Below, piece after piece: positions 1-39,888 of a stretch of DNA of 39,888 nt. Position 1 is the stretch's first letter. Every line of letters begins with the position of its first letter. The DNA is taken from positions 1 through 39,888 of the forward strand of contig JAFAKX010000254.1 of the NCBI GenBank assembly GCA_019234945.1, read 5' to 3'. Under the pieces are notes generated by a model. It was not told the origin of the DNA. It saw only the letters and a list, made by a program, of their open reading frames with translations, and made no database searches. The position numbers and the translations under genes are program-made. The DNA is from Silvibacterium sp. Lineage in GTDB: Bacteria > Acidobacteriota > Terriglobia > Terriglobales > Acidobacteriaceae.

Positions 1-410
1 GCCAGCGCCATCGCCGGAGCGACCACATAATCGGCGTATCCGCCGTCATAGCTGATCCCCGGAACCTGCGCGGAGGTACAGCATACGTAGTCGCCACGCC
101 GGCACGGCTCGCACGTGCCGTCGTGGCCGCCATACCAGCCAATCCCCACGCGCTGGCCTGCCTTCCACTGCGTAACGCCCTCACCAATCGAATCTATCGT
201 GCCGACAATTTCGTGCCCCGGCACTCGCGGATACTGAATCCCCGGAAATGCCCCATAGAAAGTAAACGAATCGCTGTGACACACGCCGCACGCCTGCACC
301 CGCACCCTTACCTGCCCCGGCCCCGGCGCCGGGACCGAACGCGTCACCACCTCCAGCGGACCACCTGCCTTCACTACCTGCACATACCTGCCCGTCTTCG
401 TTTCGGCCAT
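1..410 (-). CDS. Zinc-dependent alcohol dehydrogenase, N-terminal part (cut by window edge)
   Basis: About 136 residues of a medium-chain zinc alcohol dehydrogenase; the C-terminal NAD-binding half lies beyond the window. The reading shows the family signature in order: the catalytic-zinc cysteine in VQACGVCHSDSF, the zinc-ligand region PGHEIVGTI, and the structural-zinc loop with CEPC, a following R-R-G-D and a CC pair. The start ATG (408-410) follows AAGGAG about eight bases upstream, so the start is secure. Such enzymes reduce aldehydes or oxidise alcohols with NAD(P)H in the cytoplasm; the substrate cannot be told from this half. The first cysteine of a typical structural-zinc set is not obvious (G-T-C-E-P-C), so zinc occupancy of that lobe is unverified. 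Confidence 0.93.
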   Translation of the reverse strand, partial: MAETKTGRYVQVVKAGGPLEVVTRSVPAPGPGQVRVRVQACGVCHSDSFTFYGAFPGIQYPRVPGHEIVGTIDSIGEGVTQWKAGQRVGIGWYGGHDGTCEPCRRGDYVCCTSAQVPGISYDGGYADYVVAPAMAL

Positions 411-567
411 AGTTATCGCTCCTTAGAACCTACGCGAATTAAGATATCGCTCGACGCAAAATCGTTTCATTACTATTTGTCGAATCAGGTTTCAAGCCAG
501 CCATCTACCAGGGACATCCGGTGCCCGTGGAAGTCAACATCGAGGTGAATTACAGGGTCCGATAAGG

Positions 568-1092
568 CTAAGGGCTTTCCAACAACCACCGGCACACCCT
601 CGCCACCACCTTCTCCACACCCTCCGTCGTATCCACCACCAGCTTCGGATACGCGATCGGCTCGAAGCTCGCCTTCACCCTCCGGTACAGCGCCACATCG
701 CGATTCTTCGCCGGATTCTCCGGATCAGCACGGCTCAGTCGCGCCTCGGCGACCGCATCCGAACACGTCACATGCAGAATCCGCCAATGCGCACCGGCCC
801 GCTGCGCCGCCTGCACCACCTCATCGATATGGTCATGCTTCGAGAATGTCCGCCCGTCGATGAAGATGTACTCCGCCCGCTGTCTTTCCGTCAGATACCC
901 CGCCGCCTCCAGCATCGCCCGCACGCACAGGTCGTCCTGCTCGCGCGTGTAGTCTGTCATCTCGCCCGGAAACAGCGCCTCGCGCACCCTGTCTTTGTTC
1001 AGGACCGCACCACCCAGCCGCCCTGCGACCGCCCGCGCCAACGTGCTCTTGCCCGTGCCGGGAAGACCCGCCAGCAGCACCCACGTCGTCAT
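568..1092 (-). CDS. P-loop kinase-like ATPase (AAA_33 / gluconate-kinase-like)
   Basis: A 174-residue protein with a textbook Walker A near the N terminus (GLPGTGKST, residues 9-17), a DGRTFSKHDHIDE segment around residue 80 and an R-rich lid region (ARLSRADPENPAKNRD). This architecture is that of small P-loop phosphotransferases of the AAA_33 type, which also resemble zeta toxins and gluconate kinases. The substrate is not identifiable. It starts three bases after the stop of the esterase gene upstream, so the two are probably co-transcribed and translationally coupled. No antitoxin-like partner is adjacent, which argues against a zeta-type toxin. Confidence 0.85.
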   Translation of the reverse strand: MTTWVLLAGLPGTGKSTLARAVAGRLGGAVLNKDRVREALFPGEMTDYTREQDDLCVRAMLEAAGYLTERQRAEYIFIDGRTFSKHDHIDEVVQAAQRAGAHWRILHVTCSDAVAEARLSRADPENPAKNRDVALYRRVKASFEPIAYPKLVVDTTEGVEKVVARVCRWLLESP

Positions 1093-1095
1093 GCG

Positions 1096-2319
1096 TTACT
1101 TGAAAAGCAGCGGAGCAAAGTTGCTCAGGTTGTCCCGCCACACCATCCACACATGCATCCCCGGCGTCGAGATTGCCGTCGGCTGCATCCCCTGCTCCTT
1201 GAGCCACGCAATCAGCTTCTGATTCGCCGGATAGAGCCCGTCCTCCGTCCCGCACGCCACCCAGAACACTTTCAGCTTCGACTGAATCTGCGCGCCCGTC
1301 TGCGGAGTGACCGCCGGAAACCGCGGCCCGAAGTTCGCGTCGCCGATTCCACCCGGGCTGAATGCTCCGATGTAGGCAAAGTCATCCGTGTGATTCAGCC
1401 CGACAAGCAGCGTCTCCGCGCCGCCCATCGAAAGCCCCGCGATCGCGTGCTCTTCGCGCTTGTCGGAGAGTGGATATTGCGCTTTTACCTGCGGCATTAC
1501 CTCCTCATACAGCACGCGCGCGTAGTCCTTGAAGTTGCGAGCCGTCGTCTCCGGATCGCGCCACACCGCCCATCCCCTCGTGATCATGTCCATCGTGCCG
1601 TAGCCGAGCGGCATCACCACAATCATCGGCTTCGCCTTGCCCTGCGCGATCAGGTTGTCGAGAATCACGTTGGCCTTGCCCATCGCCGTCCACGCGCTCG
1701 CGTCGTCGCTGTACCCGTGCAGCAGATACAGCACCGGATACTGGGTCTTGCTCTTCGCGTCGAATCCGGGCGGCGTATACACGTAATACTCGCTGTTGCT
1801 GTCCACAATCTTCGAGCGGTAGAAGTGGTGGTGCACTTCGCCGTGCGGAACATCTGCCGTCTCCCAGGGCATCGACGGCTGCCCGGGAACAAGAAACACG
1901 CTCTGGTTGTGAAAGAAGCTGGTCTTTACCGTCGTATTGTGCGGATCGATCACGCTCGTCCCATCCACCATGTACTCGTAGGCGTAATACTCCGGCGCCA
2001 GCTTCGGAACCGTCACCGTCCACGCGCCATCTGCGCCCTTGGTCATCGGGATCGGATCGCGCACGCCCTCCAGCCGCAACTCCACCTTCGCCGCATTCGG
2101 CATGGCCAGTGTGAACGTGGCATTGCCCTCCACATCCACCTGTGGACTCTTGGGCGGCGCTGGCATCAGCGGCGTAGGCGCCGCTGACTGCTGGACAGGC
2201 CGAACCTGCGTTGCAGACTGCTGCGACAACGCAGGGACGCCGCACAGCCCGGCAAAAAGCACTATCGCACCAAGCCGAAATAGCCTGGTTCTCACTTCGG
2301 TTGCGAAGACTCGAGCCAT
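1096..2319 (-). CDS. Exported alpha/beta-hydrolase esterase with N-terminal E-set domain (enterochelin/feruloyl esterase family)
   Basis: 407 residues from an ATG preceded by GAGGAGAAGG. The open frame runs further upstream, but that extension lacks a ribosome site. The N terminus has a basic stretch then a hydrophobic signal core ending at VPALSQ. A Pro-rich linker leads into a CBM48/E-set-like beta domain (about residues 50-130, NATFTLAMPNAAKVELRLEG). The esterase domain follows: YLLHGYSDDASAW, nucleophile elbow GLSMGG with the catalytic serine, and the catalytic histidine in GMHVWMVW. The family (PF00756-like) hydrolyses feruloyl, acetyl-xylan or siderophore esters. Export and the E-set module favour a polysaccharide-linked ester substrate, which is an inference. 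Confidence 0.92.
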   Translation of the reverse strand: MARVFATEVRTRLFRLGAIVLFAGLCGVPALSQQSATQVRPVQQSAAPTPLMPAPPKSPQVDVEGNATFTLAMPNAAKVELRLEGVRDPIPMTKGADGAWTVTVPKLAPEYYAYEYMVDGTSVIDPHNTTVKTSFFHNQSVFLVPGQPSMPWETADVPHGEVHHHFYRSKIVDSNSEYYVYTPPGFDAKSKTQYPVLYLLHGYSDDASAWTAMGKANVILDNLIAQGKAKPMIVVMPLGYGTMDMITRGWAVWRDPETTARNFKDYARVLYEEVMPQVKAQYPLSDKREEHAIAGLSMGGAETLLVGLNHTDDFAYIGAFSPGGIGDANFGPRFPAVTPQTGAQIQSKLKVFWVACGTEDGLYPANQKLIAWLKEQGMQPTAISTPGMHVWMVWRDNLSNFAPLLFK

Positions 2320-2445
2320 CCTTCTCCTCAAAAGACCAGAGATAACCAACCGCCCAAGTCTACCGAAAACTCTGCCGATCGAGCCCCATGAGCAATTGCC
2401 AGAGAGTTCACTGGCCACTACCATCAGGAAATCTGAAGACCCGAA

Positions 2446-2936
2446 ATGCCCTCCATGAATCAAATCTCCACCACGCATCTGGTATTCACAGCCCAAATCA
2501 ACGGCTCGCCGGAGACCATCTTCAACCTGCTCGCCGACATGCCCAACTACAATCGCTGGCTCTCCACCTCCGACTCCTTTGCAGGCACGACGGAGGTCAC
2601 GCCCTATCCCGTGCGGCTCGGCACGACTTACCTCGATGCAAGCCCGGAGGGCGAGAAGTGCGGCTCCGTTACCGAATTCGACCGTCCCAGGCATCTCGGC
2701 TTTCGCCACAGCATGCTGTTGAGGTAGGCTTTGTGAGTGCGTCGCTGGACATAGACATTCACTACACGATTGAACCTCTGGGACAGGAAACGTCAGTGGC
2801 CCGCAAGGTCGACTTCACCATTCAGGTGCCGAAGCTCATGAGCCTGGTAAAACCGCTGGTGGAAGTCGCCTTCCGCACCGAGAATGAGCGGATCCTCGCC
2901 GAGTTGAAGCGCTACGTCGAAGCGCAGTCAAGGTAA
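2446..2936 (+). pseudogene. SRPBCC-family protein, interrupted by a -1 frameshift
   Basis: The first frame (2446-2727) encodes an SRPBCC/START-like N-terminal half (INGSPETIFNLLADMPNYNRW) and ends at a TAG after HSMLLR. The matching C-terminal half continues in the next frame (from about 2725: VGFVSASLDIDIHYTIEP through ELKRYVEAQSR, stop at 2936). Restoring one G to the GG at 2723-2724 joins the halves as a plausible MLLRVGFVS junction, so a single-base loss explains the break. SRPBCC proteins bind hydrophobic ligands in a helix-grip fold; this one looks like a polyketide-cyclase/dehydrase relative. Either a recent pseudogene or a base-call error. The start could also be the second ATG at 2455. 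Confidence 0.82.
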
Positions 2937-3051
2937 CTGCGCCCAACTGTCCGCCGAAATCCTCCGAATGCCGGCGCAAGTGGATATGGCACTCTCGCAA
3001 TCCCGAAGCTAGCATCGGATCAATTCCGCCGTTTTGGCGAAGGTCGCGGCT

Positions 3052-3966
3052 GTGTGTTCCCGCGAGAAAGGGGTGGCTTTGTTCTCGCACTATATCTTCT
3101 GGCCGTGGTTCACAGGTTTCGTCTTCCTTGTCATGGGCCTTGTCTCTGCGCGCGGCGAATTCGTCGCCGCCACTGGGCTCGAAAAGGTTATCGTCCTCGG
3201 CCCCGCCTTCGCTGCGTCGGCGCTTGCTTGCTTTGGAGCCGAGCACATGGTCAACATCCGGCCCTTTTCGCCGATGGTTCCGAACTGGTTGCCCCTTCAT
3301 CCCTTCTGGGTGGTCTTTTTCGGAGTCGCCTTGCTCGCCAGCGCGTTGAGCCTTGTGCTGAACCGCTGCACCCGTCTCTCCGCGACGCTGACCGCCGTCA
3401 TGTTCGTGATCTTCGTCCTCACCCTCCACATTCCGCGTGCCGTCGCAAGCCCGCACGACCGCTTCGGCTGGACGGTCGTTCTCCGCGAAACCTCTTTCGC
3501 CGGGGGTTTTCTCGCCTTCGCCGGAGCCCATAGCCCGCGCTCGAAGCCGCTCATCCTCATCGGCCGCATCGGCGCAGCCCTCCCGTATCTCTTCTTCGCC
3601 ATCATGCACATCCTGCATCCGCAAAATGCCCCTGGCGTCCCGCTCGAAAAGCTCTCACCTCCGTGGCTCTTCTGGCCCCACGTATGGGCCACCGTGACCG
3701 CGATTTTCCTCGCAGTCGCCGCCGTCGCAATTCTCTTTAACCGGAAGGCTCGGATTGCCACCGCGGGGCTCGGCCTCTGGATGCTGCTGCTCACGCTTGT
3801 CGTTTACCTGCCGATGCTCATACCCGCAAAGGACGGTATGCAGCTCATCGAGGCGGTCAACTATATCTGGGACACGCTGCTCTTCTGCGGAACCATCCTG
3901 CTGCTCGCCTCAGCGCTGCCGAAGAAACAGCCCGTACCGGTAGCTGTCATGCAGGCTGCGGCCTGA
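3052..3966 (+). CDS. Polytopic membrane protein (DoxX-like topology)
   Basis: About 300 residues with at least seven strongly hydrophobic segments (for example FWPWFTGFVFLVMGLV, FWVVFFGVALLASALSLVL, ATLTAVMFVIFVLTLHI, LGLWMLLLTLVVYLPMLI), so it is an integral inner-membrane protein. A conserved-looking periplasmic-face pattern includes AEHMVNIRPFSPMVPNW and an IMHILHP helix, resembling DoxX/SURF4-type membrane proteins. The exact role is unknown. The start is uncertain: GTG at 3052 has GAAGG at good spacing; TTG at 3079 after GAAAGGGG and TTG at 3034 are alternatives. It is convergent with the regulator gene that ends at 3970. Confidence 0.75.
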   Translation: MCSREKGVALFSHYIFWPWFTGFVFLVMGLVSARGEFVAATGLEKVIVLGPAFAASALACFGAEHMVNIRPFSPMVPNWLPLHPFWVVFFGVALLASALSLVLNRCTRLSATLTAVMFVIFVLTLHIPRAVASPHDRFGWTVVLRETSFAGGFLAFAGAHSPRSKPLILIGRIGAALPYLFFAIMHILHPQNAPGVPLEKLSPPWLFWPHVWATVTAIFLAVAAVAILFNRKARIATAGLGLWMLLLTLVVYLPMLIPAKDGMQLIEAVNYIWDTLLFCGTILLLASALPKKQPVPVAVMQAAA

Positions 3967-3969
3967 GCA

Positions 3970-5451
3970 TCAGACGCCAAAGATCGCAGCCTTCATTTTC
4001 TCAACCGCACCAGGAATCGCCCCCGCTGCGACGTTGCCGTATCCAAGAATGAATCCCTTGCGGACATTCTTCGTCATATAGCTCCCCGACAGCGGCCAGA
4101 GCCACAAACCCTGCTCCGCCGCCTCCGTGGCGATGGCCACATCGTCGTGGTCCGAAGGAAAGGTCACGGTCAGGTGCATCCCCGCTTCAGCGCCGCGTAC
4201 CTCGAGCGCGCCGCCGAATGCGCTCCTGAGCTGCTCTACCAGCGCCTTGCGCCGCTCGCTGTAAAGCTGGCGCATGCGCCGGATATGCCGGGCAAAATGG
4301 CCTTCCCGCATGAAGTCGGTGATCACTTCCTGAAACAGGTATGGCGGAAAGATATCAATCGCATAGCGCACCGCAATGAAGCGCTCCACCAGGTCGGGAG
4401 GAATCACCATGTAACCCAGTCGAAGCGATGCAAACAGCACCTTGCTGAATGTCCCGATGTAAATAACGCGCCGGTTATTGTCCAGGCCCTGCAGCGATGA
4501 GATCGGCGCGCTCTCGAACCGGTATTCGCTGTCGTAGTCGTCTTCGATGATCCACCCGCCGTATCGCTGTGCCCAGTTCAGCAGTTGCAATCGGCGCCCG
4601 GCGCTCATTGAGCTACCCAGCGGATACTGGTGCGACGGAGTAACATAAGCGGCTCTCGCCTGCGCGCCCCTCGCTATCCCCGCCTCGACGTTCAGGCCCT
4701 CATCATCCACTGGCACTGGAATCAGCCGGCACCCGGCCGCGATAAACACATTCCGCGCCAGCCGGTAGCCGGGTTCCTCCATCCACACCGCGTCGTCCTG
4801 ATCGAGCAGCACGTTCGCTGCGATCTGCAGGGCCTGCTGCGAGCCCGACACGACCATCACCTGCTCCGGCTCGCATTGCACTGCCCGAGCCGTACGCAGA
4901 TACTCGCAAATTGCTTCGCGAAAACGCAGGGACCCCAGCGGATCGATGCAATGGATCGCGCGCGCACCAGGATTCTTCGAGTGATGTGTCACCAGGCGCG
5001 ACCAGATCGCGTAAGGAAACTCCTCGAAGGCCGGCTGGTGCACAGCAAACGCGCCCAGCCCATTGCGCCACGGAGTCACCGGCTCCGCTAGAAACTGCAA
5101 CGCTCGTTTCGCCACTGCGCGCGGCCCGGATGCCCTCTGCGGCCGCCCGTTAGCCGGCCTCCTGACCTGCGTCAGATATTCCGGAAGTGAGCTGCTGACA
5201 AAAGTCCCCGCGCCTGTGCGCGATTTGAAGTACCCCTCCGCCAGCAGCTGCTCATAGGCGTCGAGAATGGTGATGCGCGACACATTCAGCTCGGCGCTCA
5301 TCGCACGCGAAGACGGCACGCGCTGGCCCGGACGCAGAACTCCGGTCGCGATAGCATTTCTGAGCGACCGGTAAACCTGCGAGTGGAGAGGCTGCGAGTT
5401 ATTCCGGTCCACGTTGACAACAGGAGTAAGTGCGCTGGAACCCTTGACCAT
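3970..5451 (-). CDS. MocR/PdxR-type transcriptional regulator (GntR winged helix fused to aminotransferase fold)
   Basis: 493 residues from ATG at 5449-5451, which sits directly behind AGGAGG. The spacing is unusually tight, and a GTG 13 codons later is an alternative. Residues about 18-85 form a GntR-type winged helix (HSQVYRSLRNAIATGVLRPG, SRITILDAYEQLLAEGYF). The rest is a class-I aminotransferase fold with the substrate-site region VVSGSQQALQIAANVLLDQ, the DDYDSEYR motif and the PLP-lysine segment GTFSKVLFASLRLGYM. MocR regulators bind PLP and control vitamin B6, amino-acid or GABA genes. The gene lies divergently from the exported protein at 5654; a repeat and palindrome in the space between them is a candidate operator. 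Confidence 0.93.
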   Translation of the reverse strand: MVKGSSALTPVVNVDRNNSQPLHSQVYRSLRNAIATGVLRPGQRVPSSRAMSAELNVSRITILDAYEQLLAEGYFKSRTGAGTFVSSSLPEYLTQVRRPANGRPQRASGPRAVAKRALQFLAEPVTPWRNGLGAFAVHQPAFEEFPYAIWSRLVTHHSKNPGARAIHCIDPLGSLRFREAICEYLRTARAVQCEPEQVMVVSGSQQALQIAANVLLDQDDAVWMEEPGYRLARNVFIAAGCRLIPVPVDDEGLNVEAGIARGAQARAAYVTPSHQYPLGSSMSAGRRLQLLNWAQRYGGWIIEDDYDSEYRFESAPISSLQGLDNNRRVIYIGTFSKVLFASLRLGYMVIPPDLVERFIAVRYAIDIFPPYLFQEVITDFMREGHFARHIRRMRQLYSERRKALVEQLRSAFGGALEVRGAEAGMHLTVTFPSDHDDVAIATEAAEQGLWLWPLSGSYMTKNVRKGFILGYGNVAAGAIPGAVEKMKAAIFGV

Positions 5452-5555
5452 TCCTCCTATGATAGTGGTTCTGCGGGAGCCTGTATTTTCGCCTATTTTC
5501 CAGACCACCTGAAGGGGGTCGGCAACTGCGCGGGCCAACGGCGCCCCGCCCCATT

Positions 5556-5590
5556 CTGTCCTAAAGCCCGATGCTGTCCTAAATAGGACC
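5556..5590. promoter_or_regulatory. Candidate MocR-regulator operator: direct repeat plus inverted repeat
   Basis: CTGTCCTAAA occurs twice in direct orientation (5556-5565 and 5574-5583, period 18 bp), and the second copy runs into an inverted repeat GTCCTA-AA-TAGGAC (5576-5589). It lies in the divergent region between the MocR-type gene and the gene at 5654. MocR/GabR-type dimers are known to use direct repeats, so autoregulation or control of the divergent gene is a reasonable inference. It falls inside an upstream open extension of the regulator frame, which supports the shorter start at 5451. Confidence 0.55.
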
Positions 5591-5653
5591 ACTTGCTGCT
5601 CAACGCATAGAACCACAGCGTCCGCTGCCCTTTAAGCGAGCTATATATGACTT

Positions 5654-6514
5654 ATGTTGGCTACTGCTTTCAAATCTGTTTCAGTGCGACCTGCCTCAGG
5701 GCGCCAAGTCCCCTCTGCGCGCTCCATCTGGACCATAATTCTGCTGATCCTGGGAATCCTGCTGCTGATCGTGCCTCTCGGCCACGCGGCGCCGCACATG
5801 CTAGCCCTCCCCGAGCCGCAGATGACCACGATGCCGGAAATGAACCACGCCGATCCAGGCGGCAAGTGCGATGCCATGGGCAGCAGCATGAGCAGCGTGA
5901 ACCTCATGGGCCAGAGCATGGCCGCCATGACCAATCACATGTGCGTTACTGCGATGCGCCCAATCCAGCCCGGCGACGAAGAGAGAGTCAAAGCACTTAT
6001 CGCCCAGATCAAGGCCGCTATCGAAAAGTACAAGGACTACAGAAAGGCTCTCGCCGACGGATACGTTATCGCCAATCCGAAGGTCGAGCAGCCGCAGTAT
6101 CACTTCACCAACGATGCCTACGTCCGCCTGGCCGACACGCAGTTCGACCCAACCAGGCCGTCTTCTCTCCTCTACTGGCACACTTCCACTCAGCGCTACC
6201 AGCTCGAGGGCGTCATGTACACCGACAGCACCAGCGCCACCCTCGACGAACTCAATCAGCGCATACCGCTCAGCATCGCGCGCTGGCATGAACACATCAA
6301 CTTTTGTGCCGCCCCGGCGAACAAGGTCTCCGAATATCATGGCGAAAATCCCAAGTTCGGCATGTTCGGCTCTATCCACACAGCCGAAGCCTGTAGAGCC
6401 GAGGGCGGCACCTTCTTGCCCGTCATCTTCAGCTGGATGATCCACGTGTTTCCCTACGAAGCCGATCTGAAAGACGTTTTCTCCATGAACGACGACATCC
6501 CGCACGTGCACTGA
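5654..6514 (+). CDS. Exported Met/His-rich protein of unknown function
   Basis: 286 residues. A hydrophobic segment (IWTIILLILGILLLIVPLGHA, about residues 25-45) acts as signal peptide or anchor. It is followed by a Met/His-rich stretch (residues about 46-95: PHMLALPEPQMTTMPEMNH, then many Met). The globular part contains possible metal ligands: YHFTNDAYV, RWHEHINFC, FGSIHTAEAC and MIHVFPYE, ending in DDIPHVH. I do not recognise the family. The His/Cys/Met pattern and export suggest periplasmic metal (possibly copper) binding, which is inference. No strong ribosome site is visible at this ATG. It is divergent from the MocR-type regulator. Confidence 0.8.
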   Translation: MLATAFKSVSVRPASGRQVPSARSIWTIILLILGILLLIVPLGHAAPHMLALPEPQMTTMPEMNHADPGGKCDAMGSSMSSVNLMGQSMAAMTNHMCVTAMRPIQPGDEERVKALIAQIKAAIEKYKDYRKALADGYVIANPKVEQPQYHFTNDAYVRLADTQFDPTRPSSLLYWHTSTQRYQLEGVMYTDSTSATLDELNQRIPLSIARWHEHINFCAAPANKVSEYHGENPKFGMFGSIHTAEACRAEGGTFLPVIFSWMIHVFPYEADLKDVFSMNDDIPHVH

Positions 6515-6594
6515 GTGCGTGAGTCTACTCAATCGTCGTGAACAATGGTCGCGTGTCGCTCGCGGACATAACTGATCAACGTCGAATTGAGAGC

Positions 6595-7118
6595 CTAAGG
6601 CTTGGACTTTAGGTCGGCTTTGCCCGTTTGGGGATCTACGGGCACCGAAACATGCTCCTGAACGATCAGCCACTTGCCGACGCGTTTTCGATAGACATCG
6701 GTCACGCGTACGGTCACATCCTTCGATTCGCCAGTTTTCATTTTCGCGAGATAATGCTGGAAACTGTAGCTGTAGGCTAAGCTCCCGTCGACGTTGACCG
6801 TAAGGTCCTTGACCTCGAATAAGGTAATCGGACCGATGGAAGCAAAGAAATCCTGCCAATCCTTCTTATAGGCATCCCAACCGAGGTATTCGCGGCGAGG
6901 TACAACGTCGAAAAAAACCAGATTCCGGGAGTCCTCGTAATTTGCCATGATGCCATCCACGTCTTTAGCTTTGAACGCCTCTGCAAAGCGCTGTTCTAAC
7001 GCTCGAATTTGAGCCTCATCGTTCGGCTGGGCATAAGAGATTGTCGGAGGCCTGAAAAACAGGACGCAAACGCGCTGACGACCAGCATTGACCCTGAAAT
7101 CCACGACGCTCGAGACAT
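6595..7118 (-). pseudogene. Exported SnoaL/NTF2-like protein with frameshift in the signal peptide
   Basis: The mature domain (DEAQIRALEQRFAEAF, AKDVDGIMANYED, VKDLTVNVDGSLAYSYSF, VYRKRVGKWLIVQEHVSVP) is a SnoaL-like/NTF2 cone fold of the kind annotated as ketosteroid-isomerase-like or SgcJ/EcaC. The best start is ATG at 7116-7118, five bases after AAGGAG, encoding a convincing signal peptide (MSRASWISGSMLVVSAFASC). That frame leaves the mature frame at the run of five A on the + strand (7055-7059); a sixth base would join the two as ASCFFRPPTISYAQ. So one base appears lost from a homopolymer. The long frame that stays open to 7218 has no ribosome site and no signal peptide. Confidence 0.78.
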
Positions 7119-7157
7119 GGCATCTCCTTAGTGGCTCCATTTTGATTAGTCCATGCG

Positions 7158-7931
7158 TCAGCGCTTCGACATTTGGGCGATGTTTACGTCGGGGTGAGCC
7201 CGTCTCACCGCGTGGCACGCGGACGGCACATTCGTCATCTGCTTGGCGAACACCCGGTAGCTCACCGTTCCCGGCTGCAACGTCGACCAGTAACTCGCCG
7301 AACTGAGGAGCGGCTTATTGAGCATGAAGAGCTGATTGTCGAGAATCTTCACGCCGCACTCCAGGTTGTTCTTCGGCTGCAGAATCGTTCGCGCCGGATC
7401 CTTCATCGGCAGGCCCTTATCCTTGTCCCAGTCGAAATCGCAGCCATAGCGGTCAGCATCCATGTAGGCCAGTTGCAACAGCCCCTGTTGGCGCACAGTC
7501 TTCTTCGTCACTGGATCGACCACCGCTACTTCCGGTTGCGTGTGGCGAACCGTCGTCGTCGGCTTCAGCCCTGCTTCAGCACCCGCCAGCGCCTGGAAGA
7601 AATACGCCCAGAAGGCGCGCTTGTCCGCCTCGCTCATCGTCGAGAAGCGCGGACAGTAACCTCTCACATCATGCGCCGCTTTCGGCCCTAGCATCTCGGG
7701 CGGCAGCGCCTTTTCGATATACACGTCCCACTGTGGATCCCAGGTCTCATCATCCCCCAGTTCCTGTTTCTTCACCGCAATCGGAGTCGGCGGAGCAGGT
7801 TGGATCGGCGGACTCGCATTCGTCTGAGGAGAAGGAGGAGCCGTCTGTGCTGCATCGTTCTTGCAGCCCGCCGGCATCAGCCCGGCGCAAAGTATCAGAG
7901 AGCACAACTTCGCACTTGTGACACTCATCAT
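7158..7931 (-). CDS. Lipoprotein with lysozyme-like (transglycosylase) domain
   Basis: 257 residues from the first of two consecutive ATGs. The N terminus is a lipoprotein signal (hydrophobic core then L-M-P-A-G-C, cysteine at about residue 21) followed by a Pro/Gln-rich linker. The C-terminal domain has the features of an SLT/goose-lysozyme fold: a candidate catalytic glutamate in AGAEAGLKP, then QQGLLQLAYMDADRYGCDF and CGVKILDNQLF. The expected role is cleavage of peptidoglycan in the cell envelope. An upstream TTG at 8036 keeps the frame open but has no ribosome site and would spoil the signal. It follows the EEP-family gene in the same direction, about 109 bases downstream. Confidence 0.75.
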   Translation of the reverse strand: MMSVTSAKLCSLILCAGLMPAGCKNDAAQTAPPSPQTNASPPIQPAPPTPIAVKKQELGDDETWDPQWDVYIEKALPPEMLGPKAAHDVRGYCPRFSTMSEADKRAFWAYFFQALAGAEAGLKPTTTVRHTQPEVAVVDPVTKKTVRQQGLLQLAYMDADRYGCDFDWDKDKGLPMKDPARTILQPKNNLECGVKILDNQLFMLNKPLLSSASYWSTLQPGTVSYRVFAKQMTNVPSACHAVRRAHPDVNIAQMSKR

Positions 7932-8040
7932 CACAAAATGTTGGGATGCGGGCTCTTTGAGCGCCGTTGAGTCGCCGCGGCGAAAAATGCACGCCTGCGC
8001 TGGGCTTTGATCACTTTGTTTCCCGCCCTCAGGCAACCAG

Positions 8041-9723
8041 CTAATGCGATGACCGCATCGGCGGCGGCTCCGTCAGCGGAAGATCCACCGTGATCGGCGC
8101 ATGATCCGACAGAGATTCGACCGGCGCCGAATTGAGTTCCATCAGAGTCCACGCAAAGTGCGGGGCGAACTGATATTTCCCCCCTGGCTTGTCGGAGTCC
8201 TTCGCAAAACCCTTCACGAAAAACCAGTCGAGCTTGTACTCGCCAACGAGCCCTCCATAGGTTTTTTCCAAAGCAAATGTGCACTCAAAGCCCTTGCTGG
8301 CGCGCTGGTTTGAGTCGCTCAGTGTGCCGCCGCGGTCCTCCGCGCTGCGGGCATCTTCGCCTCGAAAATCGAACACGTAACCGTCATCGAAACGAAAATC
8401 CTCATGCTCCTTGAACAGTTTCGATTCCTTCTTCCGCGAGACAATTGGAACGTCGAAGCCGGTCGGATCGTTCTTGTTGCGCATCATGTTCACGGGCATG
8501 AGCAGAATCGTGGGTGCGCCCGTCGACCACTTCACCGCTGCGATCGCCCACCTGTCGGGATCTTTCACGCGGTCCTTCAGCACCTTCGAAACTGACACCG
8601 GCGCGCTGTCCGAGGCCGTCGTATTGAGATCGCCGCCGATGATAACTGGATTCGGATCGCCCCTGATCCACTCGAGTATCTGCAGCGCCTGCTTCGCGCG
8701 GCACTCCGGCTTGCACTTGTTCTCCAGATGAGGCGCAACGACGGTCACGGCGCCCGTCGGAGACTCGGGCACAGCGAGCTCCACGATCAGCGCAGTGCGC
8801 CCGCCGCGCCGGACCTCGCGCGTGATCCTCTCCATGAATGCCAGGTTCGCGCCCTTGCGCCGCCCGGCTTCAAGTTGCGAGATCTCCTTCTTCTCGCCTG
8901 CGTACCAGTCATAGCAAACAGGAAGCGGCCTGAGCGTTGCCTTGCGTATCGGATATCGGCTCAGTACCGCGGTCCCATGCATGCCGAGGTAACGCGACTT
9001 GTCGACATCGAACGATTTCTGAATATCCGCCTGGGCGTCCTTGTCGTCCATCTCCACCTTCTCGAGGCCGAGATTCAGCGGATCGACCTCCAGAAACTCG
9101 ACCCCGTAGGCGTAATTCATGTTCAGCGCCTTGGCCAGATCTCGCGCAACGTCGCGGTACTCGGTGCGCGTCACGCCATAGTCGGCCTCGTCGATAATGA
9201 ACAAATCCGCCGCCTGCAATATGTCGAGCTGCTGTCTGACTGTCTTCAACTCGTCAGCATCCAACGGCTTCTCCTTCGGATCCTTTCCATCCGGGAGCAG
9301 GCTGTCGAATTTTTTCGGCTGTGTAAGCGCGATTTGAATCTCGTCAAACTGAATGCCGCGCTCGATATTCCACATCACAGCGCGAAGGTAGGGGCCCAGC
9401 TCTGGAGAAGCCGGCCGCTTCGGCTTTGCGCCCTGGTAGAACGCCTCGTTGTTCACAAACGGAGTCGTCACCCGCTTCTGTACCTTCGCCGCGAGCTTCG
9501 GAGGAGGAGTCGCGTTCTTCTCCAGCTGGACCAGCTCATCGAAAGTGAGCGTATCCGGCTTTGAAAGCCGGACGTAATTTGTCTTGGACTGCTTGGACTG
9601 CGCAGCCTTCGTCTTGGACTGCTTAGACTGCGCAGCCGAATCAGAGCCGGCCAGACCGCAGTTAATGAACAGGACCAACGAAACCGGCACGGCAACAAGG
9701 CAAACTCTCAGCCCACGCATCAT
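8041..9723 (-). CDS. Exported endonuclease/exonuclease/phosphatase-family protein
   Basis: 560 residues from ATG at 9721-9723, seven bases after GGAGG. A signal peptide (VCLVAVPVSLVLFINCGLAG) precedes a low-complexity Gln/Ser/Lys linker with a perfect-period duplication. The catalytic fold shows EEP signatures: MWNIERGIQFDEI, PVIIGGDLNTTASDS and a final SDHAPITVDL. LFIIDEADYGVTRTEYRDVA and APHLENKC are consistent with the metal centre. EEP proteins hydrolyse nucleic-acid or phospholipid phosphodiesters or phosphates. Secretion suggests an extracellular nuclease or sphingomyelinase-like activity; the substrate is unknown. Confidence 0.9.
   Translation of the reverse strand: MMRGLRVCLVAVPVSLVLFINCGLAGSDSAAQSKQSKTKAAQSKQSKTNYVRLSKPDTLTFDELVQLEKNATPPPKLAAKVQKRVTTPFVNNEAFYQGAKPKRPASPELGPYLRAVMWNIERGIQFDEIQIALTQPKKFDSLLPDGKDPKEKPLDADELKTVRQQLDILQAADLFIIDEADYGVTRTEYRDVARDLAKALNMNYAYGVEFLEVDPLNLGLEKVEMDDKDAQADIQKSFDVDKSRYLGMHGTAVLSRYPIRKATLRPLPVCYDWYAGEKKEISQLEAGRRKGANLAFMERITREVRRGGRTALIVELAVPESPTGAVTVVAPHLENKCKPECRAKQALQILEWIRGDPNPVIIGGDLNTTASDSAPVSVSKVLKDRVKDPDRWAIAAVKWSTGAPTILLMPVNMMRNKNDPTGFDVPIVSRKKESKLFKEHEDFRFDDGYVFDFRGEDARSAEDRGGTLSDSNQRASKGFECTFALEKTYGGLVGEYKLDWFFVKGFAKDSDKPGGKYQFAPHFAWTLMELNSAPVESLSDHAPITVDLPLTEPPPMRSSH
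9581..9637. repeat. Two-copy 30-bp-period tandem repeat inside the EEP gene
   Basis: A 27-bp unit occurs at 9581-9607 and again at 9611-9637 with one mismatch (the second copy has TTAGAC where the first has TTGGAC). It encodes two copies of an A-A-Q-S-K-Q-S-K-T decapeptide just after the signal peptide. It probably arose by slippage in a flexible linker. Confidence 0.85.
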
Positions 9724-9863
9724 TTCGACGCCTCCGTTGCAAATTCGGATCAACGACGGCCATAGTCTTTCCCGCTTGCCAATCCATGTCAATGGCTTTC
9801 CATGGCAACCGTCTGCTCAACACCCTGCGGTAGAATTCCCGCATTCCCGTATCACCTTCTTTT

Positions 9864-11003
9864 ATGCTTCCCGCGGAATCACACCACGAGGCCCGTCTCT
9901 TTGTCGAAATCGGCGCGTCGGTCATCGTCCTGTCGATCCTCGCCCGCTTCGCAAGCCGGTGGGGATTCTCCGCGATCCCGTTGTACCTTCTTGTGGGCCT
10001 GGCTTTCGGCAACGGAGGCCTGCTGCCGCTCCACCTCAGCCAGAGCTTCATCGGGACCGGCGCCCAGATCGGTGTGCTGCTACTGCTTTTCATGCTGGGC
10101 CTCGAGTACCACGGAGAAGATTTGGTGCGCGATCTCCGCTCGGGCCTTCCCGCAGGCGGCGCGGATTTCCTGCTCAATTTCACTCCGGGTCTCGCCGCGG
10201 GCCTGCTGATGAAATGGAGTCCGCTCGCCGCAGTCCTGCTCGGCGGCATCACCTATATCTCCTCGTCCGGCATCGTCGCCAAGGTCCTGTCGGAGCTCAA
10301 TCGCGTCAACAATCCCGAGACACCCACGGTCCTCGCGGTCCTCGTACTTGAAGACCTCGCCATGGCTGTCTATCTGCCGCTTGTCGGCGTGTCACTCGCC
10401 GGCGGCACACCGCTCAAAATCGCCACCTCGGTCGGAGTCGCAGTCACCGTAGTCATCCTCGTGCTGATTCTCGCCCTTCGCCTTGGGCACCGCCTGAGCT
10501 CCTGGGTCTCTCACGAGTCCGAAGAGATCGTCCTCCTCACCACCTTCGGACTCGTCCTCTTCGTCGCCGGTATCGCCGCGCGCTTCAAGGTGTCCGCCGA
10601 AATCGGCGCATTTCTCGTCGGCATCGCGCTGTCTGGTCAGATCGCCGAACAGACCCACCGGCTGCTCTCACCGCTCCGAGACCTCTTCGCGGCCATCTTC
10701 TTCTTCTTTTTCGGACTCCAGATCGACCCAAGAACCCTGCCGCCCGCGCTGCCCCTCGCCATCCTGCTCGGCGTCGTCACAGCGTTGACCAAGGTGCTCA
10801 CCGGATACTGGTCGGCAAACCGGGCCCACATCGACCGCCACGGATGCATCCGCGCTGGCGCAGCCCTGATTGCCCGCGGCGAATTTTCAATCGTGATCGC
10901 CGGTCTCGGAGCCGCCATTGAACCGAAACTCGGCCCCCTCGCGGCCGCCTACGTACTCTTCCTCGCCATTATCGGCCCCATGGTGGCCCGCCTGGCGAAA
11001 TAA
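9864..11003 (+). CDS. CPA2-family cation:proton antiporter, membrane domain only
   Basis: 379 residues with roughly twelve hydrophobic segments. Kef/CPA2 hallmarks are visible: FLLVG-like IPLYLLVGLAFGNGG, GVLLLLFMLGLEYH, the GGITYISSSGIVAKVL helix, LVLEDLAMAVYLPL (the ion-site aspartate region), and EIGAFLVGIALSGQ. The family exchanges K+ or Na+ for protons across the inner membrane. No TrkA-N (RCK) regulatory domain follows; the protein stops right after the last membrane helix. No clear Shine-Dalgarno sequence precedes the ATG. It is divergent from the EEP gene and is followed in the same direction by a histidine kinase 157 bases downstream. Confidence 0.93.
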   Translation: MLPAESHHEARLFVEIGASVIVLSILARFASRWGFSAIPLYLLVGLAFGNGGLLPLHLSQSFIGTGAQIGVLLLLFMLGLEYHGEDLVRDLRSGLPAGGADFLLNFTPGLAAGLLMKWSPLAAVLLGGITYISSSGIVAKVLSELNRVNNPETPTVLAVLVLEDLAMAVYLPLVGVSLAGGTPLKIATSVGVAVTVVILVLILALRLGHRLSSWVSHESEEIVLLTTFGLVLFVAGIAARFKVSAEIGAFLVGIALSGQIAEQTHRLLSPLRDLFAAIFFFFFGLQIDPRTLPPALPLAILLGVVTALTKVLTGYWSANRAHIDRHGCIRAGAALIARGEFSIVIAGLGAAIEPKLGPLAAAYVLFLAIIGPMVARLAK

Positions 11004-11160
11004 AGTGTCACGCGTCGAGGCGTTTCCCCTGCCGCACAACCTTCCAACCGCGACAACCCCCCAAGGATCATTGCCCATCCTATCTTTTAAAAGGCCAAGC
11101 CCAGATGCCGGGCTGTGCCGTAGTAGCTTTTGGAAACTGAGTTGAAATCCATGGGAGCAA

Positions 11161-12501
11161 ATGAATCCGGACCATCAAGCACGCACCGCAATCGGCAGCG
11201 ATTCTGCCGATACGAACAGGGCTCCGAAGATCAGTTGTACTGGAGCAATGGCCGACCTCGTGCGCGGCCTCAACTGGGCTGATACGCCCCTCGGCGCCAT
11301 CGCAGCCTGGCCGGAACTCCTTATCTGCTCCGTAAATCTGCTGCTCTGCAGCCAGTTTCCGGCCGCGATCTTCTGGGGTCGGCAGCTCATCCAGATCTAC
11401 AACGACGCCTACGCGTCGGTCATCGAAGAGAAGCACCCACGCGCGCTCGGCCAACCGGCTGCTGAGTGCTGGAAGGAATCCTGGCAGGTTGCCGGCCCCC
11501 AGATTGAAGCGGCCCTTCTCCGCGGCGAATCCGTGTATCGCAAAAAGGTGCTCGTTCCCGCCATCCGCCAGGGCGCCCTTCAGGACGTCTACTGGACCTA
11601 CTCCTGCAGCCCGATCTACACCAGTTCCGGCAGCATCGAAGGCGTGCTGGCCATCTGCCACGATGTCACCGGCGAGGTCCTCGCCACACGGGAACGTGAC
11701 AGCCTGATCGAGCAGGTCCAGCAGATGCTCGCGGCCACCCGCGATGCCGCCGTCCTCGATGCCACGAAGCGCACCGAAGCGGCACTCAGGGAGAGCGAAA
11801 AGCTCGCCTCCGTCGGCCGTCTCGCCGCCTCCATCGCGCACGAGATCAACAACCCGCTCGAGGCCGTCACCAATCTCATCTATCTCGCCCTGCAGACCAC
11901 CAACGCTGGCCAGACCCGCGATTACCTTGAGCTGGCCCAGCGCGAGTTGCGCCGCGTCTCCACCATCACCAGCCAGACCCTCCGCTTCTATCGCCAGTCG
12001 ACCCAGCCCCGGGCGGTCTCCTGCGGCGAGCTGATTGAGAGCGTGCTCGCCATGCATCAGGGACGCACCGCCAACTCACACGTGCACGTCGAGCAGCGCA
12101 TGCGCGCCGGCGAGGCCCTCAGCTGCTTCGATGGAGAAATCCGGCAGGTACTCAATAACCTCATCGCCAACGCAGTCGACTCCATGCACAACACTGGAGG
12201 CCGCCTGCTCATCCGCAGCCGCGAGGCCACCTCCTGGTCGACAGCACGCCGCGGCCTCCTGCTCACCATCTCCGATACCGGCAGCGGCATCAGCCCGGAC
12301 AACTTGCCCCGGATCTTTGAGCCCTACTTCACTACCAAGGGATCCGGCGGCACAGGCCTCGGCCTCTGGGTCAGCAAGCAGATCGTCGAGCGTCACGAGG
12401 GAACCCTGCGCGTCCGCAGCTCTCAGCGCCCCGGCCGGTCCGGAACCATCTTCACGCTCTTCCTGCCCTTCAACGGCATCACCCAGAAAGCCGCCGCCTG
12501 A
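11161..12501 (+). CDS. PAS-domain sensor histidine kinase (cytoplasmic)
   Basis: 446 residues; ATG preceded by GGGAG. There is no membrane segment. An N-terminal PAS-like domain (about residues 55-175, FPAAIFWGRQLIQIYNDAYA, then a C-terminal PAC-like DVYWTYSCSPIY) leads through a coiled linker into HisKA with an intact H-box SIAHEINNPLEAV. HATPase_c follows with N box NNLIANAVDSM, G1 DTGSGISPDNLPRIFEPYFTT and G2 GTGLGLWVSKQIV. This soluble kinase type autophosphorylates the H-box histidine and passes phosphate to a response regulator; none is adjacent, so its partner is elsewhere. It contrasts with the kinase at 24951, which lacks this histidine. Confidence 0.94.
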   Translation: MNPDHQARTAIGSDSADTNRAPKISCTGAMADLVRGLNWADTPLGAIAAWPELLICSVNLLLCSQFPAAIFWGRQLIQIYNDAYASVIEEKHPRALGQPAAECWKESWQVAGPQIEAALLRGESVYRKKVLVPAIRQGALQDVYWTYSCSPIYTSSGSIEGVLAICHDVTGEVLATRERDSLIEQVQQMLAATRDAAVLDATKRTEAALRESEKLASVGRLAASIAHEINNPLEAVTNLIYLALQTTNAGQTRDYLELAQRELRRVSTITSQTLRFYRQSTQPRAVSCGELIESVLAMHQGRTANSHVHVEQRMRAGEALSCFDGEIRQVLNNLIANAVDSMHNTGGRLLIRSREATSWSTARRGLLLTISDTGSGISPDNLPRIFEPYFTTKGSGGTGLGLWVSKQIVERHEGTLRVRSSQRPGRSGTIFTLFLPFNGITQKAAA

Positions 12502-12602
12502 AACGTCGCCATTACTCCTGCGCAGCCCGTTCCAGCTCGGCAATGTCGAGCTTTTTCATCTTCAACATGGCATGCAGCGGAAAATCTGCAAAGCACTCAT
12601 CG

Positions 12603-13157
12603 TCACCTCTGGGATTGCACCAGCGGAAACTCTGACGCCAGATGCGCATCGATCACCATCTGCGTCCGGCGCTCTACCTGCTCATAGAGCGCCGTCTTCC
12701 TTCCCGGCAGCACGCTGCGAAACCTCGGCCAGTACTTCTGCCGCAGCGCCGCCACATCGGCATCCAGCTTCAGCATGCGCGCCGACCACTCATCGGCCTG
12801 CGCATCCGTCATCGTATCGTAGCTCTCCGTATACGACTTGATCAGCTCGTACTTCACGTTGTTCAGCTCGACCAGATCCGCCGTGTACTGGTCGTACACC
12901 GGCCAGAACTTCTCCGCCTCTTCATTCGTCAGCGGCACCTTCGTCTCGATGACCTGCCGTTTCTGATTCCGGATATCCTTCCGCAGGATCGCAATATCGC
13001 GAGCGTCCTCATCCTTTGAGGCCTTCGTTCTCTGGCCCTGCGCCGCGCTATTTTGCGTACCCCCGTTCTGCCTTTCACCGTTCTGCGTCGTCGCCCAGCC
13101 CCACCCGGCCGCCAACACCGCAGCCAGTACCATCACTGCAATCAGGAGCCTCTTCAT
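12603..13157 (-). CDS. Exported helical protein of unknown function
   Basis: 184 residues from ATG at 13155-13157 with AAGGAG seven bases upstream. A cleavable signal (LLIAVMVLAAVLAAGWGWA) is followed by an Asn/Gln/Gly-rich linker and an almost wholly helical charged domain (DIRNQKRQVIETKVPLTNEE, FWPVYDQYTADLVELNNV, VAALRQKYWPRFRSVLPGRK). The spacing and LTNEEAEKFWPVY pattern recall Spy/LTXXQ-like periplasmic helical proteins, but I cannot assign it. Its start overlaps the stop of the methyltransferase-like gene by four bases (ATGA), so the two are translationally coupled. Confidence 0.82.
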   Translation of the reverse strand: MKRLLIAVMVLAAVLAAGWGWATTQNGERQNGGTQNSAAQGQRTKASKDEDARDIAILRKDIRNQKRQVIETKVPLTNEEAEKFWPVYDQYTADLVELNNVKYELIKSYTESYDTMTDAQADEWSARMLKLDADVAALRQKYWPRFRSVLPGRKTALYEQVERRTQMVIDAHLASEFPLVQSQR

Positions 13158-13726
13158 CGCGCAACTCCTTCTTTCCCGCTCCACGCTTCCCCGCGCCACG
13201 GACGCAGCCGCGGAATCCACGCTCGCACATTCCTGCAATACTCCTCGTATTCCGCGCCAAACTTCCTGCGCAGCGTCGGCTGCTCATAAAGGAGCACGAA
13301 CAGCATCACACCTGCGACCGCAGCGCACGCCCAACCAATCGCCTCCACATCAGCCCGTCCGAAGATCACCCACAGCCCCGTCCATCCAACAAAGAAGCCG
13401 AGGTACATCGGATTCCTCACATACCGGTACGGGCCCACCACCACCAGCTTCTGCGGAGGAGCAAACACGGCCGGGGTGCCATGCCCCGTCCGTCCAAAGT
13501 CCCAGATGCACCTCAGCGCCACCGCAAAACCCAGCACCGCAGGCGCCGCCGCAAGCCACCTCCATCGCGCCGCCCCAGCCATCTCCACACGGAAACCCAG
13601 CCACGGCGGCAACAGCCAGAACCACAGCCCAAGAAACGCCGCGCCCACCACCAGCGACGCCAGCGTCGTTCCCAAATTCACACACTTATTCGGATCTCGC
13701 AGGGCCCCCGTATACCCGCTCGTCAT
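13154..13726 (-). CDS. Isoprenylcysteine / phospholipid methyltransferase-like membrane protein
   Basis: 190 residues from ATG at 13724-13726 behind GGAGGG; the slightly longer frame to 13747 lacks a ribosome site. It has four or five membrane segments. The diagnostic C-terminal motif is present: VVGPYRYVRNPMYLGFFVGWTG, then LYEQPTLRRKFGAEYEEYCRNVRAWIP with the conserved E-P-x-L-x-x-x-F-G-x-x-Y-x-x-Y. That is the SAM-binding region of ICMT/PEMT-type integral membrane methyltransferases. The methyl acceptor (a lipid or a prenyl or other thiol compound) cannot be deduced. Coupled to the downstream exported helical protein. Confidence 0.9.
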   Translation of the reverse strand: MTSGYTGALRDPNKCVNLGTTLASLVVGAAFLGLWFWLLPPWLGFRVEMAGAARWRWLAAAPAVLGFAVALRCIWDFGRTGHGTPAVFAPPQKLVVVGPYRYVRNPMYLGFFVGWTGLWVIFGRADVEAIGWACAAVAGVMLFVLLYEQPTLRRKFGAEYEEYCRNVRAWIPRLRPWRGEAWSGKEGVAR

Positions 13727-13804
13727 AGCGTGACCCTCCGGTAACACCGAAGTATGCGCCCGCGCCGAAATGGACGCAATCGGGCTCAGGGCCCCGGTCC
13801 GGTT

Positions 13805-15175
13805 CTACACCAACAGGTGCGTCGTCAGGTCCAGCGTGCAGGAATCCTTCAGTTTCACCGCCCCCGGATTCACCTGCTTACCTTTGCTGTCACAAGGAGT
13901 CGCGTAGAACTGGCACGCCAGTGTCGGGTGCGTCGTCGCCGCACCGGGAGTCAGCGTCACTGTCAGAAAGCCGTACGGCTGATCTTCCGGCTTCGAGCCA
14001 TCGGCGTAATGCTCGATCGTCACCTTCCCCTTCGCCGGCGGTGTGAGTGCCTTCGGCGGGAACCCGTCCTTGAACAGATCGAACGGAAACGCTGGAAAAT
14101 CGCTTTTCGTACCGCCTCCGCACTTAGTCGCCATCAACTCCAGCTGCGTATGCCCGCCGCAGCCCACGATGAAACACGGCACCTGCTGGGTCACGTTGCC
14201 CTTGCCATCCCTGTAAGCAACGGTGATCCGCTGATACAGGTGCGCATGCGCCGAAAATATCGCATCGGGAATCTGCCCGGCCTTACTGAAGGCATCCTGC
14301 AGCACATTGCCGATCGGCTGCCCATTCGACGCCGCCCCGGGGCTCCTCCCGAGCGCAGGATCGCCGCGCTCCTTGAAGTCTTTCGTCCCGTTGAACGGCG
14401 GATAATGCAGCGCCAGCAGAATCGCCTTCGGACTCCCCTTCGCATTCTGCTCCTTGCACCAGGTCAGCTGATCCACCAGCCATTTGAGCTGTCCCTTTTT
14501 CGGATCGATCGGCTTCTGCGGATCGTCCAGAATCCCGCCATTCGCCACATTCGTGTAGAGCCCGATGATCCACGCCAGCGGCGTGTCGAGCCGCCAGTAG
14601 GGATATGGCAACGTCGACTCTGTGCGCGCCTTGTCGGCCTGGTTATCCGGAGAAACGGCGCCCGCTCTGCCGCACATGTTCTGCATGAAGTGGCCGATCT
14701 CGGTGTCCGGAGCCGTACCGCTGTTCCCATCGTGATTGCCGGCGACGCCAAAAACCGGCAGCGGCCCATGGCTGTCCGCATACGCCGCATACTGCGCATA
14801 GAACTGTGTGTTCCACAGATCTCCCGTCATGATTTTTCCGCTTTTCGGATATGCGATGTCTCCAAGGTGATAGAAAAACGACGGAGCCACCGCCGGACTG
14901 ACCGGCTTCGCAATCTGCGACGCCATCCCGCCCGCAACCGCCAGCCCCGGGCCGGTCTCCTGCGGATCGCCCGAGCACCCAACCATGTGAAACGTCATCG
15001 CGCCACTGTGCTTCGGCGTGAAGACCAGGTTTGTCGTTGCGGGAGCAGACGTGGAAAGCGGCGTCCATATGCCGTGTTCTACACATGCCATTGAATCGCT
15101 CTTGTTGCTCTGCTTGCCGTTACTGCTTTCTTTGCTCTTACTGCTCTTTGAAACCGGGCTTTTTTGACTCGCCAT
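13805..15175 (-). CDS. Calcineurin-like metallophosphatase
   Basis: 456 residues from ATG at 15173-15175, six bases after GGAGGGG. The metal-site motifs appear in order: MVGCSGD, YHLGDIAYP, FGVAGNHDGN, LALHYPPFNG and IFSAHAHLYQR. This is the dimetal phosphoesterase set of purple-acid-phosphatase-like enzymes. The N terminus is Ser/Lys-rich (SKSSKSKESSNGKQSNKSD) with no signal peptide. The substrate is unknown; related proteins hydrolyse phosphomonoesters or nucleotides. A beta-sandwich-like tail (VTIEHYADG, GFLTVTLTPGAA, LACQFYATP) follows the catalytic domain. Confidence 0.92.
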   Translation of the reverse strand: MASQKSPVSKSSKSKESSNGKQSNKSDSMACVEHGIWTPLSTSAPATTNLVFTPKHSGAMTFHMVGCSGDPQETGPGLAVAGGMASQIAKPVSPAVAPSFFYHLGDIAYPKSGKIMTGDLWNTQFYAQYAAYADSHGPLPVFGVAGNHDGNSGTAPDTEIGHFMQNMCGRAGAVSPDNQADKARTESTLPYPYWRLDTPLAWIIGLYTNVANGGILDDPQKPIDPKKGQLKWLVDQLTWCKEQNAKGSPKAILLALHYPPFNGTKDFKERGDPALGRSPGAASNGQPIGNVLQDAFSKAGQIPDAIFSAHAHLYQRITVAYRDGKGNVTQQVPCFIVGCGGHTQLELMATKCGGGTKSDFPAFPFDLFKDGFPPKALTPPAKGKVTIEHYADGSKPEDQPYGFLTVTLTPGAATTHPTLACQFYATPCDSKGKQVNPGAVKLKDSCTLDLTTHLLV

Positions 15176-15368
15176 TTCGTGCCCCTCCGACCACCGGGGC
15201 AATATACCACCCACCGGCGGGGAAATCCCGCACTGAAACGCCGCGCCACCAGCAAAGTGGTGGCTGTGCCCGGTACAAGCCCGCGATCTCCAGGACTTTG
15301 CTATGTTCGTTGCTCATAGCCGCATCAAAACGGAAATCTGCGGCTGCACCCGAATTGTGCTAGCGTCA
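15176..15368. other. Intergenic stretch with short hairpins
   Basis: No gene is seen. Small inverted repeats are present: CTATG/CATAG at 15301-15305/15315-15319 and AGCCGCA/TGCGGCT at 15318-15324/15339-15345. They lie directly before the candidate structured RNA. No convincing sigma-70 promoter can be pointed to; TAGCGT at 15361-15366 is a weak -10 candidate. Confidence 0.5.
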
Positions 15369-15520
15369 TAAGTGGATATGTCTTCGTTCCATACCAACCC
15401 CACGCAACAACAAGACCAGCAATCGCTGGCGGTCTTGCTGCGTGTGAACCTTGGAACGAACCAGAGTTAGCTTCCACTTAGTTCAGATCCGCAGGCCCGC
15501 CGTCTCCCGGCGGGCTTTTT
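15369..15520 (+). ncRNA. Candidate rod-shaped structured RNA with terminator
   Basis: Nested inverted repeats make one long rod: TAAGTGGA (15369-15376) pairs with TCCACTTA (15473-15480), TTCGTTCC (15383-15390) with GGAACGAA (15453-15460), CACGCA (15401-15406) with TGCGTG (15439-15444), and CAAGACC (15411-15417) with GGTCTTG (15431-15437), capped by AGC-AATC-GCT. A 10 x 8 base internal loop separates the second and third helices. A strong intrinsic terminator follows at 15495-15520. All helices are perfect, which is unlikely by chance. The layout (closing stem, large central bubble, apical stem) recalls 6S RNA but is shorter. It may instead be a leader or attenuator for the gene at 15570. I do not recognise a known family. 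Confidence 0.55.
15495..15520 (+). terminator. Intrinsic terminator
   Basis: Eight-pair stem GCCCGCCG/CGGCGGGC (15495-15502 and 15508-15515), loop of five bases, then TTTTT at 15516-15520. It ends the candidate RNA and lies 49 bases before the next start codon, so it could act as an attenuator. Confidence 0.85.
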
Positions 15521-15569
15521 CTATGGTCTGTCGGGCAATTTCAACCAATTTCTAGCCCGGAGCCTTAAC

Positions 15570-16010
15570 ATGCGCACTTTCATTCCATTCACTTCCGATG
15601 ACGAAATCGTCGCCATCGGCCACGGTCTCGCAACGCGAACACTGCCCAAATCCAGCTGGACTCACGCCGCTCATTTCGCGGCAGCATTGTGGCTGCTTGC
15701 CCTGCATCCTGAGATCGACGCCCTTCGCGCCATGCCCGGCATGATCCGCGTCTACAACGAAACCACCGGCACTCCCAATACCGACAGCAGTGGATACCAC
15801 GAAACCATCACGCACGCCTCCATCCGCGCCGCCCGAGCATTTCTATCAGACAGATCGCACCGGCCACTATTCGCCACATGCAACGAGCTGATGCTCTCGC
15901 CTTTGGGAAAACCGGAATGGCTCCTGACCTACTGGTCTCGCCCGCGTCTGTTTTCGGTGGAAGCACGCAAAGCATGGATTGAGCCGGATATCGAGCCGTT
16001 TCCATTCTGA
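15570..16010 (+). CDS. Small conserved-looking protein of unknown function
   Basis: 146 residues; ATG preceded by GGAG at eight bases. No signal peptide or membrane segment. Notable segments are LPKSSWTHAAHFAAALWLL, SGYHETITHASIRAARAF and KPEWLLTYWSRPRLFSVEARKAW. The conserved-type His/Trp residues (W-T-H-A-A-H-F and Y-H-E-T) could be an active or metal site in a helical fold. I do not recognise the family. It lies directly downstream of the candidate structured RNA and terminator, so its expression may depend on read-through. Confidence 0.75.
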   Translation: MRTFIPFTSDDEIVAIGHGLATRTLPKSSWTHAAHFAAALWLLALHPEIDALRAMPGMIRVYNETTGTPNTDSSGYHETITHASIRAARAFLSDRSHRPLFATCNELMLSPLGKPEWLLTYWSRPRLFSVEARKAWIEPDIEPFPF

Positions 16011-16074
16011 GGAGGCAGGTGCTTGGCCCAACAAAGCTGGACGGGCTGGCAAGGCGCTTTCAGCACCCATGAGC

Positions 16075-16131
16075 TGTCATCCCGACCGGAGCGGCCGCAG
16101 GTCGCGAAGCGGAGGGACCTGCTGTTATTCA
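16075..16131 (+). repeat. Dispersed-repeat-like intergenic element
   Basis: Starts with TGTCATCCCGACCGGAGCGG and ends in a GGAGGGACCTGCTGTT-like segment, between two convergent genes. Elements beginning with GTCAT-C-C-GA and running into GGA..GACCTGC are, from memory, a widespread intergenic repeat in Acidobacteria genomes. Only one copy is in this window, so repetition cannot be shown here. Confidence 0.4.
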
Positions 16132-16243
16132 AGGACCGCACCTCTCTGCCGAAGGCCGAGGTCGCCACGGACAGGTCTTCGTCCGTGGGGTGGAGGTACG
16201 GACCGATCCATCGCGTGCTAGCGCATCCTCATTCGGCGCTTTT

Positions 16244-16753
16244 TCAGGAAGAAGGATGCTCAGCCAGCGCAGCACTCACAGCCGGTGGCAGCGACTGGAT
16301 TCGTTTAATAAACGCCGCCGCCTTCCACAGCTTCTCATCCGAATCCCACATTCCGTTCGCAAACATCCCCGACCGCCGGACACCGTGCTTCGCCACCCAG
16401 AAAACCTGGGCCTCTGTATATTCGGTTCCGGTCGCCGGCAGATTGGGCGCGGGTGGAAACAGCACCCCCGGATATTTGTATGGCTGCCCCGGCGTGCCAT
16501 GACAACCTGCGCACTCGTTCAGATAGGTCTTGCCGCCGGCAATCAGGTTCTCGTCCGTCGGCGGAAACGGATTCGCCATTTCCGGCGCTTCGCGCCGCAC
16601 CGAAGCGTGTACGGCTCTGTTCATCACCGCGCTTTCAAGACGCGACGGCGGCACGTCGCCCTGAACCTCGGCAAACCCCAGCAGTAGATACGCAAGTCCG
16701 CCAACCGTCAATAACGCAAGCGTAAAAAGCACTCCCAAGACGAATTTTTTCAT
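16244..16753 (-). CDS. Membrane-anchored c-type cytochrome
   Basis: 169 residues; ATG after GGGAG. An N-terminal hydrophobic anchor (VLGVLFTLALLTVGGLAYLLL) precedes one haem site, C-A-G-C-H at residues 81-85 in LNECAGCHGTPGQPY. The distal axial methionine is probably in RRSGMFANGMWDSDEKLW. This is a class I single-haem periplasmic electron carrier of the cytochrome cbb3/alcohol-dehydrogenase-linked style. Its start overlaps the stop of the preceding membrane protein gene by four bases (ATGA), so the two are translationally coupled. Confidence 0.92.
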   Translation of the reverse strand: MKKFVLGVLFTLALLTVGGLAYLLLGFAEVQGDVPPSRLESAVMNRAVHASVRREAPEMANPFPPTDENLIAGGKTYLNECAGCHGTPGQPYKYPGVLFPPAPNLPATGTEYTEAQVFWVAKHGVRRSGMFANGMWDSDEKLWKAAAFIKRIQSLPPAVSAALAEHPSS

Positions 16754-17481
16754 GATTGCTCCCTATGGCCGTCAGACACGACCGGATTCCGCATCGGCGC
16801 GAAAACCCACCCAAGCCCGGCGCCAATGCTGCCAAACACAACTCCAACAATCGGAGCTGCCAGCAGATGCGTGAACCCCGGGTCAAGGGTATTGGCGATC
16901 GCGAATGCGTGCGCATCCGTCCAGCCGCTTCGTCTGAATTCGGCCCAGGTAGAAACGTATTCCGCCTGGGGAGGAAACAGAAACAGCTCCAGTAAGAAGC
17001 CTGCGGTCACCGCGACCACCATGCAGATCATCGCCGATCCAACGGCTGACCCCAATCCCGCGCCAAACGAGCCCACAGAGCGCGCGCTGCGAAATCCCGC
17101 CACTCCCCACAATCCGAACGTGAGGGCCATGAATCCGATCTGCAAAGCGGGTCTATGAACCGCAAACGGTACGCCATTTTCGATCGCGATGTTCAAAACC
17201 TCGCATGTGCCGGCTAGCAGGCCAAAGCTGGTTGCAATCCTGTAGATTGCGTCCGTACTTGCGCGTTGAATCCTGGCTGCGAGGACAATGGCTATTGCAT
17301 ACGTAACCAGAGCGCAGAACAGCTCTAACACAAACTCACGCGCCCCACGCTGCGAAAAATAAGCGGGATAACGCTGCACGGCAACGGTCCCCAAAGAACC
17401 AATCAGCGCGATTAGGACCAGCAGCCCGCACGCAACCCATCCGCGTCTGAAGCCTGAGTGTCGGTCCTGCTGGTCATTCAC
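16750..17481 (-). CDS. Polytopic membrane protein of unknown function
   Basis: 243 residues from GTG at 17479-17481 with GAGGAG seven bases upstream; the longer frame to 17526 has no ribosome site. About six hydrophobic segments (for example GWVACGLLVLIALIGSLGTV, EFVLELFCALVTYAIAIVLA, SAMICMVVAVTAGFLLELFL, LLAAPIVGVVFGSIGAGLGW). I do not recognise the family. Coupling to the cytochrome c gene suggests a membrane partner in an electron-transfer or sensing unit, which is inference. Confidence 0.82.
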   Translation of the reverse strand: MNDQQDRHSGFRRGWVACGLLVLIALIGSLGTVAVQRYPAYFSQRGAREFVLELFCALVTYAIAIVLAARIQRASTDAIYRIATSFGLLAGTCEVLNIAIENGVPFAVHRPALQIGFMALTFGLWGVAGFRSARSVGSFGAGLGSAVGSAMICMVVAVTAGFLLELFLFPPQAEYVSTWAEFRRSGWTDAHAFAIANTLDPGFTHLLAAPIVGVVFGSIGAGLGWVFAPMRNPVVSDGHREQS

Positions 17482-17541
17482 GTCACTGCTCCTCAGAGAC
17501 GGGCTTGCCCAAACCAACCTATCCAATAGAATCCCTGGCGC

Positions 17542-18105
17542 CTATTTTCCCCCACGTTTCTTCAGATACGCCGCGATATCCCGCTCCCACTCCGGACCCA
17601 TCTTCGCGTCCTTCTGCGCCATCTCCATGACATCGGGATTCACGGACGGTGATAGCGCCGTCCGCTCGTACATGACGCGCACCTGGGTGGTGCCCGGGTC
17701 AATCGCCGAAAGCTGCACGTCGATCCGCGTCGCCAGCTTGCCGTCAATCACGTAGACATACGCCGCGTGTCCCGCCTCCGCATCGAACGCCGTGTTCACC
17801 CAGGTCGCCGAATGGTGCCCATGATGCACCCGGAACACCGCGCCCTCCACATCCTTCGCCGGCACGGGATACACAAATTCCGGGTCCCAGTGCGGACCAC
17901 CCCACGCTCGCTCGCCCTCCGCCCCGAACAGGGGAAACGCCTCCGCCATCGGAGCCTGCACCCTAAACGTGAACTCGTTGTGCGCATGCGCCAGCGATCC
18001 TTCAGTCATACCAAGCCTCCCCAGTCGGCCGAACCTGTGATGAAGGACGCCGACAATTACGGCCACTCCCGCAAGAATCAACACGCCCACCCACACACGC
18101 CTCAT
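17542..18105 (-). CDS. SRPBCC-like protein with N-terminal membrane anchor
   Basis: 187 residues from ATG at 18103-18105. The start overlaps the stop of the regulator gene (ATGA) and sits close behind GGAGGAG. A hydrophobic N terminus (VWVGVLILAGVAVIVGVLHH) acts as anchor or signal. The rest resembles a helix-grip SRPBCC domain (FTFRVQAPMAEAFPLFGAEG, VQLSAIDPGTTQVRVMYERT), ending in a helical WERDIAAYLKKRGGK. Ligand unknown. Third position in a four-gene leftward unit with the cytochrome c. Confidence 0.82.
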   Translation of the reverse strand: MRRVWVGVLILAGVAVIVGVLHHRFGRLGRLGMTEGSLAHAHNEFTFRVQAPMAEAFPLFGAEGERAWGGPHWDPEFVYPVPAKDVEGAVFRVHHGHHSATWVNTAFDAEAGHAAYVYVIDGKLATRIDVQLSAIDPGTTQVRVMYERTALSPSVNPDVMEMAQKDAKMGPEWERDIAAYLKKRGGK

Positions 18106-18377
18106 GACTCCTCCGCGCCCTTCTCGATCAGTCGGTGGCTTGCCGTGGCATCGAGATCGAGCCCGTAAATCTTCTTGATTGCCGCGATCTGCGCCAGCGT
18201 CTCCGGACCGAACGCGCACTTGCCCTCGAGTGCATGCAGCACGATGCCCTCCAGCAGATCGCCCAGTGTCAGATCGCAGTACTCAGCCAGTGCCTTCAGC
18301 ACCTTGAGCAGGCGCTTCTCAATCCGGACACCCGTCTGCACCCGTTCAACAACAATTCGGCCTTCCGTCTCATCCAT
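18102..18377 (-). CDS. Ribbon-helix-helix-type regulator
   Basis: 91 residues from ATG at 18375-18377. The ribbon-helix-helix pattern is GRIVVERVQTGVRIEKRLL (beta strand with alternating basic residues) followed by helices KVLKALAEYCDLTLGDLLEG and IVLHALEGK. Dimers of this type insert the beta ribbon into the DNA major groove. The frame extends upstream to 18413, but that stretch is the palindromic operator and candidate promoter, so the shorter start is preferred. No Shine-Dalgarno sequence precedes it, and the mRNA may be leaderless. It heads the operon with the SRPBCC, membrane and cytochrome genes and probably controls it. Confidence 0.8.
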   Translation of the reverse strand: MDETEGRIVVERVQTGVRIEKRLLKVLKALAEYCDLTLGDLLEGIVLHALEGKCAFGPETLAQIAAIKKIYGLDLDATASHRLIEKGAEES

Positions 18378-18403
18378 GTGTACCAATGTACATTGATACA
18401 TAC
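18376..18403. promoter_or_regulatory. Palindromic operator overlapping a candidate promoter
   Basis: A perfect 12-bp palindrome CAATGTACATTG (18384-18395) is flanked by further matching arms TGTA (18379-18382) and TACA (18397-18400), all centred between 18389 and 18390. On the minus strand a weak promoter can be read: TTGCGG, 17-bp spacer, TACATT, with the -10 inside the palindrome. The predicted transcription start is at or next to the ATG at 18377. The likely ligand is the adjacent ribbon-helix-helix protein. Confidence 0.6.
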
Positions 18404-18447
18404 ATAGCCGCAACCGAAATTGCAGAGCATCTCGAAGAGCCGGTTTC

Positions 18448-18505
18448 GTAAGGGCATGGCTTCAGCCATGCCGTGGGTTGCTGAAGCAAACGGGCTTTAA
18501 TCCCC
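18448..18505 (+). repeat. REP-like hairpin element
   Basis: GGCATGGCT-TC-AGCCATGCC (18453-18472) forms a nine-pair hairpin. It is followed by a GTTGCTGAAGCAAAC-GGGCTTTAATCCCC segment, which resembles extragenic palindromic repeats recalled from Acidobacteria. Only one clear copy of this type is in the window. Confidence 0.45.
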
Positions 18506-18593
18506 AGGCGGTCTCATTTTTTGTCAAGGGGTGGCCGGGCAATATTTCCCCTATGTAATAGACACCACATGAGTTATTCAGGGATTGAAATGG

Positions 18594-18635
18594 CCGAAAA
18601 TTACCGGGGAAATTCCTACAATGGATTAGGAGCTT
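18594..18635 (+). promoter_or_regulatory. Orphan promoter-like core (copy E of the dispersed element)
   Basis: CCGAAA (18594-18599), 17-bp spacer, TACAAT (18617-18622), then GGATTAGGAG. The same arrangement occurs at 28133-28161 (minus), 36244-36271 (plus) and inside the 122-bp repeats. No supportable gene follows; the downstream 260 bases are AT-richer than the surroundings and contain no convincing ORF. Confidence 0.45.
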
Positions 18636-18834
18636 GGAGAAACCGGGGTGCCGACCGCTCCTTAAGCATTTTGCTCCTCAAGAATCAGCTAAGTAGCACG
18701 TTTTCTATTAGATCGACCACGACTCTTGAACCAAGTGTTTTGGAATGTATGAGATAGGGCAAAAATCTGCGATGCTGAATGCTGCCTATTAGATACTCGC
18801 AAATCACATGATTTCAATTACATCCGGCGCATGC
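18636..18834. other. AT-richer intergenic stretch without a gene
   Basis: Nothing coding is supportable here. CTATTAGAT occurs twice (near 18704 and 18784). The segment lies between the orphan promoter-like core and the C-rich element beyond larB. Confidence 0.5.
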
Positions 18835-18899
18835 CTGAATTTAACTCTTTAGGAATCTGTTAAATAGGCGAAAGCAGCAACGACGGGGGAGGGGGTACC
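18835..18899 (-). repeat. C-rich 3' element downstream of larB (weakest of three copies)
   Basis: Read along the larB sense strand, the stop codon overlaps GGTACCCCCTCCCCC (complement of 18885-18899) and is followed by a TTTAACAG...AAAGAGTTAAA segment. The same order (C-rich block, GTTA block, AGGAGTTA block) follows the KdpD-like gene and tsaE. The second half is only loosely conserved in this copy. Confidence 0.45.
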
Positions 18900-19657
18900 T
18901 ACCCTCTTTGCCCTGACCGGACAATCATCGCCGCCACGTACGCCGCTCCGAAGCCGTTATCGATGTTCACCACCGACACGTTCGGCGAGCATGAGTTCAG
19001 CATGCCCAGCAGCGCCGCAATCCCTCCGAAAGCCGCTCCATATCCGACGCTGGTCGGCACCGCAATCACCGGAGCGGCAACGAGTCCGCCGACGACACTC
19101 GGGAGGGCTCCTTCCATGCCGGCGCAGACGATCACCGCCCGCGCGCGCCCTAGCCGGTCGCCCTGGGCAAGAAGCCGATGCAGCCCGGCCACCCCGACGT
19201 CGACGATCCGCTCGACCTCGAGCCCGAGATACTCGCCCGTGACTGCTGCCTCTTCGGCCACCGGCAGGTCGCTGGTGCCCGCGCAGACCACGGCCACCGG
19301 ACCAAGCCGCGGCGAGGCTCCGGTCTGCCGAAGTCCGATAATCCTGCCCTCAAAGTGGTATCGCGCCTCGGGGAGCAGTTCCCGCACGGCGTCAAATGCC
19401 TCCAGACTGGCCCGGGTGGCGATCACGTCACCCCCGGCTGCCGCCATGCGCGAGAAAATCTCCGCCACCTGCGCTGGAGTCTTCCCCGCCGCGTAAATCA
19501 CCTCCGGCAGTCCGAGCCTGAGGCTGCGGTGATGGTCGATCTTGGCGAACCCCGTGTCTTCGTAGGGCAGCCGCGACAGGTTCCCAAGCGCTTCCTCGGG
19601 CGAGGTCTCGCCGCGCTGGATCCGTTCGAGCAGTTCGAGAATGGCTTCGCGGGTCAT
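18899..19657 (-). CDS. larB: LarB, NaAD carboxylase/hydrolase of nickel-pincer nucleotide synthesis
   Basis: 252 residues. LarB carboxylates the pyridinium of nicotinic acid adenine dinucleotide and releases AMP to give the dicarboxylated mononucleotide, the first step to the NPN cofactor. It has the PurE-like C-terminal core, with GPVAVVCAGTSDLPVAEEAA, VIVCAGMEGALPSVVGGLVA (family-conserved glutamate) and LLGMLNSCSPNVSVVNIDNG, which contains the cysteine reported to form a transient adduct with the substrate. Its length and N-terminal helical region (LLERIQRGETSPEEAL) match the family. The start overlaps the larC stop by four bases. Confidence 0.96.
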   Translation of the reverse strand: MTREAILELLERIQRGETSPEEALGNLSRLPYEDTGFAKIDHHRSLRLGLPEVIYAAGKTPAQVAEIFSRMAAAGGDVIATRASLEAFDAVRELLPEARYHFEGRIIGLRQTGASPRLGPVAVVCAGTSDLPVAEEAAVTGEYLGLEVERIVDVGVAGLHRLLAQGDRLGRARAVIVCAGMEGALPSVVGGLVAAPVIAVPTSVGYGAAFGGIAALLGMLNSCSPNVSVVNIDNGFGAAYVAAMIVRSGQRG

Positions 19658-20958
19658 GCCTTGACGGTGCTCTCAGCAAAGGCGACCAGGGCTGCCTCCA
19701 TCACCTGCTTCAGCGGGACGCCGTGCTCGCGTGCCGCCCTCCGGCAATCCTCATACTCGGGCATCGCGTTACGCCGCTCGCCGCCGCTGCTGCCGACCTT
19801 CACCCTGATCCGCCCGTAATTGGTCTCGACAGTGACGAGGCTGCGGTCGAGGATCACCCGCTCTTCCGTCCTCCGCCGGATGCCCAGCGTCGTGGTCTCT
19901 CGGAAGAGCAGCTCCTCGATTACCGCAGCATTCTCCGGCTTCGTGAGCACCGTAAGCAGGGTCCCGAGACGCCCCTTCTTCATGGTCACGGGCACTGCCA
20001 TCGTATCCAGCGCGCCGTTCTCCAGGGCCAGTTCCATGGCGTGTGCGACCACTTGCGGATTGGCGTCGTCCACCGCGCACTCCAGCACAGTCACGCGGTC
20101 CGACTTCCCTGCTTCGGCCCCAGGCCTTCCAGACTCGACGCTCTCCCCGATGGTCAACCGGAGCACGTTGGGGAATCCCTCCGGATTCGCGGTTCCCGCC
20201 CCATATCCGATCGCACGCGCGGCAATCACCGGAGCCTTCCCGAAGCTGCACTCCAGGGCGCGCAGCAGCGCTGCCCCGGTCGGAGTCGTCAGCTCGCGCT
20301 TCGGCCCCGTCGAGTATGTCGGGACACCCTTCAGCAGCTCCGCCGTCGCCGGCGCCGGCACCGGAAACTGCCCGTGCGCGCAGTGGACATGCCCGGCCCC
20401 CACGTTCACCGCCGACGCATACCACCGCTCCACGTTGAGCGAGGATAGTCCAACGGCGCAGCATACGATGTCCGTGATCGTGTCCACATTGCCTACCTCG
20501 TGGAAGTGCACGTCCTCCGGGGGCACCCCATGGATCTTCCCCTCCGCCTGCGCCAGCAGCTCAAAGGCGCGCAGGGCCAGAGCCTGCGCCTCCTCCGGCA
20601 ACGCGGTGTGCGAGATCAGCTCGCGAATCTGCTTCCAGCTTCGGCCATGCGAATGCGCGTGCTCGTGGCCGTGGTCATGCGAATGTTCGTCGCCATGATG
20701 GTGATGGCCGTGGGAATGCGCATGGTCGTGGTGGTGGTGATGACCAGCCGATTCGGCGGGCTGGCCATCCACCTCTACATGCGCTTTGGCGGAGCGAATG
20801 CCGCTGCGGTCAACGCGCTCCAGCCTGAGTTCGGCACCGATATTCAGTGATCGCGCCGTTTGTTCCAGAAGATCGGCCGGTATGCCTGCATCGATGAGTG
20901 CTCCTAGGAGCATGTCTCCGCTGATGCCGGCAAAGCATTCCAAGTATCCGATACGCAT
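19654..20958 (-). CDS. larC: LarC, nickel-insertion cyclometallase of NPN synthesis
   Basis: 434 residues. LarC is a CTP-dependent cyclometallase that places nickel into the thiolated pyridinium nucleotide. Family signatures are the N-terminal YLECFAGISGDMLLGALIDAG, DVHFHEVGNVDTITDIVC and TTPTGAALLRAL. A His-rich loop (about residues 75-110, repeated H-H-H, H-S-H-D-H units) is a plausible nickel store. The protein is encoded in one uninterrupted frame; in Lactobacillus plantarum larC is split and needs a programmed frameshift. The ATG is six bases after the larE stop with only a weak ribosome site, which suggests coupling. Confidence 0.97.
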   Translation of the reverse strand: MRIGYLECFAGISGDMLLGALIDAGIPADLLEQTARSLNIGAELRLERVDRSGIRSAKAHVEVDGQPAESAGHHHHHDHAHSHGHHHHGDEHSHDHGHEHAHSHGRSWKQIRELISHTALPEEAQALALRAFELLAQAEGKIHGVPPEDVHFHEVGNVDTITDIVCCAVGLSSLNVERWYASAVNVGAGHVHCAHGQFPVPAPATAELLKGVPTYSTGPKRELTTPTGAALLRALECSFGKAPVIAARAIGYGAGTANPEGFPNVLRLTIGESVESGRPGAEAGKSDRVTVLECAVDDANPQVVAHAMELALENGALDTMAVPVTMKKGRLGTLLTVLTKPENAAVIEELLFRETTTLGIRRRTEERVILDRSLVTVETNYGRIRVKVGSSGGERRNAMPEYEDCRRAAREHGVPLKQVMEAALVAFAESTVKA

Positions 20959-20964
20959 AAGCTT

Positions 20965-21819
20965 TTATTCTTGGGAAGATTGAGTCAGCACTTCAACAGG
21001 CAGAATTTCGTTCATTGAGCCGGAGCGGTATCCGTCACAGTCGAGCGCGACATAATGGAAGCCGGCAGCGCGTACTGCGGCGGACATGCTGCGCAGCCGC
21101 CCGGCATCGAGCGCCAATGGCATTTCGTCCTCCGCGATCTCGATGCGCGCCACAGCTCCGTGATGCCGCACCCGGAAATTCCTCAGCCCCAGGCCGCGCA
21201 GCGCCTCCTCGGCGTCTTCCACCATCCGCAGCGCCTCTGGCGTGACCCTGCGCCCATACTCGATGCGCGACGAGAGACACGCCGACGCGGGCTTGTCCCA
21301 CACATTCAGTCCTGCCGCCTTGGCCAGTGCCCGGACATCGGCCTTCGTGAGCCCGGCTTCAGCCAGCGGCGCCGCAATATGGTGAGCAACCGCGGCGCGT
21401 TGTCCCGGCCGGAAGTCTTTGCGGTCATCTGCGTTCAGCCCATAGGCGACTGCATCGAAGCCGAGCTGTGACCTTTCCTGTTCGAGCACGGTGAATAGCT
21501 CGTCTTTGCAGTGGAAGCAGCGATTCGCGTCATTCTTGGCGTAGGCGTCGTGGTCCAGTTCCGATGTCTGCACAGTGCGCAGCGGAATCCTCTGCTGCGC
21601 CGCGAACTCCACCGCATCGCGGTAATGACTGCGGGCAAGTGAGGCAGAATCGGCGATCATCGCGAGCATCTGGTCGCCCAGAATTCGATGCGCCGCAAAA
21701 GCCAGGTACGCCGAGTCGATACCGCCCGAATAGGCAACGATGACGCTTCCAAGGCCACGAAGAGAAGCGTCGAGCCGATCCTTCTTATCTTCGAGCACCG
21801 TAATTTGCAGATCCGCCAT
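20965..21819 (-). CDS. larE: LarE, sulfur transferase of NPN synthesis (three-cysteine type)
   Basis: 284 residues from ATG at 21817-21819 (a GTG three codons upstream is possible). LarE adenylates the substrate carboxylates and inserts sulfur. The PP-loop is VIVAYSGGIDSAYLAF. The sulfur-donor cysteine is in DKPASACLSSRIEYGRR, matching the sacrificial Cys176 region of L. plantarum LarE. A second pair, C-F-H-C in NRCFHCKDELF, makes three cysteines. Three-cysteine LarE proteins have been reported to hold a [4Fe-4S] cluster and work catalytically. It is first in the larE-larC-larB operon. No larA-like racemase is in the window. Confidence 0.95.
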   Translation of the reverse strand: MADLQITVLEDKKDRLDASLRGLGSVIVAYSGGIDSAYLAFAAHRILGDQMLAMIADSASLARSHYRDAVEFAAQQRIPLRTVQTSELDHDAYAKNDANRCFHCKDELFTVLEQERSQLGFDAVAYGLNADDRKDFRPGQRAAVAHHIAAPLAEAGLTKADVRALAKAAGLNVWDKPASACLSSRIEYGRRVTPEALRMVEDAEEALRGLGLRNFRVRHHGAVARIEIAEDEMPLALDAGRLRSMSAAVRAAGFHYVALDCDGYRSGSMNEILPVEVLTQSSQE

Positions 21820-21947
21820 CCCAATCACTGCCTGTTTGATGATCGTAACTCCTCAGGCGTCGCGGCGGCGAATCATGGCATGACGTTGGCCCTGATTAGC
21901 ACGAAAAAGCTAAGTTAATAAATGAGCGAGAACAAATAGGATCGAAG

Positions 21948-23141
21948 ATGGCCGTGTTCGAACTGCGATCGCCGTTAACGCCGGAAGAGCGACTATACAA
22001 ACGCAAGCTAATCTTCCGCGATGTGATCGCTCTCGTCAGCCTCTTCGTCATTACGGTAGCCCTGGCAGTCCTGACGTATTTGCTGTTCAACTCGTTCCTG
22101 CGGCGCAGGCAGGCGCTGACGCAAACCTGGCTCCTGGAGGGCGAAAAAGCCATGGCGACTGGCCGACCCAAGGAGGCTGTCGATGCCTATCGATCCGCCC
22201 TGGAATATGGCCCGCTGCAGCGTGAAACAGAAGCCAAGCTTGCAATGGCGCTCTCCGCAGCGGGCCACCAGCAGGAAGCGGTGTCCTACTTCGACACGCT
22301 GCTCGAGTCGGAGCCCGGCAACGGACAGATTAACCTCGCCCTGGCGCGAATCGCCACGAAACAGGGCAATGAATCGAGAGCTATCGAATACTACCAGCGG
22401 GCCCTCGACGGTACCTGGGAGGGCGACGGCTATGCGCGGCGTCGCACAGTGCGGCTGGAACTCGCCCGCTACTTCATCGGCGTCGTCGATTACCCACGCG
22501 CGCGGACCCAGTTGCTCATCGTGGCCGGTAATGCACCGGACGATCCTGACATCAGGATGGAAATCGCAGGCCTGATGGAAAAGGCGCAGGCCCCCTCTGA
22601 CGCGCTCGAAATCTACCGCAGTATCGCGGAACAAAAACCTGACAGGATCGACGCGCTGGAAGGCGCCGGACGCGTAGCGTTGGCGCTGGGGCGATTCGGC
22701 CTGGCGCGCGCATATCTCGAAGAAGCGGTGAGGCATGCTGGCTTTGCATCCCAGCCCGATCCGGTCCAGTCGCAGTACCGTGAAATGCTCGCGGACGCGA
22801 CGCAACTGCTCGACCTCTACCCGGGAACCGATCTGAAAGTAGGAGAACGCGCCCAGCGCATCCTTCATGCAGCAACGGTCGCGCAGACTCGCCTCAACGT
22901 CTGTTTGGCAAATGGCAAAGTGAGCGACCCACAGGTTGCTGGTCTCGCCGCGAAATGGCAACAGGTCCCTACGAAATTAACGCCGACAGATCTTGCTCGA
23001 CAACCTCAGCTCGAGCAATCGATCATGGCCCTGGTTTACACGACTGAACTCGAAACCGAGCGGGCCTGCGGCCCCCCGAACGGCGAGGATCTCCTGTATT
23101 TGAAGATTGCGAAATCACCACTGGTGGCGGAACAACAGTGA
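21948..23141 (+). CDS. Membrane-anchored TPR-repeat protein
   Basis: 397 residues; ATG after AGGA. A short cytoplasmic N terminus, one membrane helix (VIALVSLFVITVALAVLTYLLF, about residues 26-47), then tandem TPR-like helix pairs (EGEKAMATGRPKEAVDAYRS, AKLAMALSAAGHQQEAVSYF, LALARIATKQGNESRAIEYY, AGRVALALGRFGLARAYLEE). TPR arrays act as protein-interaction scaffolds, here on one face of the inner membrane. Its stop overlaps the GTG of the ClC gene (GTGA), so the two are translationally coupled. It is divergent from the lar operon. Confidence 0.9.
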   Translation: MAVFELRSPLTPEERLYKRKLIFRDVIALVSLFVITVALAVLTYLLFNSFLRRRQALTQTWLLEGEKAMATGRPKEAVDAYRSALEYGPLQRETEAKLAMALSAAGHQQEAVSYFDTLLESEPGNGQINLALARIATKQGNESRAIEYYQRALDGTWEGDGYARRRTVRLELARYFIGVVDYPRARTQLLIVAGNAPDDPDIRMEIAGLMEKAQAPSDALEIYRSIAEQKPDRIDALEGAGRVALALGRFGLARAYLEEAVRHAGFASQPDPVQSQYREMLADATQLLDLYPGTDLKVGERAQRILHAATVAQTRLNVCLANGKVSDPQVAGLAAKWQQVPTKLTPTDLARQPQLEQSIMALVYTTELETERACGPPNGEDLLYLKIAKSPLVAEQQ

Positions 23142-24874
23142 GCACAGAAACTGCAGAGAAACCCCGGGCCACCGCGGCAGCCGCAGCCGTCCCCGACCTG
23201 AACAAGATCGCGCCCACACGCGAGGAGCGGCTGTTTCTCGTCCTCTCCATCTTCATTGGCGTCATCTCCGGACTGCTCGTTGTCTCGTTCCGCATCGCCA
23301 TCGAGTGGATCAGGTTGCTGACTCTCGGACCGGCGCCGCACGCGGGACAGTACCGGCTGTTGCTCGCTCCTGCCGGGGCTGGCCTCATCGTCGCCGTCCT
23401 GATGTGGTGGCTTTTTCCGGGGGCCAGCGGCAGCGGCGTCAATCAGACCAAAGCGGCGCTGTACATCTATAACGGCTTCATCTCCTTCAGAACGGTCATT
23501 GGCAAGTTCATCACCTCGGCCATCGCTATCGGTGCGGGGCATTCGCTCGGCCCCGAAGACCCTTCGTTGCAGATCGGCGCCGGCGTAGCCTCGATGATCG
23601 CGCGCAAGCTGCACCTCTCGCGCGAAAGCCTTCGCCTGTTTGCCCCCATTGGCGCCGCTGCCGGCCTTGCGGCGGCATTCAACGCCCCTGTCTCGGCGAT
23701 TCTCTTCGTTATCGAGGAAGTCATCGGGCGCTGGAGCGCCGCCGTCCTCGGTTCCGTTGTGCTTTCGGCAATTTCAAGCGTGGTGGTAGCGCGATGGTTC
23801 TGGGGGTCGGAACCGCTCTTCCGCATTCCACCGGTTACGCTGCGCGATCCCCGCGAACTGACGGCGTACGCTGTACTCGGCGTCTGCGGCGGCCTCTTAG
23901 CGCTGGTCTTCTCGAAATCTCTCGGCTATCTGCGCCCACGTCTGCGCACGCAGTCACATTGGAATCGCTTCTTCCAGCCGTCGGTCGCCGGCTTGATTGT
24001 CGGAGCAATCGGCTACTTCGGCTTTCCGCAGGTCATGGGACCCGGCTATGCCGTCATGGACCAGGCCATGCACGGCCAGTTCGCCTGGAAGATCCTGGTC
24101 GCTCTCGCTGTGCTCAAACTGCTTGCGACGACGCTCTCGTTTTCGAGCGGCACGCCGGGTGGTATGTTCGCGCCCACCTTGTTCATCGGCGCCATGCTGG
24201 GGGCAGCGGTCGGCACCTTCGAGAAACACTACTTCCCCCTGCTCACGGGAACCGTCGGTTCCTACGCGCTGGCCGGCATGGGGGTGCTGTTCGCAGCTTT
24301 TTTGCGCGCGCCACTGACCTCTGTCTTCATGGTGCTCGAGGTGAGCGGTAATTACTCCATCGTCGTGCCGGTGATTCTGGCGAATACCGTGGCTTATCTA
24401 TTAGCGCGAAGCCTGCAGCCGGTAGCGATCTTCGAGGTTTTCACTCAGCAAGACGGCCTCGAACTGCCTTCGATGGAAGAGCAGCGCGAGGAGCGAGTCC
24501 TCCATATTGAGGATGCGCTCCGGCCGCCCGACGTGCCCGTCGTAAGCGGGGTCGATTCGATCGGGGCTGCCTCTGACCTCATAGCCAAAACGAACTCGCC
24601 GGCGTTTCTCATACGGCTTCCCGGCGGATCGTGGTATGCGATGCGGCAGGACGAACTGACCAGCACTGCCGCGACCCTGACCGGCGATACTCCGATCGAA
24701 CGGGCTCTCAATTCCGACCGCACTCCGCTCCTCTTCCCCGATCTGCCTCTGGACAGCACGCTGTCATACTTTGCGCGCTGGCCGGTTTTGCCTGTCCTGA
24801 ACCGGGCTAACAAGAACAACCTGGAGGGTGTAATAACCTTGGAAGACGTACTCCATCGCTACCAGGAGTTCTGA
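23138..24874 (+). CDS. ClC-family chloride channel or Cl-/H+ antiporter with C-terminal CBS-like region
   Basis: 578 residues from GTG. The ClC pore motifs are visible: GSGVNQTK (first chloride-site loop), HSLGPEDPSLQIGAG with the gating glutamate in the G-x-E-x-P motif, FVIEEVIGRW with the inner (proton-path) glutamate, GTPGGMFAPTLFIG, and EVSGNYSIVVP with the central tyrosine. Both glutamates suggest H+-coupled exchange rather than a passive channel. Residues about 450-578 form a CBS-type tail (PVVSGVDSIGAASDLIAKT, RWPVLPVLNRANKNNLEGVITLEDVLHRYQ), which usually senses adenine nucleotides. Followed by the kinase gene 76 bases downstream. Confidence 0.95.
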   Translation: MSTETAEKPRATAAAAAVPDLNKIAPTREERLFLVLSIFIGVISGLLVVSFRIAIEWIRLLTLGPAPHAGQYRLLLAPAGAGLIVAVLMWWLFPGASGSGVNQTKAALYIYNGFISFRTVIGKFITSAIAIGAGHSLGPEDPSLQIGAGVASMIARKLHLSRESLRLFAPIGAAAGLAAAFNAPVSAILFVIEEVIGRWSAAVLGSVVLSAISSVVVARWFWGSEPLFRIPPVTLRDPRELTAYAVLGVCGGLLALVFSKSLGYLRPRLRTQSHWNRFFQPSVAGLIVGAIGYFGFPQVMGPGYAVMDQAMHGQFAWKILVALAVLKLLATTLSFSSGTPGGMFAPTLFIGAMLGAAVGTFEKHYFPLLTGTVGSYALAGMGVLFAAFLRAPLTSVFMVLEVSGNYSIVVPVILANTVAYLLARSLQPVAIFEVFTQQDGLELPSMEEQREERVLHIEDALRPPDVPVVSGVDSIGAASDLIAKTNSPAFLIRLPGGSWYAMRQDELTSTAATLTGDTPIERALNSDRTPLLFPDLPLDSTLSYFARWPVLPVLNRANKNNLEGVITLEDVLHRYQEF

Positions 24875-24885
24875 CCGGCAAAAAA

Positions 24886-24912
24886 TTGAAAGTCGACTAC
24901 AACATCTATAAG
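24886..24912 (+). promoter_or_regulatory. Weak candidate internal promoter before the kinase gene
   Basis: TTGAAA (24886-24891) and TATAAG (24907-24912) with a 15-bp spacer, shorter than ideal, in the 76-base gap between the ClC gene and the kinase gene. It could let the kinase and KdpD-like pair be expressed apart from the ClC. Confidence 0.25.
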
Positions 24913-24950
24913 GACGGTGCGCACCGGGACTTGCGCTTGCTGCTGCCACC

Positions 24951-26735
24951 ATGCTGACTCTCTACCAAAGACTCATTCTGGGTTGCTGTCTGCTGATCGC
25001 GCTGGTCACCGGGGTGAGTCTGCTGGTGCGGACCTCGTTCGTCCAGCTTGCTGCCCTCGACGCGTCGCGCCACAAAGCCGGTGAAGCGTTGGCCGCGGTG
25101 GCTGCTGCCAGGGCCTCCATGGCGACAGAAGAGCTGACCGCGGCCAGGCTGTCGACCGGAACAGCACAATCGCGGCAGTTCGAAACCCAGGCGGCCCAGA
25201 CACAAACGCTGCTGACGGAGGCCGGCTCGCGACTCAGCAGCTTCGACGCCAGTGTCTCGATCGACGACCTGCGGGCCCGGCACGAAAGGCTTCTGAAGCA
25301 CAACGTCTCGCCCGAGAGGCTCGCTCCGGAGCTCGAAGGCATCAGCTCCGACCTGACCTCCCGCTTCGACGCGCTCAAGCTTCGCCACGACTCGGTCGTG
25401 TCAGATGCGGAGCAACGGCAGGCGCGGCTTCGAGCTCGCCTCATCAGTGCTTGTGGAGCAAGCATTGCTGCAGCCATTCTCATTGCCGCAGTCATGACAA
25501 GCTTTGTCGTGATCCCCGTTCGCAGCACCGCCCGCGCAGCCAGGCGCATCGGCCAGGGTGACCTGCAGCAGCGCATCGAATGGAGACAGAGAGACGATCT
25601 CGGCACCATCGCCACAGAGCTCAACAGAATGGTCGTCCGCCTGCGCGATCTGCGCGAAACAGAGTCTGGCCGCCTCCAGATGGAGCATCAGCTCAGCGAC
25701 GCAGTGGTGCAGTCGATCTTCGAGCCCGTCATCGTGACCGATGCCAAGGGTCACGTGCTGAAGCTGAACCAGGCTGCTATGGAATTGCTGGGCGACAGAT
25801 CAGACCGCATGGTCCTGGCCAATACTCCCGGCGGAGAAAAAATTCTCGGCGCCATACGAACGGTCGTTTCCATGCAGCGCGCCTCAACCGGCGAGGCCGC
25901 ATTGCTGCCCATGCGCATCGGGAACGCGGAGCGCAGTTACCGCCTGCGTACCACTCCCATGCGCGACGGCGGCGGCAAATTGCTGGGAGCCGTCACGGTC
26001 CTCGAAGACGTGACCGAACTGCAGGAAGTCGATCGCTTCAAGACGCGCTTCCTGTCCGTGGCTTCGCAAAAGCTGCGCGATCCGCTCCAACGGTTGCGCC
26101 TGTCGATTTATGCGCTTGTCAAAGGCCATGCCGGCGAGCTCAGCATACTTCAGCGCGAACTGCTCAGCGGCGCTGAGCAGGAGGCTGAGCAGCTCGACGA
26201 TTTGATGGCAGATCTCATCGAGGTGGGCGAGCTTGAGACCGGCCGCCGCGAGATGAAATTCGAGCGGCTTCGCCCCGCCGACATTCTCCGCGATGCCATC
26301 TCCCGTCACGAAGAGCAGGCACGGTCGAAAAAAATCGAAATGCAGCTCAAGGCATTCGCCGATATGGCTCATGTTCAAGCCGATCGGCGGGCGATGCGCA
26401 GCATTCTGGATAATCTGCTCGAGAACGCGCTGCGCTATACGCCCGAAAACGGCATCATCAGTCTTGAAGCAACAGAAATCAAGGACGGCGTCCAGTTTTT
26501 CGTGCGCGACAACGGCCGCGGTATCGAAGCCGAGCGGCTGCCCGCAATCTTCGGGCGATTTTCCACAGGATCGGATCAGGGAACAGGCCTTGGACTGGCT
26601 CTCGTGCGTCGTCTCGTCGAATCGCTCGGAGGCCAGATCTCCGTTGAGAGCAAGCTCGGAAGTGGCACCACTTTCAGCTTTACGCTGCCATTCGCAACCG
26701 TCACCGCCACACGCCATCCTGTCGAGGTGGGCTGA
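24951..26735 (+). CDS. Membrane histidine-kinase homologue lacking the phospho-acceptor histidine
   Basis: 594 residues: helix 1 (residues about 8-26), a coiled periplasmic sensor region (30-160), helix 2 (about 163-187), HAMP (RSTARAARRIGQGDLQQRIE), PAS (about 245-360, VVQSIFEPVIVTDAKGHVLK), a HisKA-like dimerisation region and HATPase_c. The H-box reads FLSVASQKLRDPLQRLRL: Gln373 (CAA at 26067-26069) stands where His is expected in S-H-E-L-R-x-P. The ATP-site boxes are intact: NLLENALRYTPENG, DNGRGIEAERLPAIFGRFST and GTGLGLALVRRLV. So it probably binds ATP but cannot autophosphorylate in the usual way. Only three bases separate it from the KdpD-like gene. Confidence 0.93.
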   Translation: MLTLYQRLILGCCLLIALVTGVSLLVRTSFVQLAALDASRHKAGEALAAVAAARASMATEELTAARLSTGTAQSRQFETQAAQTQTLLTEAGSRLSSFDASVSIDDLRARHERLLKHNVSPERLAPELEGISSDLTSRFDALKLRHDSVVSDAEQRQARLRARLISACGASIAAAILIAAVMTSFVVIPVRSTARAARRIGQGDLQQRIEWRQRDDLGTIATELNRMVVRLRDLRETESGRLQMEHQLSDAVVQSIFEPVIVTDAKGHVLKLNQAAMELLGDRSDRMVLANTPGGEKILGAIRTVVSMQRASTGEAALLPMRIGNAERSYRLRTTPMRDGGGKLLGAVTVLEDVTELQEVDRFKTRFLSVASQKLRDPLQRLRLSIYALVKGHAGELSILQRELLSGAEQEAEQLDDLMADLIEVGELETGRREMKFERLRPADILRDAISRHEEQARSKKIEMQLKAFADMAHVQADRRAMRSILDNLLENALRYTPENGIISLEATEIKDGVQFFVRDNGRGIEAERLPAIFGRFSTGSDQGTGLGLALVRRLVESLGGQISVESKLGSGTTFSFTLPFATVTATRHPVEVG

Positions 26736-26738
26736 AAG

Positions 26739-27860
26739 ATGAGTTCCATGCTCGAGTTCGAACCGCCTGCCGAGCCGGCAAAGCTGCGCGTCTATATCGG
26801 CGCCGCTCCCGGTGTCGGCAAGACCTTCCGCATGCTGGAGCAGGCCCACCAGCTGAAGAAGCAGGGCGTCGATGTGGTCATCGGCCTGGTGGAACCCCAC
26901 GGTCGCGCCGAAACCGCCGGGCTCGTCAAAGGCCTCGAAGTCATCCCCGAGAAGGAGATCGAATACCGCAACGTGAAGCTGCGCGAGATGGATCTGGATG
27001 CGATCCTCGCCCGCAAGCCGGACACCTGCATCGTCGATGAACTGGCGCACACCAACGTTCCTGGCTCACGCAATCGCAAACGTTACCAGGACGTGCTCGA
27101 ATTGCTCGGCGCCGGCATCAACGTCATGACGGCAGTCAACATCCAGCATCTCGAGACGCTGAATGACGCCGTTTCCCGCTCGGCAAGCACGCAGATCCGC
27201 GAGACCGTTCCGGACAGCTTTCTCAAACGCGCCGACGAAGTCGTCAACGTCGATGTGACCGTCGACGAGCTGCGCACACGGCTGCGTGAAGGAAAGATCT
27301 ATGCCCCCGAGAAGGTCGAGCAGGCGCTCGCCAACTTCTTCCGCAAGGGAAACCTGAATATGCTTCGCGAGCTCGCGCTGCGAACGACAGCCGAACAGGT
27401 CGGCACCGCCGCCGCGGAGTACCGGCGCAATCAGGGACTGGAGCAGGCCCCCATCCCGGAAAAAGTTATGGTGTGCCTCTCATCGCGTCCCGGCACGGAG
27501 CGGCTGTTGCGCGCCGGCGCCCGTATCGCCGGAAGGCTCGCAACAAACTGGTACGCGGTCTACGTCCAGACTCCTGATGAAGATCACCGCCATGGCGATC
27601 CCGAAGCCTATGCGCGCCTCGAAGAATACGAGCACATGGCTCGCGACCTCGGAGCCAAAGTGGTCAATCTAACTGGCAAGAATGTCTCCGACACGCTGAT
27701 TGATTTCGCGCGGCAGGAAAATATCTCACACGTCGTCTTCGGACAATCGGCCCGCTCACGCTTCGACATTCTTCTGCGCGGATCGGTGATCAACCGCTTT
27801 CTCGCCGAGATGCGCGAAACCACTGTCCAGGTGGTTCCGCTGAGCAAAGAGAAGAAGTAA
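26739..27860 (+). CDS. Stand-alone KdpD N-terminal sensor domain with USP domain
   Basis: 373 residues; GAGGTGG lies before the ATG, inside the end of the preceding gene. The first 220 residues are the KdpD cytoplasmic domain: Walker A GAAPGVGKTFRMLEQAHQ, then VIGLVEPHGRAETAGLVKGL, Walker B PDTCIVDELAHTNVPGSRN, RYQDVLELLGAGINVMTAVN and VVNVDVTVDELRTRL. Residues about 235-370 are a universal-stress-protein fold (KVMVCLSSRPGTERLLRAGA, HVVFGQSARSRFDILLRGSV). The four KdpD membrane helices and kinase core are absent. KdpD normally senses K+ limitation or turgor and controls kdpFABC; truncated KdpD forms are known in cyanobacteria. No kdpFABC or kdpE is in the window. Confidence 0.94.
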   Translation: MSSMLEFEPPAEPAKLRVYIGAAPGVGKTFRMLEQAHQLKKQGVDVVIGLVEPHGRAETAGLVKGLEVIPEKEIEYRNVKLREMDLDAILARKPDTCIVDELAHTNVPGSRNRKRYQDVLELLGAGINVMTAVNIQHLETLNDAVSRSASTQIRETVPDSFLKRADEVVNVDVTVDELRTRLREGKIYAPEKVEQALANFFRKGNLNMLRELALRTTAEQVGTAAAEYRRNQGLEQAPIPEKVMVCLSSRPGTERLLRAGARIAGRLATNWYAVYVQTPDEDHRHGDPEAYARLEEYEHMARDLGAKVVNLTGKNVSDTLIDFARQENISHVVFGQSARSRFDILLRGSVINRFLAEMRETTVQVVPLSKEKK

Positions 27861-27903
27861 AGCTCGCTGGAATCAGAGCGGTTTCCCGATTTGGGACGAT
27901 CAG

Positions 27904-27975
27904 GAGGGGGGACCCCCTCCCCCTGCAATCTGTTACTTCATACATTCCATGGAGTTTAGGTGGGACGTATGCTGT
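27904..27975 (+). repeat. C-rich 3' element downstream of the KdpD-like gene
   Basis: On the sense strand, 44 bases after the stop: a C-rich block GGACCCCCTCCCCC (27910-27923), TCTGTTAC (27929-27936), a CATTCCATGGAGTTTA segment and ACGTATG. The same ordered blocks follow tsaE and, more weakly, larB. The block GAGGGG..CCCCTC can also form a hairpin, but there is no T-run, so it is not a standard terminator. Confidence 0.55.
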
Positions 27976-28078
27976 GACTCATAGTCAGCATTGGACTTAC
28001 AGCAACTCCCATGCAATGTGTGGCTTACAAGGCAGACTCGCGGTGCTGCTTTTCCCAAAATGGGAATTTGCTGCCTGC
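27976..28078. other. Intergenic stretch with inverted repeats
   Basis: No gene is seen. TGACT-CAT-AGTCA (about 27974-27986) and TTCCCA-AAA-TGGGAA (about 28051-28065) are short hairpins, the latter inside a GGCAG...CTGCC pair. This could be the 5' part of a rightward RNA ending at the bidirectional terminator at 28088-28113, but no promoter is evident. Confidence 0.35.
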
Positions 28079-28113
28079 AAAAACACGAGACCCGAGCGGC
28101 TATGCTCGGGTCT
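28079..28113 (-). terminator. Intrinsic terminator, close to bidirectional
   Basis: Stem AGACCCGAGC/GCTCGGGTCT (28088-28097 and 28104-28113), ten pairs with a six-base loop. Read leftward it is followed after four bases by TTTTT (28083-28079); read rightward by TTCTCTTT. A promoter-like core on the minus strand begins only 20 bases away. Confidence 0.75.
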
Positions 28114-28132
28114 TCTCTTTACTCCTAATTCC

Positions 28133-28161
28133 AGTATAGCTGATTTGGTGATAATTCTCGG
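28133..28161 (-). promoter_or_regulatory. Promoter-like core (copy C) running straight into a terminator
   Basis: On the minus strand: CCGAGA (28161-28156), 17-bp spacer, TATACT (28138-28133), then GGAATTAGGAGTAAAG and the terminator hairpin. The predicted RNA is about 48 nt (near 28126 to 28079). The arrangement and leader match the core at 36244-36324. Confidence 0.5.
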
Positions 28162-28231
28162 CTAAACACCTGCCCAACTCTGCAGCTTGGGAACAGCCCC
28201 ACTCAAGCCTTCGGCTTGAATGGGCCACCCC
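28133..28231 (-). repeat. Diverged copy (C) of the intergenic element
   Basis: It aligns end to end with the two 122-bp copies: a TATACT core, CCGAGA box, a less conserved middle ending in GGGAACAG, and the hairpin CCCACTCAAGCC/GGCTTGAATGGG (28198-28209 and 28213-28224, one mismatch) followed by CCACCC. It sits in tandem with copy A, two bases apart. Confidence 0.6.
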
Positions 28232-28233
28232 GC

Positions 28234-28355
28234 CTTTACGTCCCCATTTTTAGTGTAGCGGGTTTGGGGAAATTGTCGGCCGGGAAAGGCAACGGGTCTG
28301 GGAACAGGGAACTATCCCACACAAGCCAAAATCCGGCTTGTGTGGGGCACCCGGC
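28234..28355 (-). repeat. 122-bp repeat, copy A
   Basis: Matches copy B (29181-29302) over the full 122 bp with only about seven mismatches and no gaps. It contains a promoter-like core on the minus strand (CCGACA 28279-28274, 16-bp spacer, TACACT 28257-28252) and a perfect 12-pair hairpin CCCACACAAGCC/GGCTTGTGTGGG (28316-28327 and 28335-28346). Confidence 0.9.
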
Positions 28356-28542
28356 GCTGAGAGTTACCCTGCAGCAACCGAAGTTACTCTGCAGCTCCCA
28401 TCTGGGGGAGACGTGTCCCTATACTCCCGACGCCGTAGGCGGCGTGCCCGTCAGTGGAAGCGAGCCACTGCTGTTTACAGATGTAAACACACCACAGGCC
28501 GCCCCGAAGAGCGGCCTGCGGCAGCCGACATGGACGTAACCA
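28356..28542. other. Intergenic stretch with a chain of perfect hairpins
   Basis: No gene is supportable. CAGTGG/CCACTG (28452-28457 and 28465-28470), TGTTTACA-GA-TGTAAACA (28472-28489) and CAGGCCGC/GCGGCCTG (28495-28502 and 28511-28518) follow each other within 70 bases, just beyond the 3' end of the RHS remnant. Confidence 0.55.
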
Positions 28543-29178
28543 TCAGCCGACTACCCATTTTTCATCTGGCAGGAACAGTAGATCGGTCAGCCTCTCCAGC
28601 ATCACACCTTCCTCATTAGGCTCATAGTTCTCATCGAACCCAACCTTGGCCAGTCTATCCGTGAAATAGTCTCGCAGCAGTTCCGCCTCGTGGCGGTTCA
28701 GAGTGAGCGTTTCCTGATCGATACGACACTCCAAACGACTGGGAAGCAAGTCTTTAAATGAGCTGTCTTCCGACATCAACTTCGAGAGATATTCCGCGTC
28801 CTTAGCGGACGCGCGCATGCGCTCGGTCCCCAGCCAGTCGGTGGCGGAAAGCGTAAAAATGGAGGCGGAGCCGTTCAAGGTAGCGGTGCTGAAATGCCGG
28901 CCGTTGACCCAGATTTCCTGCGGTCCGAAGGTTGTCCCGATCTGGTGGGCGGCGATGGAGCCGTCGAAATTGTAAAGGAAATAAGTCGGGGTCTGGCCTG
29001 AGACCTGCTTTGACAATCGCAGCCCATCGGCGCCATAACCGTTTACGACAGTGCCGTACAGCGCGGTGGCGATGCGGCCCTCAGCATCGTAGGTGTACTT
29101 ATGGATTCCATTCGAAGGACAAACGCCATCGTCCAGAAGATTCCCCGCCGCATCGTAGCAATAACCGTCGATTACTAT
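28543..29178 (-). pseudogene. RHS/YD-repeat protein remnant joined to an immunity-like tail
   Basis: The frame is open from about 29178 to 28543 but has no upstream start. It begins in mid-repeat (GYCYDAAGNLLDDG, HKYTYDAEGRIATAL, GYGADGLRLSKQVSG), continues through RHS-type FLYNFDGSIAAHQIG and ends the repeat at ATDWLGTERMRAS, where the hypervariable tip should begin. It then switches to a different, helical acidic sequence (from about residue 71 of the ATG at 29016), including RHEAELLRDYFTDRLAKVGF and EEGVMLERLTDLLF. That tail could be read as its own 77-residue protein from ATG at 28776. The toxin tip itself is absent. Both ends abut the 122-bp repeats or hairpins. Confidence 0.75.
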
Positions 29179-29180
29179 CC

Positions 29181-29302
29181 CTTTACGTCCCTATTTTTAG
29201 TGTAGCGGATTTGGGGAAATTCTCGGCCAGGAAAGGCAATGGGTCCGGGAACAGGGAACTATCCCACACAAGCCAAAATCCGGCTTGTGTGGGGCACCCG
29301 GC
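29181..29302 (-). repeat. 122-bp repeat, copy B
   Basis: Same orientation and length as copy A, 947 bp away. The minus-strand core is CCGAGA then TACACT with a 16-bp spacer, and the hairpin arms are at 29263-29274 and 29282-29293. The core points into the RHS remnant, whose reading frame begins within three bases of the repeat end. Confidence 0.9.
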
Positions 29303-29640
29303 ACCCGGCCATAATGCTCATCTCAAGGGAACCACAGCATTTACCACATTTGAAGCCGGATTCCAGTATTGAGCGCCCTGTGGACCAAAGAGGCCAGCGG
29401 CAAGACTGCCTTGATCAAAACCTCCGCCGCTTGGAAGCTGCGTTGAAAACACACCGGACATCAAGTTTCCAGAGTCGCGATGAGAAGAGGCGGGGTCTTC
29501 CCGCCCAAGCCAAAAAAAGAGCTTGAGTGGGGCACCGTCGTTACCTTGGTTTGGCGAACTTTCTCATCTCTTTTGCGGGGCTGTAAGCTGAAGATGCGCG
29601 TATCCTCCCAGGCTGCCGGCTGGCGGGTGCTATATTGCCT
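29303..29640. other. Intergenic stretch, no supportable gene
   Basis: Short frames here look like noise. It contains a further hairpin relative of the repeat family (around 29496-29540: GGCGGG/CCCGCC followed by CAAGCC, an A-rich loop, GCTTG and AGTGGGGCACC). Confidence 0.5.
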
Positions 29641-31956
29641 ATGGTTCAAGAGGAATCAGAAACGAACCTATCGTCCATGCCTGACTCGAAGACCGGCCCG
29701 AAGACTGGGCATGGTGCCGCTCGCCACCGATTCTGGTTCGCGATGTCGGGGTTTGTCATGGCGCTTGCCCTGCTGCCCTTTTCCTTCAACGTCGAACGTC
29801 GTCTGGAGACAACTGTTCACATCAAGGGCGGAGAATCCGAGAAAGTTGACCGGGAACTGGCGCAGCGTTTCCAGTCTCCCTACGCCCACCGCGTTGTTCT
29901 GGTAATCAGCGGTGTTCCCGATCCGGATTCGCCCCAAGCCGCAGACACTCTGGCCTTCCTGACCACCTCATTGCGCAGCATCCCAGGAGTAGCAGGCGCC
30001 ATCTCGGGTGTGGACTGGCCGGACCCCATGTTCACCGGGAATAACGGCGGAGCCTTAATCATCGTCGGATTGGGCCAGCACGATCAATCCGTCGAGTCGC
30101 TCGTTCCCAAACTGAGGGAAAAAGCAGACTGGATGGAAGGCCAACTGCGGTCGCAATACCCCCACATCAGGCTGCAGATCACAGGTGAAACTCCAATCAA
30201 TTACGACCTCCGCAAGGTCAGTGCGGACGACGTCAGGCATGCCGAGGAACGGGCAATGCCGGTCACGCTCTTTCTGCTTTTGCTGGCTTTCGGGAGTTTC
30301 GTTGCCGCGCTGTTGCCGCTCGGAGTCGGATTCCTCTCCATCTCGATGGCCATGGGAGCCTGCGCGCTGCTCACCCATTTCCTGCATCTGTCGATTCTTG
30401 TGCAGAATCTGGCGACGATGGCCGGCCTTGGCCTGGGCATCGACTATGCATTGCTGATGGTGACCCGGTTTCGCGAAGCATTGGCCGAGGGATTCGATCC
30501 CGGCTGCGCTGCCGATATAGCTGGCGAACAGGCGGGCAGGACGCTGATAGTCTCGGCCTCAACGGTTGCAATCGGATTTTCAGCGCTGCTGTTCGTTCCC
30601 ATCAGCGAAATACGCTCCATTGGAATAGCCGGCCTGCTGGTAACCGTTTTGAGCGTCATGCTCTGTACATTCATTCTTCCCTGGGTACTTGGGCTGCTTG
30701 GGCACCGCATCGATGCGGCCAGACTGCGTCTCCCATTCGGACGACTCAAAACCCTGGACAGCGCAGACTCCAGCAATGAACGTTGGGCGCGGTGGGGCAG
30801 CATCGTCACCCGCTGGCCCTGGACAGCTCTGCTTTTAGCCGGGATCCCGCTGTTGGTCCTTGCGCTCCACGCCCGCAAAATCTCCATCGGGCTTCCTGAT
30901 CGAGACTCGCTTCCGGCGCAAGCCGAGTCGGTGAAAGCCCTGCACACCCTCCAAGCCATGGGGCGGTCGGGTGTTGTGCAGTCCCTCCGAGTGGTCCTGG
31001 AGTTGCCGCCGCAGTCTCCCGCGCGCTCGCCGGCTGGCTGGCTTGCCCTCAGCCGCCTGACCCGGCGCTTCCAGAGCGATCCCAGAGCGCAAGAGGTCTT
31101 GTCTCTTCCGACTCTCACGGCAATGTCGGACACTGCCGATGGGGTCGACCAGATCCCCGAGCCAATCCGAAAGGGTCTACAGAGCGGCGATGGTCGGTCT
31201 GCTTTGATCGAATTGCTGCCTAAACCCAATCTGACCCCCAGCCAGCTAATGCGCTGGGTGCGGGAGGTACGTTCCTCCGATGCCGCGGCCATAACCGGAG
31301 TTCCCGGAGCCGTTCTGCGGGTCGGCGGCATTCCCGCCATCAATGCGGACTATGACTCTGTAGTCAATGAACGCCTGCCGAAGGTCATGGTGGGCGTCGT
31401 ATTGGGCAGCTTGCTGGCGCTCCTCATCGGACTGCGTTCTTTATTTGCGGCTGTCAAAGCAATTCTGCTCAATCTGCTCTCGGTCGGAGCCTCATTCGGC
31501 ACGTTGGTTCTCGTTTTTCAGGAAGGCTACGGAAGCAAACTGCTTGGGCTCGACGGACCGACCGGCGCCGTATTCCCGATCGTGCCCATTCTCTCGTTTG
31601 CGATCGTCTTCGGATTGAGCATGGATTATGAGGTCTTCCTTGTGGCCCGAGTCCTCGAAGAACGGCGGCGCGGCTTATCGGAAAGATCGGCAGTCATCGA
31701 GGGCGTAGCCAGGACGTGCGGGCTCATTACGAGCGCAGCGGCAATCATGATTGCCGTCTTCGTCGCATTCACCATGGGAAGCTTTCTGGTGGTTCAGATG
31801 CTGGGCTTTACGCTCGCCGTAGCCGTTTTCATTGACGCCACAGTGGTGCGCATGATTGTCGGGCCGGCACTCTTGCAGCTGGCCGGCGACTGGAACTGGT
31901 GGCCTCTTGGCTTACACGGCGCGCCTGTCGCGTCTGAAAAGCCGCTGCTCCAGTAA
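29641..31956 (+). CDS. MMPL/RND-family exporter
   Basis: 771 residues from ATG at 29641 (a TTG two codons earlier is possible; no strong ribosome site). Two halves each have one N-terminal helix, a periplasmic domain and five membrane helices, the duplicated MMPL layout. Markers are FSFNVERRLETTVHIKGGES, GLGLGIDYALLMVTRFREAL and the second-half SFAIVFGLSMDYEVFLVARV, containing the D-Y pairs that mark the MMPL proton path. MMPL proteins move lipids, hopanoids or siderophores out of the inner membrane using proton force. The convergent neighbour is a LolA-like periplasmic protein, a common partner type. Confidence 0.93.
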   Translation: MVQEESETNLSSMPDSKTGPKTGHGAARHRFWFAMSGFVMALALLPFSFNVERRLETTVHIKGGESEKVDRELAQRFQSPYAHRVVLVISGVPDPDSPQAADTLAFLTTSLRSIPGVAGAISGVDWPDPMFTGNNGGALIIVGLGQHDQSVESLVPKLREKADWMEGQLRSQYPHIRLQITGETPINYDLRKVSADDVRHAEERAMPVTLFLLLLAFGSFVAALLPLGVGFLSISMAMGACALLTHFLHLSILVQNLATMAGLGLGIDYALLMVTRFREALAEGFDPGCAADIAGEQAGRTLIVSASTVAIGFSALLFVPISEIRSIGIAGLLVTVLSVMLCTFILPWVLGLLGHRIDAARLRLPFGRLKTLDSADSSNERWARWGSIVTRWPWTALLLAGIPLLVLALHARKISIGLPDRDSLPAQAESVKALHTLQAMGRSGVVQSLRVVLELPPQSPARSPAGWLALSRLTRRFQSDPRAQEVLSLPTLTAMSDTADGVDQIPEPIRKGLQSGDGRSALIELLPKPNLTPSQLMRWVREVRSSDAAAITGVPGAVLRVGGIPAINADYDSVVNERLPKVMVGVVLGSLLALLIGLRSLFAAVKAILLNLLSVGASFGTLVLVFQEGYGSKLLGLDGPTGAVFPIVPILSFAIVFGLSMDYEVFLVARVLEERRRGLSERSAVIEGVARTCGLITSAAAIMIAVFVAFTMGSFLVVQMLGFTLAVAVFIDATVVRMIVGPALLQLAGDWNWWPLGLHGAPVASEKPLLQ

Positions 31957-31993
31957 CCGCGAAGAGCACATGCCACGCCGGCAGCGCCGGAGC

Positions 31994-32869
31994 TTATTTC
32001 GAAGGCTTTCCTTCAGCGGCTGCGTTTCCGATCTCAAAGTCCTTGGGTCCAAGCTTTGCTTTTCCCGAGCCGCCTTCGATGATCATCCTCGAGGAGCCGG
32101 GTTTACCCTGCAGCTTTGCCTCCACCTGTGACGCGGACCAGGCGCCATCGACCTGCCGCAGGCTGTAGTACACGAACTCCTTCTGCTGTCCCGTCCCGTG
32201 AAGCGTCTTCACCACATGCACCGGAAACACGATGCTCCGGTCGATCCACGATTTCACCGAATCATAATGAGTCCGATCCTGAGGGCCGGGCGTGCTCTTC
32301 AGCACAAAGCAATCGCGCGCGCCGTATTTCTCCGGCGGCAGAAGATCCTGCCCCTTCCAGAAGAACTGGTTTTCCACCATGTCTTCATAGGAGAAGTCTG
32401 TTCCCAGCAGCGCGTCATTCCAGCGTTCGAACGGCAACGCGCTCGCGGTCTTCTGGCCCGGAAGTATCGCCTCGATGGTCAAGTGCCCGTTCACACTCAT
32501 ATGCAGCAGAATGCTTGTCTTCTCTGAGCCCGGACCCGAGAACACGGATAACAGGCGCAGACCATCGGGAAACCAGTGAGCCTTGCCAACAAACTTGTAG
32601 CTCGTTTGCTTGCCATCCGCTCCCACCTGCGTGATTCGCCCGGTGACGCGGTAATCCAATTGCTCGATGCGCTGGCGTGAGCCGTTCAGCACAGTCTGGA
32701 GGTCAGGACTCGCCGCGAAGGCTCGCGATGAATGCATCACCAACAACGCCACTACGAAAGCGATCGACGCTTGAGTCACTCCCAGGGCGCAATTCGCCCA
32801 TCCGGCCTTTGGATACCGGCCAAACTTGCGGCTGCGAGAGACCATCACGACGCGGCGCAGGAAGATCAT
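31994..32869 (-). CDS. Exported LolA-like (outer-membrane lipoprotein-sorting type) protein
   Basis: 291 residues; ATG at 32869, with a second ATG eight codons later and no clear ribosome site at either. A basic N terminus and hydrophobic core (SIAFVVALLVMHSSRAFAAS) form a signal peptide. The mature part has a LolA/LppX-like strand-rich pattern: LDYRVTGRITQVGADGKQTS, GLRLLSVFSGPGSEKTSIL, DFSYEDMVENQFFWKGQDL, DSVKSWIDRSIVFPVHVVKT and MIIEGGSGKAKLGPKDFEIG. Proteins of this type bind a lipid in the periplasm and often accompany MMPL/RND exporters. Confidence 0.87.
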   Translation of the reverse strand: MIFLRRVVMVSRSRKFGRYPKAGWANCALGVTQASIAFVVALLVMHSSRAFAASPDLQTVLNGSRQRIEQLDYRVTGRITQVGADGKQTSYKFVGKAHWFPDGLRLLSVFSGPGSEKTSILLHMSVNGHLTIEAILPGQKTASALPFERWNDALLGTDFSYEDMVENQFFWKGQDLLPPEKYGARDCFVLKSTPGPQDRTHYDSVKSWIDRSIVFPVHVVKTLHGTGQQKEFVYYSLRQVDGAWSASQVEAKLQGKPGSSRMIIEGGSGKAKLGPKDFEIGNAAAEGKPSK

Positions 32870-33039
32870 AGGCTATGTATACAGGCAAATTCCCCTCGAC
32901 GAGAAATCCTTCACCCCGAGATGGGTGATGCCTTGCCTCCGCTGGGTCTGGATGCTGGAATCAGCATACAACCTGAATAGATCCGTGCTGAACCGCCACC
33001 TGACGGCGTGCCGATCTGTGTTAACTTTGAGATTGGAGA

Positions 33040-33115
33040 GAGCTCGTAGCTCAGCTGGTAGAGCATCGCCCTTTTAAGGCGCTGGTCCTGGGTTCGAATC
33101 CCAGCGAGCTCACCA
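33040..33115 (+). tRNA. tRNA-Lys (anticodon TTT)
   Basis: 76 bases with encoded CCA. Acceptor strands GAGCTCG (33040-33046) and CGAGCTC (33105-33111) pair fully. The D arm is GCTCAGCTGGTAGAGC, the anticodon loop is CTTTTAA with TTT at positions 34-36, and the T arm is CTGGGTTCGAATCCCAG. The outermost pair of the anticodon stem appears mismatched (T opposite C), a small oddity. It stands alone between the LolA-like gene and asnB. Confidence 0.96.
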
Positions 33116-33180
33116 CACAAAACAACAAGTTTACAAGAACCAGCTCGGGGAAGCAGAGAAGAGCTGTGCCGGTGTCCTGG

Positions 33181-35037
33181 CTACGAAGCTGAACCAAGCA
33201 ATCGATGTGCGTGTGAAACGGTTGGTCTTGGAGCGGACAGCGTCTCATATACATACCGTGACCACATGCGCAGGCCGCGCTGCGGCGTTGCCTGCATCCA
33301 TTCGCGCACCGGGATGTTGAACCCGGTCTTCCGCCTCTGCAGCAACTCCGGCCGAAGCGGCTTGCGCAGCGTCTCCGCTATCTTCGGCTTCCGTGGAAAG
33401 TACGTACTCGCCCGCAAAGGCGCCATCTGCCGCACGAGCCCCATATCCACAAACGGCACGCGAATCTCCACCGAGTGCGCCATCCCTGCCCAGTCGGCAT
33501 CTCGCAGAAGCTGCGTCCGCATGTAATACGTCATCTCCAGCGCGGAGACCCGCAGAAAATCTCTCTGATCCTCGCCCGCGCCCGGTGGCCGCCGCAGAGG
33601 TTTTACCAGGGCGTTCATCTGCTCGATCGATCCCAGATCGCGCCATCCTTGCCGCACCAGATCGGTGTCCAGAAACTCCGGCAGTTCCCATGGCATGAAC
33701 AGGCCACGACGCAGCAGGTACGCGCCCCCCCACGTCCCGCCGTATTCGAGCAGGCTCGCGTACTTCGGAGACGTGAACCGTGACATCAACGGCGCAGTCA
33801 GCACGCGCCACTCGCGCCCCACTCCGGGGATCCCGCCCATAATTCCTAGTGTGCGAACGATCGGCGGAACCTGCCGGAAGCTGGGATACCCTCCGAACAG
33901 CTCGTCTCCTCCCAGCCCGCTCAGCGCCACCTTCAGCCCGCGCTGCCGCGCCAGCCAGCTCACGAAATAAACGTTCACTCCGTCAATCGTGGGCTGGTCC
34001 ATCTGCTCCCGCACTCGCTCGCGATGCTCTGCAAACATTGCCTGATCGATGTACTCCGAGAAGTGCGGCAGTCCCAGATCCTCGGCCGTGCGCGCCGCCA
34101 GCCCCGTCTCGTCGTTCTCCGTGCCGCGCTGCAGGTCAAATCCGAGCGTCAGCGTCTCAATGTCGTGTGTGCGCTCGGCCGCCAGCGACGTGATCATCGC
34201 CGAATCGATCCCCGCCGAAAGAAAGATCGCCACCGGCACGTCTGCGATCTCGTGCATTCGCACGCTCTCTTCCAGCGCCGCATGCACCCGCTCGTAGCAC
34301 TCCTCCTGCGAACGGGGCAGGTCCCCTGGTTCGTAGCGCGAAAACTCCTCCACGGGAGACGCGAAGCGTCGCGGCGTCGTGCAGCCATCGCGACTGACCT
34401 GCATCGAGCTTCCGCTCGGCAGGCAATGGATCCCCCGGTACAGCGTGTACGGCTCCGGCACGGATCCCCAAACAAAGAAACCGACATGGCCGGCCGGCTC
34501 TTCCCGCATATCCACTCCCGGGACCGCAAGCAGCGCCTTCACCTGGGAGGCAAAATAGAAATGCCCGTTAGTCAGCGTGTAGTACAGCGGCTTAATGCCG
34601 AACGGATCGCGCGCGAGGAACAGCTTCTGCTGCTCCGCGTCCCAGATCCCGAAGGCGTACATGCCACGGAGCCGCAACGGCATCTCCTCGCCGTACTCCG
34701 CGAACATCGCGAGAATCACTTCCGTGTCGCCCGTGGTCCGGAACTTCCTGCCCTTCTGCGCCAGTTCGGCCTTCAGCTCGCGATAGTTGTAGATCTCGCC
34801 GTTGAAGACAATCGTGTATCGCCCTTCGGCCGAGTGCATCGGCTGGTCCGATCGCGCCAGCGGATCGATGATCGACAGCCGCCGGTGACCGAGCGCAACA
34901 GTCCTCCCCGGCGCAATCCACATCCCGCCGGCATCCGGCCCCCGCGTCTCCATGCGTTGGGTGATCGCTACCAGCGTGCTCTCAACGTCGCGGGGCCTAG
35001 CCTCGCGGGTGGAGAGCGAGCCCGCTATTCCGCACAT
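33181..35037 (-). CDS. asnB: Glutamine-hydrolysing asparagine synthetase
   Basis: 618 residues from ATG at 35035-35037, five bases after AAGGAGGT. The frame is open further upstream, but this start puts the catalytic cysteine at position 2 (MCGIAG), as the class II amidotransferase needs. The glutaminase domain (1 to about 200) includes LGHRRLSIID, VFNGEIYNYRELK and GDTEVILAMFAEYG. The synthetase domain has PP-loop VPVAIFLSAGIDSAMITSLA and GLGGDELFGGYPSFR. It makes asparagine from aspartate, glutamine and ATP. Homologues in polysaccharide clusters amidate sugars, but nothing here suggests that. Confidence 0.95.
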   Translation of the reverse strand: MCGIAGSLSTREARPRDVESTLVAITQRMETRGPDAGGMWIAPGRTVALGHRRLSIIDPLARSDQPMHSAEGRYTIVFNGEIYNYRELKAELAQKGRKFRTTGDTEVILAMFAEYGEEMPLRLRGMYAFGIWDAEQQKLFLARDPFGIKPLYYTLTNGHFYFASQVKALLAVPGVDMREEPAGHVGFFVWGSVPEPYTLYRGIHCLPSGSSMQVSRDGCTTPRRFASPVEEFSRYEPGDLPRSQEECYERVHAALEESVRMHEIADVPVAIFLSAGIDSAMITSLAAERTHDIETLTLGFDLQRGTENDETGLAARTAEDLGLPHFSEYIDQAMFAEHRERVREQMDQPTIDGVNVYFVSWLARQRGLKVALSGLGGDELFGGYPSFRQVPPIVRTLGIMGGIPGVGREWRVLTAPLMSRFTSPKYASLLEYGGTWGGAYLLRRGLFMPWELPEFLDTDLVRQGWRDLGSIEQMNALVKPLRRPPGAGEDQRDFLRVSALEMTYYMRTQLLRDADWAGMAHSVEIRVPFVDMGLVRQMAPLRASTYFPRKPKIAETLRKPLRPELLQRRKTGFNIPVREWMQATPQRGLRMWSRYVYETLSAPRPTVSHAHRLLGSAS

Positions 35038-35372
35038 GCCAACCTCCTTTTCAGTAAAAGCAGGCACTATATGACAATGGTTACGGGAGCAAGCGGCGTT
35101 AGCAGCCCGAACGGATGCGCCGATGCAATTGAATAAGTCAATTATATGCGACGGAGCAGCCGAAGGTTTTCCACGAGAGGACCACAATAACGCTTACGGT
35201 CAGGCAGAACACCAGGATCTCCATGGGATTGACGTCGATACAGCGAGATCACCATTCCCCTCAAGATCTGAAACGACGAGCGCGCGCACTTCCCTGCTAC
35301 TTTACGGTCCAGCATGCGTCTTTAACACTGGAAAGCCCCTCCGAGGAGCATCCTAGAAGTCTGGAGCGTGTT
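35038..35372. other. Divergent intergenic region between asnB and the DUF2076-like gene
   Basis: No gene is supportable. A TATAAT on the minus strand (complement of 35141-35146) could be the asnB -10 box, about 100 bases upstream of its start, but no good -35 box is seen. GGAG at about 35362 serves the rightward gene. Confidence 0.4.
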
Positions 35373-36149
35373 ATGACGCCACAAGAGCAATCGATGTTGG
35401 AAGACCTGATCCGCAAGGTCAGGGAAACACAACTCACCGAGAAGGATCCCGAGGCGGAACAGTTACTGAAGCAAGGTGTCGCTGGCGATCCTGACGCTGT
35501 CTACAAATTGTCCCAGACAGTCCTCATCCAGAACCTCGCGCTGGATCAAGCCCGGGCGCAAATCCAGCAGCTACAGCAAGCACAACAGCAGTCTCAGCCT
35601 GCCCGTGCGACCAGCTTCCTCGGCGGCCTGCTCGGACATCGCGATCCAGCCCCTCCACCACCCTCGCAGCCGCAGTACCAGCCCCAATACCAACAGGTCC
35701 CCTACCAGCCTGTGCCTCCGCAATATGCTCCGCCGCCTCCGCCCTATGCCCAACCTCCCAGCGCCGCCGGAAGCTTCCTCCGCAGCGCGGCAACCACGGC
35801 AGCGGGCGTAGCCGCAGGCGCGCTCGCATTCGAAGGCATTGAGTCTCTGATGCACGGTGGCGGCATGTGGGGCGGCGGAGGCTGGGGCGGAGGCGGCTTC
35901 GGTACTCCCACGCCCGCTGTCGAAGAGACCGTGATCAACAACTACTACGACGATCCGCAGCGGAGCAGCGATTTCACTGAACACCACGAGCACGAGGCTT
36001 CGTTCGATGATCGGCCCGAGGGCCACTCCGATCTCAAAGAAGCCAGCTACCACCCCGACGACGACGATGATTCGAGGTCGTTCGATGACTCGCAGGACGA
36101 CTCCGACAGTTCCGACAGCGACTTCAGCGGCGGCGACGACTTCGTCTGA
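35373..36149 (+). CDS. DUF2076-like protein
   Basis: 258 residues from ATG at 35373 (GGAG eight bases upstream); the longer frame to 35223 has no ribosome site. The N terminus, MTPQEQSMLEDLIRKVRET, and the coiled LDQARAQIQQLQQAQQQSQ match DUF2076 proteins. A Pro/Gln/Tyr-rich linker, a hydrophobic helix (RSAATTAAGVAAGALAFEGI), a Gly-rich stretch and a very acidic Asp/Ser tail follow. The function of the family is poorly defined; it is regarded as a membrane- or periplasm-associated protein. The tail is unusually acidic (five Asp in a row, then D/S repeats). Confidence 0.85.
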   Translation: MTPQEQSMLEDLIRKVRETQLTEKDPEAEQLLKQGVAGDPDAVYKLSQTVLIQNLALDQARAQIQQLQQAQQQSQPARATSFLGGLLGHRDPAPPPPSQPQYQPQYQQVPYQPVPPQYAPPPPPYAQPPSAAGSFLRSAATTAAGVAAGALAFEGIESLMHGGGMWGGGGWGGGGFGTPTPAVEETVINNYYDDPQRSSDFTEHHEHEASFDDRPEGHSDLKEASYHPDDDDDSRSFDDSQDDSDSSDSDFSGGDDFV

Positions 36150-36243
36150 GCCGCTGGACTCAGCAGGTCTGCTGGCGGCCTAGCCGGGCAGCCGGCTCAT
36201 GGGACTTTGGGTCCATATTGCCTGATCCTTATTTTTCCTTGGG
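36150..36243. other. Spacer after the DUF2076-like gene
   Basis: No gene is seen. It contains the 5' flank of the promoter-like core (CCTTATTTTTCCTTGGG), which resembles the inverted flank of the 122-bp repeats. Confidence 0.4.
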
Positions 36244-36271
36244 CCGACAATTTCTCCGGAACAGCTACAAT
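36244..36271 (+). promoter_or_regulatory. Promoter-like core (copy D) running straight into a terminator
   Basis: CCGACA (36244-36249), 16-bp spacer, TACAAT (36266-36271), then AGAACTAGAGAGTAAA and a terminator 25 bases later. The CCGACAATTT...GCTAC context matches copy A of the 122-bp repeat on its minus strand. Confidence 0.5.
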
Positions 36272-36295
36272 AGAACTAGAGAGTAAAAAAATAAG

Positions 36296-36324
36296 AGCCC
36301 GGCTGGGAATCCGCCGGGCTTTTT
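36296..36324 (+). terminator. Intrinsic terminator
   Basis: Stem AGCCCGGC/GCCGGGCT (36296-36303 and 36313-36320), nine-base loop, T-run TTTTT at 36320-36324. It may terminate the DUF2076-like gene as well as the predicted 48-nt RNA. Confidence 0.85.
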
Positions 36325-36423
36325 CCTTGGAGGCTGCAAATCTCACCAGGAAAAGCACTTTTCCCATGTCATTGATTTTCAAGGTAGGAGCCTGTAAGCC
36401 ATTCAAAACAAAGGTGCAGGAGC

Positions 36424-36536
36424 CAACGTATAGCCTAACTCCTTTGAGGTGAATGAGTAACAAGATGGCCAAACCCGACGTATGGCTTAACTCCTTTGCC
36501 ATGAATGGGTAACAGAATCAATAGGGGAGGGGTACC
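36424..36536 (-). repeat. C-rich 3' element downstream of tsaE with a 52-bp tandem duplication
   Basis: Two copies of an ACGTATRGCYTAACTCCTTTG...TGAATG-GTAACA block lie 52 bp apart (first copy from 36424, second from 36476). They are followed by GGGGAGGGGTACC (36524-36536). On the tsaE sense strand this reads C-rich block, TCTGTTAC, CATTCA, AAAGGAGTTA, ACGT, the same order as beyond the KdpD-like gene. Confidence 0.6.
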
Positions 36537-36604
36537 ACCTGTCGACCCGATAGCCCGCTTCGGCTCCTGCAATCTGGCAATAAAATTCGGGTTTTGCATG
36601 ACGC

Positions 36605-37072
36605 TCAATCCTTCAGCGTAACGGTGATCTTGCGCTTATCTCCACCGGCGGTGCACATCATGATTTCGCCTTGGCTGCGCTTGTTGACCCAGGGAAATTT
36701 GTCTCCCCACTCGATCAGGATAATGCTGTCTGGCCCGATCAGTTCGTCGAGACCTAGCGTATCAAGCTGGCGCTCCGTGTCGACGCGGTACAGATCGAGG
36801 TGGTAGAGCTTGACCGGCCTACCGGCGGATTTTCCTTCATATTCGTGAATGAGCGTAAAGGTGGGACTGGTGACCTCGTCGGGATTAGCGGCGTTAAGCG
36901 CCTCGGCGATGCCCTTGACCAGGGTGGTCTTACCGGCTCCAAGATCGCCATGCATGATCATCAGCTTGGGGGGCTTTAGGAGACGCGCGATCTCATGGCC
37001 ACAGCGGATGGTGTCGGCGGCGCTGCTGCTCTCAAATTGATAAACCTTGCCTTTGGCGGTCTCCGTTGTCAT
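36605..37072 (-). CDS. tsaE: TsaE, ATPase of tRNA t6A synthesis
   Basis: 155 residues, ATG behind GGAGG. The Walker A is MHGDLGAGKTTLVKGIAEAL, followed by VTSPTFTLIHEY (family signature T-S-P-T-F) and YHLDLYRV, then IILIEWGDKFP. TsaE binds TsaB-TsaD and drives turnover of threonylcarbamoyl transfer to A37 of ANN-decoding tRNAs. The ATG overlaps the stop of the nnr gene by four bases, so the two are translationally coupled; the same neighbour pair is common in bacteria. Confidence 0.97.
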   Translation of the reverse strand: MTTETAKGKVYQFESSSAADTIRCGHEIARLLKPPKLMIMHGDLGAGKTTLVKGIAEALNAANPDEVTSPTFTLIHEYEGKSAGRPVKLYHLDLYRVDTERQLDTLGLDELIGPDSIILIEWGDKFPWVNKRSQGEIMMCTAGGDKRKITVTLKD

Positions 37073-38697
37073 CTTGCCTCCATGGGCTTCTCTAAAATGC
37101 GTCTCGGCAGCCCCTGCAACCAAACATAACCCGCTGGATCCGCCGGGCGGAATTGAAATGCGCGCCACAGATGAGAGACTGTGTCCGTGGCAAGCAACGT
37201 GTGCTCGTCCTGCCCGGCGACGGCGATGTCGGCGGCGAGACCGTGGATATAGGCGGCTGCATTGACCGCGTCAGCGACCTGGTCCGGATATTGCGCGATC
37301 ATCGCGGCCACGATACCGGTGAGGATATCTCCGCTGCCGCCCTTCGCCATTCCCGGATTTCCTGTTGTATTGATTGCCATTGCCCCGGTTGGATGCGCAA
37401 CTAGGGTACGCCATCCTTTTAAAAGGAGCGTTACTTGATGCCGCTGGGCAAACTCCCGGGCTAGAGATTCCCGGTTCGCCTGCACCTCTTTCGTTGATAT
37501 ACCAGCCAGGCGCGCCATCTCGCCGGGATGCGGGGTGAGAACCATGGTCCGGCCCCTGCCGTCGAGTTTCTCAGGATGGTTCGCCAGTATATTAAGCGCG
37601 TCGGCATCGAGAACGACGGGGATTTGGGATTTCTCAAGGAATTCGAGCAGAAACCGTTCTGTTGCAGGGTGCTGACCGAGGCCAGGTCCGAGCGCAACAA
37701 CGGTCTTCTTGTCGAGCAGCTCGTCATAGTCGAGGTTTTCGCCCGTGACCTCGCCAGCAGGCCCTTCCGGAAGCAGACTGGTCATCAACTCGGGTGTTAT
37801 AGCGGCAACCTGAGGCAGTACCGACGGAACCACGGCCGCCGTGACCAGTCCGGCACCGGTGCGGAGGGCCGCTAGCGATGCCATGGCCGGGGCTCCGGAC
37901 TTGCCGCGCCCGCCCCCAATGACAAGGACATGACCGAACATGCCCTTATTGCTGTCGGCAGCTCGGCCGGACTCTACTATCGCGTGGGACGACCCGGCCC
38001 AGGTCAGGTTCAGGCCGGACTGAACGGCCTCCGGGGGAGAGCCGATCGAGGAGACAACAATAGGGCCGTTCACTGCGCTAGTGAGATTGCCCAAGACATG
38101 GGCAAGCTTCGGCGCTGTGAAGGTGGCAACGGCGTCAGCACGGAAAGCGCCATTGCAACTGAAGCTGCGTGAGTCGGCGTCCCAGCCGGAGGGCAGGTCT
38201 ACGGCGACGATCGGAGTGGCAAGCTGCTTGACGCAGTCGCGGAGGGCGGCGGCAAGTCCCCTGAGGGGTGGCTGAAAGCCTGTGCCCACGACAGCGTCGA
38301 TAAGGAGATCAGAGCTGGTAAGAATCGAGCGGACTTGGGGTGAGTCGAGGGCGGGTTCGTCGGGAACGAGGACTGGCTGAAGTTGCATGTCGGCAAAGGC
38401 AGTCTTTGCATCACCTTTGAGATCTTCGGGATTGCCGAGGAGCAGAACGATGACGTCCCGTCCGGCAGCGGCGAGGGCAGTGGCCGCGACGAAGCCGTCT
38501 CCGCCATTGTTGCCCCTGCCGCAAAGCACGGTGACGCGGCTGTATTGCGGATATTCGCACTCGACGAAGCGCGCGACGGCCTGACCAGCATGGCGCATAA
38601 GAGCGATGGAAGCGATGCCAAATGTTTCGCTCGTAGCACGATCGGCGGTGCGCATTTCATCAGCCGTGAGGATTGGCAGAGCAGGAATCGGGCTCAC
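37069..38697 (-). CDS. nnr: Bifunctional NAD(P)H-hydrate epimerase / ADP-dependent dehydratase
   Basis: 542 residues, full-length two-domain enzyme. The N-terminal YjeF_N epimerase (about 1-215) has LTADEMRTADRAT, VTVLCGRGNNGGDGFVAA and LLIDAVVGTGFQPPLRG. The C-terminal ribokinase-like dehydratase (about 245-510) has VLVIGGGRGKSGAPAMASLA, MVLTPHPGEMARLAGIS and NTTGNPGMAKGGSGDILTG. It repairs hydrated NADH and NADPH in the cytoplasm. The last 20 residues run on past the usual end. Confidence 0.97.
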   Translation of the reverse strand: MSPIPALPILTADEMRTADRATSETFGIASIALMRHAGQAVARFVECEYPQYSRVTVLCGRGNNGGDGFVAATALAAAGRDVIVLLLGNPEDLKGDAKTAFADMQLQPVLVPDEPALDSPQVRSILTSSDLLIDAVVGTGFQPPLRGLAAALRDCVKQLATPIVAVDLPSGWDADSRSFSCNGAFRADAVATFTAPKLAHVLGNLTSAVNGPIVVSSIGSPPEAVQSGLNLTWAGSSHAIVESGRAADSNKGMFGHVLVIGGGRGKSGAPAMASLAALRTGAGLVTAAVVPSVLPQVAAITPELMTSLLPEGPAGEVTGENLDYDELLDKKTVVALGPGLGQHPATERFLLEFLEKSQIPVVLDADALNILANHPEKLDGRGRTMVLTPHPGEMARLAGISTKEVQANRESLAREFAQRHQVTLLLKGWRTLVAHPTGAMAINTTGNPGMAKGGSGDILTGIVAAMIAQYPDQVADAVNAAAYIHGLAADIAVAGQDEHTLLATDTVSHLWRAFQFRPADPAGYVWLQGLPRRILEKPMEAR

Positions 38698-38789
38698 GCA
38701 GTCATCGTAATTGATTCTTTGAAGGCCGACGGGACGTAGAAAAACGGCCTCCGCGCACGGAAGCCATTTTTATTGCGAACCATAGATTC

Positions 38790-39888
38790 TTACTGGTTGA
38801 CGCCAGTCGCGATAGCGGGAGCAGTATCGCCAGCCTGAACTGCCGCAGGATCTGCTGGCTGCTTCTGGGCGAAATAGCTGTGGTCCCACAGATTCTTGTA
38901 GAAGAAGCCGGTGAGTTCGGCAGCCTTTGGTCCGAAGGTAGGTCGTCCACCTTCGAGAAAGATCACGGTGACGATGCGGCCGTATTGTGTGTCGGCGTAG
39001 GAAGCGAACCATCCGAACCGGGTGCCGTTGTTTGAGCAGGTTCCGGTCTTGCCCATAACCGGGAACTGATTGAAGTTGGCCTTGAGTGACCGGGCGGTGC
39101 CATATTCGACGGCAGCCTGCATACCGTCCTGGATTTCGGGGATGAGATTGCGGATATCGAGAGTGCGCTTGACTCGCGGCTGGAAATTCACAGCCTGGTC
39201 TAGGGTGGTCGGATGCTGTAAGTAGTAAAGCGTGCCGCCGTTCGCGATGGCAGAAACAAGAGCCCCAAGCTGGAGCGGCGTCATCGAGACACTTTCTCCG
39301 AAGGAGCACATGCGGCCTACGCCTCCGCGGTCAGCAGGAAGGGGTTGGTCAGGGTAAACACCAAGCTGTTCGCCGGGGATGTTGTAGCCGGCAAGTTCGC
39401 CCAGTCCGAACTGGTTAGCGTAATGGCGCACGCGCTCGAAACCGAGGCTGCGACCGAGAGTTTCGAAGTAGAGATTATTCGAGTGGGCCAGTGCTTCAGT
39501 CAGATTCAGGTGATAGGAGCCGCCGAGGTTGACCGGGGTGTCCTTGGTGATAATCCCCTCTGAAAGAGCGGCCAATGCGACGGAAACCTTGATGGTCGAG
39601 CATGGCTCGGCGCCGCTCGAAAGCGCGAGCTTCTGGTTAACCATGGCGAGGATGCGGCCGTTGCTGGGGTCGATAGCCACTACCGTCCCGTACATGTTGC
39701 CGAGAGCAGAGATGGCAGCCTGGCGAACAACGGGATCTTCGCCGGCAGTGATGTCGCCCTGGGTCAAATCGTCACTGGTGAAGGAACTCGCGTAAAACCT
39801 CTCGTAGCTGCGGCGATGCACCGTGAGTGACGCGCGGCGCAGATGGGCGGAACCACTATAATGCCGGGCCGTGGACGCAGTTACGCTG
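38790..39888 (-). CDS. Penicillin-binding protein transpeptidase, N terminus beyond the window
   Basis: At least 365 residues: the frame stays open to the window edge (a GTG at 39821 is not needed as a start). The three active-site motifs are present: S-x-x-K in PCSTIKVSVALAAL, S-x-N in ALAHSNNLYFETLG, and K-T-G in FPVMGKTGTCSNN. DPSNGRILAMVNQKLALSSG and GESVSMTPLQLGALVSAIAN are typical of high-molecular-weight PBPs of the PBP2/FtsI type. It cross-links peptidoglycan in the periplasm. The Pro/Ala-rich C-terminal tail is short. Whether a dimerisation domain and membrane anchor precede it cannot be seen. Confidence 0.93.
   Translation of the reverse strand, partial: SVTASTARHYSGSAHLRRASLTVHRRSYERFYASSFTSDDLTQGDITAGEDPVVRQAAISALGNMYGTVVAIDPSNGRILAMVNQKLALSSGAEPCSTIKVSVALAALSEGIITKDTPVNLGGSYHLNLTEALAHSNNLYFETLGRSLGFERVRHYANQFGLGELAGYNIPGEQLGVYPDQPLPADRGGVGRMCSFGESVSMTPLQLGALVSAIANGGTLYYLQHPTTLDQAVNFQPRVKRTLDIRNLIPEIQDGMQAAVEYGTARSLKANFNQFPVMGKTGTCSNNGTRFGWFASYADTQYGRIVTVIFLEGGRPTFGPKAAELTGFFYKNLWDHSYFAQKQPADPAAVQAGDTAPAIATGVNQ

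Follow-up and report, generated by a model that had tools for sequence, protein, structure and literature searches.

A predicted pseudo-histidine kinase paired with a free-standing KdpD sensor half in Acidobacteriota, and its probable link to Kdp regulation

Within a 39,888-nucleotide stretch of Silvibacterium sp. DNA (contig JAFAKX010000254.1; hereafter the window), two adjacent genes belong to a unit that is conserved among related bacteria. The first encodes HK', a membrane-bound homologue of the histidine kinases which, judged by its residues, is a pseudokinase; the second encodes KdpD-N+USP, the sensor half of KdpD joined to a USP domain. On balance we favour a reading in which these two genes, the last of a co-oriented set of four, form an arm of Kdp pump regulation that has been relocated, and in which HK' would switch or anchor KdpD-N without phosphotransfer.

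The HK'–KdpD-N gene pair

How are the genes arranged? All four lie on the + strand with an overlap or short gaps between them, as the first-pass annotation had described. The gene of a TPR membrane protein (21948–23141, +), which has one N-terminal transmembrane segment as read from the sequence and TPR repeats (Pfam TPR_16, 71.6 bits), overlaps by 4 bases that of a ClC-family protein (23138–24874, +; PF00654 Voltage_CLC, 301 bits). After a 76-base gap comes HK' (24951–26735, +; Pfam HAMP, PAS, HisKA and HATPase_c) and, 3 bases further on, KdpD-N+USP (26739–27860, +; PF02702 KdpD, 315 bits; Usp, 39 bits). The latter is a stand-alone PF02702 gene, so that the KdpD sensor half is indeed a separate protein here. 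A consensus scan alone places a terminator-like hairpin of 12 pairs (28087–28114, +) 227 bases past the KdpD-N stop. The divergent LarB-LarC-LarE genes (18899–21828, − strand) are not part of the HK'–KdpD-N system; LarE occurs in 18 of 80 HK' loci, 16 of these 18 being ClC-linked.

HK' and KdpD-N are adjacent in 79 of the 80 named loci, most often 3 bases apart, and the sole miss is at a contig edge. Recurrence on this scale means that the pairing is not due to chance. Adjacency of the genes does not prove physical contact of the proteins. In a comparison of genomes, an HK' orthologue was found in 3 of 3 with the window's type of KdpD-N and in 0 of 35 that lack it. Genes in related loci were called from six-frame ORFs and BLAST to the proteins of the window and of contig C27 (the kdp contig of the same genome), so their starts are approximate. 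The labels of KdpD-N type rest on BLAST identity cut-offs (58% in one count, 56 and 72% in another), and two KdpD-N of the window's family, f1 (L114 and L132), were binned among the 36 labelled ‘other’. In the KdpD-N tree the f1 clade has a support of 96 and the whole clade 85; the tree holds 95 of 179 sequences, sampled at random (26 of 88 f1, 36 of 36 other, 25 of 41 and 8 of 14 from two further groups). The 12 and 11 discordant genomes in two genome listings, compared by eye, agree with the totals.

Conserved and lost residues of the two proteins

HK' is laid out as a transmembrane segment, an extracytoplasmic helical module, a second transmembrane segment, HAMP, PAS, DHp and an ATP-binding CA domain. 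HisKA scores 25.8 bits, just under the 26.9 cut-off, and HATPase_c 101 bits. At the phosphoacceptor position (ASQKLRDPL) the window protein has no His; the codon there, CAA at 26067–26069 (+), encodes Gln373, as residue numbering and a codon check agree. Is this a peculiarity of one genome? We compared 93 distinct HK' sequences (114 loci minus 21 duplicates), all from families f1 and f10 and sharing 36% identity or more with the window protein. The acceptor His is found in none of them, its place being taken by Arg (54), Gln (26), Glu (4), Lys (3), Asp (2), Gly (2), Leu (1) or Ser (1), and the residue that follows, acidic in kinases, is Lys in 91. Since the acceptor position varies freely and is followed by this Lys, no replacement acceptor is conserved there. 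The N, G1 and G2 boxes of the ATP site, on the other hand, are kept: N488, N492, D520, G522, G524 and G548 each in 93 of 93, with G546 (91/93) and G544 (89/93) slightly less fixed. On these residues we classify HK' as a pseudokinase, in agreement with the earlier suggestion, and the accompanying idea that the pair works by binding rather than by phosphorelay is probably right.

The dN/dS of HK' is well below 1 in every domain and 0.05–0.15 in DHp and CA, estimates that are limited by a dS of 1.1–1.8, near saturation. Each of the 80 named loci, a set assembled by searching with HK' itself, has an open frame for it of at least 462 residues. A TGA was reported inside two matches (G775:C14 and G695); the ORFs used from these loci are open over 644 and 610 residues.

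HK' had also been taken for the membrane/kinase half of a split KdpD. We rejected this assignment: HK' has HAMP-PAS and no DUF4118, aligns with E. coli KdpD over the generic kinase core only, and falls in a clade separate from KdpDC, the true C-half, which is encoded on contig C27. Support is 99 both for the HK' clade and for HK' together with its kdp-locus relatives. Relatives from families f23, f34 and f83 were fetched later and are counted apart from the 93. Those of f34 retain the acceptor His; in f83 a relative lacks it as well, and its second glycine box is altered.

In E. coli the part of KdpD that corresponds to KdpD-N can switch off the potassium pump. When mapped to E. coli KdpD, the tested serine-kinase residues K28, T29, D100, E101 and R181 are each present in 88 of 88 f1 sequences. 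Position 30, next after GKT and W39 in E. coli, is aromatic in all 88 (Tyr 74, Phe 12, Trp 2), the window protein having F30 in place of Trp. KdpD-N thus carries the features of an atypical serine kinase (ASK), namely Walker A, the Walker B Asp-Glu, the adenine Arg and the aromatic residue after GKT. KdpD-N+USP matches PDB 2R8R and 7JI4, and its USP domain has the E. coli-type motif R258-X3-R262-X8-W271-X-A-V-Y. The genome's own KdpB is identical to that of E. coli over DESAITGESAPVIR, so that the target serine of the TGES loop is present; TGES occurs in 73 of 73 near full-length KdpB from the fetched loci. KdpD-N keeps the residues on which serine phosphorylation of KdpB depends, and a kinase activity is predicted for it. 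NCBIfam NF038185, ‘KdpD-like non-kinase potassium sensor’, matches residues 14–366 at 413.6 bits, below its 550 threshold; the word ‘non-kinase’ conflicts with the demonstration of serine kinase activity in DgKdpD of Deinococcus geothermalis (PMC11018627).

Relation to the kdp locus and to c-di-AMP

Where is the rest of the Kdp system? The first-pass annotation held that kdpFABC and kdpE are absent. This is true of the window and not of the genome: contig C27 carries kdpABC, an OmpR-type regulator resembling KdpE, and a kinase with DUF4118, HisKA and HATPase domains, the KdpD C-half with its His kept. KdpD-N is absent from this locus. KdpA is found in 25 of 26 genomes of the class that have this KdpD-N, and in 25 of the 26 no second KdpD-N reaches E ≤ 1e-20. 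Across 15 kdp regions from 14 such genomes there is no KdpD-N; KdpDC and a regulator are present in 12 of the 14, and the loci of the other two end at contig edges.

Outside the class, 29 of 31 loci of the window's KdpD-N clade have kdp genes next to KdpD-N, some with HK' between. In families f10 and f23 the pair comes after kdpC; the order is kdpABC-HK'-KdpDN-KdpDC-KdpE in L185, L073 and L212, and kdpABC-HK'-KdpDN in L216. We conclude from this linkage that the window holds what is probably a relocated arm of Kdp regulation. On the other side, the kinase homologue occurs in the region of only 6 of these 31 loci, and 3 of the 6 keep the His, so KdpD-N can work without HK'. G140 (family f9, 9% contamination) is likewise adverse: its KdpD-N follows an unrelated gene on a different contig, and an HK'-like ORF behind kdpC ends after 326 residues, before the kinase core.

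Two further genomes count against this reading: G027 (99% complete) and G008 (90% complete) have the pair, and KdpA and KdpC were not found in them. The missing KdpA of G004 was considered as a co-loss and this was rejected; KdpC and part of KdpB are present, and an assembly gap is more likely. For G257 co-loss is possible, as KdpD-N, KdpA, KdpC and HK' were all not found.

c-di-AMP was considered as the input to the window's KdpD-N and discarded. KdpD proteins under its control have the USP motif SXS-X20-FTAXY (PMC4686210), which is absent from the window USP, and a DAC-domain cyclase was found in none of 23 f1 genomes with KdpD-N of this clade, the window genome being only 72% complete. Among 20 related genomes with the other KdpD-N type and no HK', 12 likewise yielded no DAC; the loss of c-di-AMP alone does not, therefore, explain HK'.

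Proposed mechanism, alternatives and known systems

We propose that KdpD-N+USP is a free-standing ASK which, when K+ is plentiful, would phosphorylate the TGES serine of KdpB and so stop the pump, transcription remaining the task of KdpDC and KdpE, a pair of its own at the kdp locus. HK' would be a membrane sensor whose ancestor was an ordinary histidine kinase of HAMP-PAS type encoded at that locus; it lacks the phosphoacceptor His and the acidic residue that should follow and retains the ATP site, and with KdpD-N it would have moved away from kdp. Most likely it would act by an ATP-dependent change of shape, binding KdpD-N at the membrane and switching or anchoring it with no transfer of phosphate. 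A more particular form, which we hold only tentatively, makes HK' a phosphotransfer-free allosteric receptor: a signal from the membrane or from outside the cytoplasm would, through the ATP-bound core, switch KdpD-N on KdpB, and the potassium pump would have a brake independent of both c-di-AMP and the TM/GAF sensor found in classical KdpD.

Might HK' act on transcription instead, as a heterodimer with KdpDC or by docking KdpE, in the manner of known pseudo-HKs and their partner kinases or regulators, with KdpD-N as a cytoplasmic ligand rather than a KdpB kinase? The DHp domain is conserved across the 93 sequences; the HK' model (mean pLDDT 73) matches the DivL structure 4q20 in the PDB at rank 14; a pseudokinase variant of ChrS heterodimerises with HrrS (PMC9491836); and the KdpDC and regulator partners are at hand in the 12 of 14 genomes noted above. 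HK', however, stays with KdpD-N, the pair lying elsewhere in f1 while KdpDC and KdpE are at kdp, and its clade is separate from that of KdpDC. We regard this alternative as unlikely, if the most serious. It is less probable again that HK' is still an enzyme, using another acceptor or working as a GHKL-fold ATPase or serine kinase; the largely intact ATP site would suit such an activity, but an acceptor position that varies freely before a Lys does not.

What role might be played by the chloride transporter? Alignment to solved ClcA structures shows that both ClcA glutamates, which we take to be the external and the internal one, are kept (LGPEDP versus LGREGP, FVIEE versus FIIEE). The H+-coupling glutamates are thus in place, as had been claimed, and the protein is probably a Cl−/H+ exchanger; its supposed CBS tail was not recovered, Pfam giving no CBS domain at E ≤ 0.001. 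A module rewired to chloride/proton exchange, with the ClC controlled by KdpD-N and HK', had been the main reading of the first-pass annotation. Besides the four same-strand genes of the window, it can point to 22 of the 80 named loci in which a ClC gene on the same strand precedes HK' by no more than 2.5 kb (16 adjacent, 6 with one gene between). Yet the other 58 have none within that distance, 52 of them with at least 2 kb of upstream sequence; ClC is missing in G001, one of seven further genomes from the window's genus that have KdpD-N; and in other families the pair sits at kdp without it. Findings that the annotation itself had named as adverse appeared in part, the gene order being lineage-bound and kdpABC-kdpE lying elsewhere in the genome. 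We therefore dropped this as the main reading and consider it improbable. In 46 of the 80 loci a same-strand membrane protein of another family is directly upstream of HK'. The TPR gene accompanies ClC in 19 of 80 and is tied to it, not to the pair as such. The conserved unit is HK'–KdpD-N, ClC not included, and ClC-TPR is a lineage-specific neighbour that is perhaps co-expressed with it. That HK' is a decaying gene kept by hitchhiking, as the lost His, the f83 relative and the shortened ORF of G140 might suggest, is very improbable given its low dN/dS and the open frames of the 80 loci found by HK' itself.

For the control of free-standing KdpD serine kinases where a c-di-AMP signal is lacking, the favoured reading of a relocated Kdp arm makes HK' a concrete candidate partner. 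The families offer a natural series, from kdp loci with a His-bearing homologue (f34) through those with a dead one (f10, f23) to relocated pairs (f1), and a natural case of a histidine kinase stripped of its chemistry, with its ATP site kept, in association with a kinase of a different type. Genome annotators should call neither HK' a histidine kinase nor KdpD-N a ‘non-kinase’. In soil Acidobacteriota KdpD-N is a gene of its own, here paired with a dead histidine kinase and, in some lineages, placed behind a chloride transporter gene.

How does the pair compare with known systems? Split KdpD chains (ASK + HK) are already in print and are most common in Acidobacteriota and Chloroflexota (PMC11018627); a dead-kinase partner is not mentioned in the literature found. 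The term ‘pseudo’ has no match in the main text of that paper, and the open-licence literature gave neither a pseudo-histidine kinase paired with KdpD-N nor a ClC–KdpD-N cluster, most subscription papers being outside its scope. The short KdpD (KdpD/Usp) of D. geothermalis, DgKdpD (Silberberg et al. 2024, PMC11018627), is likewise a free-standing KdpD-N+USP atypical serine kinase with Walker A, the Walker B Asp/Glu and the adenine Arg, and the split systems likewise have a separate TM/GAF HK chain. Unlike these, the window's KdpD-N is not at the kdp locus and has a third protein, HK', paired with it, and DAC was not found in 23 of 23 f1 genomes that carry this KdpD-N. In D. radiodurans kdpD-N is also apart from the sensor-kinase half and the response regulator, but all are in one kdp cluster, and the portions of PMC5716572 cited here mention no additional, inactive kinase. 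Caulobacter DivL (PMC4211667) resembles HK' in being a PAS-containing histidine-kinase fold that serves as a sensory module without kinase and phosphatase activities; it reads the response regulator DivK~P, whereas HK' is genetically tied to a KdpD serine kinase domain.

The cluster and its conserved core

The window belongs to a draft assembly (3.5 Mb, 72% complete). Gene positions bear out the first-pass annotation of four genes on one strand (+): a TPR protein (21948-23141), a ClC transporter (23138-24874), a histidine-kinase homologue, HK' (24951-26735), and a KdpD N-terminal plus USP protein, KdpD-N (26739-27860). The first two overlap by 4 bases, 76 bases separate ClC from HK', and 3 separate HK' from KdpD-N. 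A terminator-like hairpin, from a consensus scan only, lies 227 bases downstream of KdpD-N. The annotated domains hold in general, except for the CBS tail of the ClC, in which a domain search detected no CBS domain. HK' has HAMP and PAS domains and lacks DUF4118, the membrane domain of the KdpD C-terminal half (KdpDC) in related genomes. Divergent from the TPR gene, on the - strand, lie the nickel-pincer cofactor genes LarB, LarC and LarE (18899-21828); LarE occurs at 18 of 80 HK' loci (best 80 of 126 relatives). Downstream of KdpD-N is a 123-base direct repeat (28233-28355 and 29180-29302, 95% identical), REP-like and holding a 31-base near-palindrome. An ORF at 28543-29016 (- strand), its translation read by eye, resembles the end of an RHS/YD-repeat protein and is probably a remnant.

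Which of these neighbours stay together? Scanning named genomes yielded 126 relatives of HK', and the best 80 of these were retained. Their record titles read Acidobacteria, Acidobacteriota, Acidobacteriales, Acidobacteriaceae or genera of that group (Silvibacterium bohemicum S15, Paracidobacterium acidisoli, Acidipila rosea and Occallatibacter savannae, for example). Within these best 80 of 126, the proposed neighbourhood comparison upheld the adjacency of HK' and KdpD-N, which follows directly in 79 of 80 loci (in the last the contig stops 325 bases past HK'), but not the linkage to ClC, present in 22 of 80 (16 directly, 6 with one intervening gene). We conclude that the conserved unit is HK'-KdpD-N. 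In the window's genus ClC is linked in six of seven other genomes with KdpD-N; the seventh has unrelated genes upstream. One might conjecture that the location by ClC reflects a common need, in acid soils, for Cl-/H+ exchange alongside K+ uptake.

A different, non-ClC membrane protein stands immediately upstream of HK', on the same strand, in 46 of the same 80 loci; elsewhere it is absent (28) or on the opposite strand (1), and 5 loci offer too little sequence. About 500 residues long and weakly DUF6798-like (L140, 6619-9719; L105, 8393-9910; L059, 5709-7196), it gave a DUF6798 match that reached the Pfam cut-off in two of five members scanned, fell below it in two and was not reported in one. 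It is possibly a functional partner.

A kinase homologue without its histidine

Is HK' still a kinase? The annotation called it a pseudo-kinase, and indeed the acceptor His occurs in none of 93 distinct sequences from the window's family (f1) and family f10. The position holds Arg (54), Gln (26), Glu (4), Lys (3), Asp (2), Gly (2), Leu (1) or Ser (1), and in family f23 Ser and Asn. Where kinases follow the acceptor with an acidic residue, 91 of the 93 have Lys. Every one of the 35 further kinases encoded at the initial set of loci retains the His. The ATP site is kept: N488, N492, D520, G522, G524 and G548 in 93/93, G546 in 91/93 and G544 in 89/93. By these sequence criteria HK' qualifies as a true pseudokinase.

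Against three relatives, dS being close to saturation, dN/dS is 0.05-0.06 for HAMP-PAS, 0.05-0.15 for DHp, 0.05-0.10 for CA and 0.13-0.27 for the N-terminal module. The structural model (mean pLDDT 73, pTM 0.37, mutual domain placement uncertain) predicts a long helical module, a PAS domain, two DHp helices and a CA fold; among the PDB structures that it matches are WalK, ZraS and DivL, the last a pseudokinase. Short forms (no more than 560 residues) occur in 56 of the best 80 of 126 loci, one being cut by a contig start, and three aligned examples lack most of the extracytoplasmic module, so that the level of signal entry probably differs between lineages.

KdpD-N and the kdp genes of its host

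Residues 1-230 of E. coli KdpD phosphorylate S162 of KdpB, an activity that depends on Walker A, on D109 and E110, and on the W39/R190 pair (PMC11018627). The corresponding window residues are K28, T29, F30, D100, E101 and R181; K28, T29, D100, E101 and R181 are invariant in 88/88 family members, and position 30 is aromatic in 88/88. The organism's own KdpB is identical to the E. coli stretch around S162. KdpD-N thus looks like an active serine kinase. The same paper has c-di-AMP driving the short KdpD of D. geothermalis. The window USP domain carries the E. coli-type motif; the S. aureus c-di-AMP motif is absent there. By raw counts that ignore relatedness, a DAC domain was found in 0/23 family genomes with the window kind of KdpD-N, in 8/20 family genomes with the other kind and in 11/11 window-kind genomes outside the family. 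The other 12 of those 20 showed neither DAC nor HK'.

The kdp genes, thought absent, lie on another contig (C27) of the same genome: kdpA, kdpB and kdpC, with an OmpR-type regulator and a divergent DUF4118-HisKA-HATPase kinase that keeps its His. No KdpD-N was found at this locus, and that of the window is the only PF02702 match found in its genome. The two halves of KdpD therefore sit at separate places in this organism.

PF02702 matches occur in 58/81 genomes and KdpA in 52/81, the organism's own included. Two kinds of stand-alone KdpD-N emerge: one, mostly 38-46% identical to the window's, lies within kdp loci; the other, with 74-93% identity within the family, is found downstream of HK', which the contig start truncates at L063. 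Across 399 genomes of the class, 26 reach at least 64% identity and the next stands at 48%. Counting KdpD-N at E≤1e-20, 259 of the 399 have both it and KdpA, 12 KdpD-N only, 11 KdpA only and 117 neither. KdpA is present in 25 of the 26 window-kind genomes; in the exception, G027, KdpC was not found either. Fifteen fetched kdp regions from 14 window-kind genomes held no KdpD-N; KdpDC and a regulator adjoin the kdp genes in 12 of the 14, the remaining two stopping at contig edges. Where both share a contig, kdp and KdpD-N are about 2.0 Mb (G002) and 0.58 Mb (G025) apart.

In L217 and L228 a window-clade KdpD-N lies inside a KdpD-like ORF of about 900 residues, so fusion or fission took place within this clade. 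A divergent second copy stands in tandem in L052, L071, L072, L074, L076, L077, L078, L079, L080, L084, L085, L087 and L090 (families f1, in one genome, f2, f3, f5 and f6, L082 included); an intact copy adjoins in these 13/14, while in L082 it is single in its region. Its Walker-B Glu is replaced by Gly in 12-13 of 14 and Ala in one (gap in at most one), and Ser, not Thr, follows the Walker-A Lys in 14/14; from these replacements the copy has the look of an inactive serine kinase beside a live one.

Origin of the pair and its place among known systems

Where did the pair arise? A close KdpD-N (E≤1e-110) occurs in 36/396 genomes of the phylum. Of 31 loci fetched from 30 genomes outside the class, 29 include at least one of kdpA, kdpB and kdpC, and an HK'-kind kinase homologue is present in 6. 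The order kdpA-kdpB-kdpC-HK'-KdpDN-KdpDC-KdpE is found in L212 (f23) and, within the class, in L185 and L073 (f10); L216 (f23) has kdpABC-HK'-KdpDN. In family f34 (L213-L215) the gene after kdpABC-KdpDN encodes a kinase that shares 37-39% identity with HK' and retains the His (ASHELRTPL); receiver-domain proteins come next.

In a tree of 32 kinase sequences and 229 columns, the HK' clade (f1, f23, f10) and the whole kdp-linked clade each have support of 99, with KdpDC apart. An f83 relative (L222, 6787-8619), a kdp-locus kinase adjoining KdpD-N, reads AAQALQEPL and falls outside HK', at a node of weak support (63); its His loss is apparently separate, so loss may have occurred more than once.

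In six outside-family genomes tested, HK' finds its best match in the kdp-locus gene, at E values of 2e-72 to 2e-126, the next kinase scoring 8e-32 to 1e-33 or being unlisted at E≤1e-30; G775 has two kdp-locus copies. In G140 (f9; assembly with 9% contamination) an HK'-like ORF behind kdpC ends at 326 residues, and KdpD-N lies on a different contig behind an unrelated gene. At E≤1e-50 an HK' orthologue was found in 3/3 control genomes of the clade, one copy being truncated where its contig ends. It was found in 0/35 others, which comprised 9 family genomes that lack KdpD-N, 20 that carry the other kind and 6 of other families. We infer that the pair moved outward from a kdp locus.

On the best reading, HK' would be a receptor or anchor for the free-standing KdpD-N serine kinase; it would contact KdpD-N and gate its activity in response to a putative signal, KdpB being the presumed target. 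Searches of the open-access literature returned no description of a conserved dead histidine kinase tied to the KdpD serine kinase domain. Its components have precedents: split KdpD chains occur in Acidobacteriota (PMC11018627) and D. radiodurans (PMC5716572), while DivL (PMC4211667) and a laboratory-evolved ChrS variant (PMC9491836) are pseudo-histidine kinases.
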